The position numbers and the translations under genes were made by a program. Under the pieces are notes generated by a model. That model worked only from the letters and a program-made list of their open reading frames with translations, was not told the DNA's origin and searched no databases. Of a DNA stretch of 64,000 nt, positions 1 through 64,000 are shown piece by piece (position 1 is the stretch's first letter; each line of letters begins with the position of its first letter). The stretch lies in contig CP043547.1 in NCBI GenBank assembly GCA_009664345.1, positions 1,240,001 through 1,304,000 of the forward strand, in the 5' to 3' direction. Source of the stretch: Planctomycetales bacterium 10988 (GTDB lineage Bacteria; Planctomycetota; Planctomycetia; Pirellulales; Pb10988).

Positions 1-2
1 CC

Positions 3-512
3 CGGCCTTTGCGTACTACTTTACGAGACTCTGCCGAGGCTCAATCTTTGACCATTAGCTATGCTGGAGCAGATTTGATCGGGCCGAGGAGCGATTTCGC
101 TCCCTTTTGGCAGCGGGAGATTCCGTTTCTATTCTTTTGTAATGGATTGCATCCTGACTATCATGCCCCGACCGATACGGTGGATCGGATTGATTTTGAG
201 AAACTCACCCGAGTCACCGAGTTGATCATTTCTGCCTTGCAAACATGGTCGGACGAGGATACGTTGCCGGATTGGCATGCCCCAGAAAGTGACCTGGAGG
301 AGATTCGCACCGGGCGTCGGGTCTTGGCCAACCTCCTGGCGGCTCCGCATCAGTTTCAACTTTCTTCCACGCAAATGATGATGGTAAAGCAAATCGACTT
401 GATGTTTGCCTCGATCGAAGAAAAAGGCACTTTCTCTCCGCAAGAGCGGCAATCGCTTATCCAATTGGGTACGATGGCCTTGAAGATGTTGCAAACGTTC
501 CCTCTGCGATAG
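3..512 (+). CDS. M28-family metallopeptidase, C-terminal part (5' end outside window)
   Basis: The frame is open from the left edge of the window, so the true start lies upstream; the TTG at 9 is only an internal codon. The visible 168 residues contain a stretch with SDFAPFWQREIPFLFF followed by HPDYHAPTDTVDRIDFEKL. This is the usual C-terminal part of M28 aminopeptidases, where the histidine of 'YHxPxDT' is a zinc ligand, followed by helices. The last 80 residues form an alpha-helical extension. Family assignment is fairly secure. Substrate and localisation cannot be judged without the N-terminus. It is convergent with the MBL-fold gene that ends 26 bases downstream. Confidence 0.75.
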   Translation, partial: RPLRTTLRDSAEAQSLTISYAGADLIGPRSDFAPFWQREIPFLFFCNGLHPDYHAPTDTVDRIDFEKLTRVTELIISALQTWSDEDTLPDWHAPESDLEEIRTGRRVLANLLAAPHQFQLSSTQMMMVKQIDLMFASIEEKGTFSPQERQSLIQLGTMALKMLQTFPLR

Positions 513-537
513 CCACTCAAGCTGAAGTCGATCTTGT

Positions 538-1326
538 TTAATCTTGAGGGAGTTTACCTTCGGCGAGTTCGCGCTGCCATTCATCCATCAGCGGCCAATC
601 AATGGCACAGGTCCCGAAATCCGCCATATGTAAATAGGTTTCCAATCGGGCGATGGTCTTGTCGAGTTGATCGCTGCTTTTCCGAAAAATCGGCCCGTGA
701 CTCGGGAGCAACCACTCGACATCGCTCTCTTTAATACGTTGCAGCGAGCGAATGAACGCGGCGATATCACTACCATGGTGGGCATCAATCGCCCCGACGC
801 AGCCATCGCGGTAAATATTGTCCGCACTGAACAGCAGATTCCCCATCTTCAAAGAAATCTGATTAAAACAGTGCCCCGGAGTATGCCAAACTTCCAGCGT
901 TTGATTTCCGACCTGGAAAGTATCTCCCTCTTCAAACAAGTTATCAAGCTCGACGGTCGGCATCTCCATATGGATGTTTTGAGCTTTAATCTCGGAAAAG
1001 GTCACCACCGGATCGGCGGTCTTCAAAGGTTCGGCGGCCAGCTTATGTCCGCTTGCCTTGGTTTTGAGAATCTGCTTGGCTTTGGCCAGCCCTTGCACAT
1101 GATCTGCGTCGGCATGGGTGGCAATTAGCTGTTGACATTGAGAAAGTGGAAAATCGAGATTGCGAATCAGTTCAATAATCTCATCGACCGTGTCTTCGTA
1201 GCCAATATCAATCAAAATCCATTCATTTTCATCATAAACCAAATAAACATTACAGCCGATCATTTCACGGGCTTGGACATTCATTTCGATGACATGAGGG
1301 AAGACAGGCCTCCGTTTATCGATCAT
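538..1326 (-). CDS. MBL-fold metallo-hydrolase
   Basis: A 262-residue metallo-beta-lactamase-fold hydrolase. Near residues 71-76 it reads HADADH, where most relatives have HxHxDH, so the second metal-binding His is replaced by Asp. Further motifs are HTPGH, SADN with the bridging Asp, and a late 'PSHGP' His. The length fits the glyoxalase II-like hydrolase group. No signal peptide is seen, so it is probably cytoplasmic. The ATG at 1326 is preceded by a good ribosome site (AAGAAGGGGA). It stands alone. The substrate is unknown; thioester or lactone hydrolysis are family possibilities only. Confidence 0.85.
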   Translation of the reverse strand: MIDKRRPVFPHVIEMNVQAREMIGCNVYLVYDENEWILIDIGYEDTVDEIIELIRNLDFPLSQCQQLIATHADADHVQGLAKAKQILKTKASGHKLAAEPLKTADPVVTFSEIKAQNIHMEMPTVELDNLFEEGDTFQVGNQTLEVWHTPGHCFNQISLKMGNLLFSADNIYRDGCVGAIDAHHGSDIAAFIRSLQRIKESDVEWLLPSHGPIFRKSSDQLDKTIARLETYLHMADFGTCAIDWPLMDEWQRELAEGKLPQD

Positions 1327-1858
1327 GGTTCCCCTTCTTGAAACCCTGAACCAGGGATTGTTCGTTTTTTGGACAAAGCCGGAAGCGAATCAAATTCCTT
1401 CCACTAGCTGGTGAGTTGCATTTGCCCCTATTTCTATTCGGATAAGTATCCTCTCATCGTAAAAGAGGGGAATCCTTTCGGCAAGGATGAAGCGTTTGAG
1501 AATTACTTGAAATCGAGTCTCAATATTTATCCTTATATTCCGACATTTCTTCCTACTCAGGAGCCGAAATCGAGAGCCGCCGGACTTTCTTTTGGGGTTT
1601 AATCAGATTAAGCTGGTCCTATATTTCGACTTATCGTTGTGAGTTCACTCTTTTTGGGACGCTCCCATTGCGAAAGGTGTTCGGACGCCACAAGAGTCGG
1701 AATCCCCCGAAGATACCTATTCGGCTGGCTGATCCCTCCAGTCGAAACTCCATTCATTGCGAGTTGCCAACCCATACCAAGGGAGCCTACGGTAGAACAG
1801 GTTCTCTTCCCTAACAAGCTGTTATCAACTGCTTTCCATACGCAAAAAGGTTACAGAC
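1327..1858. other. Intergenic region with no supported gene
   Basis: This 532-base gap lies between the divergent MBL hydrolase and sulfatase genes and should hold both promoters. Short open frames (for example 1411-1602 plus and 1608-1817 minus) lack ribosome sites and any recognisable sequence. I see no tRNA, clear terminator or strong repeat here. Confidence 0.5.
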
Positions 1859-3766
1859 ATGAAAATCACTACGACCTCTACCTTCCTTTGGTTAGTCGTC
1901 CTGCTCATCCCGCCACTGGGGAATCTTGTCAACGCTCAGGAGAAAGCCGCAAAACCCAATATTTTATGGATCTCCAGCGAAGACAACGGCCCGGAGCTTG
2001 GATGTTATGGTGACAAGTATGCTGACACTCCTAACATTGATGCCCTGGCGATGAAGGGGCTTCGCTACAATGTTTGTTGGTCGAATGCTCCCGTCTGTGC
2101 CCCCGCGCGAACGACCATCATTGCGGGGATGTATGCCACCAGTACGGGCGGTCAACATATGCGGAGCATGGTGAAACTTCCTGAAGACTTCAAAATGTTC
2201 CCACAATATTTAATGGATGCAGGTTATTATTGTACCAACAATTCGAAGGAAGATTACAACTTAGAAAAACCGGGCAAAGTCTGGGATCAATCCAACAATA
2301 AAGCCCACTATAAAAACCGTCCCGGCGACAAGCCTTTCTTTGCTGTCTTTAATTTTACAAGTAGTCATGAAAGTCGCATTCGCCGACGTCCTCATGACAT
2401 TGTACACAATCCCGATGATGCCCCGGTCCCAGCCTATCACCCGAATGTTCCCCCGGTGCGTCAAGATTGGGCACAGTATTACGATGTCGTCAGCGCGATG
2501 GATAAACAAGTCGGGGCAACCTTAAAAGAACTTGAAAAAGAACGGCTGACCGAAGATACGATTGTTTTCTACTTCGGCGATCACGGTTCAGGCATGCCCA
2601 GAAGTAAACGTTGGCCCTACGACTCCGGTTTACATGTCCCTTTGATTGTTTACATTCCCGAAAAGTTTAAAGACTTAATGCCGGATGATTATCAAGCTGG
2701 CGGAAGCACCGATCGCTTAGTCAGTTTTGTTGACTTTGCTCCCACCGTTTTAAATCTAGCCGGAGTAGAAATTCCCAAACAAATTCAAGGGAAGGCTTTT
2801 CTAGGAAAAGATTTAACAAAACCTGCGGAATATATATTCGGTTATCGCGGTCGCATGGATGAACGTTACGACTTAGTCCGCTCGGTTCGCGACGAACGTT
2901 ATGTTTATATTCGTAACTTCATGCCACACCGTATTTATGGACAGTATATTGATTACATGTTTCAAACGCCGACCACGAAGATTTGGAAAACGCTTTACGA
3001 TGAAGGACGCCTCGAAGCTCCACAAACATTCTTTTGGGAAGAAAAGCCAAGTGAAGAACTTTATGACTTGGATCAAGACCCGGATGAAGTCGTGAACTTG
3101 GCCGATTCTCCGGAACATCAAGAAATTAAAGAACGCTTGTCGGATGCTTTGGAAGAGCAACTCGTTATGAGCGGCGATACGGGCTTCTTGCCGGAAGCCA
3201 TGTTACACGCTCGCTTAAATGGTCGGGCTCCGTTTGAATTGGCGTTTGACACGGAAGGTTATCCTTTAAAACAAATTCTTGCCACCGCCGCCATTGCCAG
3301 TTCGCGGAAGTTTGAATCGGCCTTTCCGATTCTATTACAAGGCTTGACCGATCCTGAAAGTGCTGTCCGTTATTGGTCCGCGTTGGGATTTGTCGTCAAT
3401 GGAGAAGCCGGCGTCAAACTTGCCAATGAACCATTAGTGAAAGCTTTAAAAGATGAATCGCCCGCTGTTCGAGTTGTCGCCGCCGAAGCGCTAGCGCGAT
3501 ACGGGACGAAGAAGGATCAGAAGAAAGCCCTTGAAGTGTTAGTTGATTTGTCAGATTGTCACGAACATGGACTTTTCGTTGCCTTGTTAAGTTTAAATAG
3601 TTTGGATGCCGTCGAATTAGACAAGTTAAAGGCAAATGAAAAATGGTTACTTCCAAAAATTAAAGAGCTTCCGGACATGCCAGAGAATGTCGATCGCCGA
3701 CTCCGCTCTTATATCAAAAATTTGTTAAGCCGCTTAACAAGTCGTTTTGAAGAGAAAACCGAATAA
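1859..3766 (+). CDS. Secreted sulfatase with C-terminal HEAT-like repeats
   Basis: A 635-residue type I sulfatase. Residues 1-26 form a signal peptide (hydrophobic core, NAQ before the likely cut). The core begins with a NILWISSEDN metal-binding strand. The sulfatase signature CAPAR at residues 80-84 has the Cys that becomes formylglycine. The 'FYFGDHGSGMPRSKRWPYDSG' region (about 235-255) supplies the second set of metal ligands; it resembles heparan N-sulfatase-type enzymes. After about residue 460, short helical repeats rich in Ala/Leu look like HEAT repeats. It likely desulfates polysaccharides in the periplasm or outside. An AAAAGG ribosome site precedes the ATG. No maturase is nearby. 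Confidence 0.9.
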   Translation: MKITTTSTFLWLVVLLIPPLGNLVNAQEKAAKPNILWISSEDNGPELGCYGDKYADTPNIDALAMKGLRYNVCWSNAPVCAPARTTIIAGMYATSTGGQHMRSMVKLPEDFKMFPQYLMDAGYYCTNNSKEDYNLEKPGKVWDQSNNKAHYKNRPGDKPFFAVFNFTSSHESRIRRRPHDIVHNPDDAPVPAYHPNVPPVRQDWAQYYDVVSAMDKQVGATLKELEKERLTEDTIVFYFGDHGSGMPRSKRWPYDSGLHVPLIVYIPEKFKDLMPDDYQAGGSTDRLVSFVDFAPTVLNLAGVEIPKQIQGKAFLGKDLTKPAEYIFGYRGRMDERYDLVRSVRDERYVYIRNFMPHRIYGQYIDYMFQTPTTKIWKTLYDEGRLEAPQTFFWEEKPSEELYDLDQDPDEVVNLADSPEHQEIKERLSDALEEQLVMSGDTGFLPEAMLHARLNGRAPFELAFDTEGYPLKQILATAAIASSRKFESAFPILLQGLTDPESAVRYWSALGFVVNGEAGVKLANEPLVKALKDESPAVRVVAAEALARYGTKKDQKKALEVLVDLSDCHEHGLFVALLSLNSLDAVELDKLKANEKWLLPKIKELPDMPENVDRRLRSYIKNLLSRLTSRFEEKTE

Positions 3767-3802
3767 TTCGAAGGGTTTTATCTCTAGAAATCTTGCTTCA
3801 AG

Positions 3803-3850
3803 ACTCTCACCGTACTCAATCTAGCTTTAGTCACGGTGAGAGTTTTTTTA
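3803..3850 (+). terminator. Rho-independent terminator after the sulfatase gene
   Basis: A perfect 11-bp stem (ACTCTCACCGT at 3803-3813 with ACGGTGAGAGT at 3833-3843) with a 19-base loop is followed directly by a T-run. It sits 36 bases past the sulfatase stop and before the helicase gene, so the two are probably separate transcripts. Confidence 0.85.
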
Positions 3851-3875
3851 TAGATCGCTTAATCGAGAAGGAATA

Positions 3876-6440
3876 ATGGAGAAGTCAACCGCCACCCGAG
3901 AGGAACTATTAGAAAAATATTATGCTTCGTTGCCCTATCCGCCCTATCCCGTGCAGGAAGATGCACTCTTTTCGTACTTCAGTTCAGAACAAGGGGTCCT
4001 CGTCTGCGCTCCGACGGGAACTGGAAAAACGTTAATTGCCGAAGCCGCCCTTTTTGAAGCTCTTCACACTGGCACAGTTGCCTATTATACAACTCCCTTA
4101 ATTGCGTTAACCGAACAGAAATTTACAGAAATTCAAGCCTCTGCCGAGCGGTGGGGTTTTTCCAAAGAGGATGTCGGACTTGTCACCGGTAATCGCCGCG
4201 TCAACCCACAAGCAAAAATTTTAGTTGTTGTCGCGGAAATTTTATTAAATCGATTATTAAATACAGAAGGCTTCGATTTTTCGAATGTTTCCGCGGTGGT
4301 AATGGATGAGTTTCACAGCTTTGCCGATCCCGAACGAGGAATTGTTTGGGAGTTGAGCCTTGGACTCTTGCCTGCACATGTCAGACTTTTATTGTTATCG
4401 GCAACCGTGGGGAATGCCTTTCCGTTTACCCAATGGCTGCGTGAAAGCCATCAACGCGATATTGAACTTGTTCAAGGAACCGAACGAAAAGTTCCGTTAA
4501 GCTTTCACTATATAGAAGATGAATTATTAAACGAACATATCACCTTCATGGCAACGGGAAGTGTCGAAGAACGGAAAACTCCATGTTTAATTTTTTGCTT
4601 TAATCGGGATGCTTGTTGGGATGTAGCCGAACAATTAAAAGGGAAAGATTTATTACAACCGGGGCAACAAGAGGCTTTGAAAATTGCCTTGGATAGTCAT
4701 GACTTTAGTAATGGCGTTGGCCCGAAATTAAAGCGTCTGTTAATGCGAGGCGTTGGGGTTCATCATGCAGGGATGTTGCCGAAACACCGCCGATTAGTTG
4801 AACAACTTTACGAACAAAAGTTACTTTCCGTTGCAACTTGCACCGAAACTTTAGCCGCTGGCATCAACTTACCGGCCCGCTCGGTCGTGTTGCCTTCTTT
4901 ATTAAAAGGACCTCCAGGAAGACAAAAACTGGTTGATTCTTCTTCGGCGCATCAAATCTTTGGCCGAGCCGGGCGCCCCCAGTTTGACACGGAAGGAAAT
5001 GTTTACGCTTTAGCTCACGAAGACGATGTTAAGATCGCCCGTTGGAAAGTGAAATACGATCAAATCCCCGAAGATACAAAAGACCCCAATCTTCGCAAAG
5101 CAAAAAAACAACTCAAGAAAAAGAAACCGACTCGCCGGGAAAATCAACAATATTGGAACGCGGAGCAATTTGAAAAATTACGCAATGCCCCTTCCGAAAA
5201 TCTTTCCAGTCGCGGGCCACTTCCTTGGCGACTTTTAGCCTATTTATTAAGGGCCTCTCCGGAAGTGGATTTAATCCGGGAGATGATCGGCAAGCGGTTG
5301 ATGTCCGATAAGAAAATTGAACAAGGAGAAAAAGAACTCGATCGGATGTTGTTAACTTTGTGGGAAGGTGGCTTTGTCAACTTGGAGCCTTCTCCTCCGA
5401 AGCCGAAGGAATCGCCTGTAGTCACTACGGAAAACAATCAAGAAGCGGAACAGGAAGAAGAACCTGCACCTCCTCCAGAAAAAGGGCTCTTCGCCGGAGT
5501 GGAAGGAATTGAAGTTCCGAGTGTCAAAAAAGCGGAAGAGAAAAGAAAACAAGCCGCTGAATCTGGAGAGTCCGATCCCCAGCAAGCATTACGTGATTAT
5601 CGAGCGGAAAAAGCGATCGCTACGGAAGACCTTGATAGTCTGCTCCTTTTTCGAAGCGTTAATCCGCTTTATGGTGTTTTCCTTGTAGAAACCTTAGGAA
5701 CCGCCGACCGAACCGAGCGGATTCAAGCCTTGGAAAGTGTTTTGGAAGTGCCCCGCAATATGTTAAAGGCTTTGCGGGTGCCGGCACCTGATGAACTTCC
5801 GCCAGGCCCCTTGGCAACGGGTTGGCTCAATGAAGAAGTCTTACAACGAGGGCTCTATACTCATAATGAATTGACTGTCGGAAGAGAAATCGAACTGGAA
5901 GAACGAACGATTCTCATCCCCCCTCCGCCGCTTGGCGATAAGCTGGCTGCCTTGTTCGGCCATGAATACCCCAGAGTCGATGTCCGCACCAATTCCATTT
6001 GGGTGGTCGGCGAATTGCTCACTTTTGGGGGTAATTTCTACAAACTCATAAGCAGCAAGAACCTTTCCAAACAAGAAGGAATCGTCTTCCGTCATTTGCT
6101 GCGATTTATTTTATTATGCAATGAATTCTCTTTGATCAGTCCGCCCGATTGTTCGCCGGAAGATTGGCAAAGCGAGCTTAAAGAGATTTCTGAGCAAGTC
6201 GCCGAAGCCTGTCGTCAAGTTGATTCGCAAAGCACCGATGAAGTACTGGAAGATGCTGTCTCCGGCGAGGTACTTAGAGAAGAACTTGGACTACGCCATT
6301 TGAATGAGCAAGCGAGTGCGGAACGACTTGAACATAAGGAGTCTCATCTAAAAGGACATAGCTCAGGTGGTCATTGGGATGACCTCCTGGCCCAACTCAA
6401 TCAACAAGACGAACAAAAATCCGAAGAAACGGAGCCTTAG
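3876..6440 (+). CDS. Ski2-like DEAD/DEAH-box helicase
   Basis: An 854-residue superfamily 2 helicase. Motif I is APTGTGKT (residues 45-52), motif II is DEFH (144-147), motif III is SAT (about 175), and motif VI is QIFGRAGRPQFD (about residue 370). The DEFH box and 'VGVHHAGMLPKHR' stretch are typical of the Ski2/Mtr4/Hel308 group. After the two RecA-like domains comes a Lys-rich segment (KAKKQLKKKK, about 410), an acidic linker, and a long C-terminal region of about 330 residues that I do not recognise. It probably remodels RNA or DNA. ATG is preceded by AGAAGGA. It is bounded by a terminator upstream and a 422-base gap downstream. Confidence 0.85.
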   Translation: MEKSTATREELLEKYYASLPYPPYPVQEDALFSYFSSEQGVLVCAPTGTGKTLIAEAALFEALHTGTVAYYTTPLIALTEQKFTEIQASAERWGFSKEDVGLVTGNRRVNPQAKILVVVAEILLNRLLNTEGFDFSNVSAVVMDEFHSFADPERGIVWELSLGLLPAHVRLLLLSATVGNAFPFTQWLRESHQRDIELVQGTERKVPLSFHYIEDELLNEHITFMATGSVEERKTPCLIFCFNRDACWDVAEQLKGKDLLQPGQQEALKIALDSHDFSNGVGPKLKRLLMRGVGVHHAGMLPKHRRLVEQLYEQKLLSVATCTETLAAGINLPARSVVLPSLLKGPPGRQKLVDSSSAHQIFGRAGRPQFDTEGNVYALAHEDDVKIARWKVKYDQIPEDTKDPNLRKAKKQLKKKKPTRRENQQYWNAEQFEKLRNAPSENLSSRGPLPWRLLAYLLRASPEVDLIREMIGKRLMSDKKIEQGEKELDRMLLTLWEGGFVNLEPSPPKPKESPVVTTENNQEAEQEEEPAPPPEKGLFAGVEGIEVPSVKKAEEKRKQAAESGESDPQQALRDYRAEKAIATEDLDSLLLFRSVNPLYGVFLVETLGTADRTERIQALESVLEVPRNMLKALRVPAPDELPPGPLATGWLNEEVLQRGLYTHNELTVGREIELEERTILIPPPPLGDKLAALFGHEYPRVDVRTNSIWVVGELLTFGGNFYKLISSKNLSKQEGIVFRHLLRFILLCNEFSLISPPDCSPEDWQSELKEISEQVAEACRQVDSQSTDEVLEDAVSGEVLREELGLRHLNEQASAERLEHKESHLKGHSSGGHWDDLLAQLNQQDEQKSEETEP

Positions 6441-6648
6441 TAAGTACTGTCCAGCTCGGAAGTTAATGAATCAAAAAATCCCTCTTTGTGGGGAGATAAC
6501 CCTTAAAAGTAATTTAATGCAATCATTTTGGCGATTTTATCTTTAGGTTTGCTTATTTTTTGTATGCAGTCCTCTGTTTCAAGCGGGCTTGATTTGATAC
6601 CTTTTTCTAAGTTTTCACGGAAAAATTACCTAACCTTCCAGAGAACGC

Positions 6649-6688
6649 GGCTCACAAAGCCTTTTCAAATGATCAAACCTTGTGAGCC
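6649..6688 (+). terminator. Inverted repeat, possible weak terminator
   Basis: GGCTCACAA (6649-6657) pairs perfectly with TTGTGAGCC (6680-6688) over a 22-base loop. There is no T-run after it, so a terminator role is uncertain. A smaller hairpin (TCAAGC-GG-GCTTGA, 6579-6592) lies upstream. Confidence 0.35.
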
Positions 6689-6835
6689 TGCCCAACCCTC
6701 CTAAGCCTCCTAGACCTCAATTTTTCGACCATCACTCTTCGAGTTGAGACGAAATCGCACGCTTCTAGTTGACGAAGGGTTCATAAAAACGTAATCTTTA
6801 TTTGAAAAATTAATATTCGATGCATTTATCATAAG

Positions 6836-6849
6836 CATCTTTAAAGATG
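6836..6849. promoter_or_regulatory. 14-bp perfect palindrome before lysR, candidate operator
   Basis: CATCTTTAAAGATG is a perfect palindrome ending 13 bases before the lysR ATG and nested in a looser repeat ATCAT...ATGAT. LysR-family proteins bind short dyads near their own promoters, so autoregulation or control of the following gltBD genes is plausible. This is inference from position and symmetry. Confidence 0.4.
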
Positions 6850-6862
6850 ATGGTCGTCAATC

Positions 6863-7870
6863 ATGCAGATGAAAGCCCTTAAGATTTTCTGCGACGTTGT
6901 CCGGCAGCGAAGCTTCTCCAAGGCTGCTGATGAGAACGAAATCTCTCAGTCTGCGGCAAGTCAGTTGGTGAATCATTTAGAGCAACGCCTCGGGGTGAAA
7001 CTCCTTGACCGTTCGAAGCGTCCTTTCGTGCTAACTCCTGAAGGGAAGGTCTTTTACGAAGGGGGTGGCGACCTTGTGGAACAGTATTTGGCCTTGGAAG
7101 ACAAGGTCCGTTCCATGCATCAAGAAGTTGCCGGACGCGTTCGCGTGGCGTCCATCTATTCGGTCGGGCTGCACTTGATGAACTTGTATTTGCAAGATTT
7201 TCTCCGCGAACATCCAAAAGCCAATGTCCGGCTGGAATATCTTCATCCCGACCTCGTTTATCGCAGTGTGGAACGAGACTTGGCCGAACTCGGGTTGGTC
7301 AGTTTTCCTAAGTCTTCCCGCTCCATCAATGCGATTCCTTGGCGAAACGAGCCGATTGTGTTCGTTTGTTCTCCTGATCACCCCTTGGCGGATGCCGACG
7401 AAATTGATCTGGAAGAGATCGATGGCATGAAGATGGTGAGCTTTGATCAAGGACTTTCAATCCGTCGCGAAATTGATCGCGTTTTGAATCAACGTCGGAT
7501 TGATGTGGAAGTCGCGATGGAGTTCGATAATATCGAAACCATCAAACGGGCTATCGAAATCGGCACCGGAGTTGGTCTCTTGCCGGAACCGACCGTTTAT
7601 CGCGAGGTCGCCGCCGGCACTTTAGGGGCGGTTTCTATCACCAGTCCGCAAATGGTTCGTCCTTTAGGGATTATCCATCGCCAGGGCAAACCCCTCAGCA
7701 CGACCGCTGAACACTTTATCGAATTGCTCCAGCGCGAGGGTTCCGAGCTCTCCCAACAAGAATCGCTGGCCTCGATCAAGTTAAAAAAAAATAAAGATTC
7801 AAATTCCCAGAATCAACCCTCCAAAGATCCATCCGATTCTCAGGTCACGGCCGGAACGCCGAATTCTTGA
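6863..7870 (+). CDS. LysR-family transcriptional regulator
   Basis: A 335-residue LysR regulator. The N-terminal winged helix (residues 1-60) contains FSKAADENEISQSAASQLV, the expected recognition helix region, then LGVKLLDRSKRPFVLTPEG. A substrate-binding domain spans about 90-290. The last 40 residues are polar and low complexity (KLKKNKDSNSQNQPSK). The gene is followed 27 bases later by the gltB ATG on the same strand, which suggests a shared transcript and control of glutamate synthesis, though the effector cannot be read from sequence. Confidence 0.9.
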   Translation: MQMKALKIFCDVVRQRSFSKAADENEISQSAASQLVNHLEQRLGVKLLDRSKRPFVLTPEGKVFYEGGGDLVEQYLALEDKVRSMHQEVAGRVRVASIYSVGLHLMNLYLQDFLREHPKANVRLEYLHPDLVYRSVERDLAELGLVSFPKSSRSINAIPWRNEPIVFVCSPDHPLADADEIDLEEIDGMKMVSFDQGLSIRREIDRVLNQRRIDVEVAMEFDNIETIKRAIEIGTGVGLLPEPTVYREVAAGTLGAVSITSPQMVRPLGIIHRQGKPLSTTAEHFIELLQREGSELSQQESLASIKLKKNKDSNSQNQPSKDPSDSQVTAGTPNS

Positions 7871-7897
7871 CGAATCCTTATCTCGGTGAGTTACATC

Positions 7898-10800
7898 ATG
7901 ACAAATTCAACGTCGAGCAAGGTTTCCTCGGAACCTAGCCAAGGCCTCTATGACCCTCAGTTTGAACACGATTCTTGCGGGGTTGGCTTTGTTGCTCACA
8001 TTAAAGGAGAACGCAGCCACGAGATTGTTCTGGAAGCGGATGAGATTCTCCGCAATATGGAACATCGGGGTGCCTGCGGTTGTGAAGCTAATACCGGAGA
8101 CGGTGCCGGCATGATGACGGCCCTGCCGCACGGCTTTCTGAAAAAAGTCGCAGCCAACGAACTTAACAGCGAATTGCCCGAACCTGGTTCTTTCGCGGCG
8201 GGTAATGTCTTCCTCCCTAAAGATGAAGAAGAACGCAATTTCTGCAAAAAGGTTGTGGAAGAGTTGATCGCCAAGCGAGGGCAAAAGCTCGTTGGCTGGC
8301 GTCCCGTTCCGACCGAACCGGATTTGGCTGATATCGGACCTTCCGCCAGAGCCAAAGAACCGGTCATCGAACAACTTTTCATTGCTGCTTCCGGGGATTT
8401 GAAAGACGATGCCTTCGAGCGAGAACTCTACTTTATTCGCAAGATGGCCAGCAATCGTCTTCGCGCAGACCAAAATCTCGCCAACCGCAAGATGTTCTAC
8501 ATTTGTAGCCTTTCGACGAAGGTGCTGATTTATAAAGGGCAACTTCGCACGCAACAGGTTTTGCCTTACTATCCAGACCTGACGGATGAAGATTACACCA
8601 CTCACTTCGCGATGGTCCACTCGCGTTTCAGCACGAACACATTTCCTTCCTGGGATCGTTCGCAGCCTTGCCGGTTCATGAGCCACAATGGCGAAATCAA
8701 TACTCTGCGAGGAAATGCCAATTGGATGCGGACTCGCCAAGGGGATGTGAAAAGCGATCTCTTCGGTGATGAACTTTCCGATCTATTCCCAGTCGTGGAG
8801 CCCGATTGTTCCGATTCGGGGAACTTCGATAATGTGCTTGAATTTCTGCTGATGAATGGCCGGACGTTGCAAGAAGCCGTCATGATGATGGTTCCCGAGG
8901 CCTGGCAGAATCATGAAACGATGTCGGAAACCAAACGGGGTTTCTACGAATACCACTCCTGCATGATGGAACCGTGGGATGGTCCGGCCTCGATTGTGTT
9001 CTGTGATGGACATTATATTGGAGCCGTTCTCGATCGAAATGGCCTGCGTCCCAGCCGCTTCTATGTTACGCATGATGATAAAGTTGTGATGGCCTCGGAG
9101 GTCGGGGTTCTGCCGCTCGATCCGGCACGCATCAAGATGAAAGGTCGTCTGCAACCAGGGCGGATGTTCCTGGTGGACTTCGAAGAAGGCCGCCTGATTC
9201 CCGATGAAGAATTGAAGGAAGACTTGGCCAATCGTCGACCTTATTGTGATTGGCTGAAAGAGCAACGCATTACCCTCGATGAACTTGAAACGCCGGGCGA
9301 AGTGGAAGGGTTTTCTCCGGAAGACCTCATCGCTCGCATGCGGGCCTTTGGCTATACGCAAGAGACGATGCAATTCATGCTCTTGCCGATGATTCATCAA
9401 AGCCGTGACCCGGTCGGTTCGATGGGGAACGATTCCTCGTTGGCTTGTCTCTCCGATCAGCCGCGTATGCTCTATGATTACTTCAAGCAACTCTTCGCCC
9501 AGGTGACCAATCCGGCCATCGATTCGATCCGCGAAGAAGTCATCATGTCGCTTGAATGCTACATCGGCCCAGAGCAGAATCTCCTTTCGACGACTCCCGA
9601 ACATGCCCACCGGTTGTTGATTCCGCATCCGATCCTCGACAACGAAGACTTGGCCAAACTCCGGGACCTGGATCATCGCGGTTGGACGACCCAGGTGATT
9701 GACATCACCTATTCCAAGGAAAACTCCGAGGAAACCCTTCTTTCTACCCTCGATCGGATTTGCCAAGAAGCGGAGGCGGCCATTGATGAGGGAAATAGTC
9801 TGATCATTCTTTCCGATCGAAATGTCGGGCCGGATCGGATTCCGGTGAGTGCGTTGCTGTCGGTCGGTGCCGTGCATCATCACTTGGTGAGTGTGGCCAA
9901 ACGGAGCCGCATCGGCCTGATCGTCGAAACTGGGGAAGCCCGTGAAGTTCACCACCATTGCCTTTTAGTTGGATACGGGGCGGATGCGATCAATCCTTAC
10001 TTGGCGTTCGAAGCCCTTTGGCAAGCCGAAAAAGATGGTCTCATCCTTGATCCGAACATCTCTGGACATCCGAAAATCGTCTATGCCTATCGAAAAGCCG
10101 TCGCCAAAGGCATGCTGAAGGTGATGGCCAAGATGGGAATCTCGACCCTACAATCTTACAAAGGGGCTCAGATTTTTGAGGCATTAGGTCTTAAAAAAGA
10201 AATCATCGATCGCTGCTTTGTCGGAACGTCGAGCCGTGTGCAAGGGGTCGATTTCCAGATTCTCACCGAAGAGGTCGAACGTCGACATTCCTTGGGTTAT
10301 CCGAAACGGGTTGCGAACCGCCTTCCGATCCTCACGAATCCCGGGGAATTCCACTGGCGAGCCGAAGGCGAACGCCACATGTGGGACCCGCAAGCGATCG
10401 CCCAACTGCAAGTGGCAGGGCGAACCAACAGCAAACAGGCCTATCTGGACTTCGCCCGTCACATCAATCAAGACGCCAAAACCCGCTGTGCCTTGCGAGG
10501 ACTTTTGGAATTTAAGCCAAAGGATGATGCCTATTCGATCCCGATCGAAGAGGTCGAACCGGCAGCGGATATCGTCAAACGCTTCTGCACTGGAGCGATG
10601 AGTTTTGGCTCGATCTCCGCCGAAGCTCACGAAACACTGGCGGTCGCCATGAATCGCATGGGTGGCAAGAGCAACACCGGCGAAGGCGGCGAAGACCCCA
10701 AACGCTTCTTGCAACTTCCCAATGGTGATACCAAACGCTCCTCAATTAAACAGATTGCCTCCGGGCGGTTCGGCGTCAATATCTGGTATCTGACGAATGC

Positions 10801-12490
10801 CGATGAACTCCAGATCAAAATTTCCCAAGGGGCAAAGCCAGGTGAAGGGGGCGAACTGCCAGGGCGAAAAGTCAACGAGAATATCGCCCGCATTCGTTTC
10901 TCGACCCCAGGCGTCGGCCTCATCAGTCCACCACCGCACCATGATATTTACTCCATCGAAGACCTCGCCCAATTGATCTTCGATCTAAAAAACTCGAATC
11001 CCTCCGCCCGCGTCAGTGTGAAGCTCGTCTCGGAAGTCGGGGTCGGAACGATTGCTGCCGGGGTTTCGAAGGCCCATGCCGATCATATTTTGATTTCTGG
11101 CGATGTCGGTGGAACCGGGGCTTCTCCGCTGACAAGTATCAAACATGCCGGACTTCCCTGGGAATTAGGGATTGCCGAAACCCACCAAACCTTGGTCATG
11201 AACGACCTTCGTAGCCGCGTCGTGCTGCAAACTGATGGTGGTCTGAAAACTGGCCGAGATGTCGTGATTGCCGCCCTGCTGGGTGCCGAGGAAATGGGCT
11301 TCTCGACCGCTCCGCTCATCACGCTTGGTTGTATTATGATGCGGAAGTGTCATCTGAATACCTGCCCAGTCGGGATCGCTACCCAAGACCCTGAACTTCG
11401 CAAAAAGTTTGTCGGCCAGCCGGAGCATGTCGTCAATTATCTCTTCATGGTCGCCGAGGAAGCCCGCGAATATATGGCCCAACTTGGTTTCCGCAAGATG
11501 GATCAGATGATTGGCCGGTCCGATATGTTGCTGACGGACAAAGCGATCAAGCATTGGAAAGCCGACGGAATTGACCTCTCTTCGATGCTGATGCCCGCCA
11601 AAAAGCCGCATCCGAATGTCGATGTGCGTTGCATGATTCCGCAAGATCATGGCCTTGAACATGTCCTTGATCAAAAGCTGATTCGTTTGGCGGAACCGGC
11701 TTTGAAAAATGGCGACAGGGTCACCATCGAGCATCCTATCGTCAATACCGACCGCACGACCGCGACGATGCTCAGTCACGAACTCGTCAAAGCTCATGGC
11801 GAAAAAGGGCTTCCCGATAACACGATTCAATTGCGATTGAAAGGCTCCGCCGGACAAAGTCTTGGGGCTTGGCTTTCCAAAGGAATTTCAATCGAACTCG
11901 AAGGTGATGCCAACGACTATGTCGGCAAAGGTCTCAGCGGCGGAAGCATTACCGTTTATCCCCCGAAAGAAAGCACCTTCGCCGCTGAAGATCAAATCTT
12001 GATTGGAAATGTCGTTCTTTATGGAGCAATTTCCGGCAAGGCCTTCTTCCGAGGACGGGCCGCCGAACGCTTCTGCGTGCGAAACTCCGGGGCCTTGGCG
12101 GTGGTCGAAGGCGTCGGCGATCACGGTTGTGAATATATGACCGGAGGCCGCGTCGTGATCCTGGGCCCGACTGGGCGAAACTTTGCCGCGGGAATGAGTG
12201 GAGGAATCGCCTACATTTGGGACCCTCAGCAAAAATTCCTGCAAAACTGCAACCTAGGCATGGTGGAACTGGAACAACTCACCGCTACCGAAGACCAGGA
12301 AGAACTCAAAGCCCTCATCGAAGAACATCAACAACGCACCGGTTCGGTGGTCGCCGAGAAACTTCTTGCTCGTTGGGAGCAAGCACTGAGCGAATTCGTC
12401 AAGGTGATGCCGACCGATTACAAACGTGTTTTGGAAGAGCAGAAACAACAGGCCGCCGCCTCGAACCTACCTGAAGCGGTTTCTTCCTAA
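7898..12490 (+). CDS. gltB: Glutamate synthase, large (alpha) subunit
   Basis: About 1530 residues, the usual length for GltB. It transfers the amide of glutamine to 2-oxoglutarate. The glutaminase nucleophile is Cys 27 in HDSCGVGFV, following a short propeptide that is removed in the family. Then come the central domain, the FMN-binding synthase domain (KPGEGGELPGRKV and following), and the 3Fe-4S cysteines in CIMMRKCHLNTCPVG. The C-terminal beta-helix carries repeated glycines. An in-frame GTG at 7886 would add four residues; I chose the ATG at 7898 as start. gltD follows after 139 bases that contain a dispersed repeat element. Confidence 0.97.
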   Translation: MTNSTSSKVSSEPSQGLYDPQFEHDSCGVGFVAHIKGERSHEIVLEADEILRNMEHRGACGCEANTGDGAGMMTALPHGFLKKVAANELNSELPEPGSFAAGNVFLPKDEEERNFCKKVVEELIAKRGQKLVGWRPVPTEPDLADIGPSARAKEPVIEQLFIAASGDLKDDAFERELYFIRKMASNRLRADQNLANRKMFYICSLSTKVLIYKGQLRTQQVLPYYPDLTDEDYTTHFAMVHSRFSTNTFPSWDRSQPCRFMSHNGEINTLRGNANWMRTRQGDVKSDLFGDELSDLFPVVEPDCSDSGNFDNVLEFLLMNGRTLQEAVMMMVPEAWQNHETMSETKRGFYEYHSCMMEPWDGPASIVFCDGHYIGAVLDRNGLRPSRFYVTHDDKVVMASEVGVLPLDPARIKMKGRLQPGRMFLVDFEEGRLIPDEELKEDLANRRPYCDWLKEQRITLDELETPGEVEGFSPEDLIARMRAFGYTQETMQFMLLPMIHQSRDPVGSMGNDSSLACLSDQPRMLYDYFKQLFAQVTNPAIDSIREEVIMSLECYIGPEQNLLSTTPEHAHRLLIPHPILDNEDLAKLRDLDHRGWTTQVIDITYSKENSEETLLSTLDRICQEAEAAIDEGNSLIILSDRNVGPDRIPVSALLSVGAVHHHLVSVAKRSRIGLIVETGEAREVHHHCLLVGYGADAINPYLAFEALWQAEKDGLILDPNISGHPKIVYAYRKAVAKGMLKVMAKMGISTLQSYKGAQIFEALGLKKEIIDRCFVGTSSRVQGVDFQILTEEVERRHSLGYPKRVANRLPILTNPGEFHWRAEGERHMWDPQAIAQLQVAGRTNSKQAYLDFARHINQDAKTRCALRGLLEFKPKDDAYSIPIEEVEPAADIVKRFCTGAMSFGSISAEAHETLAVAMNRMGGKSNTGEGGEDPKRFLQLPNGDTKRSSIKQIASGRFGVNIWYLTNADELQIKISQGAKPGEGGELPGRKVNENIARIRFSTPGVGLISPPPHHDIYSIEDLAQLIFDLKNSNPSARVSVKLVSEVGVGTIAAGVSKAHADHILISGDVGGTGASPLTSIKHAGLPWELGIAETHQTLVMNDLRSRVVLQTDGGLKTGRDVVIAALLGAEEMGFSTAPLITLGCIMMRKCHLNTCPVGIATQDPELRKKFVGQPEHVVNYLFMVAEEAREYMAQLGFRKMDQMIGRSDMLLTDKAIKHWKADGIDLSSMLMPAKKPHPNVDVRCMIPQDHGLEHVLDQKLIRLAEPALKNGDRVTIEHPIVNTDRTTATMLSHELVKAHGEKGLPDNTIQLRLKGSAGQSLGAWLSKGISIELEGDANDYVGKGLSGGSITVYPPKESTFAAEDQILIGNVVLYGAISGKAFFRGRAAERFCVRNSGALAVVEGVGDHGCEYMTGGRVVILGPTGRNFAAGMSGGIAYIWDPQQKFLQNCNLGMVELEQLTATEDQEELKALIEEHQQRTGSVVAEKLLARWEQALSEFVKVMPTDYKRVLEEQKQQAAASNLPEAVSS

Positions 12491-12570
12491 GAGCCAGTGG
12501 TCAAAACCCGGCAGAAATCGCTAGGCACTTGGAAAAAGTGGCCCTCGAAATGCTTTTGACTACAAACTCT
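12491..12570 (+). repeat. Dispersed ~80-bp inverted-repeat element, copy 1
   Basis: Begins on the base after the gltB TAA. Left end GAGCCAGTGGTCAAAA and right end CTTTTGACTACAAACTCT form an imperfect inverted repeat (12 of 16 positions). The middle holds CACTTGGAAAAAGTG, which can fold as a small hairpin. It differs from the copy at 59145-59223 at about six positions. It lies in the gltB-gltD gap, so it would be part of the operon mRNA. Looks like a MITE or REP-like element. Confidence 0.75.
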
Positions 12571-12629
12571 AAAAGTTTCCCCTTGCGTTGAACACAATTT
12601 GCCAGCCCTAGGAAGAAAGAGATACCACC

Positions 12630-14090
12630 ATGGGCAAGCCTACTGGATTTAAAGAATTTGAGCGGCAAACCGCTCCCTATCGCGATCCGCAAGAGCGGTT
12701 GGGCGATTATAAAGAGTTTGTACTTCCGGTTCTCGAAGAGCAACTGAGAACGCAGGGTGCCCGTTGTATGGACTGCGGCGTTCCCTTTTGTCAGAGCGAA
12801 ACCGGTTGCCCTATCGATAACCTCATCCCGGAATGGAATGATTTGGTTTATCAAGGTCGTTGGCGAGATGCTCTCGATCGACTGCACAAAACCAATAATT
12901 TCCCGGAATTCACCGGCCGCGTCTGCCCAGCACCTTGCGAAGGGGCCTGCGTCCTCGGCATCATTGAACCTCCAGTCACGATCAAGAATCTCGAATGTGC
13001 GATCATCGACAAAGGCTTCGAAATGGGTTGGGTCAAGCCCAATCCTCCCAGCAAACGCACAGGGAAGAAGATCGCCGTCATCGGTTCTGGACCTGCCGGT
13101 TTGGCCGCCGCTGCTCAACTCAATCAAGTCGGGCATCTTGTCACCGTCTATGAACGAGCGGACCGCATCGGCGGTCTCTTGATGTATGGCATCCCGAATA
13201 TGAAACTCGATAAAGAGACCGTCGAGAGGCGGGTGCAACTCCTTCGCGATGAAGGGGTGGAGTTCAAAACCGGCGTCCATATCGGTAAAGATATTGCGAT
13301 GTCCGAGATTCGCAAAGAGGTTGATGCTGTGATTCTCGCCTGCGGGGCGACCCGACCGCGAGACCTCCCCATTGATGGTCGCGATCTCAACGGCATTCAC
13401 TTCGCGATGGAATTTCTGCATGCGAACACCAAAAGCCTGCTCGATTCCAACTTGGAAGACAACGAATATATCTCCGCCAAAGGGAAAAAAGTCGTTGTCA
13501 TCGGCGGTGGAGATACCGGCACGGACTGCATCGGCACCTCGATGCGTCACGGTTGTACCGAGCTGGTGAACTTCGAGCTTTTGCCGCAACCGCCGGATTC
13601 GCGTGCTCCCGATAACCCTTGGCCGCAATGGCCGAAAATCTTCCGCGTCGATTATGGACACGCCGAGGTTTCCGCCAAATTCGGCAGTGACCCGCGGGAA
13701 TTTTGCGTGCTCAGTAAAGAATTCATAGACGATGGCAAAGGCAATGTCGCCGGGATTCGCACCGTCCGCGTGGAATGGACCAAAGAAGACGGCCGCTTCA
13801 AGATGAATGAAATCGAAGGAAGTGAGCAAGTCTTCGAGGCCGACCTCGTGCTCCTCGCGATGGGTTTCCTCGGACCTGAGGACACCATAGCCAAAGAGCT
13901 AGACCTCGAACTCGATCCACGTTCAAACTTCAAAGCGGAATACGGAAAGTACGCCACCAACATCGAAGGCATCTTCGCCGCCGGGGACTGCCGCCGTGGT
14001 CAATCCCTCATCGTTTGGGCCATTAATGAAGGTCGCGAAGCCGCCCGCGAGGTGGACCGCTATTTGATGGGCTCAACGACCTTGCCGTAG
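12630..14090 (+). CDS. gltD: Glutamate synthase, small (beta) subunit
   Basis: A 486-residue GltD that passes electrons from NAD(P)H to GltB. The N-terminal ferredoxin-like region holds [19 protein letters not shown] and [12 protein letters not shown], which ligate 4Fe-4S clusters. The FAD site is [12 protein letters not shown] (about residue 150) and the NAD(P)H site [15 protein letters not shown] (about 290). The C-terminal [18 protein letters not shown] is typical. The length is normal. It is the third gene of the lysR-gltB-gltD unit. The large open frames on the opposite strand here are codon-bias shadows. Confidence 0.97.
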
Positions 14091-14210
14091 AGAGAGGTTA
14101 GGGGCCAGAGGCCAGGGATTAGAGCTTCCATTTTGAACAACCGCACATTTTGTCCAAAAGTGCTTTTTGAAAGTTCTAAAGGGTACCTTGGTTCTCAGCA
14201 AGAAGCTCAA

Positions 14211-15089
14211 TTATTCCCCGAAGACTTGAATGCGTCCGATGATGTCTTGTTGATCGAGTTCTTGATCTAAAGGCAGGATGACGTAACTGGCGGGGGTGTG
14301 GCAGCAGTCGAGGATGATTTGCCGGGTGTTCGGGACATTGTAGCCCTCTTCGCAAGGGGTATGGCCATGAATGAGGACCTTGGCACGAATGGCATCCGCG
14401 AAGGCGTCGGCATTTTCTTGGCGGTAATCGCGTCCCCAGACCATGCGAAAGACGGCACCTTTGGAATTGAGATCGCGTTGGGTTAGATTGCGATCCATGA
14501 CACTTGCATCGAAGCCTTCGGTGTCCACGTCCGCCGGAGCACTATGGCAGACAAAAATCCCTCCTGGCAACCAAACGCCGAGAGGCGAACAGCCGATGAA
14601 GGCCGAATAAACCTGGTGCATGTGTTCCATCTCTTGCCCAAATAACTCGCCAATTCCCAACCGGAACGCCAAGGTCACCATGCGTCCATCTTTGGAAATC
14701 GGGTATTCGGTCATCTCCGAAAGCTCATGGTTGCTAATAATGAAGTGGAAGCGGTCCGGGTAGCGTCGCTTGAGCCGGGCGACTTCCAACAACATTTCAT
14801 GTGAACGATCCGCCGAAGGTTTCCCTTCATAGCTCGGCCCGCCGTGGCAAACCTCATGCATAATCAAATGCCGACGGGGATGGTTGTCTAAGTCGGCAAC
14901 TTCCAATAGATGATGAAAATTATCCCAATGTCCATGCAGGTCCGCCGTGATCATGACGTCCTCGCCCAACTCTGGGGTGAGTCGCACGACATTCTTTTCT
15001 CGTCCGGCAGTCAACAGGGTGGCCTCAATCGCGGCGAAAATATCATTGGCAGCATCTCGGACAAGGTCCGAAGTTTCAACGGAGGCCAT
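14211..15089 (-). CDS. PPP-like metallophosphoesterase with altered metal motifs
   Basis: A 292-residue calcineurin-like phosphohydrolase. Visible motifs are ADLHGHWDN (Asp50, His52), SNHE (Asn120-His121-Glu122, matching GNHE), VCHSAP and IHGHTP near the C-terminus. The usual GDxVDRG second motif of PPP phosphatases is absent: the equivalent stretch reads LIMHEVCHGG (about 75-84). A protein phosphatase, nucleotide hydrolase or other phosphomonoesterase role cannot be separated. No signal peptide, so probably cytoplasmic. It is convergent with gltD and not obviously in an operon. Confidence 0.75.
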   Translation of the reverse strand: MASVETSDLVRDAANDIFAAIEATLLTAGREKNVVRLTPELGEDVMITADLHGHWDNFHHLLEVADLDNHPRRHLIMHEVCHGGPSYEGKPSADRSHEMLLEVARLKRRYPDRFHFIISNHELSEMTEYPISKDGRMVTLAFRLGIGELFGQEMEHMHQVYSAFIGCSPLGVWLPGGIFVCHSAPADVDTEGFDASVMDRNLTQRDLNSKGAVFRMVWGRDYRQENADAFADAIRAKVLIHGHTPCEEGYNVPNTRQIILDCCHTPASYVILPLDQELDQQDIIGRIQVFGE

Positions 15090-15437
15090 AGATGGGTCCT
15101 AACTATTTCGGGAGGGAAGAAATCCCAACGCAGGAAAGGTTCTTATGAAGTCAAGCAATTTGTTGTACGATAACAGGCGACCCTGAGAGTTCGTGGACAA
15201 AGTGAAGACCTCTTGAGGAACACTTGGTCCGGAGGAATGTCCTCGACATTGACACGACTCGAAAGGGCTCCGATCATCGATGTGTTCCAAGGATGCTTGT
15301 TGAATCCACATAGAGAATGTGAATTGCCACTTTCAATATAAAAAACTGATAGATTCCTTTGCAATTGATTTACCGATCAATTTTGTCGCAATTTGGAAAA
15401 AACTTGCAGATTTTCACCACAAAGGGTGCCGAGAACG
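15090..15437. other. Intergenic region, no gene seen
   Basis: This gap lies between divergent genes and should hold their promoters. Near 15197-15213, AGAGTTCGTGGACAAAG resembles the right end of the dispersed repeat family, but the rest does not align, so I do not call it a copy. Confidence 0.45.
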
Positions 15438-16703
15438 ATGAGTTTTTCGCGGGGGCTTTCAGAAAGTGATCGACGACGTCGCATGTTGGTCGAACGCAAC
15501 CAAGGCAAATCGACGGAACCCTCACGCGCGGAACGGCCTCCTAAGAAGAAAAAAACGGTTGCGAAAAAGACACAACCGCAACCTGTCTCCGTAGAAGAAT
15601 CCAAGCTGATGGAGCAAGTCCCGCGTATCAGCGATCTCGTTCCCAAACGAAGCTTGACCTTCTTTCTGCTCTTCTTCTTCGGCGTGCTCGTCATCGCGGG
15701 GTTAGAAGTTCTCTATTGGATGATGCCTCGTTGGACTCCTTATACCACCGATGGGACGATCGCGGCGTTCGATCTTGATGGCGAAGGCTCGCTGGCCGTC
15801 TGGTATTCCTCTCTATTACTTACTTTATGCAGTGTTGCGAGTTTGGCCATCTATGCCATTCGAAAACGCCAAGTGGATGACTATCGAGCACGCTACCGGA
15901 TTTGGTTTTGGGCGGCCTTGGTCTGGCTGATGATGAGCATTGACGAGACCGCCAGCTTGCATGAAGGCTTCAAAGAAATGATGTCACTCAAGGCAGGCAC
16001 GCGGATTTTCGGCGATGGTTCGATGTGGTGGATCATGGCCTATTTGGCGATTCTACTTCCGCTGGGACTCTTTATCTGGCTCGATATGAAGCGGTCCAAA
16101 ATGGCGAAACTGCTCCTTCTTCTGACCGCCATCAGTTACGCCACCGCGGTCGTCGCCCAACTTGAAGTGATTCCACAACTTTCGATTTCCCAAGGAATTA
16201 TGATCGAAGAAGGCTGCGAAATGCTGGGAAATCTTTCCCTCTTTTTGGGCTTTCTGCTGCATGCTCGTTTTTTGATGGACACCTTTGAGCCAAAAACAGT
16301 GGAGTCTGACTCGAAATCCGAAAGTGCCACGGCTCCCAAAAGAAAGAAGACCAAGCGGAAAAAATCGACCAAGCGAAAGACCAGCAAACGCTCGACCAGC
16401 TCTTCATCCAATTCAGAAAATGACGAAAAGGAAACCACTTCCACTACCAAGCCTGCGGCTCGCAAAAAGACGGCGAGGAAGAAAGCGACTACCAATTCCG
16501 ACCGAATCGAGGATTCCCAAGAATTTATCTTGCCCGAGGAACGGATTAAGAAGGAATCTCAGGAGGAGTTCGCTAAGCCTGAGCCGGAAGTTAAAGCCTC
16601 CTCAGATTCGAACGAGTCGGAGGATTCTTCCGAAGATTCCGAACAACAACCCCGGAAATCGAAACGTCAGCGACGGAAAGAACGCCGCCGTCGCGGGAAT
16701 TAA
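15438..16703 (+). CDS. Six-TM membrane protein with DE/HE motif and long charged tail
   Basis: I do not recognise a characterised family. The 421-residue product starts with a basic cytoplasmic region (about 70 residues) and then has about six membrane segments, at roughly 72-95, 119-141, 153-168, 197-215, 223-242 and 260-280. Between segments 3 and 4 it has SIDETASLHE (Asp169, Glu170, His175, Glu176), and later IEEGCEMLG. Paired acidic and His residues next to membrane helices could bind a metal, as in membrane hydrolases, but this is inference. The last 140 residues are Lys/Arg-, Ser- and Glu-rich low complexity. ATG 15438 was preferred over an upstream TTG at 15393. Confidence 0.75.
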   Translation: MSFSRGLSESDRRRRMLVERNQGKSTEPSRAERPPKKKKTVAKKTQPQPVSVEESKLMEQVPRISDLVPKRSLTFFLLFFFGVLVIAGLEVLYWMMPRWTPYTTDGTIAAFDLDGEGSLAVWYSSLLLTLCSVASLAIYAIRKRQVDDYRARYRIWFWAALVWLMMSIDETASLHEGFKEMMSLKAGTRIFGDGSMWWIMAYLAILLPLGLFIWLDMKRSKMAKLLLLLTAISYATAVVAQLEVIPQLSISQGIMIEEGCEMLGNLSLFLGFLLHARFLMDTFEPKTVESDSKSESATAPKRKKTKRKKSTKRKTSKRSTSSSSNSENDEKETTSTTKPAARKKTARKKATTNSDRIEDSQEFILPEERIKKESQEEFAKPEPEVKASSDSNESEDSSEDSEQQPRKSKRQRRKERRRRGN

Positions 16704-16867
16704 TTATTCTCCGCACCCCTCTCACTTCCTGACTTCTCCTCGGCTAGGTGAGCTCCGACACGAAATTCTTTGGAGTATGTACCTTAAAAAGCTACAATAA
16801 AGAAAAAGGTGCAAACAACTTCTCGCTTGAGGGTAGTCTTCGAGTGAGGGTTCAGGAGATGCCATCA

Positions 16868-17440
16868 ATGACCAAAACCTCGGAAAGTGAAACTTACCTT
16901 GCGATGCGTGCAGGCGATTCGCAGGCATGTGAGGCCTTCGTGCGCGAACAGTACGAAGGGTTGCATCGCTGGTTTTGGTCGATGACCCGGTGTCCCGAGC
17001 GAGCCGCGGACCTTTGCCAAGAAACTTTTATGGGCTTTTGGCAGTCTCTCAATCGAACCATTCCGAAGGCTCCCCCTCATGTATGGCTTTATGCAATCGG
17101 TCGGAATTTGTGGCGAAAAGATTGCCGCAAACGACATCGAAGATATGGAATCGATCGTGAGATTCCCATCGAGGAAATTCACGACCACCAACCTGCCCCG
17201 ACCCGGCATGTGGAAGAACGCGAACTGACGGAAGTTTTGGAAGAAGAAGTCGCGGAGCTTCCCGCCGATTATCGAGAGGCATTGACTTTGCGGGTTTGGC
17301 AAGAGTTTGGCTACGAAGAGATCGCGGAGATTCAGGGGATTACCAAAGACCTGGCTCGCTGGCGATGCTTCCGGGCACGACAACTCGTCCAGACACGTTT
17401 GAAAAGTCGAAATGTAACCGAGGAAGACTATGGCACCTAA
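16868..17440 (+). CDS. ECF-type RNA polymerase sigma factor
   Basis: A 190-residue sigma-70 family protein of the extracytoplasmic function type. Sigma region 2 (about 15-90) includes RAADLCQETFMGFWQSL and VWLYAIGRNLWRKDCRKRH. Region 4 (about 120-180) has LPADYREALTLRVWQEFGYEEIAEI, the helix-turn-helix. Start choice: AGGAG at 16854-16858 is nine bases before ATG 16868, whereas ATG 16859 would abut it and a GTG at 16748 has no ribosome site. The stop overlaps the start of the next gene by 11 bases, implying translational coupling to a membrane protein that may control it. Confidence 0.92.
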   Translation: MTKTSESETYLAMRAGDSQACEAFVREQYEGLHRWFWSMTRCPERAADLCQETFMGFWQSLNRTIPKAPPHVWLYAIGRNLWRKDCRKRHRRYGIDREIPIEEIHDHQPAPTRHVEERELTEVLEEEVAELPADYREALTLRVWQEFGYEEIAEIQGITKDLARWRCFRARQLVQTRLKSRNVTEEDYGT

Positions 17441-19739
17441 ATATCCAGCTTCGGAATCTCCCCATGACGAAGCGTTTCAGCAAGAACTTCGCAAAAGTTC
17501 GACGCCACCTCCACCTGCCGATTTGTTGGCACGGTGCCTCGATACGATTCCCATTGGCGGAGTCTCTCCGGAAGTGGAGGCTTGGCTCAATCATGGTGCC
17601 CACTCGCAAGTTGTCCGTGTCGAAGATCAACACACTTCGACGAACGGCCATTCTTATCCTGATATTGAATTGGATGAAGAACAACCAACCATTCTTCCGT
17701 TTGAGGAAGCTGTTCCTTCTCATACAAAAAGTGTTTTTTATAAGCGGACTCGCTCGGTAAAGCTCGTCGCCATCGCTTCGTTGGCAGCTTTGGTCTTGCT
17801 GACGCTTGGAATGTTTTTCCTTTCCAGCGAAAAAACGCAACTTGTAGAAGAACAGGTCTCAGAGAATTCAGAAAAACTCGCGAACTCCGAAGAACAAAAT
17901 CAACCTGAATCTGAAACGCCTGAGATCGCTCCCCTTCCTGAAGCATTGAATCCTCCGGCTTCTTTGGCAAGTTCCGAGAAATCTTCGACTGTAAATCCGA
18001 ACGAATCGCCAAACTCCGAGAAGGCATTGCCACTGCTGCCACCTCTTCAAACTGTCGAGGCGAAACAACCACAAAGTTTGGAAGCGAAGATTGAAAGCCA
18101 GCTGGCCGTTGGTGAATTCGCTCCGGCGTTGTCCGAAGTCGAGAAGATTGAACAGATCGAAGTTCGCGATCATTGGCTTGCTCAGATTGCGATTGCCCAA
18201 GCGGAAACCGGTCAACTCCGTTCTTCGCTTGAAACCTTGGCCCAAGTCCGTGATGACCGCGTTCGCACGGAAGTTCTTTCTGGTTTTGAACGGCAATCCC
18301 CCTTTATTTCTTCCAATAATGGGAGTGCCGGCGGTGGGGCCGAACCTGATTTCGATAGCCTCATTGATCTGATTACCTCGACGGTTTCCCCAGCAACTTG
18401 GGACGAAGTCGGCGGTCCTGGCTCCATTCAGCCATTCGCAACCGGGGTCTATATTGATGCCCTCGGATTCCTTCGTCGCAAGGTCCGCGATCCCGACAAC
18501 CATTCGCTTTTCCTGGAAGAACTTCGGCAAAAAGAGCACCGCAATCACGGGGTGATCCATCAAGCCGCTCGGCAGAGTTCGCCGCTGCGAAAAGTTTCCC
18601 TCTCTCGTTTGGAAAAATTCATTCAACTCCGCAAAGCTGCCGGCCTCCCACTCGAAGAGTCGATGCTTTACCTGGCAGGTCTTGAACGAATTGAATATCT
18701 CTTCCTCTATCCTGACACCGGCGATCTCGTCATCGCTGGACCGGCAGGCGATTGGCGGGCAAATGAACAAGGCCAAGTCGTCAATCTGGAAACGGGCCGA
18801 CCAGTCTTGCGGCTGGAAGATTTAATCATCTTGCTCCGTTATTTCCGCCAGACCGAAGAACCGTTTGGCTGTTTGATCAAACCGCAACAGGCCAATCTTG
18901 TCGCGGTGCAAACCTTCTTGGATGAATCTTCCAAGAAAGAAATTCAACCCGAAGAGCGAGATGCTTGGATTGAAGAACTGCGTTCCACGCTTGGCCCACA
19001 AGAAATTGAATATTTTGGCTCCATTGATCAGCATACCCGATTGGCTCAGGTCTTAATCGAAGCCGACTATCGGATGAAGCTGGTCGGCTCCGGCATCGAA
19101 CCAGGTACGGTGAATGTGCCTAGCTATCTGGAACTGTTGGAAGCCGAATACGGGGAAAATCCACCACCGATGGAAGTCCTCCGTTGGTGGTTCGCGATGA
19201 ACTATCAAGGACTCTTTGCCAATCATGCAAAAACCGCTTTTCGGTTTCAAGGTGATGGTGTGGCGGTTCTCAGTGAAAATGAACTCTTGGATCAAGATGG
19301 CAATCGCATTCATACGGGGAAATCATCCAAGCTCAATCAAACCTTCGCCGCCAACTTCACCAGAGAGTTTCCGCAACTTGCTGAAAAATACGCTATCTAT
19401 GCCGACTTGCAAAACTGCTTCGATCTCGCGTTGGTGGCGGCCTTGATTCAACATCATGGTTTAACGGAACAAATCGGCTGGTATCAAAGTTATTTCGCTT
19501 CGGCGGATCGGCTTCAACTTCCGAAGTATCCAGTCGCCAAATCCGTCGAGAGTGTCGTCAATTACCGCGTGGTGAAAGAGCGAACCATCTTGGCTCAGGT
19601 TAGCGGTGGGGTTCGGATCAGCCCGGCGAAGTATATTTCGACCGCTGCCATTCGTCGTGATCTGTCGGAAAAAGCGGATCGTATGCGAAGGACTTCCACG
19701 CCTGTCGAAGTCCCTGCCTCCGCTTGGTGGTGGGATTAA
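17430..19739 (+). CDS. Single-pass membrane protein, DUF1598-like, sigma-factor partner candidate
   Basis: A 769-residue protein. A cytoplasmic region of about 108 residues with FQQELRKSSTPPPPADLLAR is followed by one membrane helix (about 110-132). Then comes an acidic, Pro/Glu-rich linker, helical repeats (about 210-285), and a large C-terminal region of about 460 residues. That region has YIDALGFLRRKV, ERIEYLFLYPDTGDLVIAGP and PVLRLEDLIILLRYF. I recall these features from planctomycete DUF1598 proteins. Topology, and start overlap with the ECF sigma gene, suggest that the N-terminal part might bind the sigma factor and the outer part sense something, but no known anti-sigma zinc motif is visible. 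Confidence 0.8.
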   Translation: MAPKYPASESPHDEAFQQELRKSSTPPPPADLLARCLDTIPIGGVSPEVEAWLNHGAHSQVVRVEDQHTSTNGHSYPDIELDEEQPTILPFEEAVPSHTKSVFYKRTRSVKLVAIASLAALVLLTLGMFFLSSEKTQLVEEQVSENSEKLANSEEQNQPESETPEIAPLPEALNPPASLASSEKSSTVNPNESPNSEKALPLLPPLQTVEAKQPQSLEAKIESQLAVGEFAPALSEVEKIEQIEVRDHWLAQIAIAQAETGQLRSSLETLAQVRDDRVRTEVLSGFERQSPFISSNNGSAGGGAEPDFDSLIDLITSTVSPATWDEVGGPGSIQPFATGVYIDALGFLRRKVRDPDNHSLFLEELRQKEHRNHGVIHQAARQSSPLRKVSLSRLEKFIQLRKAAGLPLEESMLYLAGLERIEYLFLYPDTGDLVIAGPAGDWRANEQGQVVNLETGRPVLRLEDLIILLRYFRQTEEPFGCLIKPQQANLVAVQTFLDESSKKEIQPEERDAWIEELRSTLGPQEIEYFGSIDQHTRLAQVLIEADYRMKLVGSGIEPGTVNVPSYLELLEAEYGENPPPMEVLRWWFAMNYQGLFANHAKTAFRFQGDGVAVLSENELLDQDGNRIHTGKSSKLNQTFAANFTREFPQLAEKYAIYADLQNCFDLALVAALIQHHGLTEQIGWYQSYFASADRLQLPKYPVAKSVESVVNYRVVKERTILAQVSGGVRISPAKYISTAAIRRDLSEKADRMRRTSTPVEVPASAWWWD

Positions 19740-19783
19740 GGCTTTTTGCTTAACGATTCCTTTTCGGCTTTCTATTTGTTAAG

Positions 19784-19814
19784 CTTTGAAATGATTTGTT
19801 TTCTTATTTCAAAG
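19784..19814 (+). other. Perfect 9-bp inverted repeat before the esterase gene
   Basis: CTTTGAAAT (19784-19792) and ATTTCAAAG (19806-19814) are perfectly complementary with a 13-base loop. It overlaps the end of a second repeat, GCTTAAC/GTTAAGC (19748-19784). Together they could end the sigma-factor transcript or act as an operator for the gene starting at 19840. No strong T-run follows. Confidence 0.4.
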
Positions 19815-19839
19815 TTTGCAATAATAGAAAGTTGAAAAG

Positions 19840-20718
19840 ATGAGGCTTTTGACCACTCCCATGTTGGCCGCACTGGCCATGACAGGAATCGCCCTGCATT
19901 CCGCTTGTTTTGCTGCCGATGAACCGAAATCGGATTACAGCTATCCCAACTCTGAAGCGGTTCTCTTTAAGCAAGTCGGTGAAAAATCCCTCTTTCTTCA
20001 CGTCTTTGAACCAGAAGAAGCGAGCAAAGCCAAACGCCCGGCGATTGTCTTTTTCTTCGGAGGCGGTTGGGTCGGCGGTTCCCCCACGCAGTTTACAGAA
20101 CAAGCCGAGCGGATTTCCAAAAAGGGAATGGTCGCCTTCTGTGCGGAGTATCGTATTAAATCCCGAGATGGTGTCGAACCGTTTGCTTGTGTCGAAGATG
20201 GCAAGTCGGCGATTCGTTTCGTTCGCGAACATGCCGATCGTTGGAATATTGACTCTAACCGAATTGTTGCCGCCGGGGGTTCCGCTGGGGGACACGTAGC
20301 CGCTTGCACCGCTTTAATTCAAGAGTTTGATAGTGCAAGTGAAAATCTTGAAGTCAGCAGCGTGCCGAATGCTATGGCACTTTTCAATCCGGTGATTGAC
20401 ACCAGCAAGAAAGGTTATGGTTACAACAAACTTGGCGATCGCTATAAAGAACTTTCTCCCGTTCACCATGTCCGCCCGGAATTGCCTCCGACGATGATCG
20501 TTCATGGAACCGGCGACTCGGTCGTTCCCTTTGAAAATGTTGAACGCTTCACCAAGAAGATGAAACAAGCCGGCAATCAAGCAATTCTACATCCCTATTC
20601 CAAAGCACCGCACGGCTTTTTCAATAAAAAGAAAAATGATAAGCACTTTGAATCGACCTATACTCAACTAGAAGAATTCTTAGCTTCGCTAGGCTATATT
20701 CAACTTGATACTGAGTAA
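19840..20718 (+). CDS. Secreted alpha/beta hydrolase (acetylesterase-like)
   Basis: A 292-residue exported esterase. Residues 1-25 form a signal peptide (ending CFAAD). The oxyanion-hole strand is FFFGGGWVGGSP (about 71-82). The nucleophile elbow is GGSAGGH with Ser148. The catalytic Asp is likely in HGTGDSVVPFENV, and the His in KAPHGFFN. The HGGG-like motif and fold resemble BD-FAE or acetyl-xylan/lipase-type esterases often found with sulfatases in planctomycetes. The substrate is not determined. Convergent with phoH across a shared terminator. Confidence 0.87.
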   Translation: MRLLTTPMLAALAMTGIALHSACFAADEPKSDYSYPNSEAVLFKQVGEKSLFLHVFEPEEASKAKRPAIVFFFGGGWVGGSPTQFTEQAERISKKGMVAFCAEYRIKSRDGVEPFACVEDGKSAIRFVREHADRWNIDSNRIVAAGGSAGGHVAACTALIQEFDSASENLEVSSVPNAMALFNPVIDTSKKGYGYNKLGDRYKELSPVHHVRPELPPTMIVHGTGDSVVPFENVERFTKKMKQAGNQAILHPYSKAPHGFFNKKKNDKHFESTYTQLEEFLASLGYIQLDTE

Positions 20719-20747
20719 TTGTCAGATCTGAAGAATATAAAAATAGA

Positions 20748-20784
20748 AACACACCCCAAAAGCGCTTTTGAGGTGTGTTTTTAT
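20748..20784. terminator. Bidirectional terminator between esterase and phoH
   Basis: AAACACACCCCAAAAGCG pairs with CGCTTTTGAGGTGTGTTT with one mismatch, forming a stem of about 17 bp. It is flanked by A-rich and T-rich tracts, so it can end transcripts from both convergent genes. Confidence 0.85.
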
Positions 20785-20807
20785 CTATTGTAGCAATCTG
20801 TAACTAT

Positions 20808-22151
20808 TTATAACAGTTGGCTGGCAATGTCAGCGAGTAATGAACGTTCGCCTTGTTCTAAGGTTACATGAGCATAAAGAGGCTGACCAACCATACGGTT
20901 AATTAAATAACTTAACCCATTGGAAAGCGAATCAAGATAAGGTTGATCAATCTGATGAATATCACCTGTCAATACAATCTTGGTTCCTTCACCTGCACGC
21001 GTGATAATGGTTTTCACTTCGTGCGGAGTTAAGTTTTGGGCTTCATCAATAATAAAGAAAACCCGTTGTAAACTTCGCCCACGAATATAAGCGAGGGGCG
21101 AGATTTGCAACTTTTGGCTTTCCAACATTTGTTGAATACGATGCGCTGGGGGATCACGTTCACTGAACTGATTGCGAATCACCGCCAAGTTGTCATAAAG
21201 CGGTTGCATGTAAGGATCGAGTTTCGCACTGATGTCGCCGGGTAAAAAGCCTAAGTCGCGGTTGCTCAACGGAACAACAGGCCGGGCTAATAAAATTTGT
21301 CGATAGAGCGAACGGCATTCCAAAGCCGCCGCCAGGGCTAACAATGTTTTCCCGGTTCCTGCTTTCCCAGCGATGGAGACAAGGCGAATATCCTCATCCA
21401 TCAACAAGCGGAGAGCAAAAGACTGCTCCGCATTTCGCGGCGTAATTCCATAAGCGGTCAACTTTTCCACGCGACGGAATTCATCCGTCTCCGCAAGATA
21501 GGTCGCCAAGGCACTTTTCTTGCCATTTCGCAGAATGAAATTTTCGTTACAGCGAGGACCTTCAATCGTAGGCAGCTTTGTCCGATCGACTTGCCCACCT
21601 TGATTATAGAAAAGGTCGATCACCTCACTCGGAATATTTTCAACCGTACGTTTGCCGGTATAAAGTTTATCGAAATTTTCAACTTTATCCGTGGTATAAT
21701 CTTCTGCTGGTAGGCCGAAAGACTTTGCTTTCAAACGTAGATTCGTATCTTTGGAAACCAAAATCGCGGGGCGGGGTTTCTCTTGATCTTGAATTTGAAG
21801 AGCGATCGCCAAAATTCGGTGATCGGGAATGTTATGAAGTAAAAGGGATTGCAACCGATCGGTGGTTCCACTGCCGAGAACCACTCGAATGGTCCCTCGC
21901 CCCTCTCCCAGAGAGGCCCCTTTCGTCGAGAGCAGGTCGCCGGTTAAAGAATCGAGATGTCTTAGAAACTGACGGGCCTGAAAGTTAACAACATCATCGC
22001 CACGTTTAAAGTGGTCAAGCTCCTCTAAAACGGTGATTGGGATTGCGATATCGTTCTCTTCAAAATTGAGGATACAGCCGGCATCGTGCAAAATGACATT
22101 TGTATCAAGAACGAATAACTTAGGGTTGGCATCCACCGTAGAATTCACCAA
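20808..22151 (-). CDS. phoH: PhoH-family ATPase with N-terminal PIN domain
   Basis: A 447-residue PhoH2-type protein. The PIN nuclease domain (about 10-150) starts [11 protein letters not shown] and has [14 protein letters not shown] and [14 protein letters not shown] with acidic catalytic residues. The C-terminal PhoH ATPase has Walker A GKAGTGKT (about 263-270) and Walker [16 protein letters not shown], then LTGDIHQID. Characterised PhoH2 proteins are RNA helicase-nucleases. It lies next to the pst genes on the same strand, though a terminator follows pstB, so it is probably transcribed separately. The length is usual. Confidence 0.92.
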
Positions 22152-22186
22152 TATGCTACCCTCAAGTAAGAGAAAAGCGGGCCTTT

Positions 22187-22259
22187 AGTGTTCGTGATCG
22201 ACCTTGCGAGAGTCACTTTTCCAAGTGCTGTTCTATCTCAAGGATTAACCATTAACGCT
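22187..22259 (-). repeat. Dispersed inverted-repeat element, degenerate copy
   Basis: Reads GTGTTCGTGATCGACC, then GAGAGTCACTTTTCCAAGTG, then GGATTAACCATTAACGCT. The middle block closely matches the inner hairpin block of the copy at 12491-12570 in reverse orientation, and the ends match weakly in the right order and spacing. It lies just upstream of phoH. Confidence 0.5.
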
Positions 22260-22605
22260 AAAGAGTGTGAGGATAAAACGCCTCGGACATGGCTGATTTT
22301 CTGAAAGTAATCCATTGCCTGACAGGCTCTAACCACTCGCTCATCGAATCTTGTCGGCGTTCGCTCCTTCTAGAAATGAGGGAAACCAGATCGCAGGCGG
22401 AGAGGGGCGAAATGGTGAGACGTTCGCCTACAAGAAGCCGTTATTCAACACTAGCATGGTTTTTAGGTTGTGGTCAAGCGAAGTTCTGACCGTCTAGACA
22501 ACTTGGAAACCACAAATGTTCGATTAGGAAAAAGATTCGAAATCTAATACGTGTGTGAATTGTAAAGCCCTGCCTGCTAGCAATGCAAGCGTCAGAAAAT
22601 GAAAA

Positions 22606-22660
22606 AACGGTCAAGAACTTCAACCTCGGAAATTCCCGAAGCGAACGGTTCTTGACCGTT
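22606..22660 (-). terminator. pstB: Rho-independent terminator after pstB
   Basis: Perfect 13-bp inverted repeat, AACGGTCAAGAAC (22606-22618) with GTTCTTGACCGTT (22648-22660). On the minus strand it is followed by a run of six T, 38 bases past the pstB stop. Confidence 0.88.
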
Positions 22661-22698
22661 GATGCGATAAGAAGGTCATCGTGATCGAAGGGCTCACT

Positions 22699-23568
22699 TT
22701 ATCCAAAACGACCTTGAATGTAGTCGTCGGTTCGTTTCTCTTTCGGGCTGGAAAAGAGGTCCGCCGTGGTACCGAATTCGACCAAGTCCCCTTCGTAGAA
22801 GAAGGCCGTATAGTGCGAGGTTCGGTAAGCTTGTTGCATGTTATGCGTCACGATCACAATCGTATATTCGTCCGCCAATTCATCGATCAACTTCTCGATG
22901 GCAAGGGTTGATTTCGGATCGAGGGCGGAGCAAGGTTCGTCCATCAAGAGAACTTCAGGGCCTGTTGCAATCGCTCGGGCGATGCAGAGACGTTGTTGCT
23001 GACCACCACTCAAACCAAGAGCGGATTGGTGCAAACGATCCTTGACTTCTTTCCACAGGGCAGCTTTGGTAAGCGACCATTCGACTAAATCATCGAGATC
23101 GGATTTCCCAATTTTAAAGTGCAACCGCGGGCCAAAAGCAACATTATCATAAATTGTTTTGGGGAAGGGATTCGGTTTTTGAAACACGATCCCGACCTTA
23201 CGTCGCAATTCCACCACATCGAGGCCTTTTTTCAACAGGTTTGTTTCATGCAGTTTGAGGTCTCCCTTAGCGTGGGCGATCGCAATCGTATCGTTCATAC
23301 GATTAAACCAACGCAACAGGGTACTCTTTCCGCAACCACTCGGACCGATAAAAGCGGTCACTTGGTTTTTGCGGATGGTCATCTCAATATTTTTTAACGC
23401 ATGAAAGCTGCCATAGTAGGCATTGAAGTTCTTCACGGTGATCACCGGTTCGGTTTTCTGAGCCGTTAGCATTTGAAGTTCTTCACGGCCCGGTTGATCC
23501 GCGGTTGTCGCCGATTGAATTTCTTCTTCCATCTCTGTTTCAACTTTCAGAGTTTTTTCGTCTTGCAT
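22699..23568 (-). CDS. pstB: Phosphate ABC transporter, ATP-binding protein
   Basis: A 289-residue PstB that energises high-affinity phosphate uptake by PstSCA. Walker A is GPSGCGKST (about 75-83), then the ABC signature LSGGQQQR and Walker [14 protein letters not shown]. The first 40 residues are an extra acidic extension relative to E. coli PstB. The ATG has AAAGGAG upstream. A 185-base gap separates it from pstA, so it may also have its own promoter. No phoU follows: a strong terminator comes directly after. Confidence 0.96.
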
Positions 23569-23753
23569 TAGTAGGAAACTCCTTTAAGAGTTTTTGAGAT
23601 CTTTTCACTAAACAGTTGATGAAGAATTCTTTGAGGAAAATTAAACAACTGAAAGAAGTGTCAAAGATAACAGTTAAATTTATTCATCGTCTATGAAGAG
23701 GAATCAAACTAATTTTTGATGAAATTGATTGATTTCCAGGATTTTCTTGACAG

Positions 23754-24947
23754 TTAACTCAACGGTTTCGAAAGAACCTGACGTAAAAAGACGGCGATTC
23801 CATTGAAGACAAGTAAGACAGCGAGAAGGACAATAATCCCGGTGGCCGCAAGCTCATGAAATTCAATCTGAGGTCGTTGAGCCCAGTTATAAATCTGAAG
23901 CGGCATTACGGTAAAATCGGACATTAAATTACTAGGAGCATTTGTAATGTAAACGATCCCGGCAATGATAAGCAGCGGGGCGGCTTCCCCAATTGCCCGG
24001 CTCATGGCAAGGATTGCCCCCGTCAAAATGCCAGGAATCCCCGCAGGGAGGGTCACCAACCAGACAACTTGCCAGGAAGTACACCCCATTCCCAAAGCCC
24101 CTTCACGTAAAGAGCCAGGGACCGCTCGCAGGGCTTCTTGAGAAGAGATAATCACAATCGGCAAAATTACCAACATCAAAGTCAGTCCGCCGGCCAAAAC
24201 CCCCCGGCCGAAGGGAACGCGAAGGTAATACCATTGATCTCTCGCGATTTCACCTCCATTTGCATCCGCACGCAAGGTTCGCTTGAGAAGTTCTTTATCC
24301 GTCGGCTTGGGTGCATCCTTTGCAATGACGTTGATTTGAACCTGAGTTCCATCACGGTATTGCGCGGCCATCCCATTCTTTAATTCTGGTGAATCAGCCC
24401 CTGCTTCGGCTTTGGGAATTAATAAGGTTCTACTTCCTTCGCTTAAATATTGGGTGTAGTAGGAAACGCCTAACTCATAACGTTCACTAAACAAGCCGAA
24501 CATACTAACGAAAACCGTCATCCCCAAGAGCCCATATACAACCGAAGGTACCCCAGCCAAATTGGTAAGATTCAATTGCACAACCGAGTGCATCCAAATC
24601 AAAAACTGGTTTTTAGGTTTAAACTCTTCCAAAAAGATCGCAGTGGCGATTCCAATAGGAAGAGCAGAACAAGCACAAACAACCAAAGCCCAAACAGACC
24701 CCCAAATCGCCGGATAAAAACCAGCTAGATCTGGGTTGGGATTCGGAGGACTATTCAAGAAGTCAAAACTCAGATAAACCGATCCTTCTATCGCGATATT
24801 CGCGAGAAGCAGAATAAGGATCGCCACGGAAATTAACGCGGTGACAACGCAAACCCCGAGAAAAACATTGTTTTTCATCCCTCTGACTTCTCGGGAGACG
24901 GGTTTGAAGTTCTTTTTCAAAGGATTTTCTTTAACAGCAGTGCTCAT
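23754..24947 (-). CDS. pstA: Phosphate ABC transporter permease with periplasmic insertion
   Basis: A 397-residue PstA, about 100 longer than typical. Membrane helices lie near 30-52, 81-104, 130-152, 246-268, 303-330 and 365-390. The EAA loop for PstB contact starts EALRAVPGSLREGALGMG (about 271-288). Because this loop is cytoplasmic, the extra stretch at about 155-245 between helices 3 and 4 must face the periplasm. It is polar, with YRDGTQVQINVIAKDAPKP, and has no recognised domain. The start overlaps the pstC stop by four bases (ATGA type), so pstC and pstA are co-translated. Confidence 0.94.
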   Translation of the reverse strand: MSTAVKENPLKKNFKPVSREVRGMKNNVFLGVCVVTALISVAILILLLANIAIEGSVYLSFDFLNSPPNPNPDLAGFYPAIWGSVWALVVCACSALPIGIATAIFLEEFKPKNQFLIWMHSVVQLNLTNLAGVPSVVYGLLGMTVFVSMFGLFSERYELGVSYYTQYLSEGSRTLLIPKAEAGADSPELKNGMAAQYRDGTQVQINVIAKDAPKPTDKELLKRTLRADANGGEIARDQWYYLRVPFGRGVLAGGLTLMLVILPIVIISSQEALRAVPGSLREGALGMGCTSWQVVWLVTLPAGIPGILTGAILAMSRAIGEAAPLLIIAGIVYITNAPSNLMSDFTVMPLQIYNWAQRPQIEFHELAATGIIVLLAVLLVFNGIAVFLRQVLSKPLS

Positions 24948-25903
24948 TGATACTCCTCCCGGAAACGAATACGGATGATATGACCGATGATCGTCAGACT
25001 GAAGGTCATCAGGAAGAGCATCATGGCAACCGCGTACATCGAAAGATATTCCGTTCCAAAGTTACTCACGTCCCCCAGTGCCATCTGCACCATGAAACCG
25101 GTCATGGTTTGAATTTCACTTCGAGGATCAAGGGTCATCCGTGGGGTACTTCCCGCAGCCAGGGCGACGATCATCGTTTCCCCAACGGCACGAGCAACCA
25201 CCAGCAGGACCGCGGAGACAATCCCGCTCAAAGCAGCCGGCAGAACGACAAAAATGGAGGTTTCGAATTTCGTTGCCCCGAGGCCATAAGCCCCATCGCG
25301 TAACGATTGCGGAACAGCTCGCAGTGCGTCTTCAGACAGCGAACTGACAATCGGTAAACAAATGATCCCGACTGCAATCCCAGCACTGCCTGCGTTGTAG
25401 ACATTGAAAGATTCCGAGATGGACTTGAGAAAAGGAGTGATTGCCGTCAAGGCGAAGAACCCATAAACAACCGTGGGAATCCCAGCCAAAATTTCCAGGA
25501 ACGGCTTGAGGACTGCCCGAAGTTTTGCCGGGGCATACTCACTTAAAAAAATCGCGGTAACAAGTCCTAAAGGAAGGGAAACCACCAAGGCGATGAGTGT
25601 CACCAACATGGTGCCGGAAATCAGCGGCCAAATCCCAAACTTTTTGGTTGAGCCGAGAAGAGGACTCCATTGGGTGGAAAAGAAAAACTCGCCCAGCGTG
25701 ACTTCATCACGTTGAAAAAAGTAAAAGGTTTCTTGCAATAAAACAACTAAAATTGCAAATGTAATCGTGACCGAAAAAATGGCACAAACTGTAAGGAAGG
25801 TATGAACAAATCCTTCGCGAACTCTTGTAGCCATGCGTGAAACAGAGCGTATCCCCTTATCAGGCAAGGGAGATGGCATCTGTTGATCCGCTAAGTCTGG
25901 CAT
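24944..25903 (-). CDS. pstC: Phosphate ABC transporter permease
   Basis: A 319-residue PstC with six predicted membrane helices. The EAA motif is EDALRAVPQSLRDGAYGLG, followed by VARAVGETMIVALAAG, as expected for this family. A polar N-terminal tail of about 30 residues precedes helix 1. It forms the channel with PstA. The ATG follows AAGGTGT. It is the first gene of the pstC-pstA pair. A Pho-box-like repeat lies 288 bases upstream. Confidence 0.95.
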   Translation of the reverse strand: MPDLADQQMPSPLPDKGIRSVSRMATRVREGFVHTFLTVCAIFSVTITFAILVVLLQETFYFFQRDEVTLGEFFFSTQWSPLLGSTKKFGIWPLISGTMLVTLIALVVSLPLGLVTAIFLSEYAPAKLRAVLKPFLEILAGIPTVVYGFFALTAITPFLKSISESFNVYNAGSAGIAVGIICLPIVSSLSEDALRAVPQSLRDGAYGLGATKFETSIFVVLPAALSGIVSAVLLVVARAVGETMIVALAAGSTPRMTLDPRSEIQTMTGFMVQMALGDVSNFGTEYLSMYAVAMMLFLMTFSLTIIGHIIRIRFREEYQ

Positions 25904-26190
25904 GCCGACACCTTATATTAATGAACACGACCCAGTGAACTTAAACGACAACCAACTACACAAACAAATGAGAGGCACGTAGTAGGTAGGACAGTAAGGA
26001 GAAGTGGGGGAAACTCCAAAAGACAATCGTACTTCGGTATGAAATAGAGATTGGTATCTTATCATTCCCAATAATTGATCTTTCAGAAAAACAAAGTGAA
26101 CGGGAATTGATGCTGATGCAACCGTTCTATTTTAAAACCAGTTGCATTTATCTTTTGATCTTACACAACAAATCACGTATGCTCGTTTTG

Positions 26191-26225
26191 TTAACAAAAA
26201 ATTAACATTTAAAGATACTCTTTAA
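26191..26225 (-). promoter_or_regulatory. Pho-box-like direct repeat and adjoining palindrome
   Basis: On the minus strand TGTTAA occurs twice with 11-base periodicity (TGTTAATTTTTTGTTAA, covering 26191-26207). This is the spacing of PhoB/PhoP boxes. Next to it lies a perfect dyad, TTAAAGA-TAC-TCTTTAA (26209-26225). Both sit upstream of pstC, about 290 bases from its start. Assignment rests on pattern and gene context only. Confidence 0.45.
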
Positions 26226-26310
26226 GTTTGACCTAATCTTTAACCTAAAGGATTTGAAGGTTCTTGAAAACGAATAGAATGTTTAATTTTTGATGAAGAT
26301 TTAAAAAGAA

Positions 26311-26346
26311 AACCTGATGACGCCGGAAAACCAACGCCATCAGGTT
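26311..26346 (-). terminator. pstS: Rho-independent terminator after pstS
   Basis: AACCTGATG (26311-26319) pairs with CATCAGGTT (26338-26346). On the minus strand the hairpin is followed by TTTTCTTTTT, 45 bases beyond the pstS stop. This separates pstS transcription from pstC-pstA. Confidence 0.82.
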
Positions 26347-26390
26347 TATAACACTTCAATTGATGTAAAACCAAGATGGCTTGACCTTGC

Positions 26391-27428
26391 TTAGAAGCTG
26401 GTCAAATTTTCGGCTTTATAAACATCCGAGACTGCACCACCGCGTTTTTCCATGTCTTCGGTGAGATAGCAAGTTCCGGTTTTTTCTTCGCTGATGAAGC
26501 TATTAGCCGTGTCATAGACAGCTTGAGGAAGTGCGACGTAGCCGACGCTAGCAGCCTTTTCGCCAGCATTTTCCATATAGTATTCAACGAATTTTTGCAT
26601 TTCAGGCCGGCTCATCGAATCTAATTTCAAGTAGATGAAGAGCGGACGACTGAAAGGAGCGTAGCTGCCATCTTCAATGGTTTCAGCGGTCGGAGCGATC
26701 GCATCGCCATCGGGATTGATAATTTTGACGGCTTTGAGCTTGTCTTCATTTTCGAAGAAATAGCTGGCACCGAAGAAGCCGATGGCTCCTTTTTCACCAG
26801 CAACCCCGGTGACCAAGACGTTGTCATCTTCGGAAGTCGACATGACATTGTCAGAACGAATGGTTCCATCATCTTCAGCAACCACTTCCTTGAAGTAATC
26901 GAAGGTACCCGAATCGGTACCCGGAGCGAAAATCTTGATCGGGGAATCTGGATAGGAATCTTTAACTTCTTTCCAGGTCTTGGCTCCCCCTTCGAGGAAG
27001 ATTTTTTGCAAATCTTCAACGGTCATTTCATCAGCCCAGTCATTATCCGGATTGACGACAATGGTCAAACCGTCATAAGCAACCGGGACTTCGATGAATT
27101 TGACGCCGGCAGATTTGGCGGATTCGAATTCAGAGGACTTGATCGGACGAGAAGCATCCGAGATATCGGTTTCATTGGCAGTGAACCGTTTGAAACCACC
27201 ACCTGTTCCAGAAACACCCACGGTGACGCTAACATCGGGAGCAATCTCCAAGAAGCCGGTAGCGATGGCTTCGGTGATCGGATAGACGGTACTCGACCCG
27301 TCCACTTCGATCTTTCCTTCCAGATCCAATTGATCTTCGGTAATCGGGCCACTGCCGGTGCATCCTTGCAACAGCGGAAGCATCGTGAGGGCAGCAAAAA
27401 GAAAACTCAGTCCAAAAAACCTTTGCAT
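26391..27428 (-). CDS. pstS: Phosphate-binding lipoprotein
   Basis: A 345-residue periplasmic phosphate-binding protein. The signal peptide ends in the lipobox LLQGC, so Cys23 is the lipidation site. Ligand-contact motifs are DGSSTVYPI (about 43-51) and VSGTGGGFKRF (about 72-82), and later PGTDSGTFDYF, as in PstS. The ATG at 27428 is preceded by GAGAGG, and an upstream in-frame codon at 27458 was rejected. It delivers phosphate to PstCA. It is transcribed on its own by virtue of the downstream terminator. Confidence 0.95.
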   Translation of the reverse strand: MQRFFGLSFLFAALTMLPLLQGCTGSGPITEDQLDLEGKIEVDGSSTVYPITEAIATGFLEIAPDVSVTVGVSGTGGGFKRFTANETDISDASRPIKSSEFESAKSAGVKFIEVPVAYDGLTIVVNPDNDWADEMTVEDLQKIFLEGGAKTWKEVKDSYPDSPIKIFAPGTDSGTFDYFKEVVAEDDGTIRSDNVMSTSEDDNVLVTGVAGEKGAIGFFGASYFFENEDKLKAVKIINPDGDAIAPTAETIEDGSYAPFSRPLFIYLKLDSMSRPEMQKFVEYYMENAGEKAASVGYVALPQAVYDTANSFISEEKTGTCYLTEDMEKRGGAVSDVYKAENLTSF

Positions 27429-27882
27429 GGGTTCCTCTCTCTTAGGAAATACGAGCAAAACTCAGGTAGGAAAATAACGAATAACTTTCAATTGGTTCGT
27501 AATCAAAGTGTAACGATTCAGGGAATTCCATGAGTGTAGTCACTATTACATTCCTGTGAATTTATGATGAAGACAGGTATTTTGCCCCTCATGACCTGTT
27601 TTTTACTTCCTTGAAGCGGCCATATTCTTACAAATTTCATGGAATAAAGAGGTGGAAGTCCTCTTGAAAGAGAGGTGAGTACACATTGGTATCCACAGAA
27701 CTCCAAAAGCTGGGCCCATTTCGCTTTCCGGGGAATCGAATTGACTCTCTGTAGGGCGTTCCTAAAATGAAATGATTAATAGAGTGTGTGGGCAAACTAT
27801 GCTGGGCAGTTTCGTTTCTGCGAACCGCTCGCCACTGGGTTTTGTCCACGGACTCCTTCTCTTCGTTAAGGAACTTCTTCCA
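27429..27882. other. Divergent promoter region, pstS / nfeD
   Basis: The 454-base gap between divergent genes should contain both promoters. ACAGGT...ACCTGT (27573-27600 region) is a weak dyad followed by T. I found no convincing Pho box here. In-frame ATGs at 27772 and 27799 before nfeD lack a ribosome site. Confidence 0.4.
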
Positions 27883-30114
27883 ATGATTGAGACCAGAACG
27901 TGGAGTATCCCCCTCACCAGGACTCCTTTTCTCCTGGGAAACCGGTGCCTCGCTCGACCAAGCAGTTCTCTGATCTGCTCGCTCTTCTGTGTGCTTCTTG
28001 CTCTTCCTTGTCTCGTTCATGCAGAAAATGCTGAACCAGCCGAAGAACGGACGAAGGCAGCAACGGGGAAATTTGGGAAGTTCATCACCGTGGCGGCTCC
28101 TTTAACGGATCAAGTTGACCGAAGTGTCCGGCGTCAAGCTCGCGAGGCCTTGCAAGCCGCCAAACTTAAAGGAGAGTGGCCGACGCTCGTCTTTGTTCTT
28201 GAGGCCGGTTCCAGCGAGCTAGGCAAGACCTTGGATTTGGCGAAGTATCTCTCCAGCCCTGCGTTACAAGGGGCGACCACCATCGCGTATATCCCTGAAC
28301 AAATAGAAGGACATCAGGTTCTGCTGGCCTTGGCTTGCGAACAAATCTTGATGGCGCCTGATGCTCGGATGGGGCTCGCGGGCAAAGATGAAGCTTCAAT
28401 CACGCCGGATATTGTCAGTATTTATCAAGAGATCGCTGGTCGGCGGCGAACGGTCCCGGAAGCCCTTGTCTTAGGGATGCTCGATCCGAAGTATGAAGTC
28501 TGGCAAGTCGAAAGCCCGATGGGAAGCTCCTTTGTTTTGAAGGAAGATTTGGAAGCCGCCCGCGAAGAAGGGGCCGTTGCCGAAGAGATCGTCATTCCAG
28601 CAGGCGAAGCGGTATTCTTTACGGGAGCCGAAGCAAGAACGGAGCTCGGCTTTGTACAACGGCTCGCCAGTAGCCGCCAAGAGGTCGCAAGTGCCCTCAA
28701 TCTTTCGCGGGAGTCTTTGGAAGAGACGGTCTCGATTGAAGATGATTGGCTGCCAGTTCGCATTGATTTACAAGGTCCGCTGACGGAGAAGCGGATTCGG
28801 CAAGCCCAAAGCATGTTGGAAACCGCACGGCGTGAGAAGAAGAATTTCATCTGTTTCTGGATCGATAGTGACGGGGGTGATCCTGCGGAAAGCCTTTCGC
28901 TGGCCGGAGTCATCGCTTCTTTGAACCCGAGTGAGGTGCGAACGGTTGCCTATATTCCTCGAAAAGCCCACGGGGATGCCGTCATTCCCGCTTTGGCTTG
29001 TGATCGAATCGTACTCGGAACCGAGGCAAGTTTTGGTGGACCGGGCGATATTTTGATGACCGACGAAGACCTCCCTTCGCTCAATGCTGGTCTGAAAGAT
29101 ATCGCGGAGAAGAAGTTTCGCTCACCTCGTCTCTGTCAATCGTTGATCGATCCTTCGATTGAACTACTTCGCTTCGAGAAACAATTGGATGATCTCCCTT
29201 TACAACGCTTTGGCACGAAGGAAGAACAGGAAGCTTGGGAGGCCGATGGTTGGAAAGTCGCTGGAGTCGTCGTCAAACAAGGCGAGCTCTTACAACTAAC
29301 AGGGCAAGAGGCAATGAATCGAGTCCCGTTGGCTTGGGAAACGGCGGAAAGTTTTGGGGACTTCAAACGACTCTTTGGCCTGGAACGTGACCCCACGCTG
29401 ATCGAACCGGGCTGGATCGATACGTTGGTTGAAGCCTTGGCACATCCTGCCGTCGCGACTTTCCTCTTTATTTTAGGCTTCACCGCCATCTGGACCGAAT
29501 TTCAAACACCGGGGCTCGGAGTCGGTTGGCTCTTGGGCGGGATTTGTTTTCTCCTTTTCTTCTGGAGTCACTACCTTGGCGGTTCGGCGGATTGGCTTGA
29601 GATCCTCTTATTTATCGCAGGGGCGTTCTGCTTAGTGATCGAGATCTTCATTCTTCCCGGATTCGGAATTTTCGGACTCACGGGAGGGCTGTTGATGCTT
29701 AGCTCCATCATTCTGGCCAGCCAAACTTTCCTCTTTCCGGCAGACTCCTATGAATTAAAACAAACCGCCCAAACGATGCTCAGCCTGATGGTTGCCGGAG
29801 TTGGTTCCATCGCGGCGGTGGTTTTGCTTCAGAAAGTCCTGCCCTATACACCTTATTATAACCGTTTGGTTTTAACGCCTCCGGAGAGTACTTCGAAATC
29901 GATGAGCGGTTTGAATCAAGGACCTTCCGCCGAGGAACAATTGATCCATCAAGTCGGCAAGGCCGTGACTCGATTGGCTCCGAGTGGGAAGGCTCGCATT
30001 GGTAAGAAGGTCTACCAGGTGATGGCCGAAGGCGAATTTGTGGAGAAAGGAACCGAGGTTCGTGTTCTCGAAGTCCGTGGCTCGACGATTGTCGTTCGCT
30101 CTCAAGAGGCATAG
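27883..30114 (+). CDS. NfeD-family membrane protein with two serine-less ClpP-like domains
   Basis: About 743 residues. A signal peptide ends near VHAEN. Two ClpP/crotonase-like domains follow (about 67-190 and 293-443). In active NfeD proteases the catalytic Ser lies in a 'SAASAG' stretch after a YxPP-type strand; here the matching stretches read YIPEQIEGHQV (136-146) and YIPRKAHGDAV (357-367), with no Ser. Then come membrane helices (about 525-620 and 640-665) and a C-terminal OB-fold (NfeD domain, VGKAVTRLAPSGKARIGKK). It is likely a scaffold partner of FloA encoded downstream. ATG 27883 is chosen because AAGGA precedes it. Confidence 0.85.
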   Translation: MIETRTWSIPLTRTPFLLGNRCLARPSSSLICSLFCVLLALPCLVHAENAEPAEERTKAATGKFGKFITVAAPLTDQVDRSVRRQAREALQAAKLKGEWPTLVFVLEAGSSELGKTLDLAKYLSSPALQGATTIAYIPEQIEGHQVLLALACEQILMAPDARMGLAGKDEASITPDIVSIYQEIAGRRRTVPEALVLGMLDPKYEVWQVESPMGSSFVLKEDLEAAREEGAVAEEIVIPAGEAVFFTGAEARTELGFVQRLASSRQEVASALNLSRESLEETVSIEDDWLPVRIDLQGPLTEKRIRQAQSMLETARREKKNFICFWIDSDGGDPAESLSLAGVIASLNPSEVRTVAYIPRKAHGDAVIPALACDRIVLGTEASFGGPGDILMTDEDLPSLNAGLKDIAEKKFRSPRLCQSLIDPSIELLRFEKQLDDLPLQRFGTKEEQEAWEADGWKVAGVVVKQGELLQLTGQEAMNRVPLAWETAESFGDFKRLFGLERDPTLIEPGWIDTLVEALAHPAVATFLFILGFTAIWTEFQTPGLGVGWLLGGICFLLFFWSHYLGGSADWLEILLFIAGAFCLVIEIFILPGFGIFGLTGGLLMLSSIILASQTFLFPADSYELKQTAQTMLSLMVAGVGSIAAVVLLQKVLPYTPYYNRLVLTPPESTSKSMSGLNQGPSAEEQLIHQVGKAVTRLAPSGKARIGKKVYQVMAEGEFVEKGTEVRVLEVRGSTIVVRSQEA

Positions 30115-30380
30115 CTTCTGAAGAGATCACTTTCGATATCCTCTCCGTTGGTTCTTGCCTCGTTCGGCGGTTAAACCACTTGTAGAAATCTTCAATTTTG
30201 CTTGCCTTGCTTCCCTACAAACATCAAGCTAGAAAGAGTGACCTACAAGATTGTTTCACAACAACTGCCCTTGGAGCGTTTTCGATAGAGATGTTTCCCA
30301 AGGTTCTTCCGCTTTCTTTGCCACGCTGTACGAAGAAACAGAAGAATCACGCTCCGGGTTCCATCGAAGAGGTTAACTGG

Positions 30381-31016
30381 ATGACGTATTTTGTTTGGGC
30401 ATTGATTGCTCTGGTGTTGGGACTTGCCATGGTGATGTTGGAGGTGTTTGTGCCATCAGCGGGGATTCTTGGCTTCTTGGCCTTTTCCCTTTTAATCACT
30501 TCCGTCGTTTTCGCCTTTCTGCATAGTCCAATGATGGGAGCCATTTTTCTCACCACCGTGATGATTGGTTTGCCATTCGTCTTCCTGATCGCCATCCAGT
30601 GGTTTCCCTACACCCCGGTCGGTCGCCGCATCCTGCTACGTACGCCGACCCTGGAAGATGAAGAATCCAACGAAGACCCTTCCGGGCTCAATGCCTTGAT
30701 GGGAAAGATCGGCCGAGCGCGTTCGGTGATGCTTCCCAGTGGTGCCGTGACCATCGATGGCAAGACGATCGACGCGGTCAGCGCCGGGATGACGATCGAA
30801 CAAGGTCAGCTAGTAGAAGTTATCGAAGTTCGAGGGAATCGCGTCGTTGTCTGCCCGATCGAAGAGGAAGTGAATCGGGAATGGGCCGAGGATTCCGATG
30901 AGCCTTTTTCGGAAGATTCCAATCAAAACACTGGCCTTGATACCTCTTCCGAGCCAGATTTAAATCAATCCATCGACTCGCTGGGCTTGGATTCACTCGA
31001 TAACCCACTTCGTTAA
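30381..31016 (+). CDS. Short NfeD-family membrane protein
   Basis: About 212 residues, the truncated NfeD type without a protease domain. Three to four membrane helices span about 3-80 (the first rich in Leu/Val/Met, with LEVFVPSAGILGF), followed by an OB-fold with MGKIGRARSVMLPSGAVTID and VIEVRGNRVVV. The C-terminal 45 residues are acidic and disordered. ATG 30381 follows GAAGAGG; the open frame extends further upstream but without support. It belongs with nfeD and floA. Confidence 0.85.
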   Translation: MTYFVWALIALVLGLAMVMLEVFVPSAGILGFLAFSLLITSVVFAFLHSPMMGAIFLTTVMIGLPFVFLIAIQWFPYTPVGRRILLRTPTLEDEESNEDPSGLNALMGKIGRARSVMLPSGAVTIDGKTIDAVSAGMTIEQGQLVEVIEVRGNRVVVCPIEEEVNREWAEDSDEPFSEDSNQNTGLDTSSEPDLNQSIDSLGLDSLDNPLR

Positions 31017-31383
31017 TGGGCAGCTTTCCTCGCTTCCAACTTGATTTGATCTTATAATCTACAGAGCATTTTTCTTTTGAGTGTCTCTACTTTGACGCTA
31101 GCGAAACAAGATTGACAAGGAGATCGAAGCAGGCAAAGCCAAGAGCTTCGTCGATGCAGAACGACGAAGTCAGTCGAAGTTGCAGCAAGTCAAATGGCGA
31201 CAGGCAAAGGAAAAACGCTCTCGAACCGTAAAAAGAATGGTTCTTTCCTCCAGTTTCCCGTTCCCGTTTCTTGACAAGCCACCCTCGTATCGCATACGGT
31301 GTTATCGAAATGCTTGTCGTTTTAGGGAGTGAAACTATTTCTTTTCGGGCACCTTTGGCCTTTATCCTTGCGGGACCACATCG
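31017..31383. other. Intergenic region before floA
   Basis: Two hairpins are visible: CTTCGTCG/CGACGAAG near 31149-31172 and GAACC/GGTTC near 31223-31243. A frame of about 70 codons beginning after a stop at 31099 is open, Lys/Arg-rich and without a start codon, so I do not call it. The floA promoter may lie here. Confidence 0.4.
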
Positions 31384-32448
31384 ATGAATCTCTTTGCTCA
31401 GATGGACGAATTTTGGCCGATCATAGTCTTGGTCTTATTCTTTGTCGTGGTAGTAGGGGGGCTAATCTTTTTAGGGATTTTCGCCCGCTACTTTGGCCTT
31501 TGGATTCAATCCGTCACCACCGGGGCGAGAGTCGGCCTACTCGATATGATTGGGATGACCTTCCGAAAGGTAAATCCTTCCGTCATCGTCCGAGCGAAGA
31601 TTATGGCCGTCCAAGCCGGTTTGACGGAAGAAGATGGTGTGACGACAAATGCTTTGGAAGCCCACTACCTTGCTGGTGGTCGCGTGCCGTTGGTCGTTCG
31701 AGCCTTGATTGCTGCTCGCAAAGCCAAAACCATTGACCTCGATTTCAAATTGGCGACAGCCATTGACTTGGCCGGGCGGAATGTCCTGGAAGCTGTTCAA
31801 ACAAGCGTCAATCCCAAGGTCATCGACTGTCCTAATCCCAAAAGTGGTCGATCCACCCTGGACGGGGTCGCCAAAGACGGAATTCAACTTAAAGCCAAAG
31901 CCCGCGTGACCGTACGAGCGAACCTCCGCAAGTTGATCGGGGGGGCCACCGAAGAAACGATCGTCGCCCGGGTCGGCGAAGGGATCGTGACCGCCATCGG
32001 TTCTGCGGAAAAACATCAAGATGTGTTGGAAAATCCTGATCGGATTTCTAAGGAAGTATTAGGTCGGAAACTCGATTCGCAAACCGCTTTCTCGATCGTT
32101 TCGATTGACATTGCCGATATCGATGTCGGCGACAACATCGGTGCCCGCCTCCAAGCGGATCAAGCCGAAGCCGATACCCATGTCGCTCAAGCCCGTGCGG
32201 AAAAACGACGTGCCTTGGCTGTCGCGGAAGAACGAGAGAATATCGCCAAGATTGAAGAATCCCGTGCCGCCGTGGTTGCTGCGGAAGCGGAAGTCCCGAA
32301 GGCCATTGCCGAAGCTTTCTCTTCGCAAACGCTCGGGATTATGGACTACTACCGTTTACGCAATGTTGAAGCTGATACCGACATGCGGACCGCGATTTCG
32401 AAGATGGGAACGATTTCGACTTCCAGTAATTCAGGAAATCAAGCGTAA
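31384..32448 (+). CDS. floA: Flotillin-like membrane scaffold protein
   Basis: A 354-residue FloA (YqfA type). One N-terminal membrane hairpin (about 10-32) is followed by the SPFH-like domain with [20 protein letters not shown] and [19 protein letters not shown]. The C-terminal helical region (about 250-330) is rich in Ala/Glu ([20 protein letters not shown]), for oligomerisation. It organises membrane microdomains in bacteria. NfeD proteins are the usual partners and are encoded just upstream. The stop overlaps the next start by one base (TAATG). Confidence 0.95.
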
Positions 32449-33131
32449 TGGCAGCTCTACTTTTCGGCTGGGATATTGGGGAAGTTCTCGGGGCGATCAT
32501 CACGATCGTTGTGCTCATTTTCTACGGCGTAAATGCCTTGGTGGAAAAAGCTCGCAATTCTCCCCGACTTCCTCCGAGTAATCAGTCTTCCCAAGGAAGT
32601 AGTTGGAATCAAGAGCAAGAACGTTGGAAATCAGACCGCGAAGAATACGGTTCTGACGAATATGAAGACGAAGAATATCAAGAGGAACCGGTTCAAGCCG
32701 GACGTGCGCCGCAAGGGGCAACCGTCGAACAACAAGTAGAGAATTTCCTCAGACAAGTTCAGGGACAATTCGCCGATCACGATCGAATTGTCAAACAGCA
32801 ACGACGCCAATGGGATGATCAAGATTCGATGGAAGAGGAGTCGCATCACGAGTCGATCGAATCCCACCATCTCCATAGCTCCTTGGAAAATCGTCAAATC
32901 GAAAACACCTTGAACGAGCGTCAAAGACGACTTGCAGAACGGCGAGAAGCCCAAGAACAGGTTGAAATGCCCAACGATTTGACCAAAAAGGATACCAGGC
33001 GATTAGTTCCTAGCCAGCAAGAGCCTCAATTGCCCCCCGAAGCGGAATCCTTTCTCTCCATGCTGAGGGACCCCCGCCAAATTTCAAACGCTATTATTCT
33101 GCAAGAGATTCTCAAACGACCAGATTTCTAA
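32448..33131 (+). CDS. Small single-pass membrane protein co-translated with FloA
   Basis: A 227-residue protein that I cannot assign to a characterised family. One membrane helix (about 8-30, DIGEVLGAIITIVVLIFYGV) is followed by an acidic, Gln/Glu-rich, probably disordered or coiled-coil region (about 50-185). The C-terminal block has FLSMLRDPRQISNAIILQEI, with a pattern (LRDP...A..LQEIL) that I associate with planctomycete proteins. Its start shares one base with the floA stop, so it is probably made in step with FloA and may be a microdomain component. Confidence 0.75.
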   Translation: MAALLFGWDIGEVLGAIITIVVLIFYGVNALVEKARNSPRLPPSNQSSQGSSWNQEQERWKSDREEYGSDEYEDEEYQEEPVQAGRAPQGATVEQQVENFLRQVQGQFADHDRIVKQQRRQWDDQDSMEEESHHESIESHHLHSSLENRQIENTLNERQRRLAERREAQEQVEMPNDLTKKDTRRLVPSQQEPQLPPEAESFLSMLRDPRQISNAIILQEILKRPDF

Positions 33132-33286
33132 ACCGTTATCCCTTTCATTTAAACCATCTCCGCCATGAGGTCGCTTTTTCGAAGCAATGCCCTCCCGGGT
33201 TCCAAAAAGGGCGTTATTCCCTGCCAAACTTTTTCGGTTTCTATTACGGTAGTAGATAGGAACTCACTTCAAAGGAACTCGAATCG

Positions 33287-34102
33287 ATGAAACAGCAGCC
33301 GACCATCCGTGTAGGCGCGGTCAATTATCTCAACACCAAGCCGCTCATCTGTGGCTTGAGGGATATCGCTCCCCACCTCGATCTTGTCTTGGACCTTCCC
33401 AGTCGCTTAGCCGATCGGATGCACCGGGGTGAACTTGATGTGGCCTTGATTCCCTCGGTGAAAGCCTTTGAGCACCCTGAATATACGATCCTTTCTGATG
33501 CCTGTATTGGTTGCCGCGGCCCGGTCCGTAGTGTCAAAGTTTTCTTCCGTGTGCCTCCTGCCGAGGTTCGCACTCTCGCCCTCGATGAAGGTTCTCGCAC
33601 CAGTGCGGCTTTAACCAAAGTTCTCCTCTGGCAACGCTTTCAACTCAAACCAAACACCGAGCAACTCCCGATTGGCTCCACGGTGAAGGATTCGAATGCC
33701 GATGCCGTCCTCCTCATCGGGGATCGTGCAATGTTCCATCCGCCGGGGGAATTCGTCGAAGTTTGGGACTTGGGAGAAGAGTGGGTACAGTGGGCGAAGT
33801 TGCCTTTTGTCTTTGCCATGTGGGTGGCTCGTCCGGGTGTGGACCTAAGTCTGGTGGAAGGTCCGCTCGGAGCCGCCCGCGACCTGGGGCTTCGCCATTT
33901 GGAAAAAATTTGTGCGGAAGAAGCATCTGCCTTGGCACTTACCGAAGAAGAGTGCTTGGTTTATTTACGAGATCATTTACACTTCTTCTTAGGGCCTCAA
34001 GAAAAAAGCGGCTTATTACGATTTCACACCTATTGTCAACAGTTAGGAATCATTCCCCATGGGCAGCAGCTTGAATTCGGGCATCGCCAAACTTCTCGAT
34101 AA
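33287..34102 (+). CDS. mqnA: Chorismate dehydratase, futalosine pathway
   Basis: A 271-residue MqnA that converts chorismate to 3-enolpyruvylbenzoate, the first step of futalosine menaquinone synthesis. The fold is periplasmic-binding-like; the N-terminus VGAVNYLNTKPLICGL and the block LASLIPSVKAFE-type (DVALIPSVKAFEHPEY) are characteristic, as are LALDEGSRTSAALTKVLL and the 'LLIGDRAM' motif. The gene overlaps mqnC by 44 bases, so expression is coupled. mqnB, mqnD and mqnE are not in this window. Confidence 0.92.
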   Translation: MKQQPTIRVGAVNYLNTKPLICGLRDIAPHLDLVLDLPSRLADRMHRGELDVALIPSVKAFEHPEYTILSDACIGCRGPVRSVKVFFRVPPAEVRTLALDEGSRTSAALTKVLLWQRFQLKPNTEQLPIGSTVKDSNADAVLLIGDRAMFHPPGEFVEVWDLGEEWVQWAKLPFVFAMWVARPGVDLSLVEGPLGAARDLGLRHLEKICAEEASALALTEEECLVYLRDHLHFFLGPQEKSGLLRFHTYCQQLGIIPHGQQLEFGHRQTSR

Positions 34103-35201
34103 AGCGGTCGCTGGCGAACGTCTCACACCGGAAGAAGGTCTGCAACTCTTCGATTGTCACGACCTGCCGGCGTTGGGTCGGGCCGCCAACGAGGTAACCT
34201 TGCGGCTTCATCCTGAAGATTATCGCACTTATAACATTGACCGAAATATCAACTACACCAATATTTGCACCGCGGTTTGTGACTTCTGTGCCTTCTATCG
34301 AGGTCCTAAACACGAAGAGGGATACGTTCTCAACCGGCAGGAATTGCTCGCCAAAGTCCGCGAAACGGTCGAACTTGGTGGAGATCAAATTCTGATGCAA
34401 GGGGGACTTCATCCCCGCTTCAAACTCGATTGGTATGTCGAACTTCTGCAAGATATCAAACGAGAATTCCCTCAGGTTAATGTCCACGGTTTCAGCCCGC
34501 CGGAAATTCATCACTTCAGCAAGATCAATAAACTCCCGCTCAAGACCGTTCTGGAACGCTTGCAAAAAGCGGGTTTAGGAAGTCTGCCTGGAGGTGGAGC
34601 CGAAATCTTGGTGGATCGGGTTCGAAATGAAATCACCAAGGGAAAAGTGAATTCCGACGATTGGTTGAATGTTTGCCGTGTTTGGCATCAACTCGGAGGT
34701 CGCGGTTCGGCGACGATGATGTTTGGCCATGTGGAAACTTTGGCTGAACGCGTCGAACACCTCGACCGCATTCGCCAACTGCAAGACGAAACCGGCGGCT
34801 TCACGGCCTTCATTTGTTGGACCTTCCAGCCGGACAATACCGATCTCGCCCACATTCCGCCTGCCGGCCCTTACGAATATCTTCGAACTCAGGCGATTGC
34901 TCGCCTTTATCTTGATAATGTTCCCAACATCCAATCGAGTTGGGTAACCCAAGGTTTGCAAGTCGGCGGCCTCGCATTGCTTTTCGGAGCGAATGACATG
35001 GGCAGTCTGATGATCGAAGAAAATGTCGTCGCCAGCGCGGGAACGGTTCATTATTTGACTTTGGAACAAATTCGCGATGCCATCAAAGAAGCTGGCTATA
35101 CTCCCCGCCAGCGGAATGTTCATTATCAACTGATTGAAGAAACCTTTAAAGTGCCGCCACCGGACGCGGACAAAAAGAGCTTGCCGATTTTATCCGCCTA
35201 G
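34059..35201 (+). CDS. mqnC: Cyclic dehypoxanthine futalosine synthase (radical SAM)
   Basis: A 380-residue radical SAM enzyme. CTAVCDFCAF holds the three cysteines (CxxxCxxC) for the 4Fe-4S cluster. Other typical MqnC blocks are GGLHPRFKLDWYVEL, VHGFSPPEI, GLGSLPGGGAEIL and LLFGANDMGSLMIEENVV. It cyclises dehypoxanthine futalosine to the naphthoquinone precursor. ATG 34059 lies within mqnA (44-base overlap). A weak hairpin (AATGAGG/CCTCATT, 35226-35263) follows and may end the transcript. Confidence 0.93.
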   Translation: MGSSLNSGIAKLLDKAVAGERLTPEEGLQLFDCHDLPALGRAANEVTLRLHPEDYRTYNIDRNINYTNICTAVCDFCAFYRGPKHEEGYVLNRQELLAKVRETVELGGDQILMQGGLHPRFKLDWYVELLQDIKREFPQVNVHGFSPPEIHHFSKINKLPLKTVLERLQKAGLGSLPGGGAEILVDRVRNEITKGKVNSDDWLNVCRVWHQLGGRGSATMMFGHVETLAERVEHLDRIRQLQDETGGFTAFICWTFQPDNTDLAHIPPAGPYEYLRTQAIARLYLDNVPNIQSSWVTQGLQVGGLALLFGANDMGSLMIEENVVASAGTVHYLTLEQIRDAIKEAGYTPRQRNVHYQLIEETFKVPPPDADKKSLPILSA

Positions 35202-35225
35202 GCGATGCCCTCAGAAAACGGTGAG

Positions 35226-35263
35226 AATGAGGTCGCTTGATCGCAGCAGATCACGGCCTCATT
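35226..35263 (+). terminator. Probable terminator after mqnC
   Basis: AATGAGG...CCTCATT, with further pairing possible inside, followed by TCCTTTTG, 25 bases after the mqnC stop. The stem is short, so confidence is moderate. Confidence 0.5.
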
Positions 35264-35294
35264 TCCTTTTGAATACCATGATAGAAAGCTCTCG

Positions 35295-36077
35295 ATGATC
35301 GAAGTCCAGCAACTGACGAAAGCCTACAAAGGTCATTTCGGGAGCGAAACCGTGGCGGTCGATGGAATTTCGTTTACGGTGCAAGGTGGTGAAATCTACG
35401 GCCTGCTCGGACCAAATGGTGCCGGCAAGACGACGACGCTTCGCATGCTCAGTACCATGCTCCAACCGACTTCCGGCGATGCGATTCTCGATGGTTATTC
35501 CGTCAAAGAAAAACCGGAAGAAGTCCGCAAACGAATAGGTTTCGTTTCGGGAACGACCGGGGTTTACGACCGGATGACCGCTTGGGAACTGGTTGAGTAC
35601 TTTGGCCAACTGCATCAGATCGAGCCAAAACTTTTGAAATCACGCATGGAGGCACTTTTCGAACGCCTCAGTATGCAAGAGATTCGCAACCGGCTTTGTG
35701 CCAAAATGTCTACTGGGATGAAGCAAAAAGTCTCGATTGCCCGTGCATTGGTCCATGATCCCCCCATCTTGATCTTTGATGAAGCGACTGCTGGCCTCGA
35801 TGTGATGGTCGCCCGGAATTTGCTGGAAATCATTTCCGAATTGCGAGACCAAGGAAAGTGCATTGTTTTTTCCACCCACATCATGCCGGAAGCGGAGCTA
35901 CTTTGCCACCGAGTAGGGATTCTCTATCATGGGCATTTGCTGGAAGAAGGAACGTTGGAAGATTTGTCTGAGAAATATGGCGACGCTCGTTTGAATGAAA
36001 TTTTCTTTCAGATTGTCCGCCACTACGAAGAAACGGAACTCCAAAATCGTTCCACATCAACGAACTCAACAGAATAA
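35295..36077 (+). CDS. ABC transporter ATP-binding protein (NatA-like)
   Basis: A 260-residue ABC ATPase. Walker A is GPNGAGKTTT (about 40-49), signature LCAKMSTGMKQKVSIARAL (mutated from LSGGQ to MSTGMKQ, as in NatA and DrrA-type proteins), and Walker B ILIFDEATAGLD. The last 40 residues are specific. NatA-type proteins work with an ABC-2 permease, but no permease gene follows here. The substrate is unknown. No signal peptide. Confidence 0.85.
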   Translation: MIEVQQLTKAYKGHFGSETVAVDGISFTVQGGEIYGLLGPNGAGKTTTLRMLSTMLQPTSGDAILDGYSVKEKPEEVRKRIGFVSGTTGVYDRMTAWELVEYFGQLHQIEPKLLKSRMEALFERLSMQEIRNRLCAKMSTGMKQKVSIARALVHDPPILIFDEATAGLDVMVARNLLEIISELRDQGKCIVFSTHIMPEAELLCHRVGILYHGHLLEEGTLEDLSEKYGDARLNEIFFQIVRHYEETELQNRSTSTNSTE

Positions 36078-36142
36078 TCACCCCTCACCTGGGTAGTTTT
36101 CTTGACCTTTCCCACTAACATTGAATAGATAGACACGACATC

Positions 36143-36898
36143 ATGGACGAATCGCCGGTTATTTTGGTCACGGGAAGTGGTGCCGCACGCGTCGGAAAGG
36201 AAATCGCCTGCGACCTGGCGGGCTGGGGATATCGAATCGCCGTCCACTATCATACCTCCGAAGAAGAAGCCCAATCGACCGTTGAGGAACTGAACAAGAA
36301 AGGTCCTGGCGCGGCTGCCTTCGGGGCGGATTTGCGAAAGGAAGCGGAAGTCAAGACACTCATCGATTCGATTGTCGAGAAGTTTGGCCGTCTCGATGGC
36401 GTTGTCTGTTCGGCGGCCACTTGGCTAAAAAAATCTTGGGAAAAAACGAACACTAGCGACTTTCAAAGCGAATGGGAAACCAACTCTTTAAGTACGCTCT
36501 TGTTGGCAAAATATGCTGGCGAGCAGATGACCGCACAACCCGCTGGTGGTTCCATCATCACGATGATTGATTGGGCCATTCAGCGACCGGGAACGGATCA
36601 CCTAGCCTATTTTGCCTCCAAAGGTTCTTTACCTACCATCACGCAATCCTTGGCGGTGGAACTTGCTCAGAAGAATCCAAAAATTCGCGTGAATGGAATT
36701 TTGCCTGGCCCAATTTTACTACAAGACGATGCGAGTGATGAAGAAAAGAAAGAGAGCATCGAAGGGAGTTTGATGAAGATGCAAGGGACCCCACACCACG
36801 TTGCTCTTGCAGTTCGTTTCTTTCTGGAAAATGAGTATGTTACCGGGGCACTTCTACCCGTGGATGGCGGTAGAACGATTTATGCCTGGAGTCGCTGA
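36143..36898 (+). CDS. Short-chain dehydrogenase (pteridine reductase-like)
   Basis: A 251-residue SDR. The Rossmann start is VILVTGSGAARVGKEIA with VHYHTSEEEA, resembling the FolM / pteridine reductase group. The catalytic Tyr-Lys is in YFASKGSL, and the C-terminal PVDGGRTIYAW is typical of the fold. It may reduce a pterin or a related carbonyl; the exact substrate is inferred. It lies between the ABC ATPase and ung on the same strand with separate spacing. Confidence 0.85.
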   Translation: MDESPVILVTGSGAARVGKEIACDLAGWGYRIAVHYHTSEEEAQSTVEELNKKGPGAAAFGADLRKEAEVKTLIDSIVEKFGRLDGVVCSAATWLKKSWEKTNTSDFQSEWETNSLSTLLLAKYAGEQMTAQPAGGSIITMIDWAIQRPGTDHLAYFASKGSLPTITQSLAVELAQKNPKIRVNGILPGPILLQDDASDEEKKESIEGSLMKMQGTPHHVALAVRFFLENEYVTGALLPVDGGRTIYAWSR

Positions 36899-36909
36899 TT
36901 CGCCCCACG

Positions 36910-36938
36910 CTTTGCAGGTAGGCTGCTCGCAAAGCGAA
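36910..36938 (+). other. Small hairpin after the SDR gene
   Basis: GCTTTGC...GCAAAGC is a 7-bp inverted repeat just past the SDR stop. No T-run follows, so a terminator role is uncertain. Confidence 0.3.
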
Positions 36939-36963
36939 AGAACCATTGAATTAATATAAATCC

Positions 36964-37656
36964 ATGAGTACCAGCACCTTACAAGAATTACTCCCTGAAG
37001 ATTGGCGAGTGGCACTTCGGGAAGAATTTGAGAAAGAGTATTTTCAAAAGTTAGAAGAATTTGTAGCCAAGGAACGCGCGGAACAAACCATCTTTCCACC
37101 TCAAGGAGATGAGTTTGCTGCCTTGAAATGGACTCCGCTGGCGGAAGTGAAAGTCTTGCTCTTAGGGCAAGACCCCTATCATGGTCCCGGTCAGGCCCAT
37201 GGAGCGAGCTTCTCGGTCCTCCCCGAAGTGAGAACTCCACCGAGTTTAAGAAACATCTACAAAGAGCTCAAGGAAGACCTTCATCATCCGATCCCCAATC
37301 ATGGGTATCTCAAACATTGGGCCGAACAAGGGGTTTTGCTCCTCAACGCGGTCCTGACGGTGCGAGCCAGCAAAGCCAATTCTCACAAAGGCAAAGGTTG
37401 GGAAAGCTTTACCGATGCAATCATTCGTGTCGTGAACGAAAAACCGTCGCGCGTTGTCTTCCTCCTCTGGGGAGGCTACGCCCGCAAGAAAGCCCCCTTG
37501 ATTGACACCACTCGCCACCGGATTCTCGAATCGGCTCATCCCTCGCCCCTTTCGGCCAAAAATGGTTTTTTCGGCAGCCGCCCTTTTTCCTATACGAATC
37601 AATTGCTGGAAGAAGTGGGAAAAGAGCCCATCAATTGGGAAATTCCAAAAATCTGA
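36964..37656 (+). CDS. ung: Uracil-DNA glycosylase
   Basis: A 230-residue family 1 UDG. The water-activating motif is [13 protein letters not shown] (about residues 64-76), with LLNAVLTVR and the C-terminal [14 protein letters not shown] loop that inserts into DNA. It removes uracil from DNA in base-excision repair. Length matches the family. An uncertain ribosome site precedes ATG 36964. No partner gene is evident. Confidence 0.96.
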
Positions 37657-37756
37657 TTTGCCTCCTGCGCAAGTTAAAATTTTCTTTATAATTAAGTGAT
37701 ATTTCAAAATTGGTTGACTCACTCTGTATCGATAAACATATAAATGTGAATGGTTT

Positions 37757-38812
37757 ATGATCTCGACATCAAATACGCCTAACTTTCCGCCCGCACCTCT
37801 GAAGATTGGCAACCTCGTTGTTGATCCGCCCATTTTGCAAGCGCCGATGGCTGGCTTTACGAATTATGCTTACCGTCAGATTGTTCGCGATTTCGGCGGA
37901 GCGGGCTTGCAAGCGACGGAAATGGTTTCAGCACAAGGCTTTATGAATATCGGACCTGACGAGGAAACCAAGGAAGATCATCCGCGGCTCTGGGGAGTCA
38001 TGGACGAAGCCCGTCCTCTGGCGGTTCAGATTTGGGATAATGATCCGGAAACGCTGGCTCAAGTAGGGCGACGACTTGCCCAAGATTACCGCGTCAGCGT
38101 GGTGGATATCAACTTTGGTTGCCCAGTCAAGCAAGTAACGCAAAGGGCGAAAAGCGGTTCCTATCTCTTGAAATTCCCCGATCGCGTGGGCCAAATTGTT
38201 CAGCGTGTCGCCGAAGCCTGTGCCCCGACTCCGGTAACCGCCAAGATTCGACTCGGTTGCACTCGCGAACAAATTACCGCATTCGAAGTGGCTCAAGCCG
38301 TGGAAGAAGCTGGCGGGGCCGCACTCACTGTACATGGTCGAGTGGCCAAAGAGTTTTTCAAAGGAAGCGCCGACTGGGAAACGATTGCGGAAATCAAGCC
38401 GTATCTCAAAAAGATTCCACTTATCGGCAATGGCGACTTGGATTCGGCGGAGAAGGTCGTTCACGCCTTTAAAACGTATCCTGTCGATGGGGTAATGATT
38501 GCCAGGGCGGCCTTAGGGAAACCATGGCTCTTTGCCCAAGCGGCAGCGGCGTTAAACGGAGAGACCGTCCCGCCGGATTTAAATTTGGAACAAGAACGCC
38601 AACTATTGATGAAACATTGGGAGTTACTGGTTCAGCGGTTTGAAGAACCGAAAGCCTCGGTGCTGATGCGAAAGTTTGCCTGTTGCTACGCTCAAGGCCG
38701 ACCCAATGTACGCGAGTTTCGCACGAAGATTTCGAAGATTCAATCCGGAGAAGATTTTTATCGAGTGGTAGAAAAATACTTCCCTCGCGAAACGACGACA
38801 GTAAACACTTGA
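37757..38812 (+). CDS. dus: tRNA-dihydrouridine synthase
   Basis: A 351-residue FMN enzyme that reduces uridine to dihydrouridine in tRNA. Start of the TIM barrel: PPILQAPMAGFTNYAYRQIV. The active region is DINFGCPVKQVTQRAKSGS, followed by LTVHGRVAKEFFKGSADW and GDLDSAEKVVHAFK with GVMIARAALGKPW, as in DusB-like proteins. The C-terminal helical domain (about 240-350) binds tRNA. Convergent with the following SDR gene, with 27 bases between. Confidence 0.93.
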   Translation: MISTSNTPNFPPAPLKIGNLVVDPPILQAPMAGFTNYAYRQIVRDFGGAGLQATEMVSAQGFMNIGPDEETKEDHPRLWGVMDEARPLAVQIWDNDPETLAQVGRRLAQDYRVSVVDINFGCPVKQVTQRAKSGSYLLKFPDRVGQIVQRVAEACAPTPVTAKIRLGCTREQITAFEVAQAVEEAGGAALTVHGRVAKEFFKGSADWETIAEIKPYLKKIPLIGNGDLDSAEKVVHAFKTYPVDGVMIARAALGKPWLFAQAAAALNGETVPPDLNLEQERQLLMKHWELLVQRFEEPKASVLMRKFACCYAQGRPNVREFRTKISKIQSGEDFYRVVEKYFPRETTTVNT

Positions 38813-38839
38813 AATTCTATTTATAATTTTCTGACACTT

Positions 38840-39646
38840 TTACCAAGCGGTCCAACCCCCATCAATGGTTAAAATACTTCCGGTCATATAGGCCGCAGAA
38901 GGGGAAACCAAAAACAAGACTGCCCCGCAATAATCTTTCGCCTGGGCCATCCGACCAAGTGGAGTTCTTTCACAATACGCCTTGACAAAACTTTCTTCTT
39001 GATTGTCAAACACCCCCCCAGGGCAAAGACAATTTACACGAATATTTTTGTCTCGATAATGAACCGCTAGATAGCGAGTTAAGTTTAACAACGCACTTTT
39101 CGATGCCGCATAAGCTGGCGGAGAATTCACACCGGACTCTCCATAGATCCGAGGATCAGGCGAAACAAGCCCATAGGTCGAACCAAAGAGGACCATCGAC
39201 CCACCGCCGTGTTCACTCATACTTTTTCCAAAAACCTGACACGCTACGAAAGGGCCTGTTAAGTTGGTGTCTAACACTTCTTCCCAAGCGGCTTGGGGAT
39301 AGTCATGAACTTCTGAACTATAAAAACCTTGACCACGATATTGCGTGGCATGGACCAAGATCGTCGGCGGCCCCCACGTTTGTTGAATCGTTTCAATTGC
39401 TTGCTCTAAGGATTCTTTACTTTTGGTATCCGACTCAAGAGCAATCGTAGAAAAACCTTGACGATTCAATTGTTGAGAAAGTTTCTCGGCAGCTTCGATT
39501 TCCATATCTAAAATCGCGACTTTACACCCAACGCTTGCCAGGGTTTCACAAATCACTTTGCCAATTCTTCCCGCCCCACCGACGACGGCAGCGACTTCGC
39601 CGGTTAATCCAAACAGTTCATCGAGCAGTGGAAACGTCGCGGACAT
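38840..39646 (-). CDS. Short-chain dehydrogenase in a sugar-nucleotide unit
   Basis: A 268-residue SDR. Nucleotide site: VAAVVGGAGRIGKVICETL with the acidic residue after the second strand (AILDMEI), consistent with NAD preference. The catalytic motif is YAASKSALLNLTRYL and the C-terminus MTGSILTIDGGW. Same strand as, and 20 bases from, the Gfo/Idh gene. With the SpsF-like gene it forms a small cluster. It could oxidise or reduce a nonulosonate- or heptose-type sugar; this is inferred from context. Confidence 0.85.
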   Translation of the reverse strand: MSATFPLLDELFGLTGEVAAVVGGAGRIGKVICETLASVGCKVAILDMEIEAAEKLSQQLNRQGFSTIALESDTKSKESLEQAIETIQQTWGPPTILVHATQYRGQGFYSSEVHDYPQAAWEEVLDTNLTGPFVACQVFGKSMSEHGGGSMVLFGSTYGLVSPDPRIYGESGVNSPPAYAASKSALLNLTRYLAVHYRDKNIRVNCLCPGGVFDNQEESFVKAYCERTPLGRMAQAKDYCGAVLFLVSPSAAYMTGSILTIDGGWTAW

Positions 39647-39666
39647 TTTTTAAAATCCTTACTTTG

Positions 39667-40644
39667 TCAAACTTCAATGACTTGTTCACAAACCTCAAGT
39701 GTTTGTAAGCCCGTCTCGCTGGCGATAGGAAAAGTTCTTGTCTCGATAAAGGTTTGTAAACAATCTTCCATCATCGCAAGATACATCGTGTTTACATCAA
39801 ACTCTGGCTGTTGCCACAAGACTTGTTCATCAACGCCTTTTGTTTGTGAATCGTAGGTCGTTAATAAAAGTTGATTTGTTTTCCAATCAAAGGTCAATTG
39901 TCCTTCCGTGCCTAATATGGAAAAACCTCGCGAGAAGGCCGGCGAAGCATAACTCATCTGTAATTGAACAGGGTGGGGGAATTGAAACGCAATCGAGGTC
40001 CAATCACAAACGTCAGCTTCCAAGATACCGCTTTTCCCCTGAATCCCCGATATTTTCTGCGCCTCCCCCCATAAAGCGAAAAGATAATCGATCTCATGAT
40101 CGAGTGTCGGCAAGATACCGCCGCCCAACTCGCTTCGTACCGCATAACTTGATCGATAATCTTCCCAAGGGTGCCAAGTCCGCACATCCGTTTCAAACCA
40201 AAATCGAGCGGTGACGATCTTTCCAATAAGATTCTGGTTGAGCGAACGTAAACACTTTTGATAAGCGGGATGATAACGTAAACAATAGAGCATCCCCCAA
40301 GGAACGCTTTTTATTTTATTTAAACTATCAAACCTTTTTGCCTCTTGAAATGTGGAAGCAAGGGGCTTCTCCATTAGGAAAGGAAGACCTGCTTTCATTA
40401 GAATCTCTGCTTGAGCAAGATGATCACTTGTTGGGGTACAAACAATGGCTAAATCCCATGTGTCAGAAAGGGCATCTTCTAGTGAAGTATAAATATTTAC
40501 TTCTTCCGGATTAGAAAAAAAAGGATTGTTGTGCGAACGACGAACAATTCCGATTGTATCCACTCCGAGTTGTTTCAGATTGCGAAGATGTCGTGAGCCG
40601 ATCGAGCCTAGCCCGAGGATCAATATTCGTAATTTTTTAAACAT
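39667..40644 (-). CDS. Gfo/Idh/MocA-family oxidoreductase
   Basis: A 325-residue oxidoreductase. The Rossmann start is LILGLGSIGSRHLRNLKQLG, then IVCTPTSDHLAQAEILMKAG and the family motif MEKPLA (Lys is catalytic in relatives). A C-terminal alpha/beta domain (about 125-320) follows. Its substrate is probably a sugar nucleotide or sugar acid. It sits between the SDR and the SpsF-like cytidylyltransferase on the same strand (60 and 20 bases), so co-transcription is likely. Confidence 0.88.
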   Translation of the reverse strand: MFKKLRILILGLGSIGSRHLRNLKQLGVDTIGIVRRSHNNPFFSNPEEVNIYTSLEDALSDTWDLAIVCTPTSDHLAQAEILMKAGLPFLMEKPLASTFQEAKRFDSLNKIKSVPWGMLYCLRYHPAYQKCLRSLNQNLIGKIVTARFWFETDVRTWHPWEDYRSSYAVRSELGGGILPTLDHEIDYLFALWGEAQKISGIQGKSGILEADVCDWTSIAFQFPHPVQLQMSYASPAFSRGFSILGTEGQLTFDWKTNQLLLTTYDSQTKGVDEQVLWQQPEFDVNTMYLAMMEDCLQTFIETRTFPIASETGLQTLEVCEQVIEV

Positions 40645-40704
40645 GTTTAGAGTGTGCGGTCAGAAGTAAATTGTGCTTCACTTTTTTAGGTGTTTGCTTG
40701 GCTT

Positions 40705-41502
40705 CTATGCTGCGTGTTTGGGAACCAAGGGTCGCATCGCGGCTTGTAAACGAATTGCCTGCATTTCATCCCAAGCTTGATAAAGTGTTTCAAGCGAAAC
40801 CGTTTTAAAATGGTGAGGGTTGTTTTGTTTTGAAATGCTCGACAAAATTTTACTTAACAAAATATAATCGTGGGCCGTGTCTATTGTCAGGCGAACCTCA
40901 GGGCGTAAATGATTCCAAGAAGAGGGCATCGCTTGCGTTTTGAATTGATTGGGAAAGGAGTGAAGTCCTGGTGTTCGCAGAAACGGAGTGACGTGTTCTC
41001 GCGATTCCGCATCGAGGGCCACCTCCCGGAGCGTCCGTAGAGTTTTTACTTGCATGACTTCAGGAACGACATAAGAAAGCCCACGAATGAAGGTATAATC
41101 CGGTTGTTTTTGCAAATGCGTTTGAATGAGATCGGCCACTCGAAGAGGGCAGTAAAAGGGATTGTCCGCGGTTGCTCGCACGACTACATCTTCATCGTCC
41201 AAACCTTCAGAAGCTTGAACATATCGATCAAGGACATCCTTTTCGGAACCGCGGAAGCAGCGAAGCCCATGTTCGTAACACCAGCGGGAAGTGCGGTCAT
41301 CTCGGGGGTGGACCGTCGTCGCCACCCAAAGTTCGGGATTGATGGACGCGGATTGTTTTAGAACGAACAGGCCACGTTGGAGTCGGCTCGTCACCCAGTC
41401 TAGCACCGGATGGTTTTGAAGATTGGCGAAAATTTTGCCCGGCAAACGTGATGAACCCATGCGTGCTTGTACTATCACACGCACAGTCAATTTCTTGGAC
41501 AT
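40705..41502 (-). CDS. SpsF-like cytidylyltransferase
   Basis: A 265-residue protein whose start VRVIVQARMGSSRLPGKIF is the nucleotide-binding signature of acylneuraminate cytidylyltransferase / SpsF proteins, and DVVVRATADNPFYCPLRVAD is the conserved second block. It likely activates a sugar acid with CTP for a surface glycan. The ATG at 41502 follows AGGTGAC. An in-frame extension to 41676 is not supported. First gene of the SpsF-Gfo/Idh-SDR unit. Confidence 0.85.
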   Translation of the reverse strand: MSKKLTVRVIVQARMGSSRLPGKIFANLQNHPVLDWVTSRLQRGLFVLKQSASINPELWVATTVHPRDDRTSRWCYEHGLRCFRGSEKDVLDRYVQASEGLDDEDVVVRATADNPFYCPLRVADLIQTHLQKQPDYTFIRGLSYVVPEVMQVKTLRTLREVALDAESREHVTPFLRTPGLHSFPNQFKTQAMPSSWNHLRPEVRLTIDTAHDYILLSKILSSISKQNNPHHFKTVSLETLYQAWDEMQAIRLQAAMRPLVPKHAA

Positions 41503-41635
41503 TCTGTCACCTGAAAAAGTGTGGTCGAAACAGAAGAAGTGGAAGAGATTTGTTGTTGAGAGGTGAAGGGAACGACTGTCAACTATCGTTTCTTCTTCAA
41601 AGAGCGTCAAGATCAGTGGACGGAAGCGAACCAAA

Positions 41636-41664
41636 AAAGGTCCCCCGAAAACCGGAGGACCTTT
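41636..41664 (-). terminator. Terminator after the DUF1501 gene
   Basis: On the minus strand AAAGGTCC pairs with GGACCTTT and is followed by a run of T (AAAAAA at 41633-41638 on the plus strand). It lies 33 bases past the DUF1501 stop, so the SpsF unit has its own promoter. Confidence 0.8.
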
Positions 41665-41696
41665 ACAGAATTTCAATAATTTGAAACGACTTTAGT

Positions 41697-43187
41697 TTAG
41701 GCAAGCAACGGTTGAATCACATGCCCGGCCACATCGGTGAGGCGGAAATCTCGTCCTTGATAGCGATAGGTTAACTTCTCGTGATTCAGCCCAAACAGAT
41801 GTAGGATCGTCGCATGTAAGTCGTTGATATGTACCGGGTTTTCGGCAACATTCCAACCAAGTTCGTCGGTTTCACCGTAGACTTGGCCCCCTTTAATTCC
41901 GCCGCCCGCCATCCAAACACTAAACGCGGTCGGGTGGTGATCGCGGCCGGTATTGGATTGACGGCCCGGACGGTTTTCCCCGAGCGGCGTGCGTCCAAAT
42001 TCTGATCCCCAAATGACTAAGGTCTCATCGAGCAAACCACGGCGTTTGAGGTCTTTGAGCAAGGCAGCAATCGGTTGATCGGCCATTCCGCAGTTGTAAG
42101 CTAGCCCGTCATCGAGACCGCTATGGTGATCCCAACTTGCATGAATCAGGCTGACGAAGCGAACTCCACGTTCCACCAAACGGCGAGCCAAGAGGCAATT
42201 CGAGGAGAATTGATTATAAGTTCCCGTTTGCCCGCCGCGTCCATCCCCTTTTCCGTCGAGGTCTTTGCGTCCGACACCATACATATCGAGCGTTTCTTGG
42301 GTTTCTTGCGAGAGTTCCATCAACTCCGGTGCGGCCGATTGCATTCGGTAGGCCAGTTCATAGCTAGCGATCCGACTGGTGATTTCATCATCATGAATCT
42401 TCTTAAACCGTCGTTCATTCAGGGTTTGCAGCACATCGAGGCTTTTGCGTTGCATCTCTTTCGAAATGCCCTCGGGGCTACTCAGATTCAAAACGGGATC
42501 GCCCTGGTTGCGAAAACGAACGCCTTGATAGGAACTTGGCAGGAAGCCGCTACTCCAGTTTGACGCCCCTCCGCTGGAACCGCGGCCAGCGGTAAGAACC
42601 ACATAACCAGGAAGATTTTGCGATTCGGTTCCCAGGGCGTAATTGATCCAAGAACCCATGCTGGGAAGCCCGAAGCGGGGGACTCCACAGTTGAGCATCA
42701 GTTGTCCAGGGTGGTGATTAAAGGCCTCGCTATGCAGCGAGCGGACCAAAGCGATATCATCCACACATTCAGAAAGATGCGGCAAGAGATCAGACATCTC
42801 CATCCCGCATTCGCCATGCTTCTTGAACTTTCGCGGCGATCCCATCAGGACGGCGGATTCTTTTTGAATGAAAGCAAATCGAACTTTGTCGATCATCTCT
42901 TGCGGTAAACCTTGGCCATCAAGTTCGTTCAGCTTCGGTTTGGGATCAAAGAGATCGATCTGGCTCGGGGCTCCAGCCATGAAGACAAAAATACAGTTCT
43001 TTGCCTTGGGGGCAAAATGCGGAGGTCGGGTAAAGGGCGAAGCGGGGGCCTCGCCGATTGGGGCTTCTTCCGCCAAGAGGCCATCTTGCTTTAACAGCGA
43101 AGCAAGAGCCAAGAGGCCAAGACCGTTAGCGGAAGTGGTCAGAAAATCGCGTCGGGTACGGAGAATATTTTCAAGCATCGGATTCAT
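41697..43187 (-). CDS. DUF1501 protein, Tat-exported
   Basis: A 496-residue protein. The N-terminus has TRRDFLTTS followed by a hydrophobic Ala/Leu segment, a Tat-type signal. The domain carries sulfatase-like features: FVFMAGAPSQIDLFDPKP, RSLHSEAFNHHPGQLML, SWDHHSGLDD and WGSEFGRTP. DUF1501 proteins pair with DUF1549/1553 proteins in planctomycetes; their function is unknown, though the alkaline-phosphatase-like fold suggests hydrolysis. ATG 43187 has GGAG upstream; it starts four bases after the DUF1553 stop. Confidence 0.92.
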   Translation of the reverse strand: MNPMLENILRTRRDFLTTSANGLGLLALASLLKQDGLLAEEAPIGEAPASPFTRPPHFAPKAKNCIFVFMAGAPSQIDLFDPKPKLNELDGQGLPQEMIDKVRFAFIQKESAVLMGSPRKFKKHGECGMEMSDLLPHLSECVDDIALVRSLHSEAFNHHPGQLMLNCGVPRFGLPSMGSWINYALGTESQNLPGYVVLTAGRGSSGGASNWSSGFLPSSYQGVRFRNQGDPVLNLSSPEGISKEMQRKSLDVLQTLNERRFKKIHDDEITSRIASYELAYRMQSAAPELMELSQETQETLDMYGVGRKDLDGKGDGRGGQTGTYNQFSSNCLLARRLVERGVRFVSLIHASWDHHSGLDDGLAYNCGMADQPIAALLKDLKRRGLLDETLVIWGSEFGRTPLGENRPGRQSNTGRDHHPTAFSVWMAGGGIKGGQVYGETDELGWNVAENPVHINDLHATILHLFGLNHEKLTYRYQGRDFRLTDVAGHVIQPLLA

Positions 43188-43191
43188 GGCG

Positions 43192-46100
43192 TTACTCCCT
43201 GGTGATGAATTCGTCGAGATTGAGCAAAGTGCGACATAGGACAACCCAGCTGGCCGCGTCGGTCAGCGGGACTTCCTCCACAAGGGAATTCGAAGCACCC
43301 CAGAGTTCTTGTGCGGCTTCGGGTTGTTGCGAAAGCATTTCCTGAGCGGCAAGCCAAAGCGTGCGGAATTGCTGCAACTCAAAATCATCCGGCTGACGAA
43401 CCAAGGTCATGCGGAAGGCGTATCGCAATTGCTCATCCAAAGGAGCATGAGCACGGTTTTCGATCACTCGCTGTGCCATGGATTGAGCGGCTTCATGAAA
43501 GACCGGATCATTGAGCAACGTCAATGCCTGAAGCGGGGTGTTCGAACGCTCGCGGGCGAGGCAAGTGACATTCGTATCCGGGGCATCGAAGGTCATCAAC
43601 ATCGGATAAGGGACCGTTCTTTGGAAGAAAATATACATCCCACGGCGGTAGCGATCGTCGCCTTCAGAGGCTTTCCATTTCACCTGATTTGCATATCCCA
43701 AAGCTGCCACATCTGCCGGCAGGGGTGGAAAGATGCTAGGTCCGCCAATTTCTTCGTAGAGCAAACCACTGGAAGAGAGGAAGAGATCGCGGACGATTTC
43801 GGCTTCCAGGCGGAACCGATTTTGTCGGGCCAAGAGACGGTTCTCGGGATCGCTCTGCTCAAGTTCAGGACGATGGGCAGAACTTTGGCGATAGGCTGCC
43901 GACATGACAATCGTACGAATCAACTCTTTTCGGCTCCAGCCCGATTCCACAAAGTGATTGGCGAGCCAATCGAGTAACTCGGGATGGGTCGGGCGTTCAC
44001 CACGTGTGCCGAAGTCGTCGACCGTGCGAACGAGTCCGAATCCGAAAAGGTGTTGCCAAATTCGGTTGGAAATGACTCTGGCGGTCAGCGGATGGTCCGG
44101 TTGAACGATCCATTCCGCAAAGGTCAACCGCGCGGCCCCGGGTTTCAATTCCTGTGAAGATGCCTCCAGTTCGGGCAGAACTTCCGGGGTATGCGGCTCG
44201 ACTTCGGGGCCTTTGCGCAGGAAATCGCCTCGCAAATGCACATGCGTTTCACGGGGTTTCCGGGCGGCGATCATTGTTTGGGCCTTCGTATCCGGTTCTT
44301 GAGGGGCCTTCTTCTTTAACTGAAGGAGCGGCTTTTGAATCGCTAGTAGTCGTTCATCCGTACGCTCAAAGGCTTTGACGAGATTCGTCGGGAGGTCACC
44401 CTCGGGATGATGGTGAGCTTCTTTCGCGGCTTCGTAATAGGCGAAAGGAACCGGTTGCTTCTTGGCAGGGTTTACATCCGTTCGCAAATGCACTCGAAAC
44501 GCCCCGACCGTATGCAGATTGCCATAGTCCTGCCGGATGGTCAAACTGAGGCGTGCCGGTTCTTGCTCGCCATCTTCGGTCGTCGTGAATTTCCAAGGTT
44601 GAGGTTCTTTGAATTGTCCAACCAACGTATGTGGTTCCCCAAAGCCCCCTTTAATGGCCCAACCTTTTTTTGCATTATTGTTAAACGCATCCATCGGCGG
44701 GTAGCCGGTTTGCGAGTAATCGGCATTCGCCTCGGTGATTCGCAAGAATTTTCGCTCGCCATCTGCGGAGATCATCGAGGCTTGCACGAAGGTAATCACG
44801 AAATTTCCACTGCCGGAGTTTCCTGGCCCTTGATTTTTCAAGGAAGGATCAGGCAGGACTTCAATTTCAAAACCCGTTACCTTTTGGTCAGGCTTGAAGT
44901 TCTCGGGTGGGAGAAATTCAAGGAAGTAGTTGTCCCGAGGATGTGGATTGTTGAGCGAAGTCAATGTCCCATCGTTCCGGGGTTTCAACTGCTCCTTGGT
45001 ACGGGCAGAGTAGCCACTTTTGAATCGTGCCGGAATGCTCGGCGATTCGGTGCTTGCCAGGGTTTCCAGCCAATCCGCCAGGCGAGTTTTGTATTCCCCC
45101 TGTCGGTAGTTGGCTTCTTTCTTAGCAAGGCTTTGCTCTGCCTTCTTCAATTGATCGTTGTATTTTTTGAGCTTCTTCTCGTACTCCACCTGTTCCGTGG
45201 GAATTGGGGCCGAGATATCTTCCTCATCCGCATTGTTGAAAAATGCGAACAGCCCGTAGAATTCCTTTTGCGAAATCGGGTCGTATTTATGAGAGTGGCA
45301 TTCCGCACAGCCGACCGTCAGACCAAGCCAAACTTGCCCGGTCGTTGAGACTCGATCGACGACTTCCTTGTTGCGGAACTCTTCTTGGTCGACACCCCCT
45401 TCGCGATTTTTCAAGGTATTACGATGAAAACCGGTGGCGATTTTCTGACTTAAAGAAGGATTAGGTAAAAGGTCTCCCGCGAGTTGCTCGATTGTAAATT
45501 GATCGAAAGGCATATCGTCGTTGATGGCTTCAATCACCCAATCTCGATAGCGATAGGCATACGGACGAGGTCGGTCTTTTTCATAGCCATCGCTATCCGC
45601 ATAGCGAGCGAGGTCCAGCCAATGCCGTCCCCAACGTTCGCCGAAGTGCGGGGAAGCCAGCATTTGATCCACCAGACGGGCATAGGCATCGGGCCGTTTA
45701 TCATTCAAGAAGACTTCCACTTCTTCCGGAGTGGGGACAAGACCCAAGAGATCAAGCGAGAGCCTTCGCATTAATTGAGCACGATCCGCTTCCGGCGATG
45801 GCTCAATCCCTTCCGCTTCCAACCGGGCTAGGATGAAAGGATCGATCGCATTGCGAACCCAGTTTTGCTGAGAAACTTGTGGTGCCGTGACCTCGCTTCG
45901 GGATTGAAAGGCCCAGTGTTGGCTTCCGGAAGCCTCTTCATTGGCATATTCATCCGGCCAAGGGAGGCCTTCTTCGATCCAAGTGGCGATTAAGTCGTAC
46001 TCTGCTTTGGTAATCCGATCTCCTTCGGGAGGCATGAAGTAGTCTTCTTCCTCAGGATGAATAAGATCGAGCAGATAACTTTCCTCCGGAGAACCCGCCA

Positions 46101-46374
46101 CCAGCGAGGGGCCGGAATCGCCTCCTTCAAGGGCCTTGGAACGGACGTCGAGACGGAGGCCGCCTTCATTCTTTTCCGATCCATGACAGGAATAACATTT
46201 CTGCTGGAGAATCGGCTGAATTTGTTCGGCGTAGAGATGTTCCTGCGGGGAGGATTTCTCGGGTGATTCCGGCGTTGCCGCCGAAAGCATCTGCGTGCCT
46301 GCCATCGACAGACCAGCAAAAAGAGAAAGTCCTACGCACCAAGAAACGGATCGAGAGCGTAAAATTGTTTGCAT
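43192..46374 (-). CDS. PSCyt1-DUF1549-DUF1553 cytochrome-type protein
   Basis: A 1060-residue planctomycete-type protein. A signal peptide ends near residue 33. The PSCyt1 domain has a c-type haem site CYSCH (60-64) and GGLRLDVRSKALEGG. DUF1549 (PSCyt2) includes IDPFILARLEAEGI and GRHWLDLARYADSDGYE, plus a second haem motif, CAECHSHKYDPI. DUF1553 (PSD1) ends the protein with HPLTARVISNRIWQHLFG. It likely sits in the periplasm and passes electrons. It is in an operon with the DUF1501 gene; ATG 46374 is preferred over TTG 46386. Confidence 0.93.
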   Translation of the reverse strand: MQTILRSRSVSWCVGLSLFAGLSMAGTQMLSAATPESPEKSSPQEHLYAEQIQPILQQKCYSCHGSEKNEGGLRLDVRSKALEGGDSGPSLVAGSPEESYLLDLIHPEEEDYFMPPEGDRITKAEYDLIATWIEEGLPWPDEYANEEASGSQHWAFQSRSEVTAPQVSQQNWVRNAIDPFILARLEAEGIEPSPEADRAQLMRRLSLDLLGLVPTPEEVEVFLNDKRPDAYARLVDQMLASPHFGERWGRHWLDLARYADSDGYEKDRPRPYAYRYRDWVIEAINDDMPFDQFTIEQLAGDLLPNPSLSQKIATGFHRNTLKNREGGVDQEEFRNKEVVDRVSTTGQVWLGLTVGCAECHSHKYDPISQKEFYGLFAFFNNADEEDISAPIPTEQVEYEKKLKKYNDQLKKAEQSLAKKEANYRQGEYKTRLADWLETLASTESPSIPARFKSGYSARTKEQLKPRNDGTLTSLNNPHPRDNYFLEFLPPENFKPDQKVTGFEIEVLPDPSLKNQGPGNSGSGNFVITFVQASMISADGERKFLRITEANADYSQTGYPPMDAFNNNAKKGWAIKGGFGEPHTLVGQFKEPQPWKFTTTEDGEQEPARLSLTIRQDYGNLHTVGAFRVHLRTDVNPAKKQPVPFAYYEAAKEAHHHPEGDLPTNLVKAFERTDERLLAIQKPLLQLKKKAPQEPDTKAQTMIAARKPRETHVHLRGDFLRKGPEVEPHTPEVLPELEASSQELKPGAARLTFAEWIVQPDHPLTARVISNRIWQHLFGFGLVRTVDDFGTRGERPTHPELLDWLANHFVESGWSRKELIRTIVMSAAYRQSSAHRPELEQSDPENRLLARQNRFRLEAEIVRDLFLSSSGLLYEEIGGPSIFPPLPADVAALGYANQVKWKASEGDDRYRRGMYIFFQRTVPYPMLMTFDAPDTNVTCLARERSNTPLQALTLLNDPVFHEAAQSMAQRVIENRAHAPLDEQLRYAFRMTLVRQPDDFELQQFRTLWLAAQEMLSQQPEAAQELWGASNSLVEEVPLTDAASWVVLCRTLLNLDEFITRE

Positions 46375-46909
46375 GCTCGCACCCAACTGTTAAGAGGTTT
46401 AACGGTTGTTGCTGAGCGGTGTCTGACCGAGAAGGTGGGGGAGCCAGTCAAACACGGTCCTGCTCTCGCCGCCAAAAAACCAGTCGGTATCAAAAGAGCA
46501 GCAGTCGCTCATCTGGTACTTTTGGCTCCCCGGCAGAAGCAGGTAGCTCGGAAGGGAAAACTTAGGAACTCGGACAAACCTGTGATTCGAAGCAAAACCT
46601 CAAGCGGTCGAGGGTTTTTGATGACTACCAATCGGTCTCGTCGGAGTTTCTAAGGAGGTTCATCCGCTGAACCTTTCGGATTACATATCATTCTATCTTG
46701 ATGGGTCGGCAAACGCAAGCAAAAAGGTGGAGCTATCTCAGCCAAAGCGGACTTTTCCATTTCTGCGGATACTAGGTTTTGTTGTGCAGGTTCTTACCTT
46801 ATATTGATCATTACAACTGCCGGGATTTTCCGGAGTGTTGCTCCCCTTATCGAGAACCATGCTCGATGAGTCTTCTTGCTTCGATCCTCCTTCTAATTCG
46901 TGTGCTACG
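46375..46909. other. Divergent intergenic region, DUF1553 / thiL
   Basis: Contains an imperfect palindrome near the DUF1553 ribosome site (AACTGTTAA-GAGGT-TTAACGGTT, 46385-46407, 8 of 9 pairs) and a perfect hairpin AGGTTCA-TCCGC-TGAACCT (46656-46674). A 94-codon plus-strand frame at 46369-46653 overlaps the DUF1553 start and is not supported. Confidence 0.45.
46385..46407. promoter_or_regulatory. Palindrome at the DUF1553 start, candidate operator
   Basis: AACTGTTAA and TTAACGGTT flank a 5-base spacer with one mismatch, overlapping the DUF1553 leader. It may be an operator; a Pho-box-like reading is possible but weak. Confidence 0.35.
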
Positions 46910-47839
46910 ATGGAACTTGCCTGGATCAAATGGCTACAACAACAAATCTCGACTTCCTCTCGCGTGATGATCCCCATCGGTGATGACGCCGCTTGGCTGG
47001 ATTGGTCGGCTGAAGGTGGTTGCGTGACCGCGACCGATCTCCTCGCGGATGGGGTACATTTTCATCTAGAAGCCGTCGACCCGGAGGCCATTGGCTATAA
47101 GTCGCTCGCGGTGAACTTAAGTGATATGGCTGCCATGGCCGCGGTTCCCAGAGCGGCGACGATTTCGCTGTTGCTTCCCGATGAGAACTCGGCACCTTTG
47201 GCGGAAGGAATTTTGAATGGCGTCATTGCCTTGGCAAAACGTTTCGATGTGGAAATCGTCGGCGGGGATACGAATGTTTGGGCAGGCAATCTGGTCACCA
47301 GTGTCAATGTGTTAGGGGAATCGACACCGCGAGGGCTTTGGCGGCGGGATCGTGCGGAACCCGGCGATCGCCTCTTAGTCACTGGGGATTTGGGAGGGAG
47401 CCTTTTTGGCAAACATCTCCATTTTGTTCCCCGAGTCGCGGAAGCTTTGCTTTTGAATCAGAAATATACCATTCATGCCGCGATGGATATCAGTGATGGG
47501 CTCGGTTTGGATTTGCGGCGACTAGGAACCGCTAGCGGGCTGGGAGGCACGCTGGATGCCGATTCTCTCCCCATCTCCCATGCCGCAATCAACGCCTTTG
47601 AGGCAGGCTCCGATCGAACCGCGCTGGAGCATGCTTTGTTTGATGGAGAAGATTTCGAGCTGTTGCTTGCGGTTCCGGAGAAAGAGGCAAAGCGATTGCT
47701 TGCTGATCAGCCTCTCGACTCGACGATGCTCACCGAGATCGGTACGCTTCATGAAGACCCCTCCTTTTATTTAATCGATCAAGGTGGAAAAAAAGTGGAC
47801 TTACCGATCGGGGGCTTTGAACATGGCAACCGAAAGTAG
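46910..47839 (+). CDS. thiL: Thiamine-monophosphate kinase
   Basis: A 309-residue ThiL that phosphorylates thiamine monophosphate to the diphosphate. MIPIGDDAAWLDW (about 20-32) and LLADGVHFHLEAVDPEAIGYKSLAVNLSDMAAM hold the metal- and ATP-binding aspartates; GDTNVW and DISDGLGLDLRRLG are further family motifs. ATG 46910 begins MELAWIKWLQQQ, matching relatives, but has no strong ribosome site; ATG 46859 is an alternative. It is followed 13 bases later by tsaE. Confidence 0.9.
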   Translation: MELAWIKWLQQQISTSSRVMIPIGDDAAWLDWSAEGGCVTATDLLADGVHFHLEAVDPEAIGYKSLAVNLSDMAAMAAVPRAATISLLLPDENSAPLAEGILNGVIALAKRFDVEIVGGDTNVWAGNLVTSVNVLGESTPRGLWRRDRAEPGDRLLVTGDLGGSLFGKHLHFVPRVAEALLLNQKYTIHAAMDISDGLGLDLRRLGTASGLGGTLDADSLPISHAAINAFEAGSDRTALEHALFDGEDFELLLAVPEKEAKRLLADQPLDSTMLTEIGTLHEDPSFYLIDQGGKKVDLPIGGFEHGNRK

Positions 47840-47852
47840 GGAAGGAATGTTC

Positions 47853-48341
47853 ATGGAAGAAGTCCCACCTACCTGGAAAACAGAGATCAAGTCGGAGGCT
47901 GAAACCGAACAACTCGCTGCCAGCTGTGCCCAAGTCTTTCCTCAGCCGGCGGTGATCACTTTAAACGGAACGTTAGGAGCCGGGAAAACGCGCTTCGTGC
48001 GGGCCTTGGTCGAAGCAATCGGTGGGAAAGCCGAGTGGGTCAGCAGCCCTACTTATGTCCTTATACAGGAATATCCTACGAACCCGCCGGTTTCTCATTT
48101 CGATGCCTATCGCATTGCTGATGAAGAGGAATGGTGGGAGCTGGGGGCCGATGAATACTTCGAAACAGGCTGGACATTGATCGAATGGGGAGAGCGAGTT
48201 GCTTACGGATTGCCAGAATCGTTTCTCGAAATACGGATTGATTTGAACGAAGAAGAGATTCGCACCTTCGCTTTTCATCCCCATGGCGAAGAATATCGAT
48301 CATCCGTGGAACAATTGGAGAAGATTTATTCTGCAAAATGA
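47853..48341 (+). CDS. tsaE: tRNA threonylcarbamoyladenosine synthesis ATPase
   Basis: A 162-residue P-loop ATPase needed for the t6A modification of tRNA. Walker A is LGAGKTRFVRAL; SSPTYVLIQEYPTNPP and HFDAYRI are characteristic. ATG 47853 is chosen because GGGAAGGA lies six bases before; earlier in-frame ATGs overlap thiL or lack this site. The C-terminal part has WTLIEWGERV. The protein works with TsaB/TsaD, which are not in the window. Confidence 0.92.
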   Translation: MEEVPPTWKTEIKSEAETEQLAASCAQVFPQPAVITLNGTLGAGKTRFVRALVEAIGGKAEWVSSPTYVLIQEYPTNPPVSHFDAYRIADEEEWWELGADEYFETGWTLIEWGERVAYGLPESFLEIRIDLNEEEIRTFAFHPHGEEYRSSVEQLEKIYSAK

Positions 48342-48437
48342 AAATTGGTGGTATGTGTCGTAAGGATTTAGCAAAGTTTATGGAAAATTCATGCCGCCCC
48401 TCCTACAATGAATCCAACTCACTTCTCTTTCACTTTA

Positions 48438-48514
48438 AGAGTTCGTGGTCAAAAGGTTTTGAGAATCACTTTTCCATTTGTTATTCGTTTCTGCTGAGTT
48501 TTGACCACTGGCGC
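48438..48514 (-). repeat. Dispersed inverted-repeat element, copy 2 (reverse orientation)
   Basis: Reads AGAGTTCGTGGTCAAAAG at the left end and GTTTTGACCACTGGCGC at the right end. Its ends share a perfect 10-bp inverted repeat (GTGGTCAAAA / TTTTGACCAC). The reverse complement aligns end to end with copy 1, with internal GCAGAAA and GGAAAAGTG blocks kept. It lies between tsaE and the acylase gene. Confidence 0.7.
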
Positions 48515-48559
48515 TAAGCCTCCGTTTTATTCTCCCAGATGTAGAAAAGATCAAGTTGC

Positions 48560-50833
48560 ATGAAGCGGCTCGCTTTTAAAAATGCTCAACGTCCCGTCAA
48601 AGCCTATCGCGATACTTCGGGAACTCCCCATCTTTATGCCGATTCTTGGAAGGATGCCCTGTATGGATTGGGTTACTTGCAAGCCTTGGATCGTCGAACG
48701 CAACTCGTCTTTTCTCGCATCATCGCCGAAGGTCGCGGATCGGAATGTATTGCGAACCATCGTGCTTTGAAGCAACGAGATTACCTTTTGAGACCGCTTC
48801 TCTTCATGAGTCCGCCGCAGGAAGATTTAGCTCGGTTGGATGAAGAAACGGTAACGCAACTGGAGAGTTATTGCGAAGGCGTTACCGATGGACTTCGCGA
48901 AGCGGGCCGTTCCCTGCCCATGTGGATGGTCGGTTTACAGCCGGAAGAGTGGTCTTTGCAAGCCATCATGATGGTGGGAAATCTTCTTAATTTTGCAGGG
49001 TTGGCCCTGGGTCAACAACGGAACGAACGCCGGATTCTCGACCTTGCCCGCAGTGGATGTGCCCCAGAGAAAATCCGCGATCTCTATTCGCCTTATTATG
49101 ATGATGCCGACTTTGATCTTCTCAATAAATTGAAATCCCCGAATCTCCTCAACGATTCAGCGGTTGAAAAAGTGTTGGCGGAACTGCCGGCCTTTGTTGC
49201 CAGTAACGCCTGGGCAGTGAGTCCTCAGAAGAGCGCAACAGGAAATGCTCTATTGGCATCGGACCCACATTTGGATATTCAACGCCTCCCAACAGTTTGG
49301 TATGAGTCGGTTTTGCACTGGAAAGACCAATGGTTGATGGGGGCGTCCTTGCCGGGAACGCCGATGTTTGCCGTCGCTCGCACTTCGCAACTTGCTTGGG
49401 GCGTGACGTACTCGATGGGTGATTCGAGCGATTCGTTCATTGAAGATTGCCGCGTCCAAGGGGAGAAAGTCGAATACCGCCGCGGCGACGATTGGCATCC
49501 TTTCGAGGAGAAATCGGAAGCCTTTGCCCATAAGAAAACCGAGCCGGAAACCCGAAGCTATTTAAGAAACGAACTCGGCTTGCTCGAAGGAGACCCCCGC
49601 AAAAGCGGAGATGGATACTATCTGAATCTTGCTTGGTCCGGCTATGCAGGTAGTTTGGAACGATCGTTGAGTACCTGGTTGAAACTTCCTCAGATGACGA
49701 CCACCGAAACCGCGATGGAGTTGGTTCGGGATGAAATCCAACCTCCGCTCTGTTGGGTTTTCGCGGATCAAGAAGGCCACATCGGCTACCAAGTCAGCGG
49801 GCGTTTTCCCGTGCGGGGTTCTTCCAAGGCAGGGTTGTGTCCGTTGCCCGCTTGGGAGGAAGAACATCATTGGCAAGGATGGCTGGAACCGGACAAACTT
49901 CCACGACTTTACGATCCTCCAGAAGGTTTTATTTGTTCGGCCAATGAAGACCTCAACCGTCCTGATCTTCCTACGATTACGACGTTGCCTGCGACGAACT
50001 ACCGGCTCCATCGGTTGCGTGATTTGCTTGAGGAAACGGATCAGGTTCGTTTGGAGGACTGCCGCCATTGGCAATATGATACGATTAGCAAACAGCCTAA
50101 ACGCCTGCTTCCGGTGTTGCTCGAATCTCAGCCGGACAGCGATTTGAAAGCGAAGCTTCTTGCTTGGGATGGGAATTATTCCCTCGAATCCGTGGAAGCA
50201 ACGTTATTCGAGATGTTCTACAAATTCCTGTTGATCGAGCTATTCGGTCGCCCTTCTGAAGATGGCCGCCAGGGTCTTGGGGAATCGCGTGTCCGATTCT
50301 TAACCACGCAGGCTGGCTATGGCTTAGTCCTCGTCCGGTATTTCGATCAGGTGCTTATGCAAGAGAGTTCTGCCTGGTTTACAAGAGAAGAAAAGCAGGC
50401 GGCGGTCGCAAGAATCTTGGACTTGCTTGCCCACAAGCACGACATCCAGCCTTGGGGGGAAGTCCATCAACTGACGATTCGAAATGCTTTTATTTCGGGA
50501 AAACTAGGCGGTTGGCTGGGACTGCATCGTGGCCCAATGCCGATGTTTGGGAATCATGCGACTCCCTTTCAAGCTCAACTCGTTTTCAGCGGGAAAAAGC
50601 CAGCCACTTTTGCCCCTTCTTATCATTTCGTCACCGACTTGGCGGAGCGCGAAGCTTGGACTAATTTGCCTGGCGGGGCAAGTGAGAATCTGTTCTCTCC
50701 CCATTATGCGGATGATTTAAAGCTCTGGAAGGTGGGAACTTACAAACAACTCAGTGCCTCCGCCTTGGAGAAACTTCGTATCACCGAGACAAAGCAGACC
50801 CCGCAGATGAAGCCCAAAGTAAGGACTTCCTAG
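48560..50833 (+). CDS. Penicillin acylase (S45) family protein
   Basis: A 757-residue Ntn-hydrolase family protein. The beta-chain start should be the Ser of ASNAWAVS (about 214), followed by ATGNALLASDPHLDIQRLPTVWYE, which matches the S45 pattern. The N-terminal part (1-210) corresponds to the alpha chain. No signal peptide is visible, although most relatives are exported. Autocleavage and substrate (an amide such as an acyl-homoserine lactone) are inferences from the family. Convergent with the kinase gene 50 bases away. Confidence 0.85.
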   Translation: MKRLAFKNAQRPVKAYRDTSGTPHLYADSWKDALYGLGYLQALDRRTQLVFSRIIAEGRGSECIANHRALKQRDYLLRPLLFMSPPQEDLARLDEETVTQLESYCEGVTDGLREAGRSLPMWMVGLQPEEWSLQAIMMVGNLLNFAGLALGQQRNERRILDLARSGCAPEKIRDLYSPYYDDADFDLLNKLKSPNLLNDSAVEKVLAELPAFVASNAWAVSPQKSATGNALLASDPHLDIQRLPTVWYESVLHWKDQWLMGASLPGTPMFAVARTSQLAWGVTYSMGDSSDSFIEDCRVQGEKVEYRRGDDWHPFEEKSEAFAHKKTEPETRSYLRNELGLLEGDPRKSGDGYYLNLAWSGYAGSLERSLSTWLKLPQMTTTETAMELVRDEIQPPLCWVFADQEGHIGYQVSGRFPVRGSSKAGLCPLPAWEEEHHWQGWLEPDKLPRLYDPPEGFICSANEDLNRPDLPTITTLPATNYRLHRLRDLLEETDQVRLEDCRHWQYDTISKQPKRLLPVLLESQPDSDLKAKLLAWDGNYSLESVEATLFEMFYKFLLIELFGRPSEDGRQGLGESRVRFLTTQAGYGLVLVRYFDQVLMQESSAWFTREEKQAAVARILDLLAHKHDIQPWGEVHQLTIRNAFISGKLGGWLGLHRGPMPMFGNHATPFQAQLVFSGKKPATFAPSYHFVTDLAEREAWTNLPGGASENLFSPHYADDLKLWKVGTYKQLSASALEKLRITETKQTPQMKPKVRTS

Positions 50834-50883
50834 CAATGTTGGGTTGAAATGAGTCACGGATTAGACAACTTAAGAAGCGTCTA

Positions 50884-53448
50884 TTATTTCTTCTCGAAGG
50901 AAGAGAGATGCGCAAGCTCTTCGTCGGGAAGTGATTCGATGGGATCGCCGTTTTCATCCCAGAATTTCCAGGTGTCGACACGCTGGCCATTTTCAAAGGT
51001 TCCTTGAGCTTTCAGTCCACCATGGGGGTAATAGAAAGTCCATTTCCCATGGGGAGCATTTTCGCGGAAGGAACCGCGTTTCTCAATCTGCCCATCCGGA
51101 TGGAGAAAAAGCCATTGACCATGACGATTGCCATTGAGATAGGAACCGGATGACAGGATTTGGCCACTTTCATCCCAATAGCTCCAGTGGCCTTGCTCTT
51201 GATTCATTGTGTAGTGGCCTTCCCACCGCTTTTGCCCATCTTGAGCCCAGGCAATCCAGTGGCCATTGCGTTTGCCATCGAGTTGCAAGCCTTGGAGGGA
51301 CAGATCGCCTTCGACCAATTCCTTGGAAGTATTATTTGTCGAAGCGGCAGAAGGTTGCGAGGTGAGGAAGAAAAAGAGGCCCGTTCCGCCGAGAGCCAGC
51401 AGCACTAACAGACCTATCCCACCTACCATGAAATATTTGGCACGGGACTTTCGGCGTCGTTTCTTTTGCGAAGGAAGCGAACTGACGAGCGAACCCGACA
51501 TCTGCGAACCCCGCACATGCAACGAACGCGAACGTTCCGCAGCGACGGACATCGGATTCATGCCATCTTCCAGGCTGACCGATTCGTCCTCCGTGTAGGT
51601 TCCATATCCGTGGGACATGTCGTGGGATCGGTCGTTGTAGTCCTGACCCGTTTCATTGTAAGACAGATGCGAGGAGAAGTGCGAACGTTCTCCTGGATCG
51701 GTTGGTCGGACAGGGCGTCCTTGGAAAGACGCTCGAGGAGCAGGCCGATTCAAGTCCATTTGCGAACCGGACTCGGCAGTGTCGCCCCGTGGCTGATTTC
51801 CATCATTTTTATTGGTGATCGCACGAAGATCGACAGAGGAAGTTCGATAAGCTTCATCATGCAAAACGGTCGCAGCACCGCAATTTAAACATTTCGTCCA
51901 ACGCGCGGTGAAGGTCGATTGACACTTCGGGCAAGAAGCCTTGATGGTTGGATCAAGTGGTTTTTCAGGGGCCTCGGCCTCTTGCGACTGATTCCATTGA
52001 TTGTTTTTCGTCGAGGAACCAGCGGCTTCTTGGGTATTGTGCGTTTCTTGATTAGCCTTCCGAGGAATCCCGCCGGTGGGTGGAGGACTGATTGCCGGAT
52101 AATTCCCATTCCCAACTCGATAGGGATTGCCCATGTTGGCGATGGGATTATTGACGGTTCCACACTTTGGACATTTAAAACGATACATGTTGCGACCAAA
52201 GGCTGTGCCACAGGTACGGCAAATGATTTTGGAATCGCTGTCCTTGGGAGTATTTTGTTGATCGTTTAGCTTCTTGCGGGCGGTTCGCCCCATGGTCGTT
52301 GAAGTCCCTAGCCCGGCGAATGTATCAGAAGCACCTCGTCGCTTCCGCGAAAGGTCTTCTTCTTCCACAACCTTCTTGTGCGTGCTGAGCCAGTTTTCCA
52401 AGGCAGCCGCGACTTCTTTGGCCGTTTGATATCGCTCATCTTGCTTTTTGGCCATCATCTTTTGACAGATTTCAACCAAACCCGGAGGAGCATTTGGGCG
52501 ATCTTCGTAGATTGCCGGCGGCTCTTGCATTTGGTGCATGAGCATTCGCTGAGCCAACGAACCTCGGGGAAAGGGTGGATGCCCCGTCAAAAGAAAATAG
52601 AGCGTGCAACCAAGACTATAAATGTCGGCCCTTGCGTCGACCGTGTGGCTATCGAGCGCTTGTTCCGGGGCAAGATAATCGGCTGTCCCAAGAATATTAT
52701 CCGCGGAAGCCCGAGTGATAGAGCATTCTTCTTCGTGTTCCGTATCAGCGGAATGAAGACGCGCGATCCCCAGATCAAGGAGCTTGACGACTTTCTTGCG
52801 ATCAACAAGTAGATTGGCCGGTTTGATATCGCGGTGAATGAGATGATTTTCGTGGGCGTGGAAAAGCCCTTCCGCAGCTTGGCGAACAAAGTCAGCCGCC
52901 ATTTCAAACGGTAGCGGTCCACGTTCCTTGACCAGATGATGAAGGTCTTTCCCTTCCACATACTCCATCACCAGGAAGTAGACATCGCCATCACTATTGA
53001 AATCGTGGGCACGGACAATATTGGGATGATCGAGCGAAGCAATGGCCCGCGATTCCATCCGGAAGCGTTCAAGGAAGGCTTCGTCATCTTCTCCACTGAG
53101 CGAGAGGACTTTGATCGCCACCTGACGCCGCATCACGGTATGTTCGGCCAGGAAGACGCTGTTCATCCCCCCAGTGCCAAGGTGTTTTAAAAGCTTATAG
53201 CTACTAACAAAGAATCCCCGATGCCGACCCCCAAGCAGACGTTGAGCGCGACCCTCGACAATCATGCGATGTTGCCAAAGGGTAAGTAATCCCGATTCGA
53301 CGAGGGCTTCCGAGAGAAGATCAACATCGATCTTACTCGCATGCTCCATGTCGCGTAATTTTTGAAGGACTTTTTCCAGTTGTGCGCCGGTGACGAGTCG
53401 ATATTGCAGGATTTGCTCCTGATACGCTTCGACCGTCATCATGTGCAT
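50884..53448 (-). CDS. Ser/Thr protein kinase with zinc ribbons, TM helix and MORN-like repeats
   Basis: An 854-residue membrane kinase. An N-terminal module with LLTLWQHRMIVEGR (about 54-67) precedes the kinase domain. The kinase has GTGGMNSV (91-98), the ATP Lys113 in VAIKVL, HRDIKPAN (205-212) and DLG (225-227), so it appears active. Two CxxC...CxxC ribbons follow (C410/C413/C426/C429 and C506/C509/C520/C523). A TM helix (about 672-695) leads to five MORN_2-type repeats (about 722-840, with GHW, GQW and GKW). ATG 53448 has AAGGAG eight bases before it, better than ATG 53484. Confidence 0.92.
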   Translation of the reverse strand: MHMMTVEAYQEQILQYRLVTGAQLEKVLQKLRDMEHASKIDVDLLSEALVESGLLTLWQHRMIVEGRAQRLLGGRHRGFFVSSYKLLKHLGTGGMNSVFLAEHTVMRRQVAIKVLSLSGEDDEAFLERFRMESRAIASLDHPNIVRAHDFNSDGDVYFLVMEYVEGKDLHHLVKERGPLPFEMAADFVRQAAEGLFHAHENHLIHRDIKPANLLVDRKKVVKLLDLGIARLHSADTEHEEECSITRASADNILGTADYLAPEQALDSHTVDARADIYSLGCTLYFLLTGHPPFPRGSLAQRMLMHQMQEPPAIYEDRPNAPPGLVEICQKMMAKKQDERYQTAKEVAAALENWLSTHKKVVEEEDLSRKRRGASDTFAGLGTSTTMGRTARKKLNDQQNTPKDSDSKIICRTCGTAFGRNMYRFKCPKCGTVNNPIANMGNPYRVGNGNYPAISPPPTGGIPRKANQETHNTQEAAGSSTKNNQWNQSQEAEAPEKPLDPTIKASCPKCQSTFTARWTKCLNCGAATVLHDEAYRTSSVDLRAITNKNDGNQPRGDTAESGSQMDLNRPAPRASFQGRPVRPTDPGERSHFSSHLSYNETGQDYNDRSHDMSHGYGTYTEDESVSLEDGMNPMSVAAERSRSLHVRGSQMSGSLVSSLPSQKKRRRKSRAKYFMVGGIGLLVLLALGGTGLFFFLTSQPSAASTNNTSKELVEGDLSLQGLQLDGKRNGHWIAWAQDGQKRWEGHYTMNQEQGHWSYWDESGQILSSGSYLNGNRHGQWLFLHPDGQIEKRGSFRENAPHGKWTFYYPHGGLKAQGTFENGQRVDTWKFWDENGDPIESLPDEELAHLSSFEKK

Positions 53449-53715
53449 ACTGTAAGCTCCTTCAACTCCGAGAGAACCACTCATAAACCGTATGCCTCAA
53501 AATTCTTTTCCAAGAACCTAGGTTGTCTTTCTCGAAATTGCGGGGGGGATTCGCCTCTTCCTGACGAAACGAGGATAATGGATCTACGAATAATCTGGAA
53601 ATATAGATTAAAAAATGTCAGTTTTATTGAATATTTCGAATGATTGCCACAACCAATTACCTGTAAAGGACTTATGCACAACAGCTTCATAAATCCTTTG
53701 AAAAATGATTTCTGA

Positions 53716-53988
53716 CATTTTTCAATCCACCACGATATCCTGCTTAATCCTCAATTTGAGCAATCAAGGCAAGAGCAATCCACCTCTTTAGAGGTTCGTA
53801 GCAAAATTGAAAAGGTAATTGTAAATGACAAAGAAACTGTTCGTATCATACCAACGATTCCATTCTTCAACAAAGCAAATTTTGAGGAGGAGAGGAGATT
53901 TGCTTTTTGGGTGAAGAACGATTGTGCCAATAAAATGAATCGTCCGGTTGTCAATCAATTAATTATTAGAGTCTCTAACCATCGTTAG
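53716..53988 (+). pseudogene. Start-less open frame resembling a DUF2971-type C-terminus
   Basis: The frame is open from a TGA at 53713-53715 to a TAG at 53986-53988, 90 codons without a start near its beginning. It reads as real protein: EVRSKIEKVIVNDKETVRII, IPFFNKANFEEERRFAFW and NRPVVNQLIIRV. The 'KxxFEEERxF' pattern recalls DUF2971 proteins, but this is a weak match made by eye. The stop codon falls inside the neighbouring repeat element. The best reading is the end of a decayed gene; a chance open frame is possible. Confidence 0.35.
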
Positions 53989-54045
53989 CTTAGGCATTGA
54001 ATTCCAAGGTTGATCCGTCGGTAACGGAATTTAACCACTGGCTCT
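53968..54045 (-). repeat. Dispersed inverted-repeat element, degenerate copy
   Basis: Left end AGAGTCTCTAACCATCG and right end AATTTAACCACTGGCTCTC match the ends of the family in reverse orientation, and the length (about 78 bases) agrees. The interior keeps only a CCAAGGTT block, so confidence is limited. Confidence 0.4.
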
Positions 54046-54144
54046 CAATCTTTTCCTATTTTGGCGTAAAAGTTTCGATTTGCAAGTCAAATGAAATCGA
54101 TAATTATTATTTCTTGCCCACGAATTAAGAAATATTTTCCGAAT

Positions 54145-56577
54145 TTATTGTCGAATGTTCCTTAACCATTGGGAAGCATTCATTTTCCACAATCGAACGG
54201 TATTATCTGCTCCCCCCGAAAGGAGGGTCAAATTATTTGGGGAAAAAGCGATACTTGCGACCGCTTCACGGTGTCCAACAAAGGTTTCTACTTGTCGCGC
54301 GTCGACTGCATGCCAGATCTTGATCACATGATCTTCGCTCCCTGAGGCTATCCAGCGACCATTGGTGGTGACGGCGACCGTCGTAATTGGATGTTGGTGA
54401 GCCGCAACTCGACCGAGTAAAGTCCCTCGGTGCAAATCCCAAATGAAGAGACTTCCATCTTCTCCTCCTGAAACCGCTCGTGTCCCATCGGGTGAAAGAG
54501 CCAAACTCCAAATCGGAGCACGATGGCCTGCCAGAACTCTTAGTTCTTCACTACTCGAAAGTTCCCAAACCCGAACCGTATAGTCTTGAAGTTCATTACT
54601 TCCCCCCGCCAAGACAACAAAACTTCCATCAGGGGGAACCCCAATCGCACGAATCCAGTCGGAATGTTCCATCCACATGGCCATCCGAGATTCTTGCAAA
54701 TCCCAAATCCGTAGGGAACGATCCCGCCCCGCGGAAAGTAGATAATTGTCTTGAGGCATGAAACGGACATGAAAAATGGCATCTTCATGACCTTCCAAGT
54801 GACGAATCTGGCGTCCGGTTTCCAAGTCCCAAACGCGAACAACACGATCCCATCCCCCAGTAGCGGCAAATTTTCCATCGGCGGAGACCGAGACCGATTC
54901 GACACTCTCTTTATGTCCGATCAATTGCCGAATCTCACGGCCTTTCTCTAAATTCCATAATTGAACCGCATGTGTTCCTGCCGAGAGCGCCTGCTTCTCG
55001 CCAGGCAAGAAAGTTACGGATTGAATCCCTCCAGGGCGATCTCCTTTGCGTCGGCCCTTGAGCATAAACAGTTGATTTTCCGGAGTTTCCTCCTCCTTCT
55101 TCTCTTCCCCTTCTGGTTTCGAAGTCGTGGACGCAGTTACCACGGTTCGTTTTTTATCTTCATCAACGGGGAGAAGGTCAAACAGTTCTTCATCTCCGGA
55201 ACTAGAAGAACCGCTAGTGGAGGCAGCTGATTGATTCACCTTCGTAGTCGCTGGTTTGGCTTGAGCCGATTGGGTGCCCTTGTCGTCGTCTTGTAAAGTC
55301 AGCTCTTCCAAATCGAAGTCTTGTTTCGCTGTGCTGGGAGTTGCTTGCGGTTGGGCCTTTTTCTTACCATCGGCAGGAAGCGGCGGAGGCGAGATAGTTT
55401 CGGACTTTTCCTCCGGTTTTTGCAAAAGTTCTTCCGGCAAACTCTCTGTAATGACTGTTTTACGAGTTTCGAGAACTCTATCGCACGGAATATACACTCC
55501 ACCCGATCGAGGCCAGGCCGCCGGCCAAGCTTGCAGTGCCCAGATCAATTCTTCCGCACTTTCGTAACGATCTTGAGGGTCTCTGGCGAGTAACTTCGAT
55601 AAGATTTCAACAACCGGCTTCGGAAGGTCAGCGCGATGCTGATTCGCGGGAGGGGCATCCTTTCGTGCTCTTGCTAAAAGCTTTTGCAGTTTATTTTTCC
55701 CGGTGAATGGCAAACGTTTTGTCAGAAGATGATAAGCAACACATCCCAGACTAAACAGATCGCTTCTGCCATCCACATTCTCCGGGTCTTCGGCTTGTTC
55801 CGGAGAGAGATAATCGATCGTTCCTTCGGGCACCACCATCTCCTCCTCGGAATCTTCATCTTCAACCGTCGAAGTTTTTGAAGGATCGAGAAAGAGTGTC
55901 GAACTTCCAAACGCTAACTTCGCTTGTTGCTTTTGTTCACCTAAGAGAAAGATGCGACTTGGGCTAATTCCACGATGCACGAAGCCTTCTTGATGAGCAT
56001 ACGCCAGCCCTTCCGCAATCGTTCTTAGCCAAGGACCGAGCCACTCAACCTCGATTTTCTCCGATTCCAACTCCTCTGCTAAAGAACCCTCAGGAAAATA
56101 TTCCTTCACCAACCATCGCTTTTGAGAGGTAGTTTCTTCATGCAGAGAGTAAATCGCAGCGATCGAGGGATGCCGTAATTGGAACAACCTGCTCCAGAAA
56201 GCTCGCGATTCCTCGGCCTTCTCGGCTTCTTCAGGATTTGCATCTTGTGAAGCGGAAGGCAAAACTTGAAGGATTACCTTACTTCGCAATGCCGCATGAT
56301 GGGCCAGGAAAGATTGATTCTCTTCTTCTTGTCCCAGTGGCTCCTTGAGAAGACATTCATTCCACCAAAAACTCCCTTTTCCCAAGACTAACCTTCGTCG
56401 CTGCCACGGGGTGATCCAATCGCGTTCCTCCAGCCAGAGCGCGAGGTCTCCCCGCTTCCAATCCTGGTTGGCATCGATTGCTTCATGTAATTCAGGGAGT
56501 TGTTCGGCAGAGAGAAGCTTCAACTTTTCGATACGCTGATAGAGGTCAGCAACCGATTCATGCGTTGGGTCAGTCAT
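54145..56577 (-). CDS. WD40-repeat protein with degenerate kinase domain (pseudokinase)
   Basis: An 810-residue protein. N-terminal module with ITPWQRRRLVLGKG as in the other kinase. The kinase-like domain (about 73-345) lacks all key residues: the ATP Lys is Gln104 (VILQVLP), the glycine loop is absent, HRD-K-N reads HRGISPSR (201-208), and DFG reads AFG (222-224), while YLSPEQA is kept. A Glu/Pro/Thr-rich linker (about 360-540) leads to seven WD40 repeats (about 540-805), one full propeller. No TM segment. It probably scaffolds or senses rather than phosphorylates. ATG 56577 is preferred to the upstream 56664. Confidence 0.9.
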   Translation of the reverse strand: MTDPTHESVADLYQRIEKLKLLSAEQLPELHEAIDANQDWKRGDLALWLEERDWITPWQRRRLVLGKGSFWWNECLLKEPLGQEEENQSFLAHHAALRSKVILQVLPSASQDANPEEAEKAEESRAFWSRLFQLRHPSIAAIYSLHEETTSQKRWLVKEYFPEGSLAEELESEKIEVEWLGPWLRTIAEGLAYAHQEGFVHRGISPSRIFLLGEQKQQAKLAFGSSTLFLDPSKTSTVEDEDSEEEMVVPEGTIDYLSPEQAEDPENVDGRSDLFSLGCVAYHLLTKRLPFTGKNKLQKLLARARKDAPPANQHRADLPKPVVEILSKLLARDPQDRYESAEELIWALQAWPAAWPRSGGVYIPCDRVLETRKTVITESLPEELLQKPEEKSETISPPPLPADGKKKAQPQATPSTAKQDFDLEELTLQDDDKGTQSAQAKPATTKVNQSAASTSGSSSSGDEELFDLLPVDEDKKRTVVTASTTSKPEGEEKKEEETPENQLFMLKGRRKGDRPGGIQSVTFLPGEKQALSAGTHAVQLWNLEKGREIRQLIGHKESVESVSVSADGKFAATGGWDRVVRVWDLETGRQIRHLEGHEDAIFHVRFMPQDNYLLSAGRDRSLRIWDLQESRMAMWMEHSDWIRAIGVPPDGSFVVLAGGSNELQDYTVRVWELSSSEELRVLAGHRAPIWSLALSPDGTRAVSGGEDGSLFIWDLHRGTLLGRVAAHQHPITTVAVTTNGRWIASGSEDHVIKIWHAVDARQVETFVGHREAVASIAFSPNNLTLLSGGADNTVRLWKMNASQWLRNIRQ

Positions 56578-56751
56578 GGAATCTAAGGGATTGGGAAAAT
56601 AGAGAAGGGACAAGGGTAAGCGTTTCGTTATAATGCGTTGGGAGTTTGCATCCCACCTGGACATTGAGCATAATCCATCCTCGCCAGGAATGGAATAAAT
56701 ATCAAAACCTCGATGAGAAAAAGCTTGGCAAACTTACTACCAGGGCATTTT

Positions 56752-56830
56752 AGAGTTTGTTGTCAAAAGTAGGTTGAGGGTCATCTTTTCCAGGTGTTTA
56801 CTCCTTTTCGGAAGATTTTGACCACTGGCT
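56752..56830 (-). repeat. Dispersed inverted-repeat element, copy 3 (reverse orientation)
   Basis: Starts AGAGTTTGTTGTCAAAAGTA and ends GATTTTGACCACTGGCTT. Its reverse complement aligns with copy 1 without gaps, with CACCTGGAAAAGATGACCCTC in the middle matching the CACTTGGAAAAAGTGGCCCTC block. It lies in the divergent gap before the M50-like gene. Confidence 0.7.
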
Positions 56831-56850
56831 TTTAGAAATCACCAAACAGC

Positions 56851-57585
56851 ATGAATTCAGAATATTGGAACTCGCTCACCAGTCAATTTCCAACCACGGC
56901 CCCTACTTTTTGGGGAATCGTCATCGCCGCGGTGGCCACGGTGATTCTTTGGCATGTGCCAGGCGGCCGGTATTTACTCTACCCTTTTTCAATCCTCGCC
57001 ACTTGGTTTCATGAGATGGGACATGGTTTAACAGCCCTTTGCCTAGGGGGAAAATTTGAAGAACTCTATCTTTATCCAAATGGCTCAGGTATGGCGGTTT
57101 ACCGGATTCCGGCTAGCTGGGGAGCAATTCGCAACTCCCTCATTGCCGCTGGCGGTCCCTTGGCACCGAGTTTACTGGGGGCCTGTTTTTTCGTTTTGGC
57201 AAAAAAACCGGAAGTCGCCCAATGGGGTCTGTATCTTTTAGTAGGGATTTTAATCCTTTCAACCCTGCTGTGGGTTCGAACTCTCTTTGGTTGGATTGCA
57301 ATTCCACTGTGGGCAATCGCCTTAGGAGCGGTGGCGATTTATGCCCGGCCGGAAGTGCAAAGTTTTTGTTTACAATTTCTCGGAGTCCAAGCCTGTTTAA
57401 GTACTTTCTATCAATTCAATTATTTATTTACTTATCAAGCCGAAGTCGGCGGTAAAGTTCGACTATCTGACACAGGCATTATTTCGCATCATCTTTATGC
57501 TCCCTATTGGTTCTGGGGGATTCTGCTCAGTGCCATTAGCCTTGCCGTATTAGGGATCGGGCTTCACTGGAGTGTTTCTAAATAA
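56851..57585 (+). CDS. M50-like intramembrane metallopeptidase
   Basis: A 244-residue polytopic protein. The zinc motif is WFHEMGHGLTALCLGG (HExxH, about 52-56) inside a membrane segment, followed by about four further helices. Short M50B-type proteins of this size lack PDZ domains. The second motif expected in M50 (NPDG-like) is not clear here, so peptidase activity is likely but not proven. ATG at 56851 has no strong ribosome site. It is convergent with the uridylyltransferase gene. Confidence 0.75.
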   Translation: MNSEYWNSLTSQFPTTAPTFWGIVIAAVATVILWHVPGGRYLLYPFSILATWFHEMGHGLTALCLGGKFEELYLYPNGSGMAVYRIPASWGAIRNSLIAAGGPLAPSLLGACFFVLAKKPEVAQWGLYLLVGILILSTLLWVRTLFGWIAIPLWAIALGAVAIYARPEVQSFCLQFLGVQACLSTFYQFNYLFTYQAEVGGKVRLSDTGIISHHLYAPYWFWGILLSAISLAVLGIGLHWSVSK

Positions 57586-57627
57586 AGAGTTTCAACAGAA
57601 GTTCCTGATTACTTTATTTATACTCCG

Positions 57628-59037
57628 TTAACCACCCCACTGTTGCGAACCTTGTAACTCGGACTTGTCATCAATAGAAACGGGTTCGGGAAGCTTGTTT
57701 TTCAATTCAACCTCTCCCAGACATTGCACGCTTTTTCCAAAGTAAACATCGCCCTCGACGAAGAGCGATTCGCAATCTTTGAGCGATGGAGGGCCTTGGG
57801 CGAAGCGTTGATTGAAGTCGGAAACAAGTTTATAAAATTGAGCATCAAGTTGAACAAGTGGCCCTTTTTGAGCAGGGTTGGATTTTTCTAAACGAAAAGC
57901 CTCGTTTAAAGTGTAGGCATCCGATTGAACGGTTAACAAATCGCTTGTTGTTTTCACAGGTGCAAATCGCGTTCGAGACACCCTCACTGCTCCAGCTTTT
58001 GGAATCACCCCAATCGCTGCCCCCATGGCGGTTTCTAATTGATAGACTGCGGTTGAACTTGGTTCGCGAGGATTGACTGTTTTACTATTGCGAATCATCG
58101 GAAGCGGCACAACTTGATTGGATTGATCAATAAATGTTTTTAATGCCGGCAAATTGATCCATAGGTTGTTCGTATTGAAATAACGATACTTTTCGACATT
58201 TTGAAAGCTCTCTTTTTCATCATCAGGGCACTGAGCTGATTCTCGCAAAACGAGTTGGCCGTCCTTGCGTTGAGCCAGATGGCCGCCTTTACGATCGGCT
58301 TCCGTTCTATCGGCAACTTCCATTAAAAAAGGTAGTTCTTCCTTGGCAAAATAACCAAGAATAGAGAGGTCTAACGAAGCACCTAGGTTATCCGAATTAG
58401 AAACAAAAGCATATTCTTTGCCATCCTGCAATAACTTATCCAACATGCCGCTATCAATCAACGAAGCATATAGATCCCCATGCCCAGGAGGACACCAAGT
58501 TAACTCGGGAGAAGCGGAAAATTCAGCCGGCTCAAAATTATCCTGACGAATCTTCGGGACTTGATGCTGTTCAAAAAAAGCAAAAAGCGCTGGTGATTTT
58601 TTTATATAATCTGACAATGCCTCTTCAGTATCTTTCGCCGTAGCAAAACTATTCATTAACACAAGTGGAACTTGTTGCTGAAGTGTTTGCTTCGCGATTA
58701 AATCCAAGAAAGAAAAGTTTTCCTTGACAGGCAAGAGTGACTTGGCACGATCCAAGCCCATACTTGTTCCAAGTCCACCATTTAATTTAATTGTTACCGC
58801 TTTTGATAAAACCGCCTCGCTGGCTTCGTAATACTCCTCCGAAAATTGATCCGCATCGGGAAGGCTTTCCACCGGAGAGATTTCTGCATCCGAAAGAAAG
58901 CCGGTATCTCCCTGTAATAGCAAGGAATAGTAATGCTTAAAAGTTTCGATGGCGATCTCTGACATGCCCGCCTCTTGCATACGTTTGGCAAATGGCAAGA
59001 AACGACTTTGCAAATCGTCGGGGCTTGATGCAGTCAT
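57628..59037 (-). CDS. UDPGP-family uridylyltransferase (eukaryotic-type)
   Basis: A 469-residue sugar-nucleotide enzyme. The signature KLNGGLGTSMGLDRAKSLLPV is the UTP-binding loop of eukaryotic-type UDP-glucose pyrophosphorylases, and WCPPGHGDLYASL, FVSNSDNLGASLD and NLWINLPALKTFID follow in the family order. It should make UDP-glucose or a related UDP-sugar from UTP and sugar-1-phosphate. The exact sugar is not determined. It lies beside a glycan cluster and may feed it. Confidence 0.88.
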   Translation of the reverse strand: MTASSPDDLQSRFLPFAKRMQEAGMSEIAIETFKHYYSLLLQGDTGFLSDAEISPVESLPDADQFSEEYYEASEAVLSKAVTIKLNGGLGTSMGLDRAKSLLPVKENFSFLDLIAKQTLQQQVPLVLMNSFATAKDTEEALSDYIKKSPALFAFFEQHQVPKIRQDNFEPAEFSASPELTWCPPGHGDLYASLIDSGMLDKLLQDGKEYAFVSNSDNLGASLDLSILGYFAKEELPFLMEVADRTEADRKGGHLAQRKDGQLVLRESAQCPDDEKESFQNVEKYRYFNTNNLWINLPALKTFIDQSNQVVPLPMIRNSKTVNPREPSSTAVYQLETAMGAAIGVIPKAGAVRVSRTRFAPVKTTSDLLTVQSDAYTLNEAFRLEKSNPAQKGPLVQLDAQFYKLVSDFNQRFAQGPPSLKDCESLFVEGDVYFGKSVQCLGEVELKNKLPEPVSIDDKSELQGSQQWGG

Positions 59038-59550
59038 TGGAAACCCTGTCTATAAAATGATCAGACGGTTGTTTATTACAGCACTGCTATAGAGCAGGAA
59101 TAGATGAATTGATCGCTAGAAATCGATCTCGGCTGAAAGACATAGAGCCAGTGGTCGAAACCCAGCAGAAATCGTTAGGCACTTGGAAAAAGCGGCCCTC
59201 GAAATGCTTTTGACCACAAACTCATAGATCCCGTTTAACGAGTGGTCTAGCTATGAATCCCAAGATGTCATTAGTTCCAGGACGGAGTTCATAACGAATC
59301 GCAAGTTCGTGCAGAAACCCATATTTTCTACAACTATACGATTCACAGAGAAAAGGCAAGTATCAAAAGTCAAGAAAGTTTATAACTTTTTCCTGACGCA
59401 AAAACATCAAAGGATGAATAATACGGGAAGATCAAAGGTCAGAGATGAATGATCCGCGTTCAATCGATGTAACGATTGTGAAGTAGTGCGATTGCTCGAA
59501 ACCTGTGAGCAAAACGAAGGAAGGAAAGCTAAATAAAGACAACATTCAAC
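59038..59550. other. Intergenic region with one repeat element
   Basis: The 513-base gap contains the near-identical second copy of the dispersed repeat at 59145-59223 and a small dyad (CAATCG-ATGTAA-CGATTG, about 59462-59479). No gene is supported. Confidence 0.5.
59145..59223 (+). repeat. Dispersed inverted-repeat element, copy 4
   Basis: GAGCCAGTGGTCGAAACCC ... CTTTTGACCACAAACTC; differs from copy 1 (12491-12570) at about six of 80 positions. The inner CACTTGGAAAAAGCGG block and both ends are kept. The two copies are 46.6 kb apart, in the same orientation. Confidence 0.75.
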
Positions 59551-61824
59551 TTATTTGAGATTCGTCTCTGTAGAGGAATTAGCTATTTCTTGAACCGGAA
59601 CTAACTTCGCATCGGTTAATTCAATCGATACTTCCCCTTGGGAGTATTTAGAAGTCTCAACAGGATTAACTACCACATAGGAGGCATTTGGTTGAAGATG
59701 AACTCGGTAATTCCAGACGGACTCCTCACCTTCAGAACGAATAAAGCGTAAAGGATTGTGAGGATTTTCTATCTTTAAAGGAAGTGAATCATCCTTAAAG
59801 CAAATATAAGAGCCATCACTTGTTTTAGTCTTGAACCGAAGTGTTAGATCGTAGTATCCCACTGATGGGGCAAAGACCCAAATTTTAATAGAAGGATGAT
59901 CTAAATAGATAGGAGAGTTACTTTCTCCGTTATATTGATAACTATACCACTGCCGACTGACCTCAAAGACAAAAGCCCGATCTGTATTAACAAGAGACCA
60001 ACCAGCCGGTAACTTTTTGTCAGATTCCTCAAAAGGCAATTGACAAGGTACCAACAATAAAACGTCTTCCTTATAGCCAACAATGTTTTTTGGTTCATCG
60101 TAGAAAAAGTTCCAAGGACTCCTCCATTGATTTAAAAACTTAAACTCTTTGAAGAGAAAAGAATAATAGCAGGAAGGCCAAGCATTGTGTAAATCTTTAA
60201 GGAGAAAAAGTTGCTTCCCCGCAGCTTCTTTTTGAAGCGCGTTATCAATTTCTCGAATGGCTAATAAACTATTTTCTTTGGTCAACCAAGTATGGTTCTT
60301 TTCAGCGTAGTCTTTCGCAACGCGTAAGTGTCTTGGGAAGACAATAAGGATTGCTGTACAGAGAATAATTCCAATGATTTTTGGCGAAAGATAAATGGAT
60401 CTGCTAGCAATATAGATTCCACTCCAAATAACCACGGCTATGCACGGAAAGGACCACTTGCATAGTTTTAACAGTGACCAGCTATGCCCATATTCACCGG
60501 TCCAGGGGTCTTTGACAAAAATTAAAAAGTAAACCCCAAAAGCCGCCATCAAACCCAGGTAGCAGAATATTTCCCAATGACGCAATCTGCTCGCATATTT
60601 ATAAACACCTAGTAACAAAAATGCGGTCACGACCGGCAATAAACAATAACTGATGAGCAAACCGTGACTACTCAAATTATCAGCGTGCCAAATAGGAAAA
60701 CCAAGTGCAAAGGCTAAGAAGCCTACCGTGTCAAAAGGAACATGCCAACCAACGACAACTCCCGCCTGAAAGAGAATGGCCTTCACCGCTCGATAGCACT
60801 CGATATTCCCTAACAATAACACAAGTGTCAGAGTCTGCACAACCATCCATGAAAACGAATAAAGTTGTTGTTTTTTCCAAGAGAGAATGGCCTGACAGAC
60901 TACATATTGAATGCAAATAACTCCAACAAAAGGGGCCAACTCACTATAACAAGCGGTAACTCCTACTATGAAAAATGCGACTTGAAATGAATTGGAAAAA
61001 TTCCAACGATAACTACTATGCACTCTCGCGACGGAAGCAAGAAAGGCACTTGCAAAAGCCGTTCCTAATAATTGAGGATAAAAACCCCATTGAGCGGATG
61101 CAAAGAAAGGTCCTAAAAAAGCAAAGGAACCCCAACACGCATATAATCCATAAACTCGGGGCAGTCGAAAAATTTGCCGACACATTAAATAGATACCAGC
61201 CCCATTCAATGCGACTGCCCATCCCATAACAACTGGGAATAATTCATGAGATCGCAGCATTGGAAAAAGGCTTTGCCAGAAAGCAAGAAAGAAGATTCCT
61301 CCCATCCTTAAATGGGCGTTCTGATAAGCTTCAACAGGCAAGTAGTAGAGAGAGGATGGATCGTATTGAAATTTTTTCGAAAAAGGATGTTCCTGCAACC
61401 ACTCACTAATAGTAACGTAAGCGTAAGTGTCATTGCAAAAGTCGTATCCACCTTTGGATAGTAAAGGCAAAAAATAAAATCCAGCACTTCCAACAAAGAG
61501 AAGTGTCAGAAAAAGAAAATGCTTCGATGATCGAAGCGGATAGAAGTTTTTGAGATTTCCACGAAACCAAACAACGAGAACTAAGAGTACAATAGAAATT
61601 GCAACAACTGTGCTTGCTTGCGGGGCGATCAGACCTAAATAGGTGGACCACCCAAACACAAGTAAAATAAATCCAGTACCATAGAACTGACAAAGAAGAT
61701 AAGACTCAATACTTTTCTTCAATAAAGGCTTTCTAAATACGGTTGCTCGTAACAGGGCGCCAACTATTGGAACCCCGAAGATTAGCACAATAAAAGCTAA
61801 AACCATATAAAGATAAAGTTTCAT
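59551..61824 (-). CDS. Polytopic membrane protein, GT-C-like
   Basis: A 757-residue protein with about 12-14 membrane helices over the first 500 residues. The first large loop has YDFCNDTYAYVTISEWLQEHP, an acidic site in the position expected for GT-C glycosyltransferases. The C-terminal ~220 residues are soluble and beta-rich (YYDLTLRFKTKTSDGSYICF). It could be a polyprenyl-phosphate-sugar-dependent transferase or polymerase. No close family name is certain. It is downstream of a GT2 gene and an FAD oxidoreductase on the same strand. Confidence 0.7.
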   Translation of the reverse strand: MKLYLYMVLAFIVLIFGVPIVGALLRATVFRKPLLKKSIESYLLCQFYGTGFILLVFGWSTYLGLIAPQASTVVAISIVLLVLVVWFRGNLKNFYPLRSSKHFLFLTLLFVGSAGFYFLPLLSKGGYDFCNDTYAYVTISEWLQEHPFSKKFQYDPSSLYYLPVEAYQNAHLRMGGIFFLAFWQSLFPMLRSHELFPVVMGWAVALNGAGIYLMCRQIFRLPRVYGLYACWGSFAFLGPFFASAQWGFYPQLLGTAFASAFLASVARVHSSYRWNFSNSFQVAFFIVGVTACYSELAPFVGVICIQYVVCQAILSWKKQQLYSFSWMVVQTLTLVLLLGNIECYRAVKAILFQAGVVVGWHVPFDTVGFLAFALGFPIWHADNLSSHGLLISYCLLPVVTAFLLLGVYKYASRLRHWEIFCYLGLMAAFGVYFLIFVKDPWTGEYGHSWSLLKLCKWSFPCIAVVIWSGIYIASRSIYLSPKIIGIILCTAILIVFPRHLRVAKDYAEKNHTWLTKENSLLAIREIDNALQKEAAGKQLFLLKDLHNAWPSCYYSFLFKEFKFLNQWRSPWNFFYDEPKNIVGYKEDVLLLVPCQLPFEESDKKLPAGWSLVNTDRAFVFEVSRQWYSYQYNGESNSPIYLDHPSIKIWVFAPSVGYYDLTLRFKTKTSDGSYICFKDDSLPLKIENPHNPLRFIRSEGEESVWNYRVHLQPNASYVVVNPVETSKYSQGEVSIELTDAKLVPVQEIANSSTETNLK

Positions 61825-61915
61825 CTTCCGCCTTTAAGCTGGATCGATGTAAGTTGCGATGATGTCATGGAAAAATAGTGAGTAGATAGCCCTATCGAGC
61901 GATTAACCTTAATCG

Positions 61916-62686
61916 CTAGGCAACCTTGCGAGCATCCACTTCTGTGTTTTCAACACTTTGATGGGGAGGCGATTTTTTCGCCGCTTTTAGCTCCTGAGAT
62001 AAAGTCTTTAGATAATGATTAACATCCCAGAAAAGCTTCCAAATTTTACTGAAATCATGACAAACATGGCCATGTTCTCTGGCGAAGTGCTGGACAACAA
62101 CTTCGTCAATATTCAGCCCCGCAATTTTAACTCTTGTATAGAGTTCGGGATTCGCCATATTTAATCGATGACGAAATTCGGTTGCTTCAGCCACTTTTTG
62201 ATCAAACATTCGAATCCCTACATTGAGATCGTGAACAGGAATGCTCAACCAAAATTTTCCTAGTGTATTGAAAACGCTTGATGAAAAAAGACGGAAAACA
62301 GGGTCGTTCCGTTTCTTTCTCCATCCGAAAACTAAGTTCGCACCGGCTTGAAGCTTTTCAATAAAAAGTGGTAGGTCCGCCGCGGAAAACTGTCCATCAG
62401 AATCCATAATCGCAATCCACTTGCCACGGCTTTCATTTAAGGCCGTTTGACAGGAACCAGAGTAGTAACGATTTTCATCATGCACAATCAATCGCACATT
62501 GTCTCGTTGATCCACAATAGATTGAACGAGCTCAGCTGTTTTGTCACTAGAACAGTTATCGACAACGATTAACTCCCAACTGCGATTGATTTGTTCTAAA
62601 TGTTGACAGCTTGTTTCAATAACATTGAGAATATTATCCTGCTCGTTGTATGCGGGAAGAACGAGCGATATTTCCGGCTGAGTCAT
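61916..62686 (-). CDS. Family 2 glycosyltransferase (DPM1-like)
   Basis: A 256-residue GT2. The start is ISLVLPAYNEQDNILNVIE; WELIVVDNCSSDKTAEL, WIAIMDSDGQFSAADL (DxD motif DSD) and VFGWRKKRND follow, as in polyprenyl-phosphate mannosyl/glucosyltransferases. No membrane helices are apparent at its end. It likely charges a lipid carrier with a sugar for the adjacent GT-C-like protein. Its 5' end overlaps the FAD oxidoreductase gene by 53 bases. Confidence 0.88.
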   Translation of the reverse strand: MTQPEISLVLPAYNEQDNILNVIETSCQHLEQINRSWELIVVDNCSSDKTAELVQSIVDQRDNVRLIVHDENRYYSGSCQTALNESRGKWIAIMDSDGQFSAADLPLFIEKLQAGANLVFGWRKKRNDPVFRLFSSSVFNTLGKFWLSIPVHDLNVGIRMFDQKVAEATEFRHRLNMANPELYTRVKIAGLNIDEVVVQHFAREHGHVCHDFSKIWKLFWDVNHYLKTLSQELKAAKKSPPHQSVENTEVDARKVA

Positions 62687-63995
62687 ATTTCTGCTCCGTG
62701 ATTTTGTTAGCGGCTTCCTGCCCTTGATGAAAGGCTACATCTGACCAGATATAGTTCCATCGACCGTAAAGTCCCATTGTTATAATGTTAAATTGTTTCA
62801 ACCATGCGGTGATTTCTGACACAGCCGTTGCGCGCTGGTGATCGGAGAGAATATACGCCCTTGGCACAAAAATATGATTGATAGATTGTATATCTTCTAT
62901 AACACGAAAGTTTAACATCTTCGAAAGTTGTTGAACTGCGTGTTCAACCAATTCATCTATATTTAGATCCTCATCATCGCGACGAAAGATTTCAGCTTGT
63001 AAAGCGGTCTTACCCTCAGCAAGTGCAACTGGAGATAAATTAGATGGAACGGATACACGAGAAAATTCAACCTCTGGATCATAAATATAGAACCAGTGAT
63101 TATCAGTAAGCTTAGGTTGATTAATCACTAGATTGACACACAGCAACTTGGTGCAACGTAGCTTCTCGGCTGCCTGCTGAATGGTTGCCGGTGCGTCTTT
63201 GATAATACGAATTAATTGATTAAGCGGTATCGAAGAGGCTAGATGTTGATAGTGTTCTTTCTGACCATTTTCAAATTTAACCCACTGTTTTATAGGATCG
63301 ATTTCTACCGCTTTCATTTTGGTAGAAATGTCGAGCCCCTTATATAAGGACTCGAAGAATCCAAAGAAACCGCCTTGAGCTGGATACCGAAATGCTGCAA
63401 ACGCCGCTTGGCTTTCAGGCTGAGGTCCTAAAGAACCAGCAATAATTTTATGTAGTTGTGAAGGAAGAAGCCTCCCCCCTAACCAATCGATGGATAAGTC
63501 TTGCATTTCACAACGCCAATATTTTTTTGTATAAACTTTGTAGAATTTTTCTGTCAGAAAATCTCCATACTGGGCTATACACCACTCAAGATAATTCTCA
63601 GGCGTCTTTGGATTCGCAGCTTGTTCTAAATGGGCATCAATTAAATCTTGAAGGGCTGCTGTTTTTACTTCCAGCGGTTGTTCATGAAGATGGTTTTGTA
63701 CTGGATAGGTAAACCACTTACCTTGATAGTAATTCTGAACATGGCTCTTCGGAATTTCAACGACGTCTTTCGCCGATTTTTTTATCATTTCAACAAACGT
63801 TGGATTCTTTGAATGGCTAATATGTGCGCCTTGATCAAAGTAAACGCCGTCTTGCTGATGAGAATAGGCATGGCCCCCAAGATGACTTTGGGCTTCAAAG
63901 ATTTTCGCACCAGGGGCATTCAGCGCACAGCCGAGGCCGGATAGGCCCGCTCCGAGAATCACGAGGCCTTGCACAGTCTCACCTTCCTTGCCCAT
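62634..63995 (-). CDS. FAD-dependent oxidoreductase (UGM / protoporphyrinogen-oxidase-like)
   Basis: About 453 residues. The FAD site is VILGAGLSGLGCAL with the Glu-containing strand IFEAQSHLGGHAYS, then GVYFDQGAHISH. Middle blocks KVYTKKYWRCEMQDLSIDWLGGRLLPSQ resemble UDP-galactopyranose mutase-like proteins found in glycan gene clusters. The catalytic role (oxidation or mutase) is not clear. The ATG at 63995 is five bases from the window edge; an upstream start cannot be excluded, and a GTG at about 63977 is an alternative. Confidence 0.8.
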   Translation of the reverse strand: MGKEGETVQGLVILGAGLSGLGCALNAPGAKIFEAQSHLGGHAYSHQQDGVYFDQGAHISHSKNPTFVEMIKKSAKDVVEIPKSHVQNYYQGKWFTYPVQNHLHEQPLEVKTAALQDLIDAHLEQAANPKTPENYLEWCIAQYGDFLTEKFYKVYTKKYWRCEMQDLSIDWLGGRLLPSQLHKIIAGSLGPQPESQAAFAAFRYPAQGGFFGFFESLYKGLDISTKMKAVEIDPIKQWVKFENGQKEHYQHLASSIPLNQLIRIIKDAPATIQQAAEKLRCTKLLCVNLVINQPKLTDNHWFYIYDPEVEFSRVSVPSNLSPVALAEGKTALQAEIFRRDDEDLNIDELVEHAVQQLSKMLNFRVIEDIQSINHIFVPRAYILSDHQRATAVSEITAWLKQFNIITMGLYGRWNYIWSDVAFHQGQEAANKITEQKYDSAGNIARSSRIQRAG

Positions 63996-64000
63996 TGAAG

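What the first reader, a model, noticed from the sequence alone, without database searches (positions are those of the whole stretch)
54145..56577. Kinase domain has lost its catalytic residues, fused to a WD40 propeller
ATP Lys to Gln, missing glycine loop, HRD/K/N read as HRGISPSR and DFG read as AFG. The fold markers (LAYAH, SPEQA, SDLFSLGCVAYHLL) remain. Bacterial pseudokinases of this form are little described. Its paralogue at 50884-53448 is intact.
Basis: partly seen in the sequence, partly recalled or inferred. Interest (0 to 1): 0.66.

Follow-up and report, generated by a model that had tools for sequence, protein, structure and literature searches.

The report
Dead kinase fused to WD40 propeller
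This bacterial gene makes a protein with the shape of a protein kinase but none of its three key catalytic residues, joined to a seven-bladed docking domain; it is probably a soluble scaffold or regulator, and about one in seven kinase domains in this bacterium is disabled in some way, so it is unusual rather than unique.

Summary
The gene lies on the minus strand at 54145-56577 (810 codons). Its protein has an N-terminal helical module, a kinase-fold domain (about 74-352), a low-complexity linker and a seven-bladed WD40 propeller (517-810). The kinase triad K/D/D reads Q/G/A: VAIK is VILQ, HRDxKxxN is HRGxSxxR, DFG is AFG, and the glycine loop is GQEEEN. The kinase fold is kept: AlphaFold pLDDT 81, best solved match PknB with Z 28.6. 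About 40 nearest kinases from relatives are all intact. No orthologue was found in samples of order, class and phylum, but this genome is the only one of its family held, so conservation could not be tested. It is not unique in kind: 12 of 82 kinase-fold domains in this genome lack at least one of K/D/D, much as reported for another planctomycete (85 of 610), and reviews describe bacterial families with all three motifs lost. The neighbouring kinase is intact but only the 12th closest in the genome. Most likely it is a soluble, non-catalytic scaffold or allosteric regulator of other kinases; partner and function are inferred. Interest is moderate: a new variant of a known kind.

The parts
54145..56577 (-). 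CDS, 810 aa pseudokinase-WD40 protein (P0001); a longer ATG start at 56664 is possible
   Evidence: full-length homology
56374..56577 (-). N-terminal helical module (residues 1-68) shared with active planctomycete kinases (W-Q-x-x-x-L-x-x-G motif)
   Evidence: alignment; helices 9-18, 27-36, 42-51, 57-65 in the model
55522..56358 (-). kinase-fold domain, residues about 74-352
   Evidence: Pfam PF00069 E 2.3e-26; model pLDDT 81; PknB Z 28.6
56296..56337 (-). degenerate glycine loop LGQEEENQSFLAHH (81-94)
56266..56277 (-). VAIK replaced by VILQ (101-104): Lys to Gln, Ala to Ile
55954..55977 (-). catalytic loop HRGISPSR (201-208) in place of HRDIKPxN
   Evidence: DNA motif found only here in 397 genomes of the order
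55906..55914 (-). DFG replaced by AFG (222-224)
55741..55806 (-). retained C-lobe markers SPEQA (258-262) and SDLFSLGC (272-279)
55030..55521 (-). charged, low-complexity linker (residues 353-516)
   Evidence: composition
54148..55029 (-). WD40 propeller, seven blades, residues 517-810
   Evidence: Pfam WD40; solved WD40 proteins E 1.8e-123; blades counted
50884..53484 (-). neighbouring intact kinase (P0002): kinase domain, zinc ribbons, one TM helix, MORN repeats; start at 53448 or 53484
53485..54144 (.). A+T-rich intergenic gap of about 660 bp between the two kinase-like genes; argues for separate transcription

Best explanation
The gene encodes a soluble, catalytically dead Hanks-type pseudokinase fused to a seven-bladed WD40 propeller. 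Shown: the three residues needed for phosphotransfer (K, HRD Asp, DFG Asp) are gone, the kinase fold is predicted to be intact, and there is no transmembrane helix. Inferred: the filled ATP site (Ala to Ile in VAIK, no glycine loop, no metal ligand) does not bind Mg-ATP; the kinase fold serves as a binding surface, docking on or allosterically modulating one or more of the roughly 70 intact kinase domains of the cell or holding their substrates; and the propeller supplies a second protein-binding face, so the protein acts as an adaptor. The partner is unknown.
For: Residue losses are read in alignment against about 40 relatives, all intact. The model has a full kinase fold with low-confidence residues 225-251 covering the activation loop and aligns to PknB over 256 residues, Z 28.6, rmsd 2.4. 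The 810-codon frame is open with normal codon-position composition across kinase, linker and propeller. The propeller has seven regular blades. The best hydropathy window is 0.93, so no TM helix. Precedents: EssB/YukC, a bacterial pseudokinase with all three motifs degraded and a degraded glycine loop, acts as a scaffold (PMC12599244); degenerate kinase domains sit beside intact ones in single proteins of this same genome.
Against: No orthologue is available, so selection on the domain cannot be shown. No partner is identified. The gap to the next kinase gene and the lack of an operon give no partner by context. WD40-fused kinases of the same genome are all intact, so the fusion does not in itself imply a scaffold.
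Confidence: 0.6

Rival explanations
1. The gene is an evolutionary relic: a duplicated kinase-WD40 gene that has lost function and is drifting, with the frame not yet broken.
For: No orthologue in about 1,000 planctomycete genomes sampled. Long branch (1.91 against a median of 0.55) in the kinase tree.
Against: An 810-codon frame without stops or frameshifts; normal codon-position composition; regular WD40 blades; a confident predicted fold. Divergence of 65% with no frame lesion is unlikely under neutral decay.
Confidence: 0.13
2. It is a dedicated regulator of the intact transmembrane kinase encoded next door (50884-53484), acting on it in trans.
For: Adjacent and on the same strand. In this genome dead domains occur fused behind live ones in three proteins (L085, L106, L111).
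Against: A 660 bp A+T-rich gap; P0002 ranks only 12th among own kinases by identity; no conserved pairing could be tested.
Confidence: 0.12
3. The kinase fold has a non-canonical activity (as SelO AMPylates or SidJ glutamylates) using other residues.
For: Precedents in bacterial pseudokinases (PMC12599244). E123, H201 and the C-lobe are retained.
Against: Unlike SelO and SidJ (table), the nucleotide-site Lys is lost, together with both Asp residues, the glycine loop and the VAIK Ala.
Confidence: 0.07
4. The protein still phosphorylates, with a lysine supplied from elsewhere, as in WNK kinases.
For: WNK3 is among the fold matches, as all kinases are.
Against: A shifted lysine would not restore the missing HRD and DFG Asp residues.
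Confidence: 0.03

Closest known systems
Kinase-WD40 fusion proteins of bacteria (PkwA of Thermomonospora curvata; planctomycete STKs with C-terminal WD40)
   Same: N-terminal Hanks kinase fold, C-terminal WD40 propeller (PkwA WD40 5yzv is among the best solved matches; PMC6113231, PMC11032199)
   Different: The planctomycete STKs surveyed keep K/D/D by selection, and 70-80% are membrane proteins with WD40 mostly periplasmic; P0001 lacks K/D/D and any TM helix. Six WD40-fused kinases of the same genome keep K/D/D.
EssB/YukC pseudokinase
   Same: All three catalytic motifs and the glycine loop degraded; non-catalytic scaffold (PMC12599244)
   Different: EssB/YukC is a T7SSb membrane protein with an attenuated activation loop; P0001 is soluble and WD40-fused.
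ActPs1, ActPs2, ActPs3, GLW and CP1 bacterial pseudokinase families
   Same: Loss of ATP-, catalytic- and metal-binding motifs in a PknB-like fold (PMC12599244)
   Different: Those whose distribution I read are described mainly from Actinobacteria (ActPs1) or cyanobacteria and proteobacteria (CP1), with other partner domains (PQQ, COG3899, PAS); the review mentions neither WD40 nor Planctomycetes.
Active PknB-type Ser/Thr kinases with the planctomycete N-terminal module (e.g. P0002)
   Same: N-terminal helical module and C-lobe; up to 36% identity over the full module and kinase domain
   Different: They keep VAIK, HRD or HCD, and DFG-type motifs.

Membership tests
Hanks-type (eukaryotic-like) kinase fold | bilobal kinase fold, significant Pkinase match | tested here: met
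   PF00069 E 2.3e-26, 93.2 bits over cut-off 31.7; PknB Z 28.6 over 256 residues
Active Hanks-type Ser/Thr kinase | K (VAIK), D1 (HRD), D2 (DFG) present | tested here: not met
   K/D/D reads Q/G/A
Pseudokinase with all three catalytic motifs degraded | substitutions at all three canonical residues in a kinase fold | tested here: met
Pseudokinase with all three catalytic motifs degraded | no nucleotide or cation binding | not testable with these tools
   needs thermal shift or ITC; only inferred from VILQ, GQEEEN and AFG
WD40 seven-bladed propeller | seven WD repeats closing a ring | tested here: met
   seven repeats at 517-810; PF00400 and other propeller models
GLW pseudokinases | GLW in place of HRD, TM region after the kinase domain | tested here: not met
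   HRG present, no TM helix
CP1 pseudokinases | linked COG3899 domain | tested here: not met
   only kinase and WD40-type matches in the list shown
ActPs1, ActPs2, ActPs3 pseudokinases | family-specific residue constraints | not tested
   the family alignments are not held here
Conserved pseudokinase family (orthologues with the same substitutions) | orthologues keep the losses | tested here: inconclusive
   no orthologue found, but its taxonomic family is represented by this genome alone

The most novel reading that the evidence does not exclude
The protein is a soluble hub of a planctomycete pseudokinome. A WD40-armed dead kinase docks on several active kinases that share its N-terminal module and directs them to substrates, working alongside the other degenerate kinase domains of this genome, including a 2603-residue protein with six kinase-fold domains of which four are degenerate.
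Probability: 0.15. Interest if true: 0.6.

Novelty: new variant of a known kind. Interest (0 to 1): 0.33.

Why it matters
Planctomycetes carry very large kinase repertoires whose wiring is unknown, and a recent survey keeps only domains with K/D/D, discarding about one in seven in its largest kinome. A soluble pseudokinase-WD40 protein with every catalytic residue gone is a clean case for testing whether bacteria use dead kinases as scaffolds or allosteric regulators of live ones, as eukaryotes do.

Tried and rejected
Plus-strand reading of the stated coordinates: no gene. Orthologue searches: two peptide-pattern scans of 84,980 species returned no planctomycete relative; the seven loci from the second scan match only 24-28 residues, and six of them are ordinary kinases of other phyla with an HAD or HSD-type catalytic loop. 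Protein searches in about 300 order, 400 class and 340 phylum genomes gave no match above 39% identity, and those read in detail were all intact kinases. Synteny through the neighbouring gene at 56851-57585 failed because that gene is itself nearly unique. Consistent 950-980 aa hits in one family of the class, which might have been orthologues, proved to be active kinases with a TM helix and another C-terminal domain, not WD40. The kinase tree joins P0001 to other degenerate domains (82/76), but these are long branches with odd composition, so I do not count it as kinship. PADLOC hits (PD-T4-6, mad6, PglW) are generic kinase matches and not evidence of defence.

Full report
CHECK OF THE OBSERVATION. 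The stated coordinates hold a gene on the minus strand; the plus strand there is full of stops while the reverse strand gives an open frame of 810 codons ending at 54145, or 839 if the upstream ATG at 56664 is used. Pfam finds a protein kinase domain (PF00069, E 2.3e-26) and a string of WD40 models. Aligned with the neighbouring kinase and about 40 relatives, the glycine loop LGxGGMGxV is LGQEEENQS, VAIK is VILQ (residues 101-104), HRDIKPxN is HRGISPSR (201-208) and DFG is AFG (222-224); SPEQA and SDLFSLGC remain. Two additions: the VAIK alanine, which lines the adenine pocket in active kinases (established knowledge), is isoleucine; and the alpha-C glutamate (E123) appears kept. One correction: the beta1-beta2 hairpin and the first glycine are still there.

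THE FOLD. An AlphaFold2 model of residues 1-370 built on a 16-row alignment has mean pLDDT 80.8, with four N-terminal helices, a five-stranded N-lobe with a long alpha-C (115-132) and a complete helical C-lobe; residues 225-251 after AFG are low confidence. Its best solved matches are mycobacterial and staphylococcal PknB kinase domains: Foldseek E 9e-20; VIA-align Z 28.6, rmsd 2.4, 256 residues, 28% identity. The propeller has seven regular repeats from 517 to 810 and matches solved WD40 proteins, including that of the kinase PkwA. No stretch is hydrophobic enough for a membrane helix, whereas the neighbour P0002 has one.

IS IT A REAL GENE? The frame is unbroken, and GC by codon position in the kinase part (0.61, 0.41, 0.47), linker and propeller shows the same coding pattern as neighbouring genes. 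Five independent motif changes without a frame lesion are not a sequencing artefact. I could not test selection directly, because no orthologue was found: none in a peptide scan of one genome per species, none in protein searches of the order, class and phylum samples, and the DNA motif for HRGI-S-P-S-R-I occurs in this genome alone out of 397 of the order. This genome is the only held member of its taxonomic family, so the gene could be conserved in near relatives that are not held.

HOW UNUSUAL IS IT HERE? A profile built from the active relatives was used to align all kinase-fold domains of the genome. Counting domains split by inserts as one, there are 82: 70 keep K, D and D, and 12 (15%) lack at least one. 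All three are lost in P0001 (Q/G/A), L134 (Q/E/L) and the first domain of L135 (T/A/N). Several degenerate domains sit in the same polypeptide as an intact one (L085, L106, L111, L135, L138). WD40-fused kinases of the same genome (kinase domains in L074, L121, L123, L124, L126, L130) all keep K/D/D, and three of them form their own clade (100/100), so P0001 is the exception among WD40 fusions and looks like an independent fusion. In Ca. Uabimicrobium, 525 of 610 putative kinases keep K/D/D (PMC11032199), so 14% do not: the proportion here is ordinary. The neighbouring kinase P0002 is intact but is only the 12th closest own kinase domain (31%), and is separated by an A+T-rich gap of about 660 bp.

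MECHANISM. Shown: all three catalytic residues absent, fold kept (predicted), no membrane helix, propeller present. Inferred: no Mg-ATP binding, use of the kinase fold as a docking or allosteric surface for active kinases or their substrates, and use of the propeller as a second binding face. The best precedent in bacteria is EssB/YukC, a triple-degraded pseudokinase that acts as a scaffold (PMC12599244). I give this 0.6. Relic (0.13), dedicated partner of P0002 (0.12), non-canonical catalysis (0.07) and retained phosphotransfer (0.03) are the rivals; the last two are disfavoured because the nucleotide site itself is altered at every key point.

RELATION TO THE KNOWN. Bacterial pseudokinases with all three motifs degraded are called relatively common, with named families (ActPs1-3, GLW, CP1), mostly of unknown function (PMC12599244). 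That review mentions neither WD40 nor Planctomycetes. Kinase-WD40 fusions are well known in Planctomycetes and elsewhere, but the planctomycete survey analyses those with K/D/D (PMC11032199). I found no paper describing the combination, in an open-access library only. It is filed as a pseudokinase by sequence; it fails the tested features of GLW and CP1, and ActPs membership was not tested. Verdict: a real, new variant of a known kind, of moderate interest.

Noticed in passing
own genome C1:5416464-5424300 (locus L138), outside the window: A 2603-residue frame holds six kinase-fold domains in tandem. Domains 1-4 each lack one or more of K/D/D and domains 5-6 are intact. A search with domains 1-3 found no full-length counterpart in 147 genomes of the order.
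   Followed up: partly
own genome L085, L106, L111 (C1:6484800, 4212600, 5741000): Proteins with an intact kinase domain followed by a second, degenerate one. The second domains of L106 and L111 are sisters (100/97), with HLN and HLG for HRD: a live-dead pair reminiscent of the two kinase domains of JAKs, in the other order.
   Followed up: partly
own genome L134 (C1:3965700-3967700) and L137 (C1:4067000-4069100): Two more mostly dead kinases with a planctomycete-type N-terminal region: L134 (Q/E/L, with a probable TM helix) and L137 (442 aa frame, HRRLVPEH, LLGFG, VAIK kept).
   Followed up: partly
own genome L135 (C1:4102600-4105400): A protein with an N-terminal region resembling a nuclease-related (NERD-like) domain and two kinase folds, the first dead and the second apparently live; it looks like PglW of BREX (recalled resemblance, not tested).
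   Followed up: no
window 50884-53484: P0002 combines an intact kinase domain, zinc-ribbon-like cysteine pairs, one TM helix and C-terminal MORN_2 repeats, which would place the MORN repeats outside the cytoplasm.
   Followed up: no
window 56851-57585: A small membrane protein with an HEMGH motif (M50-like peptidase by eye) that has almost no relatives in 98 genomes of the order (one weak match).
   Followed up: no
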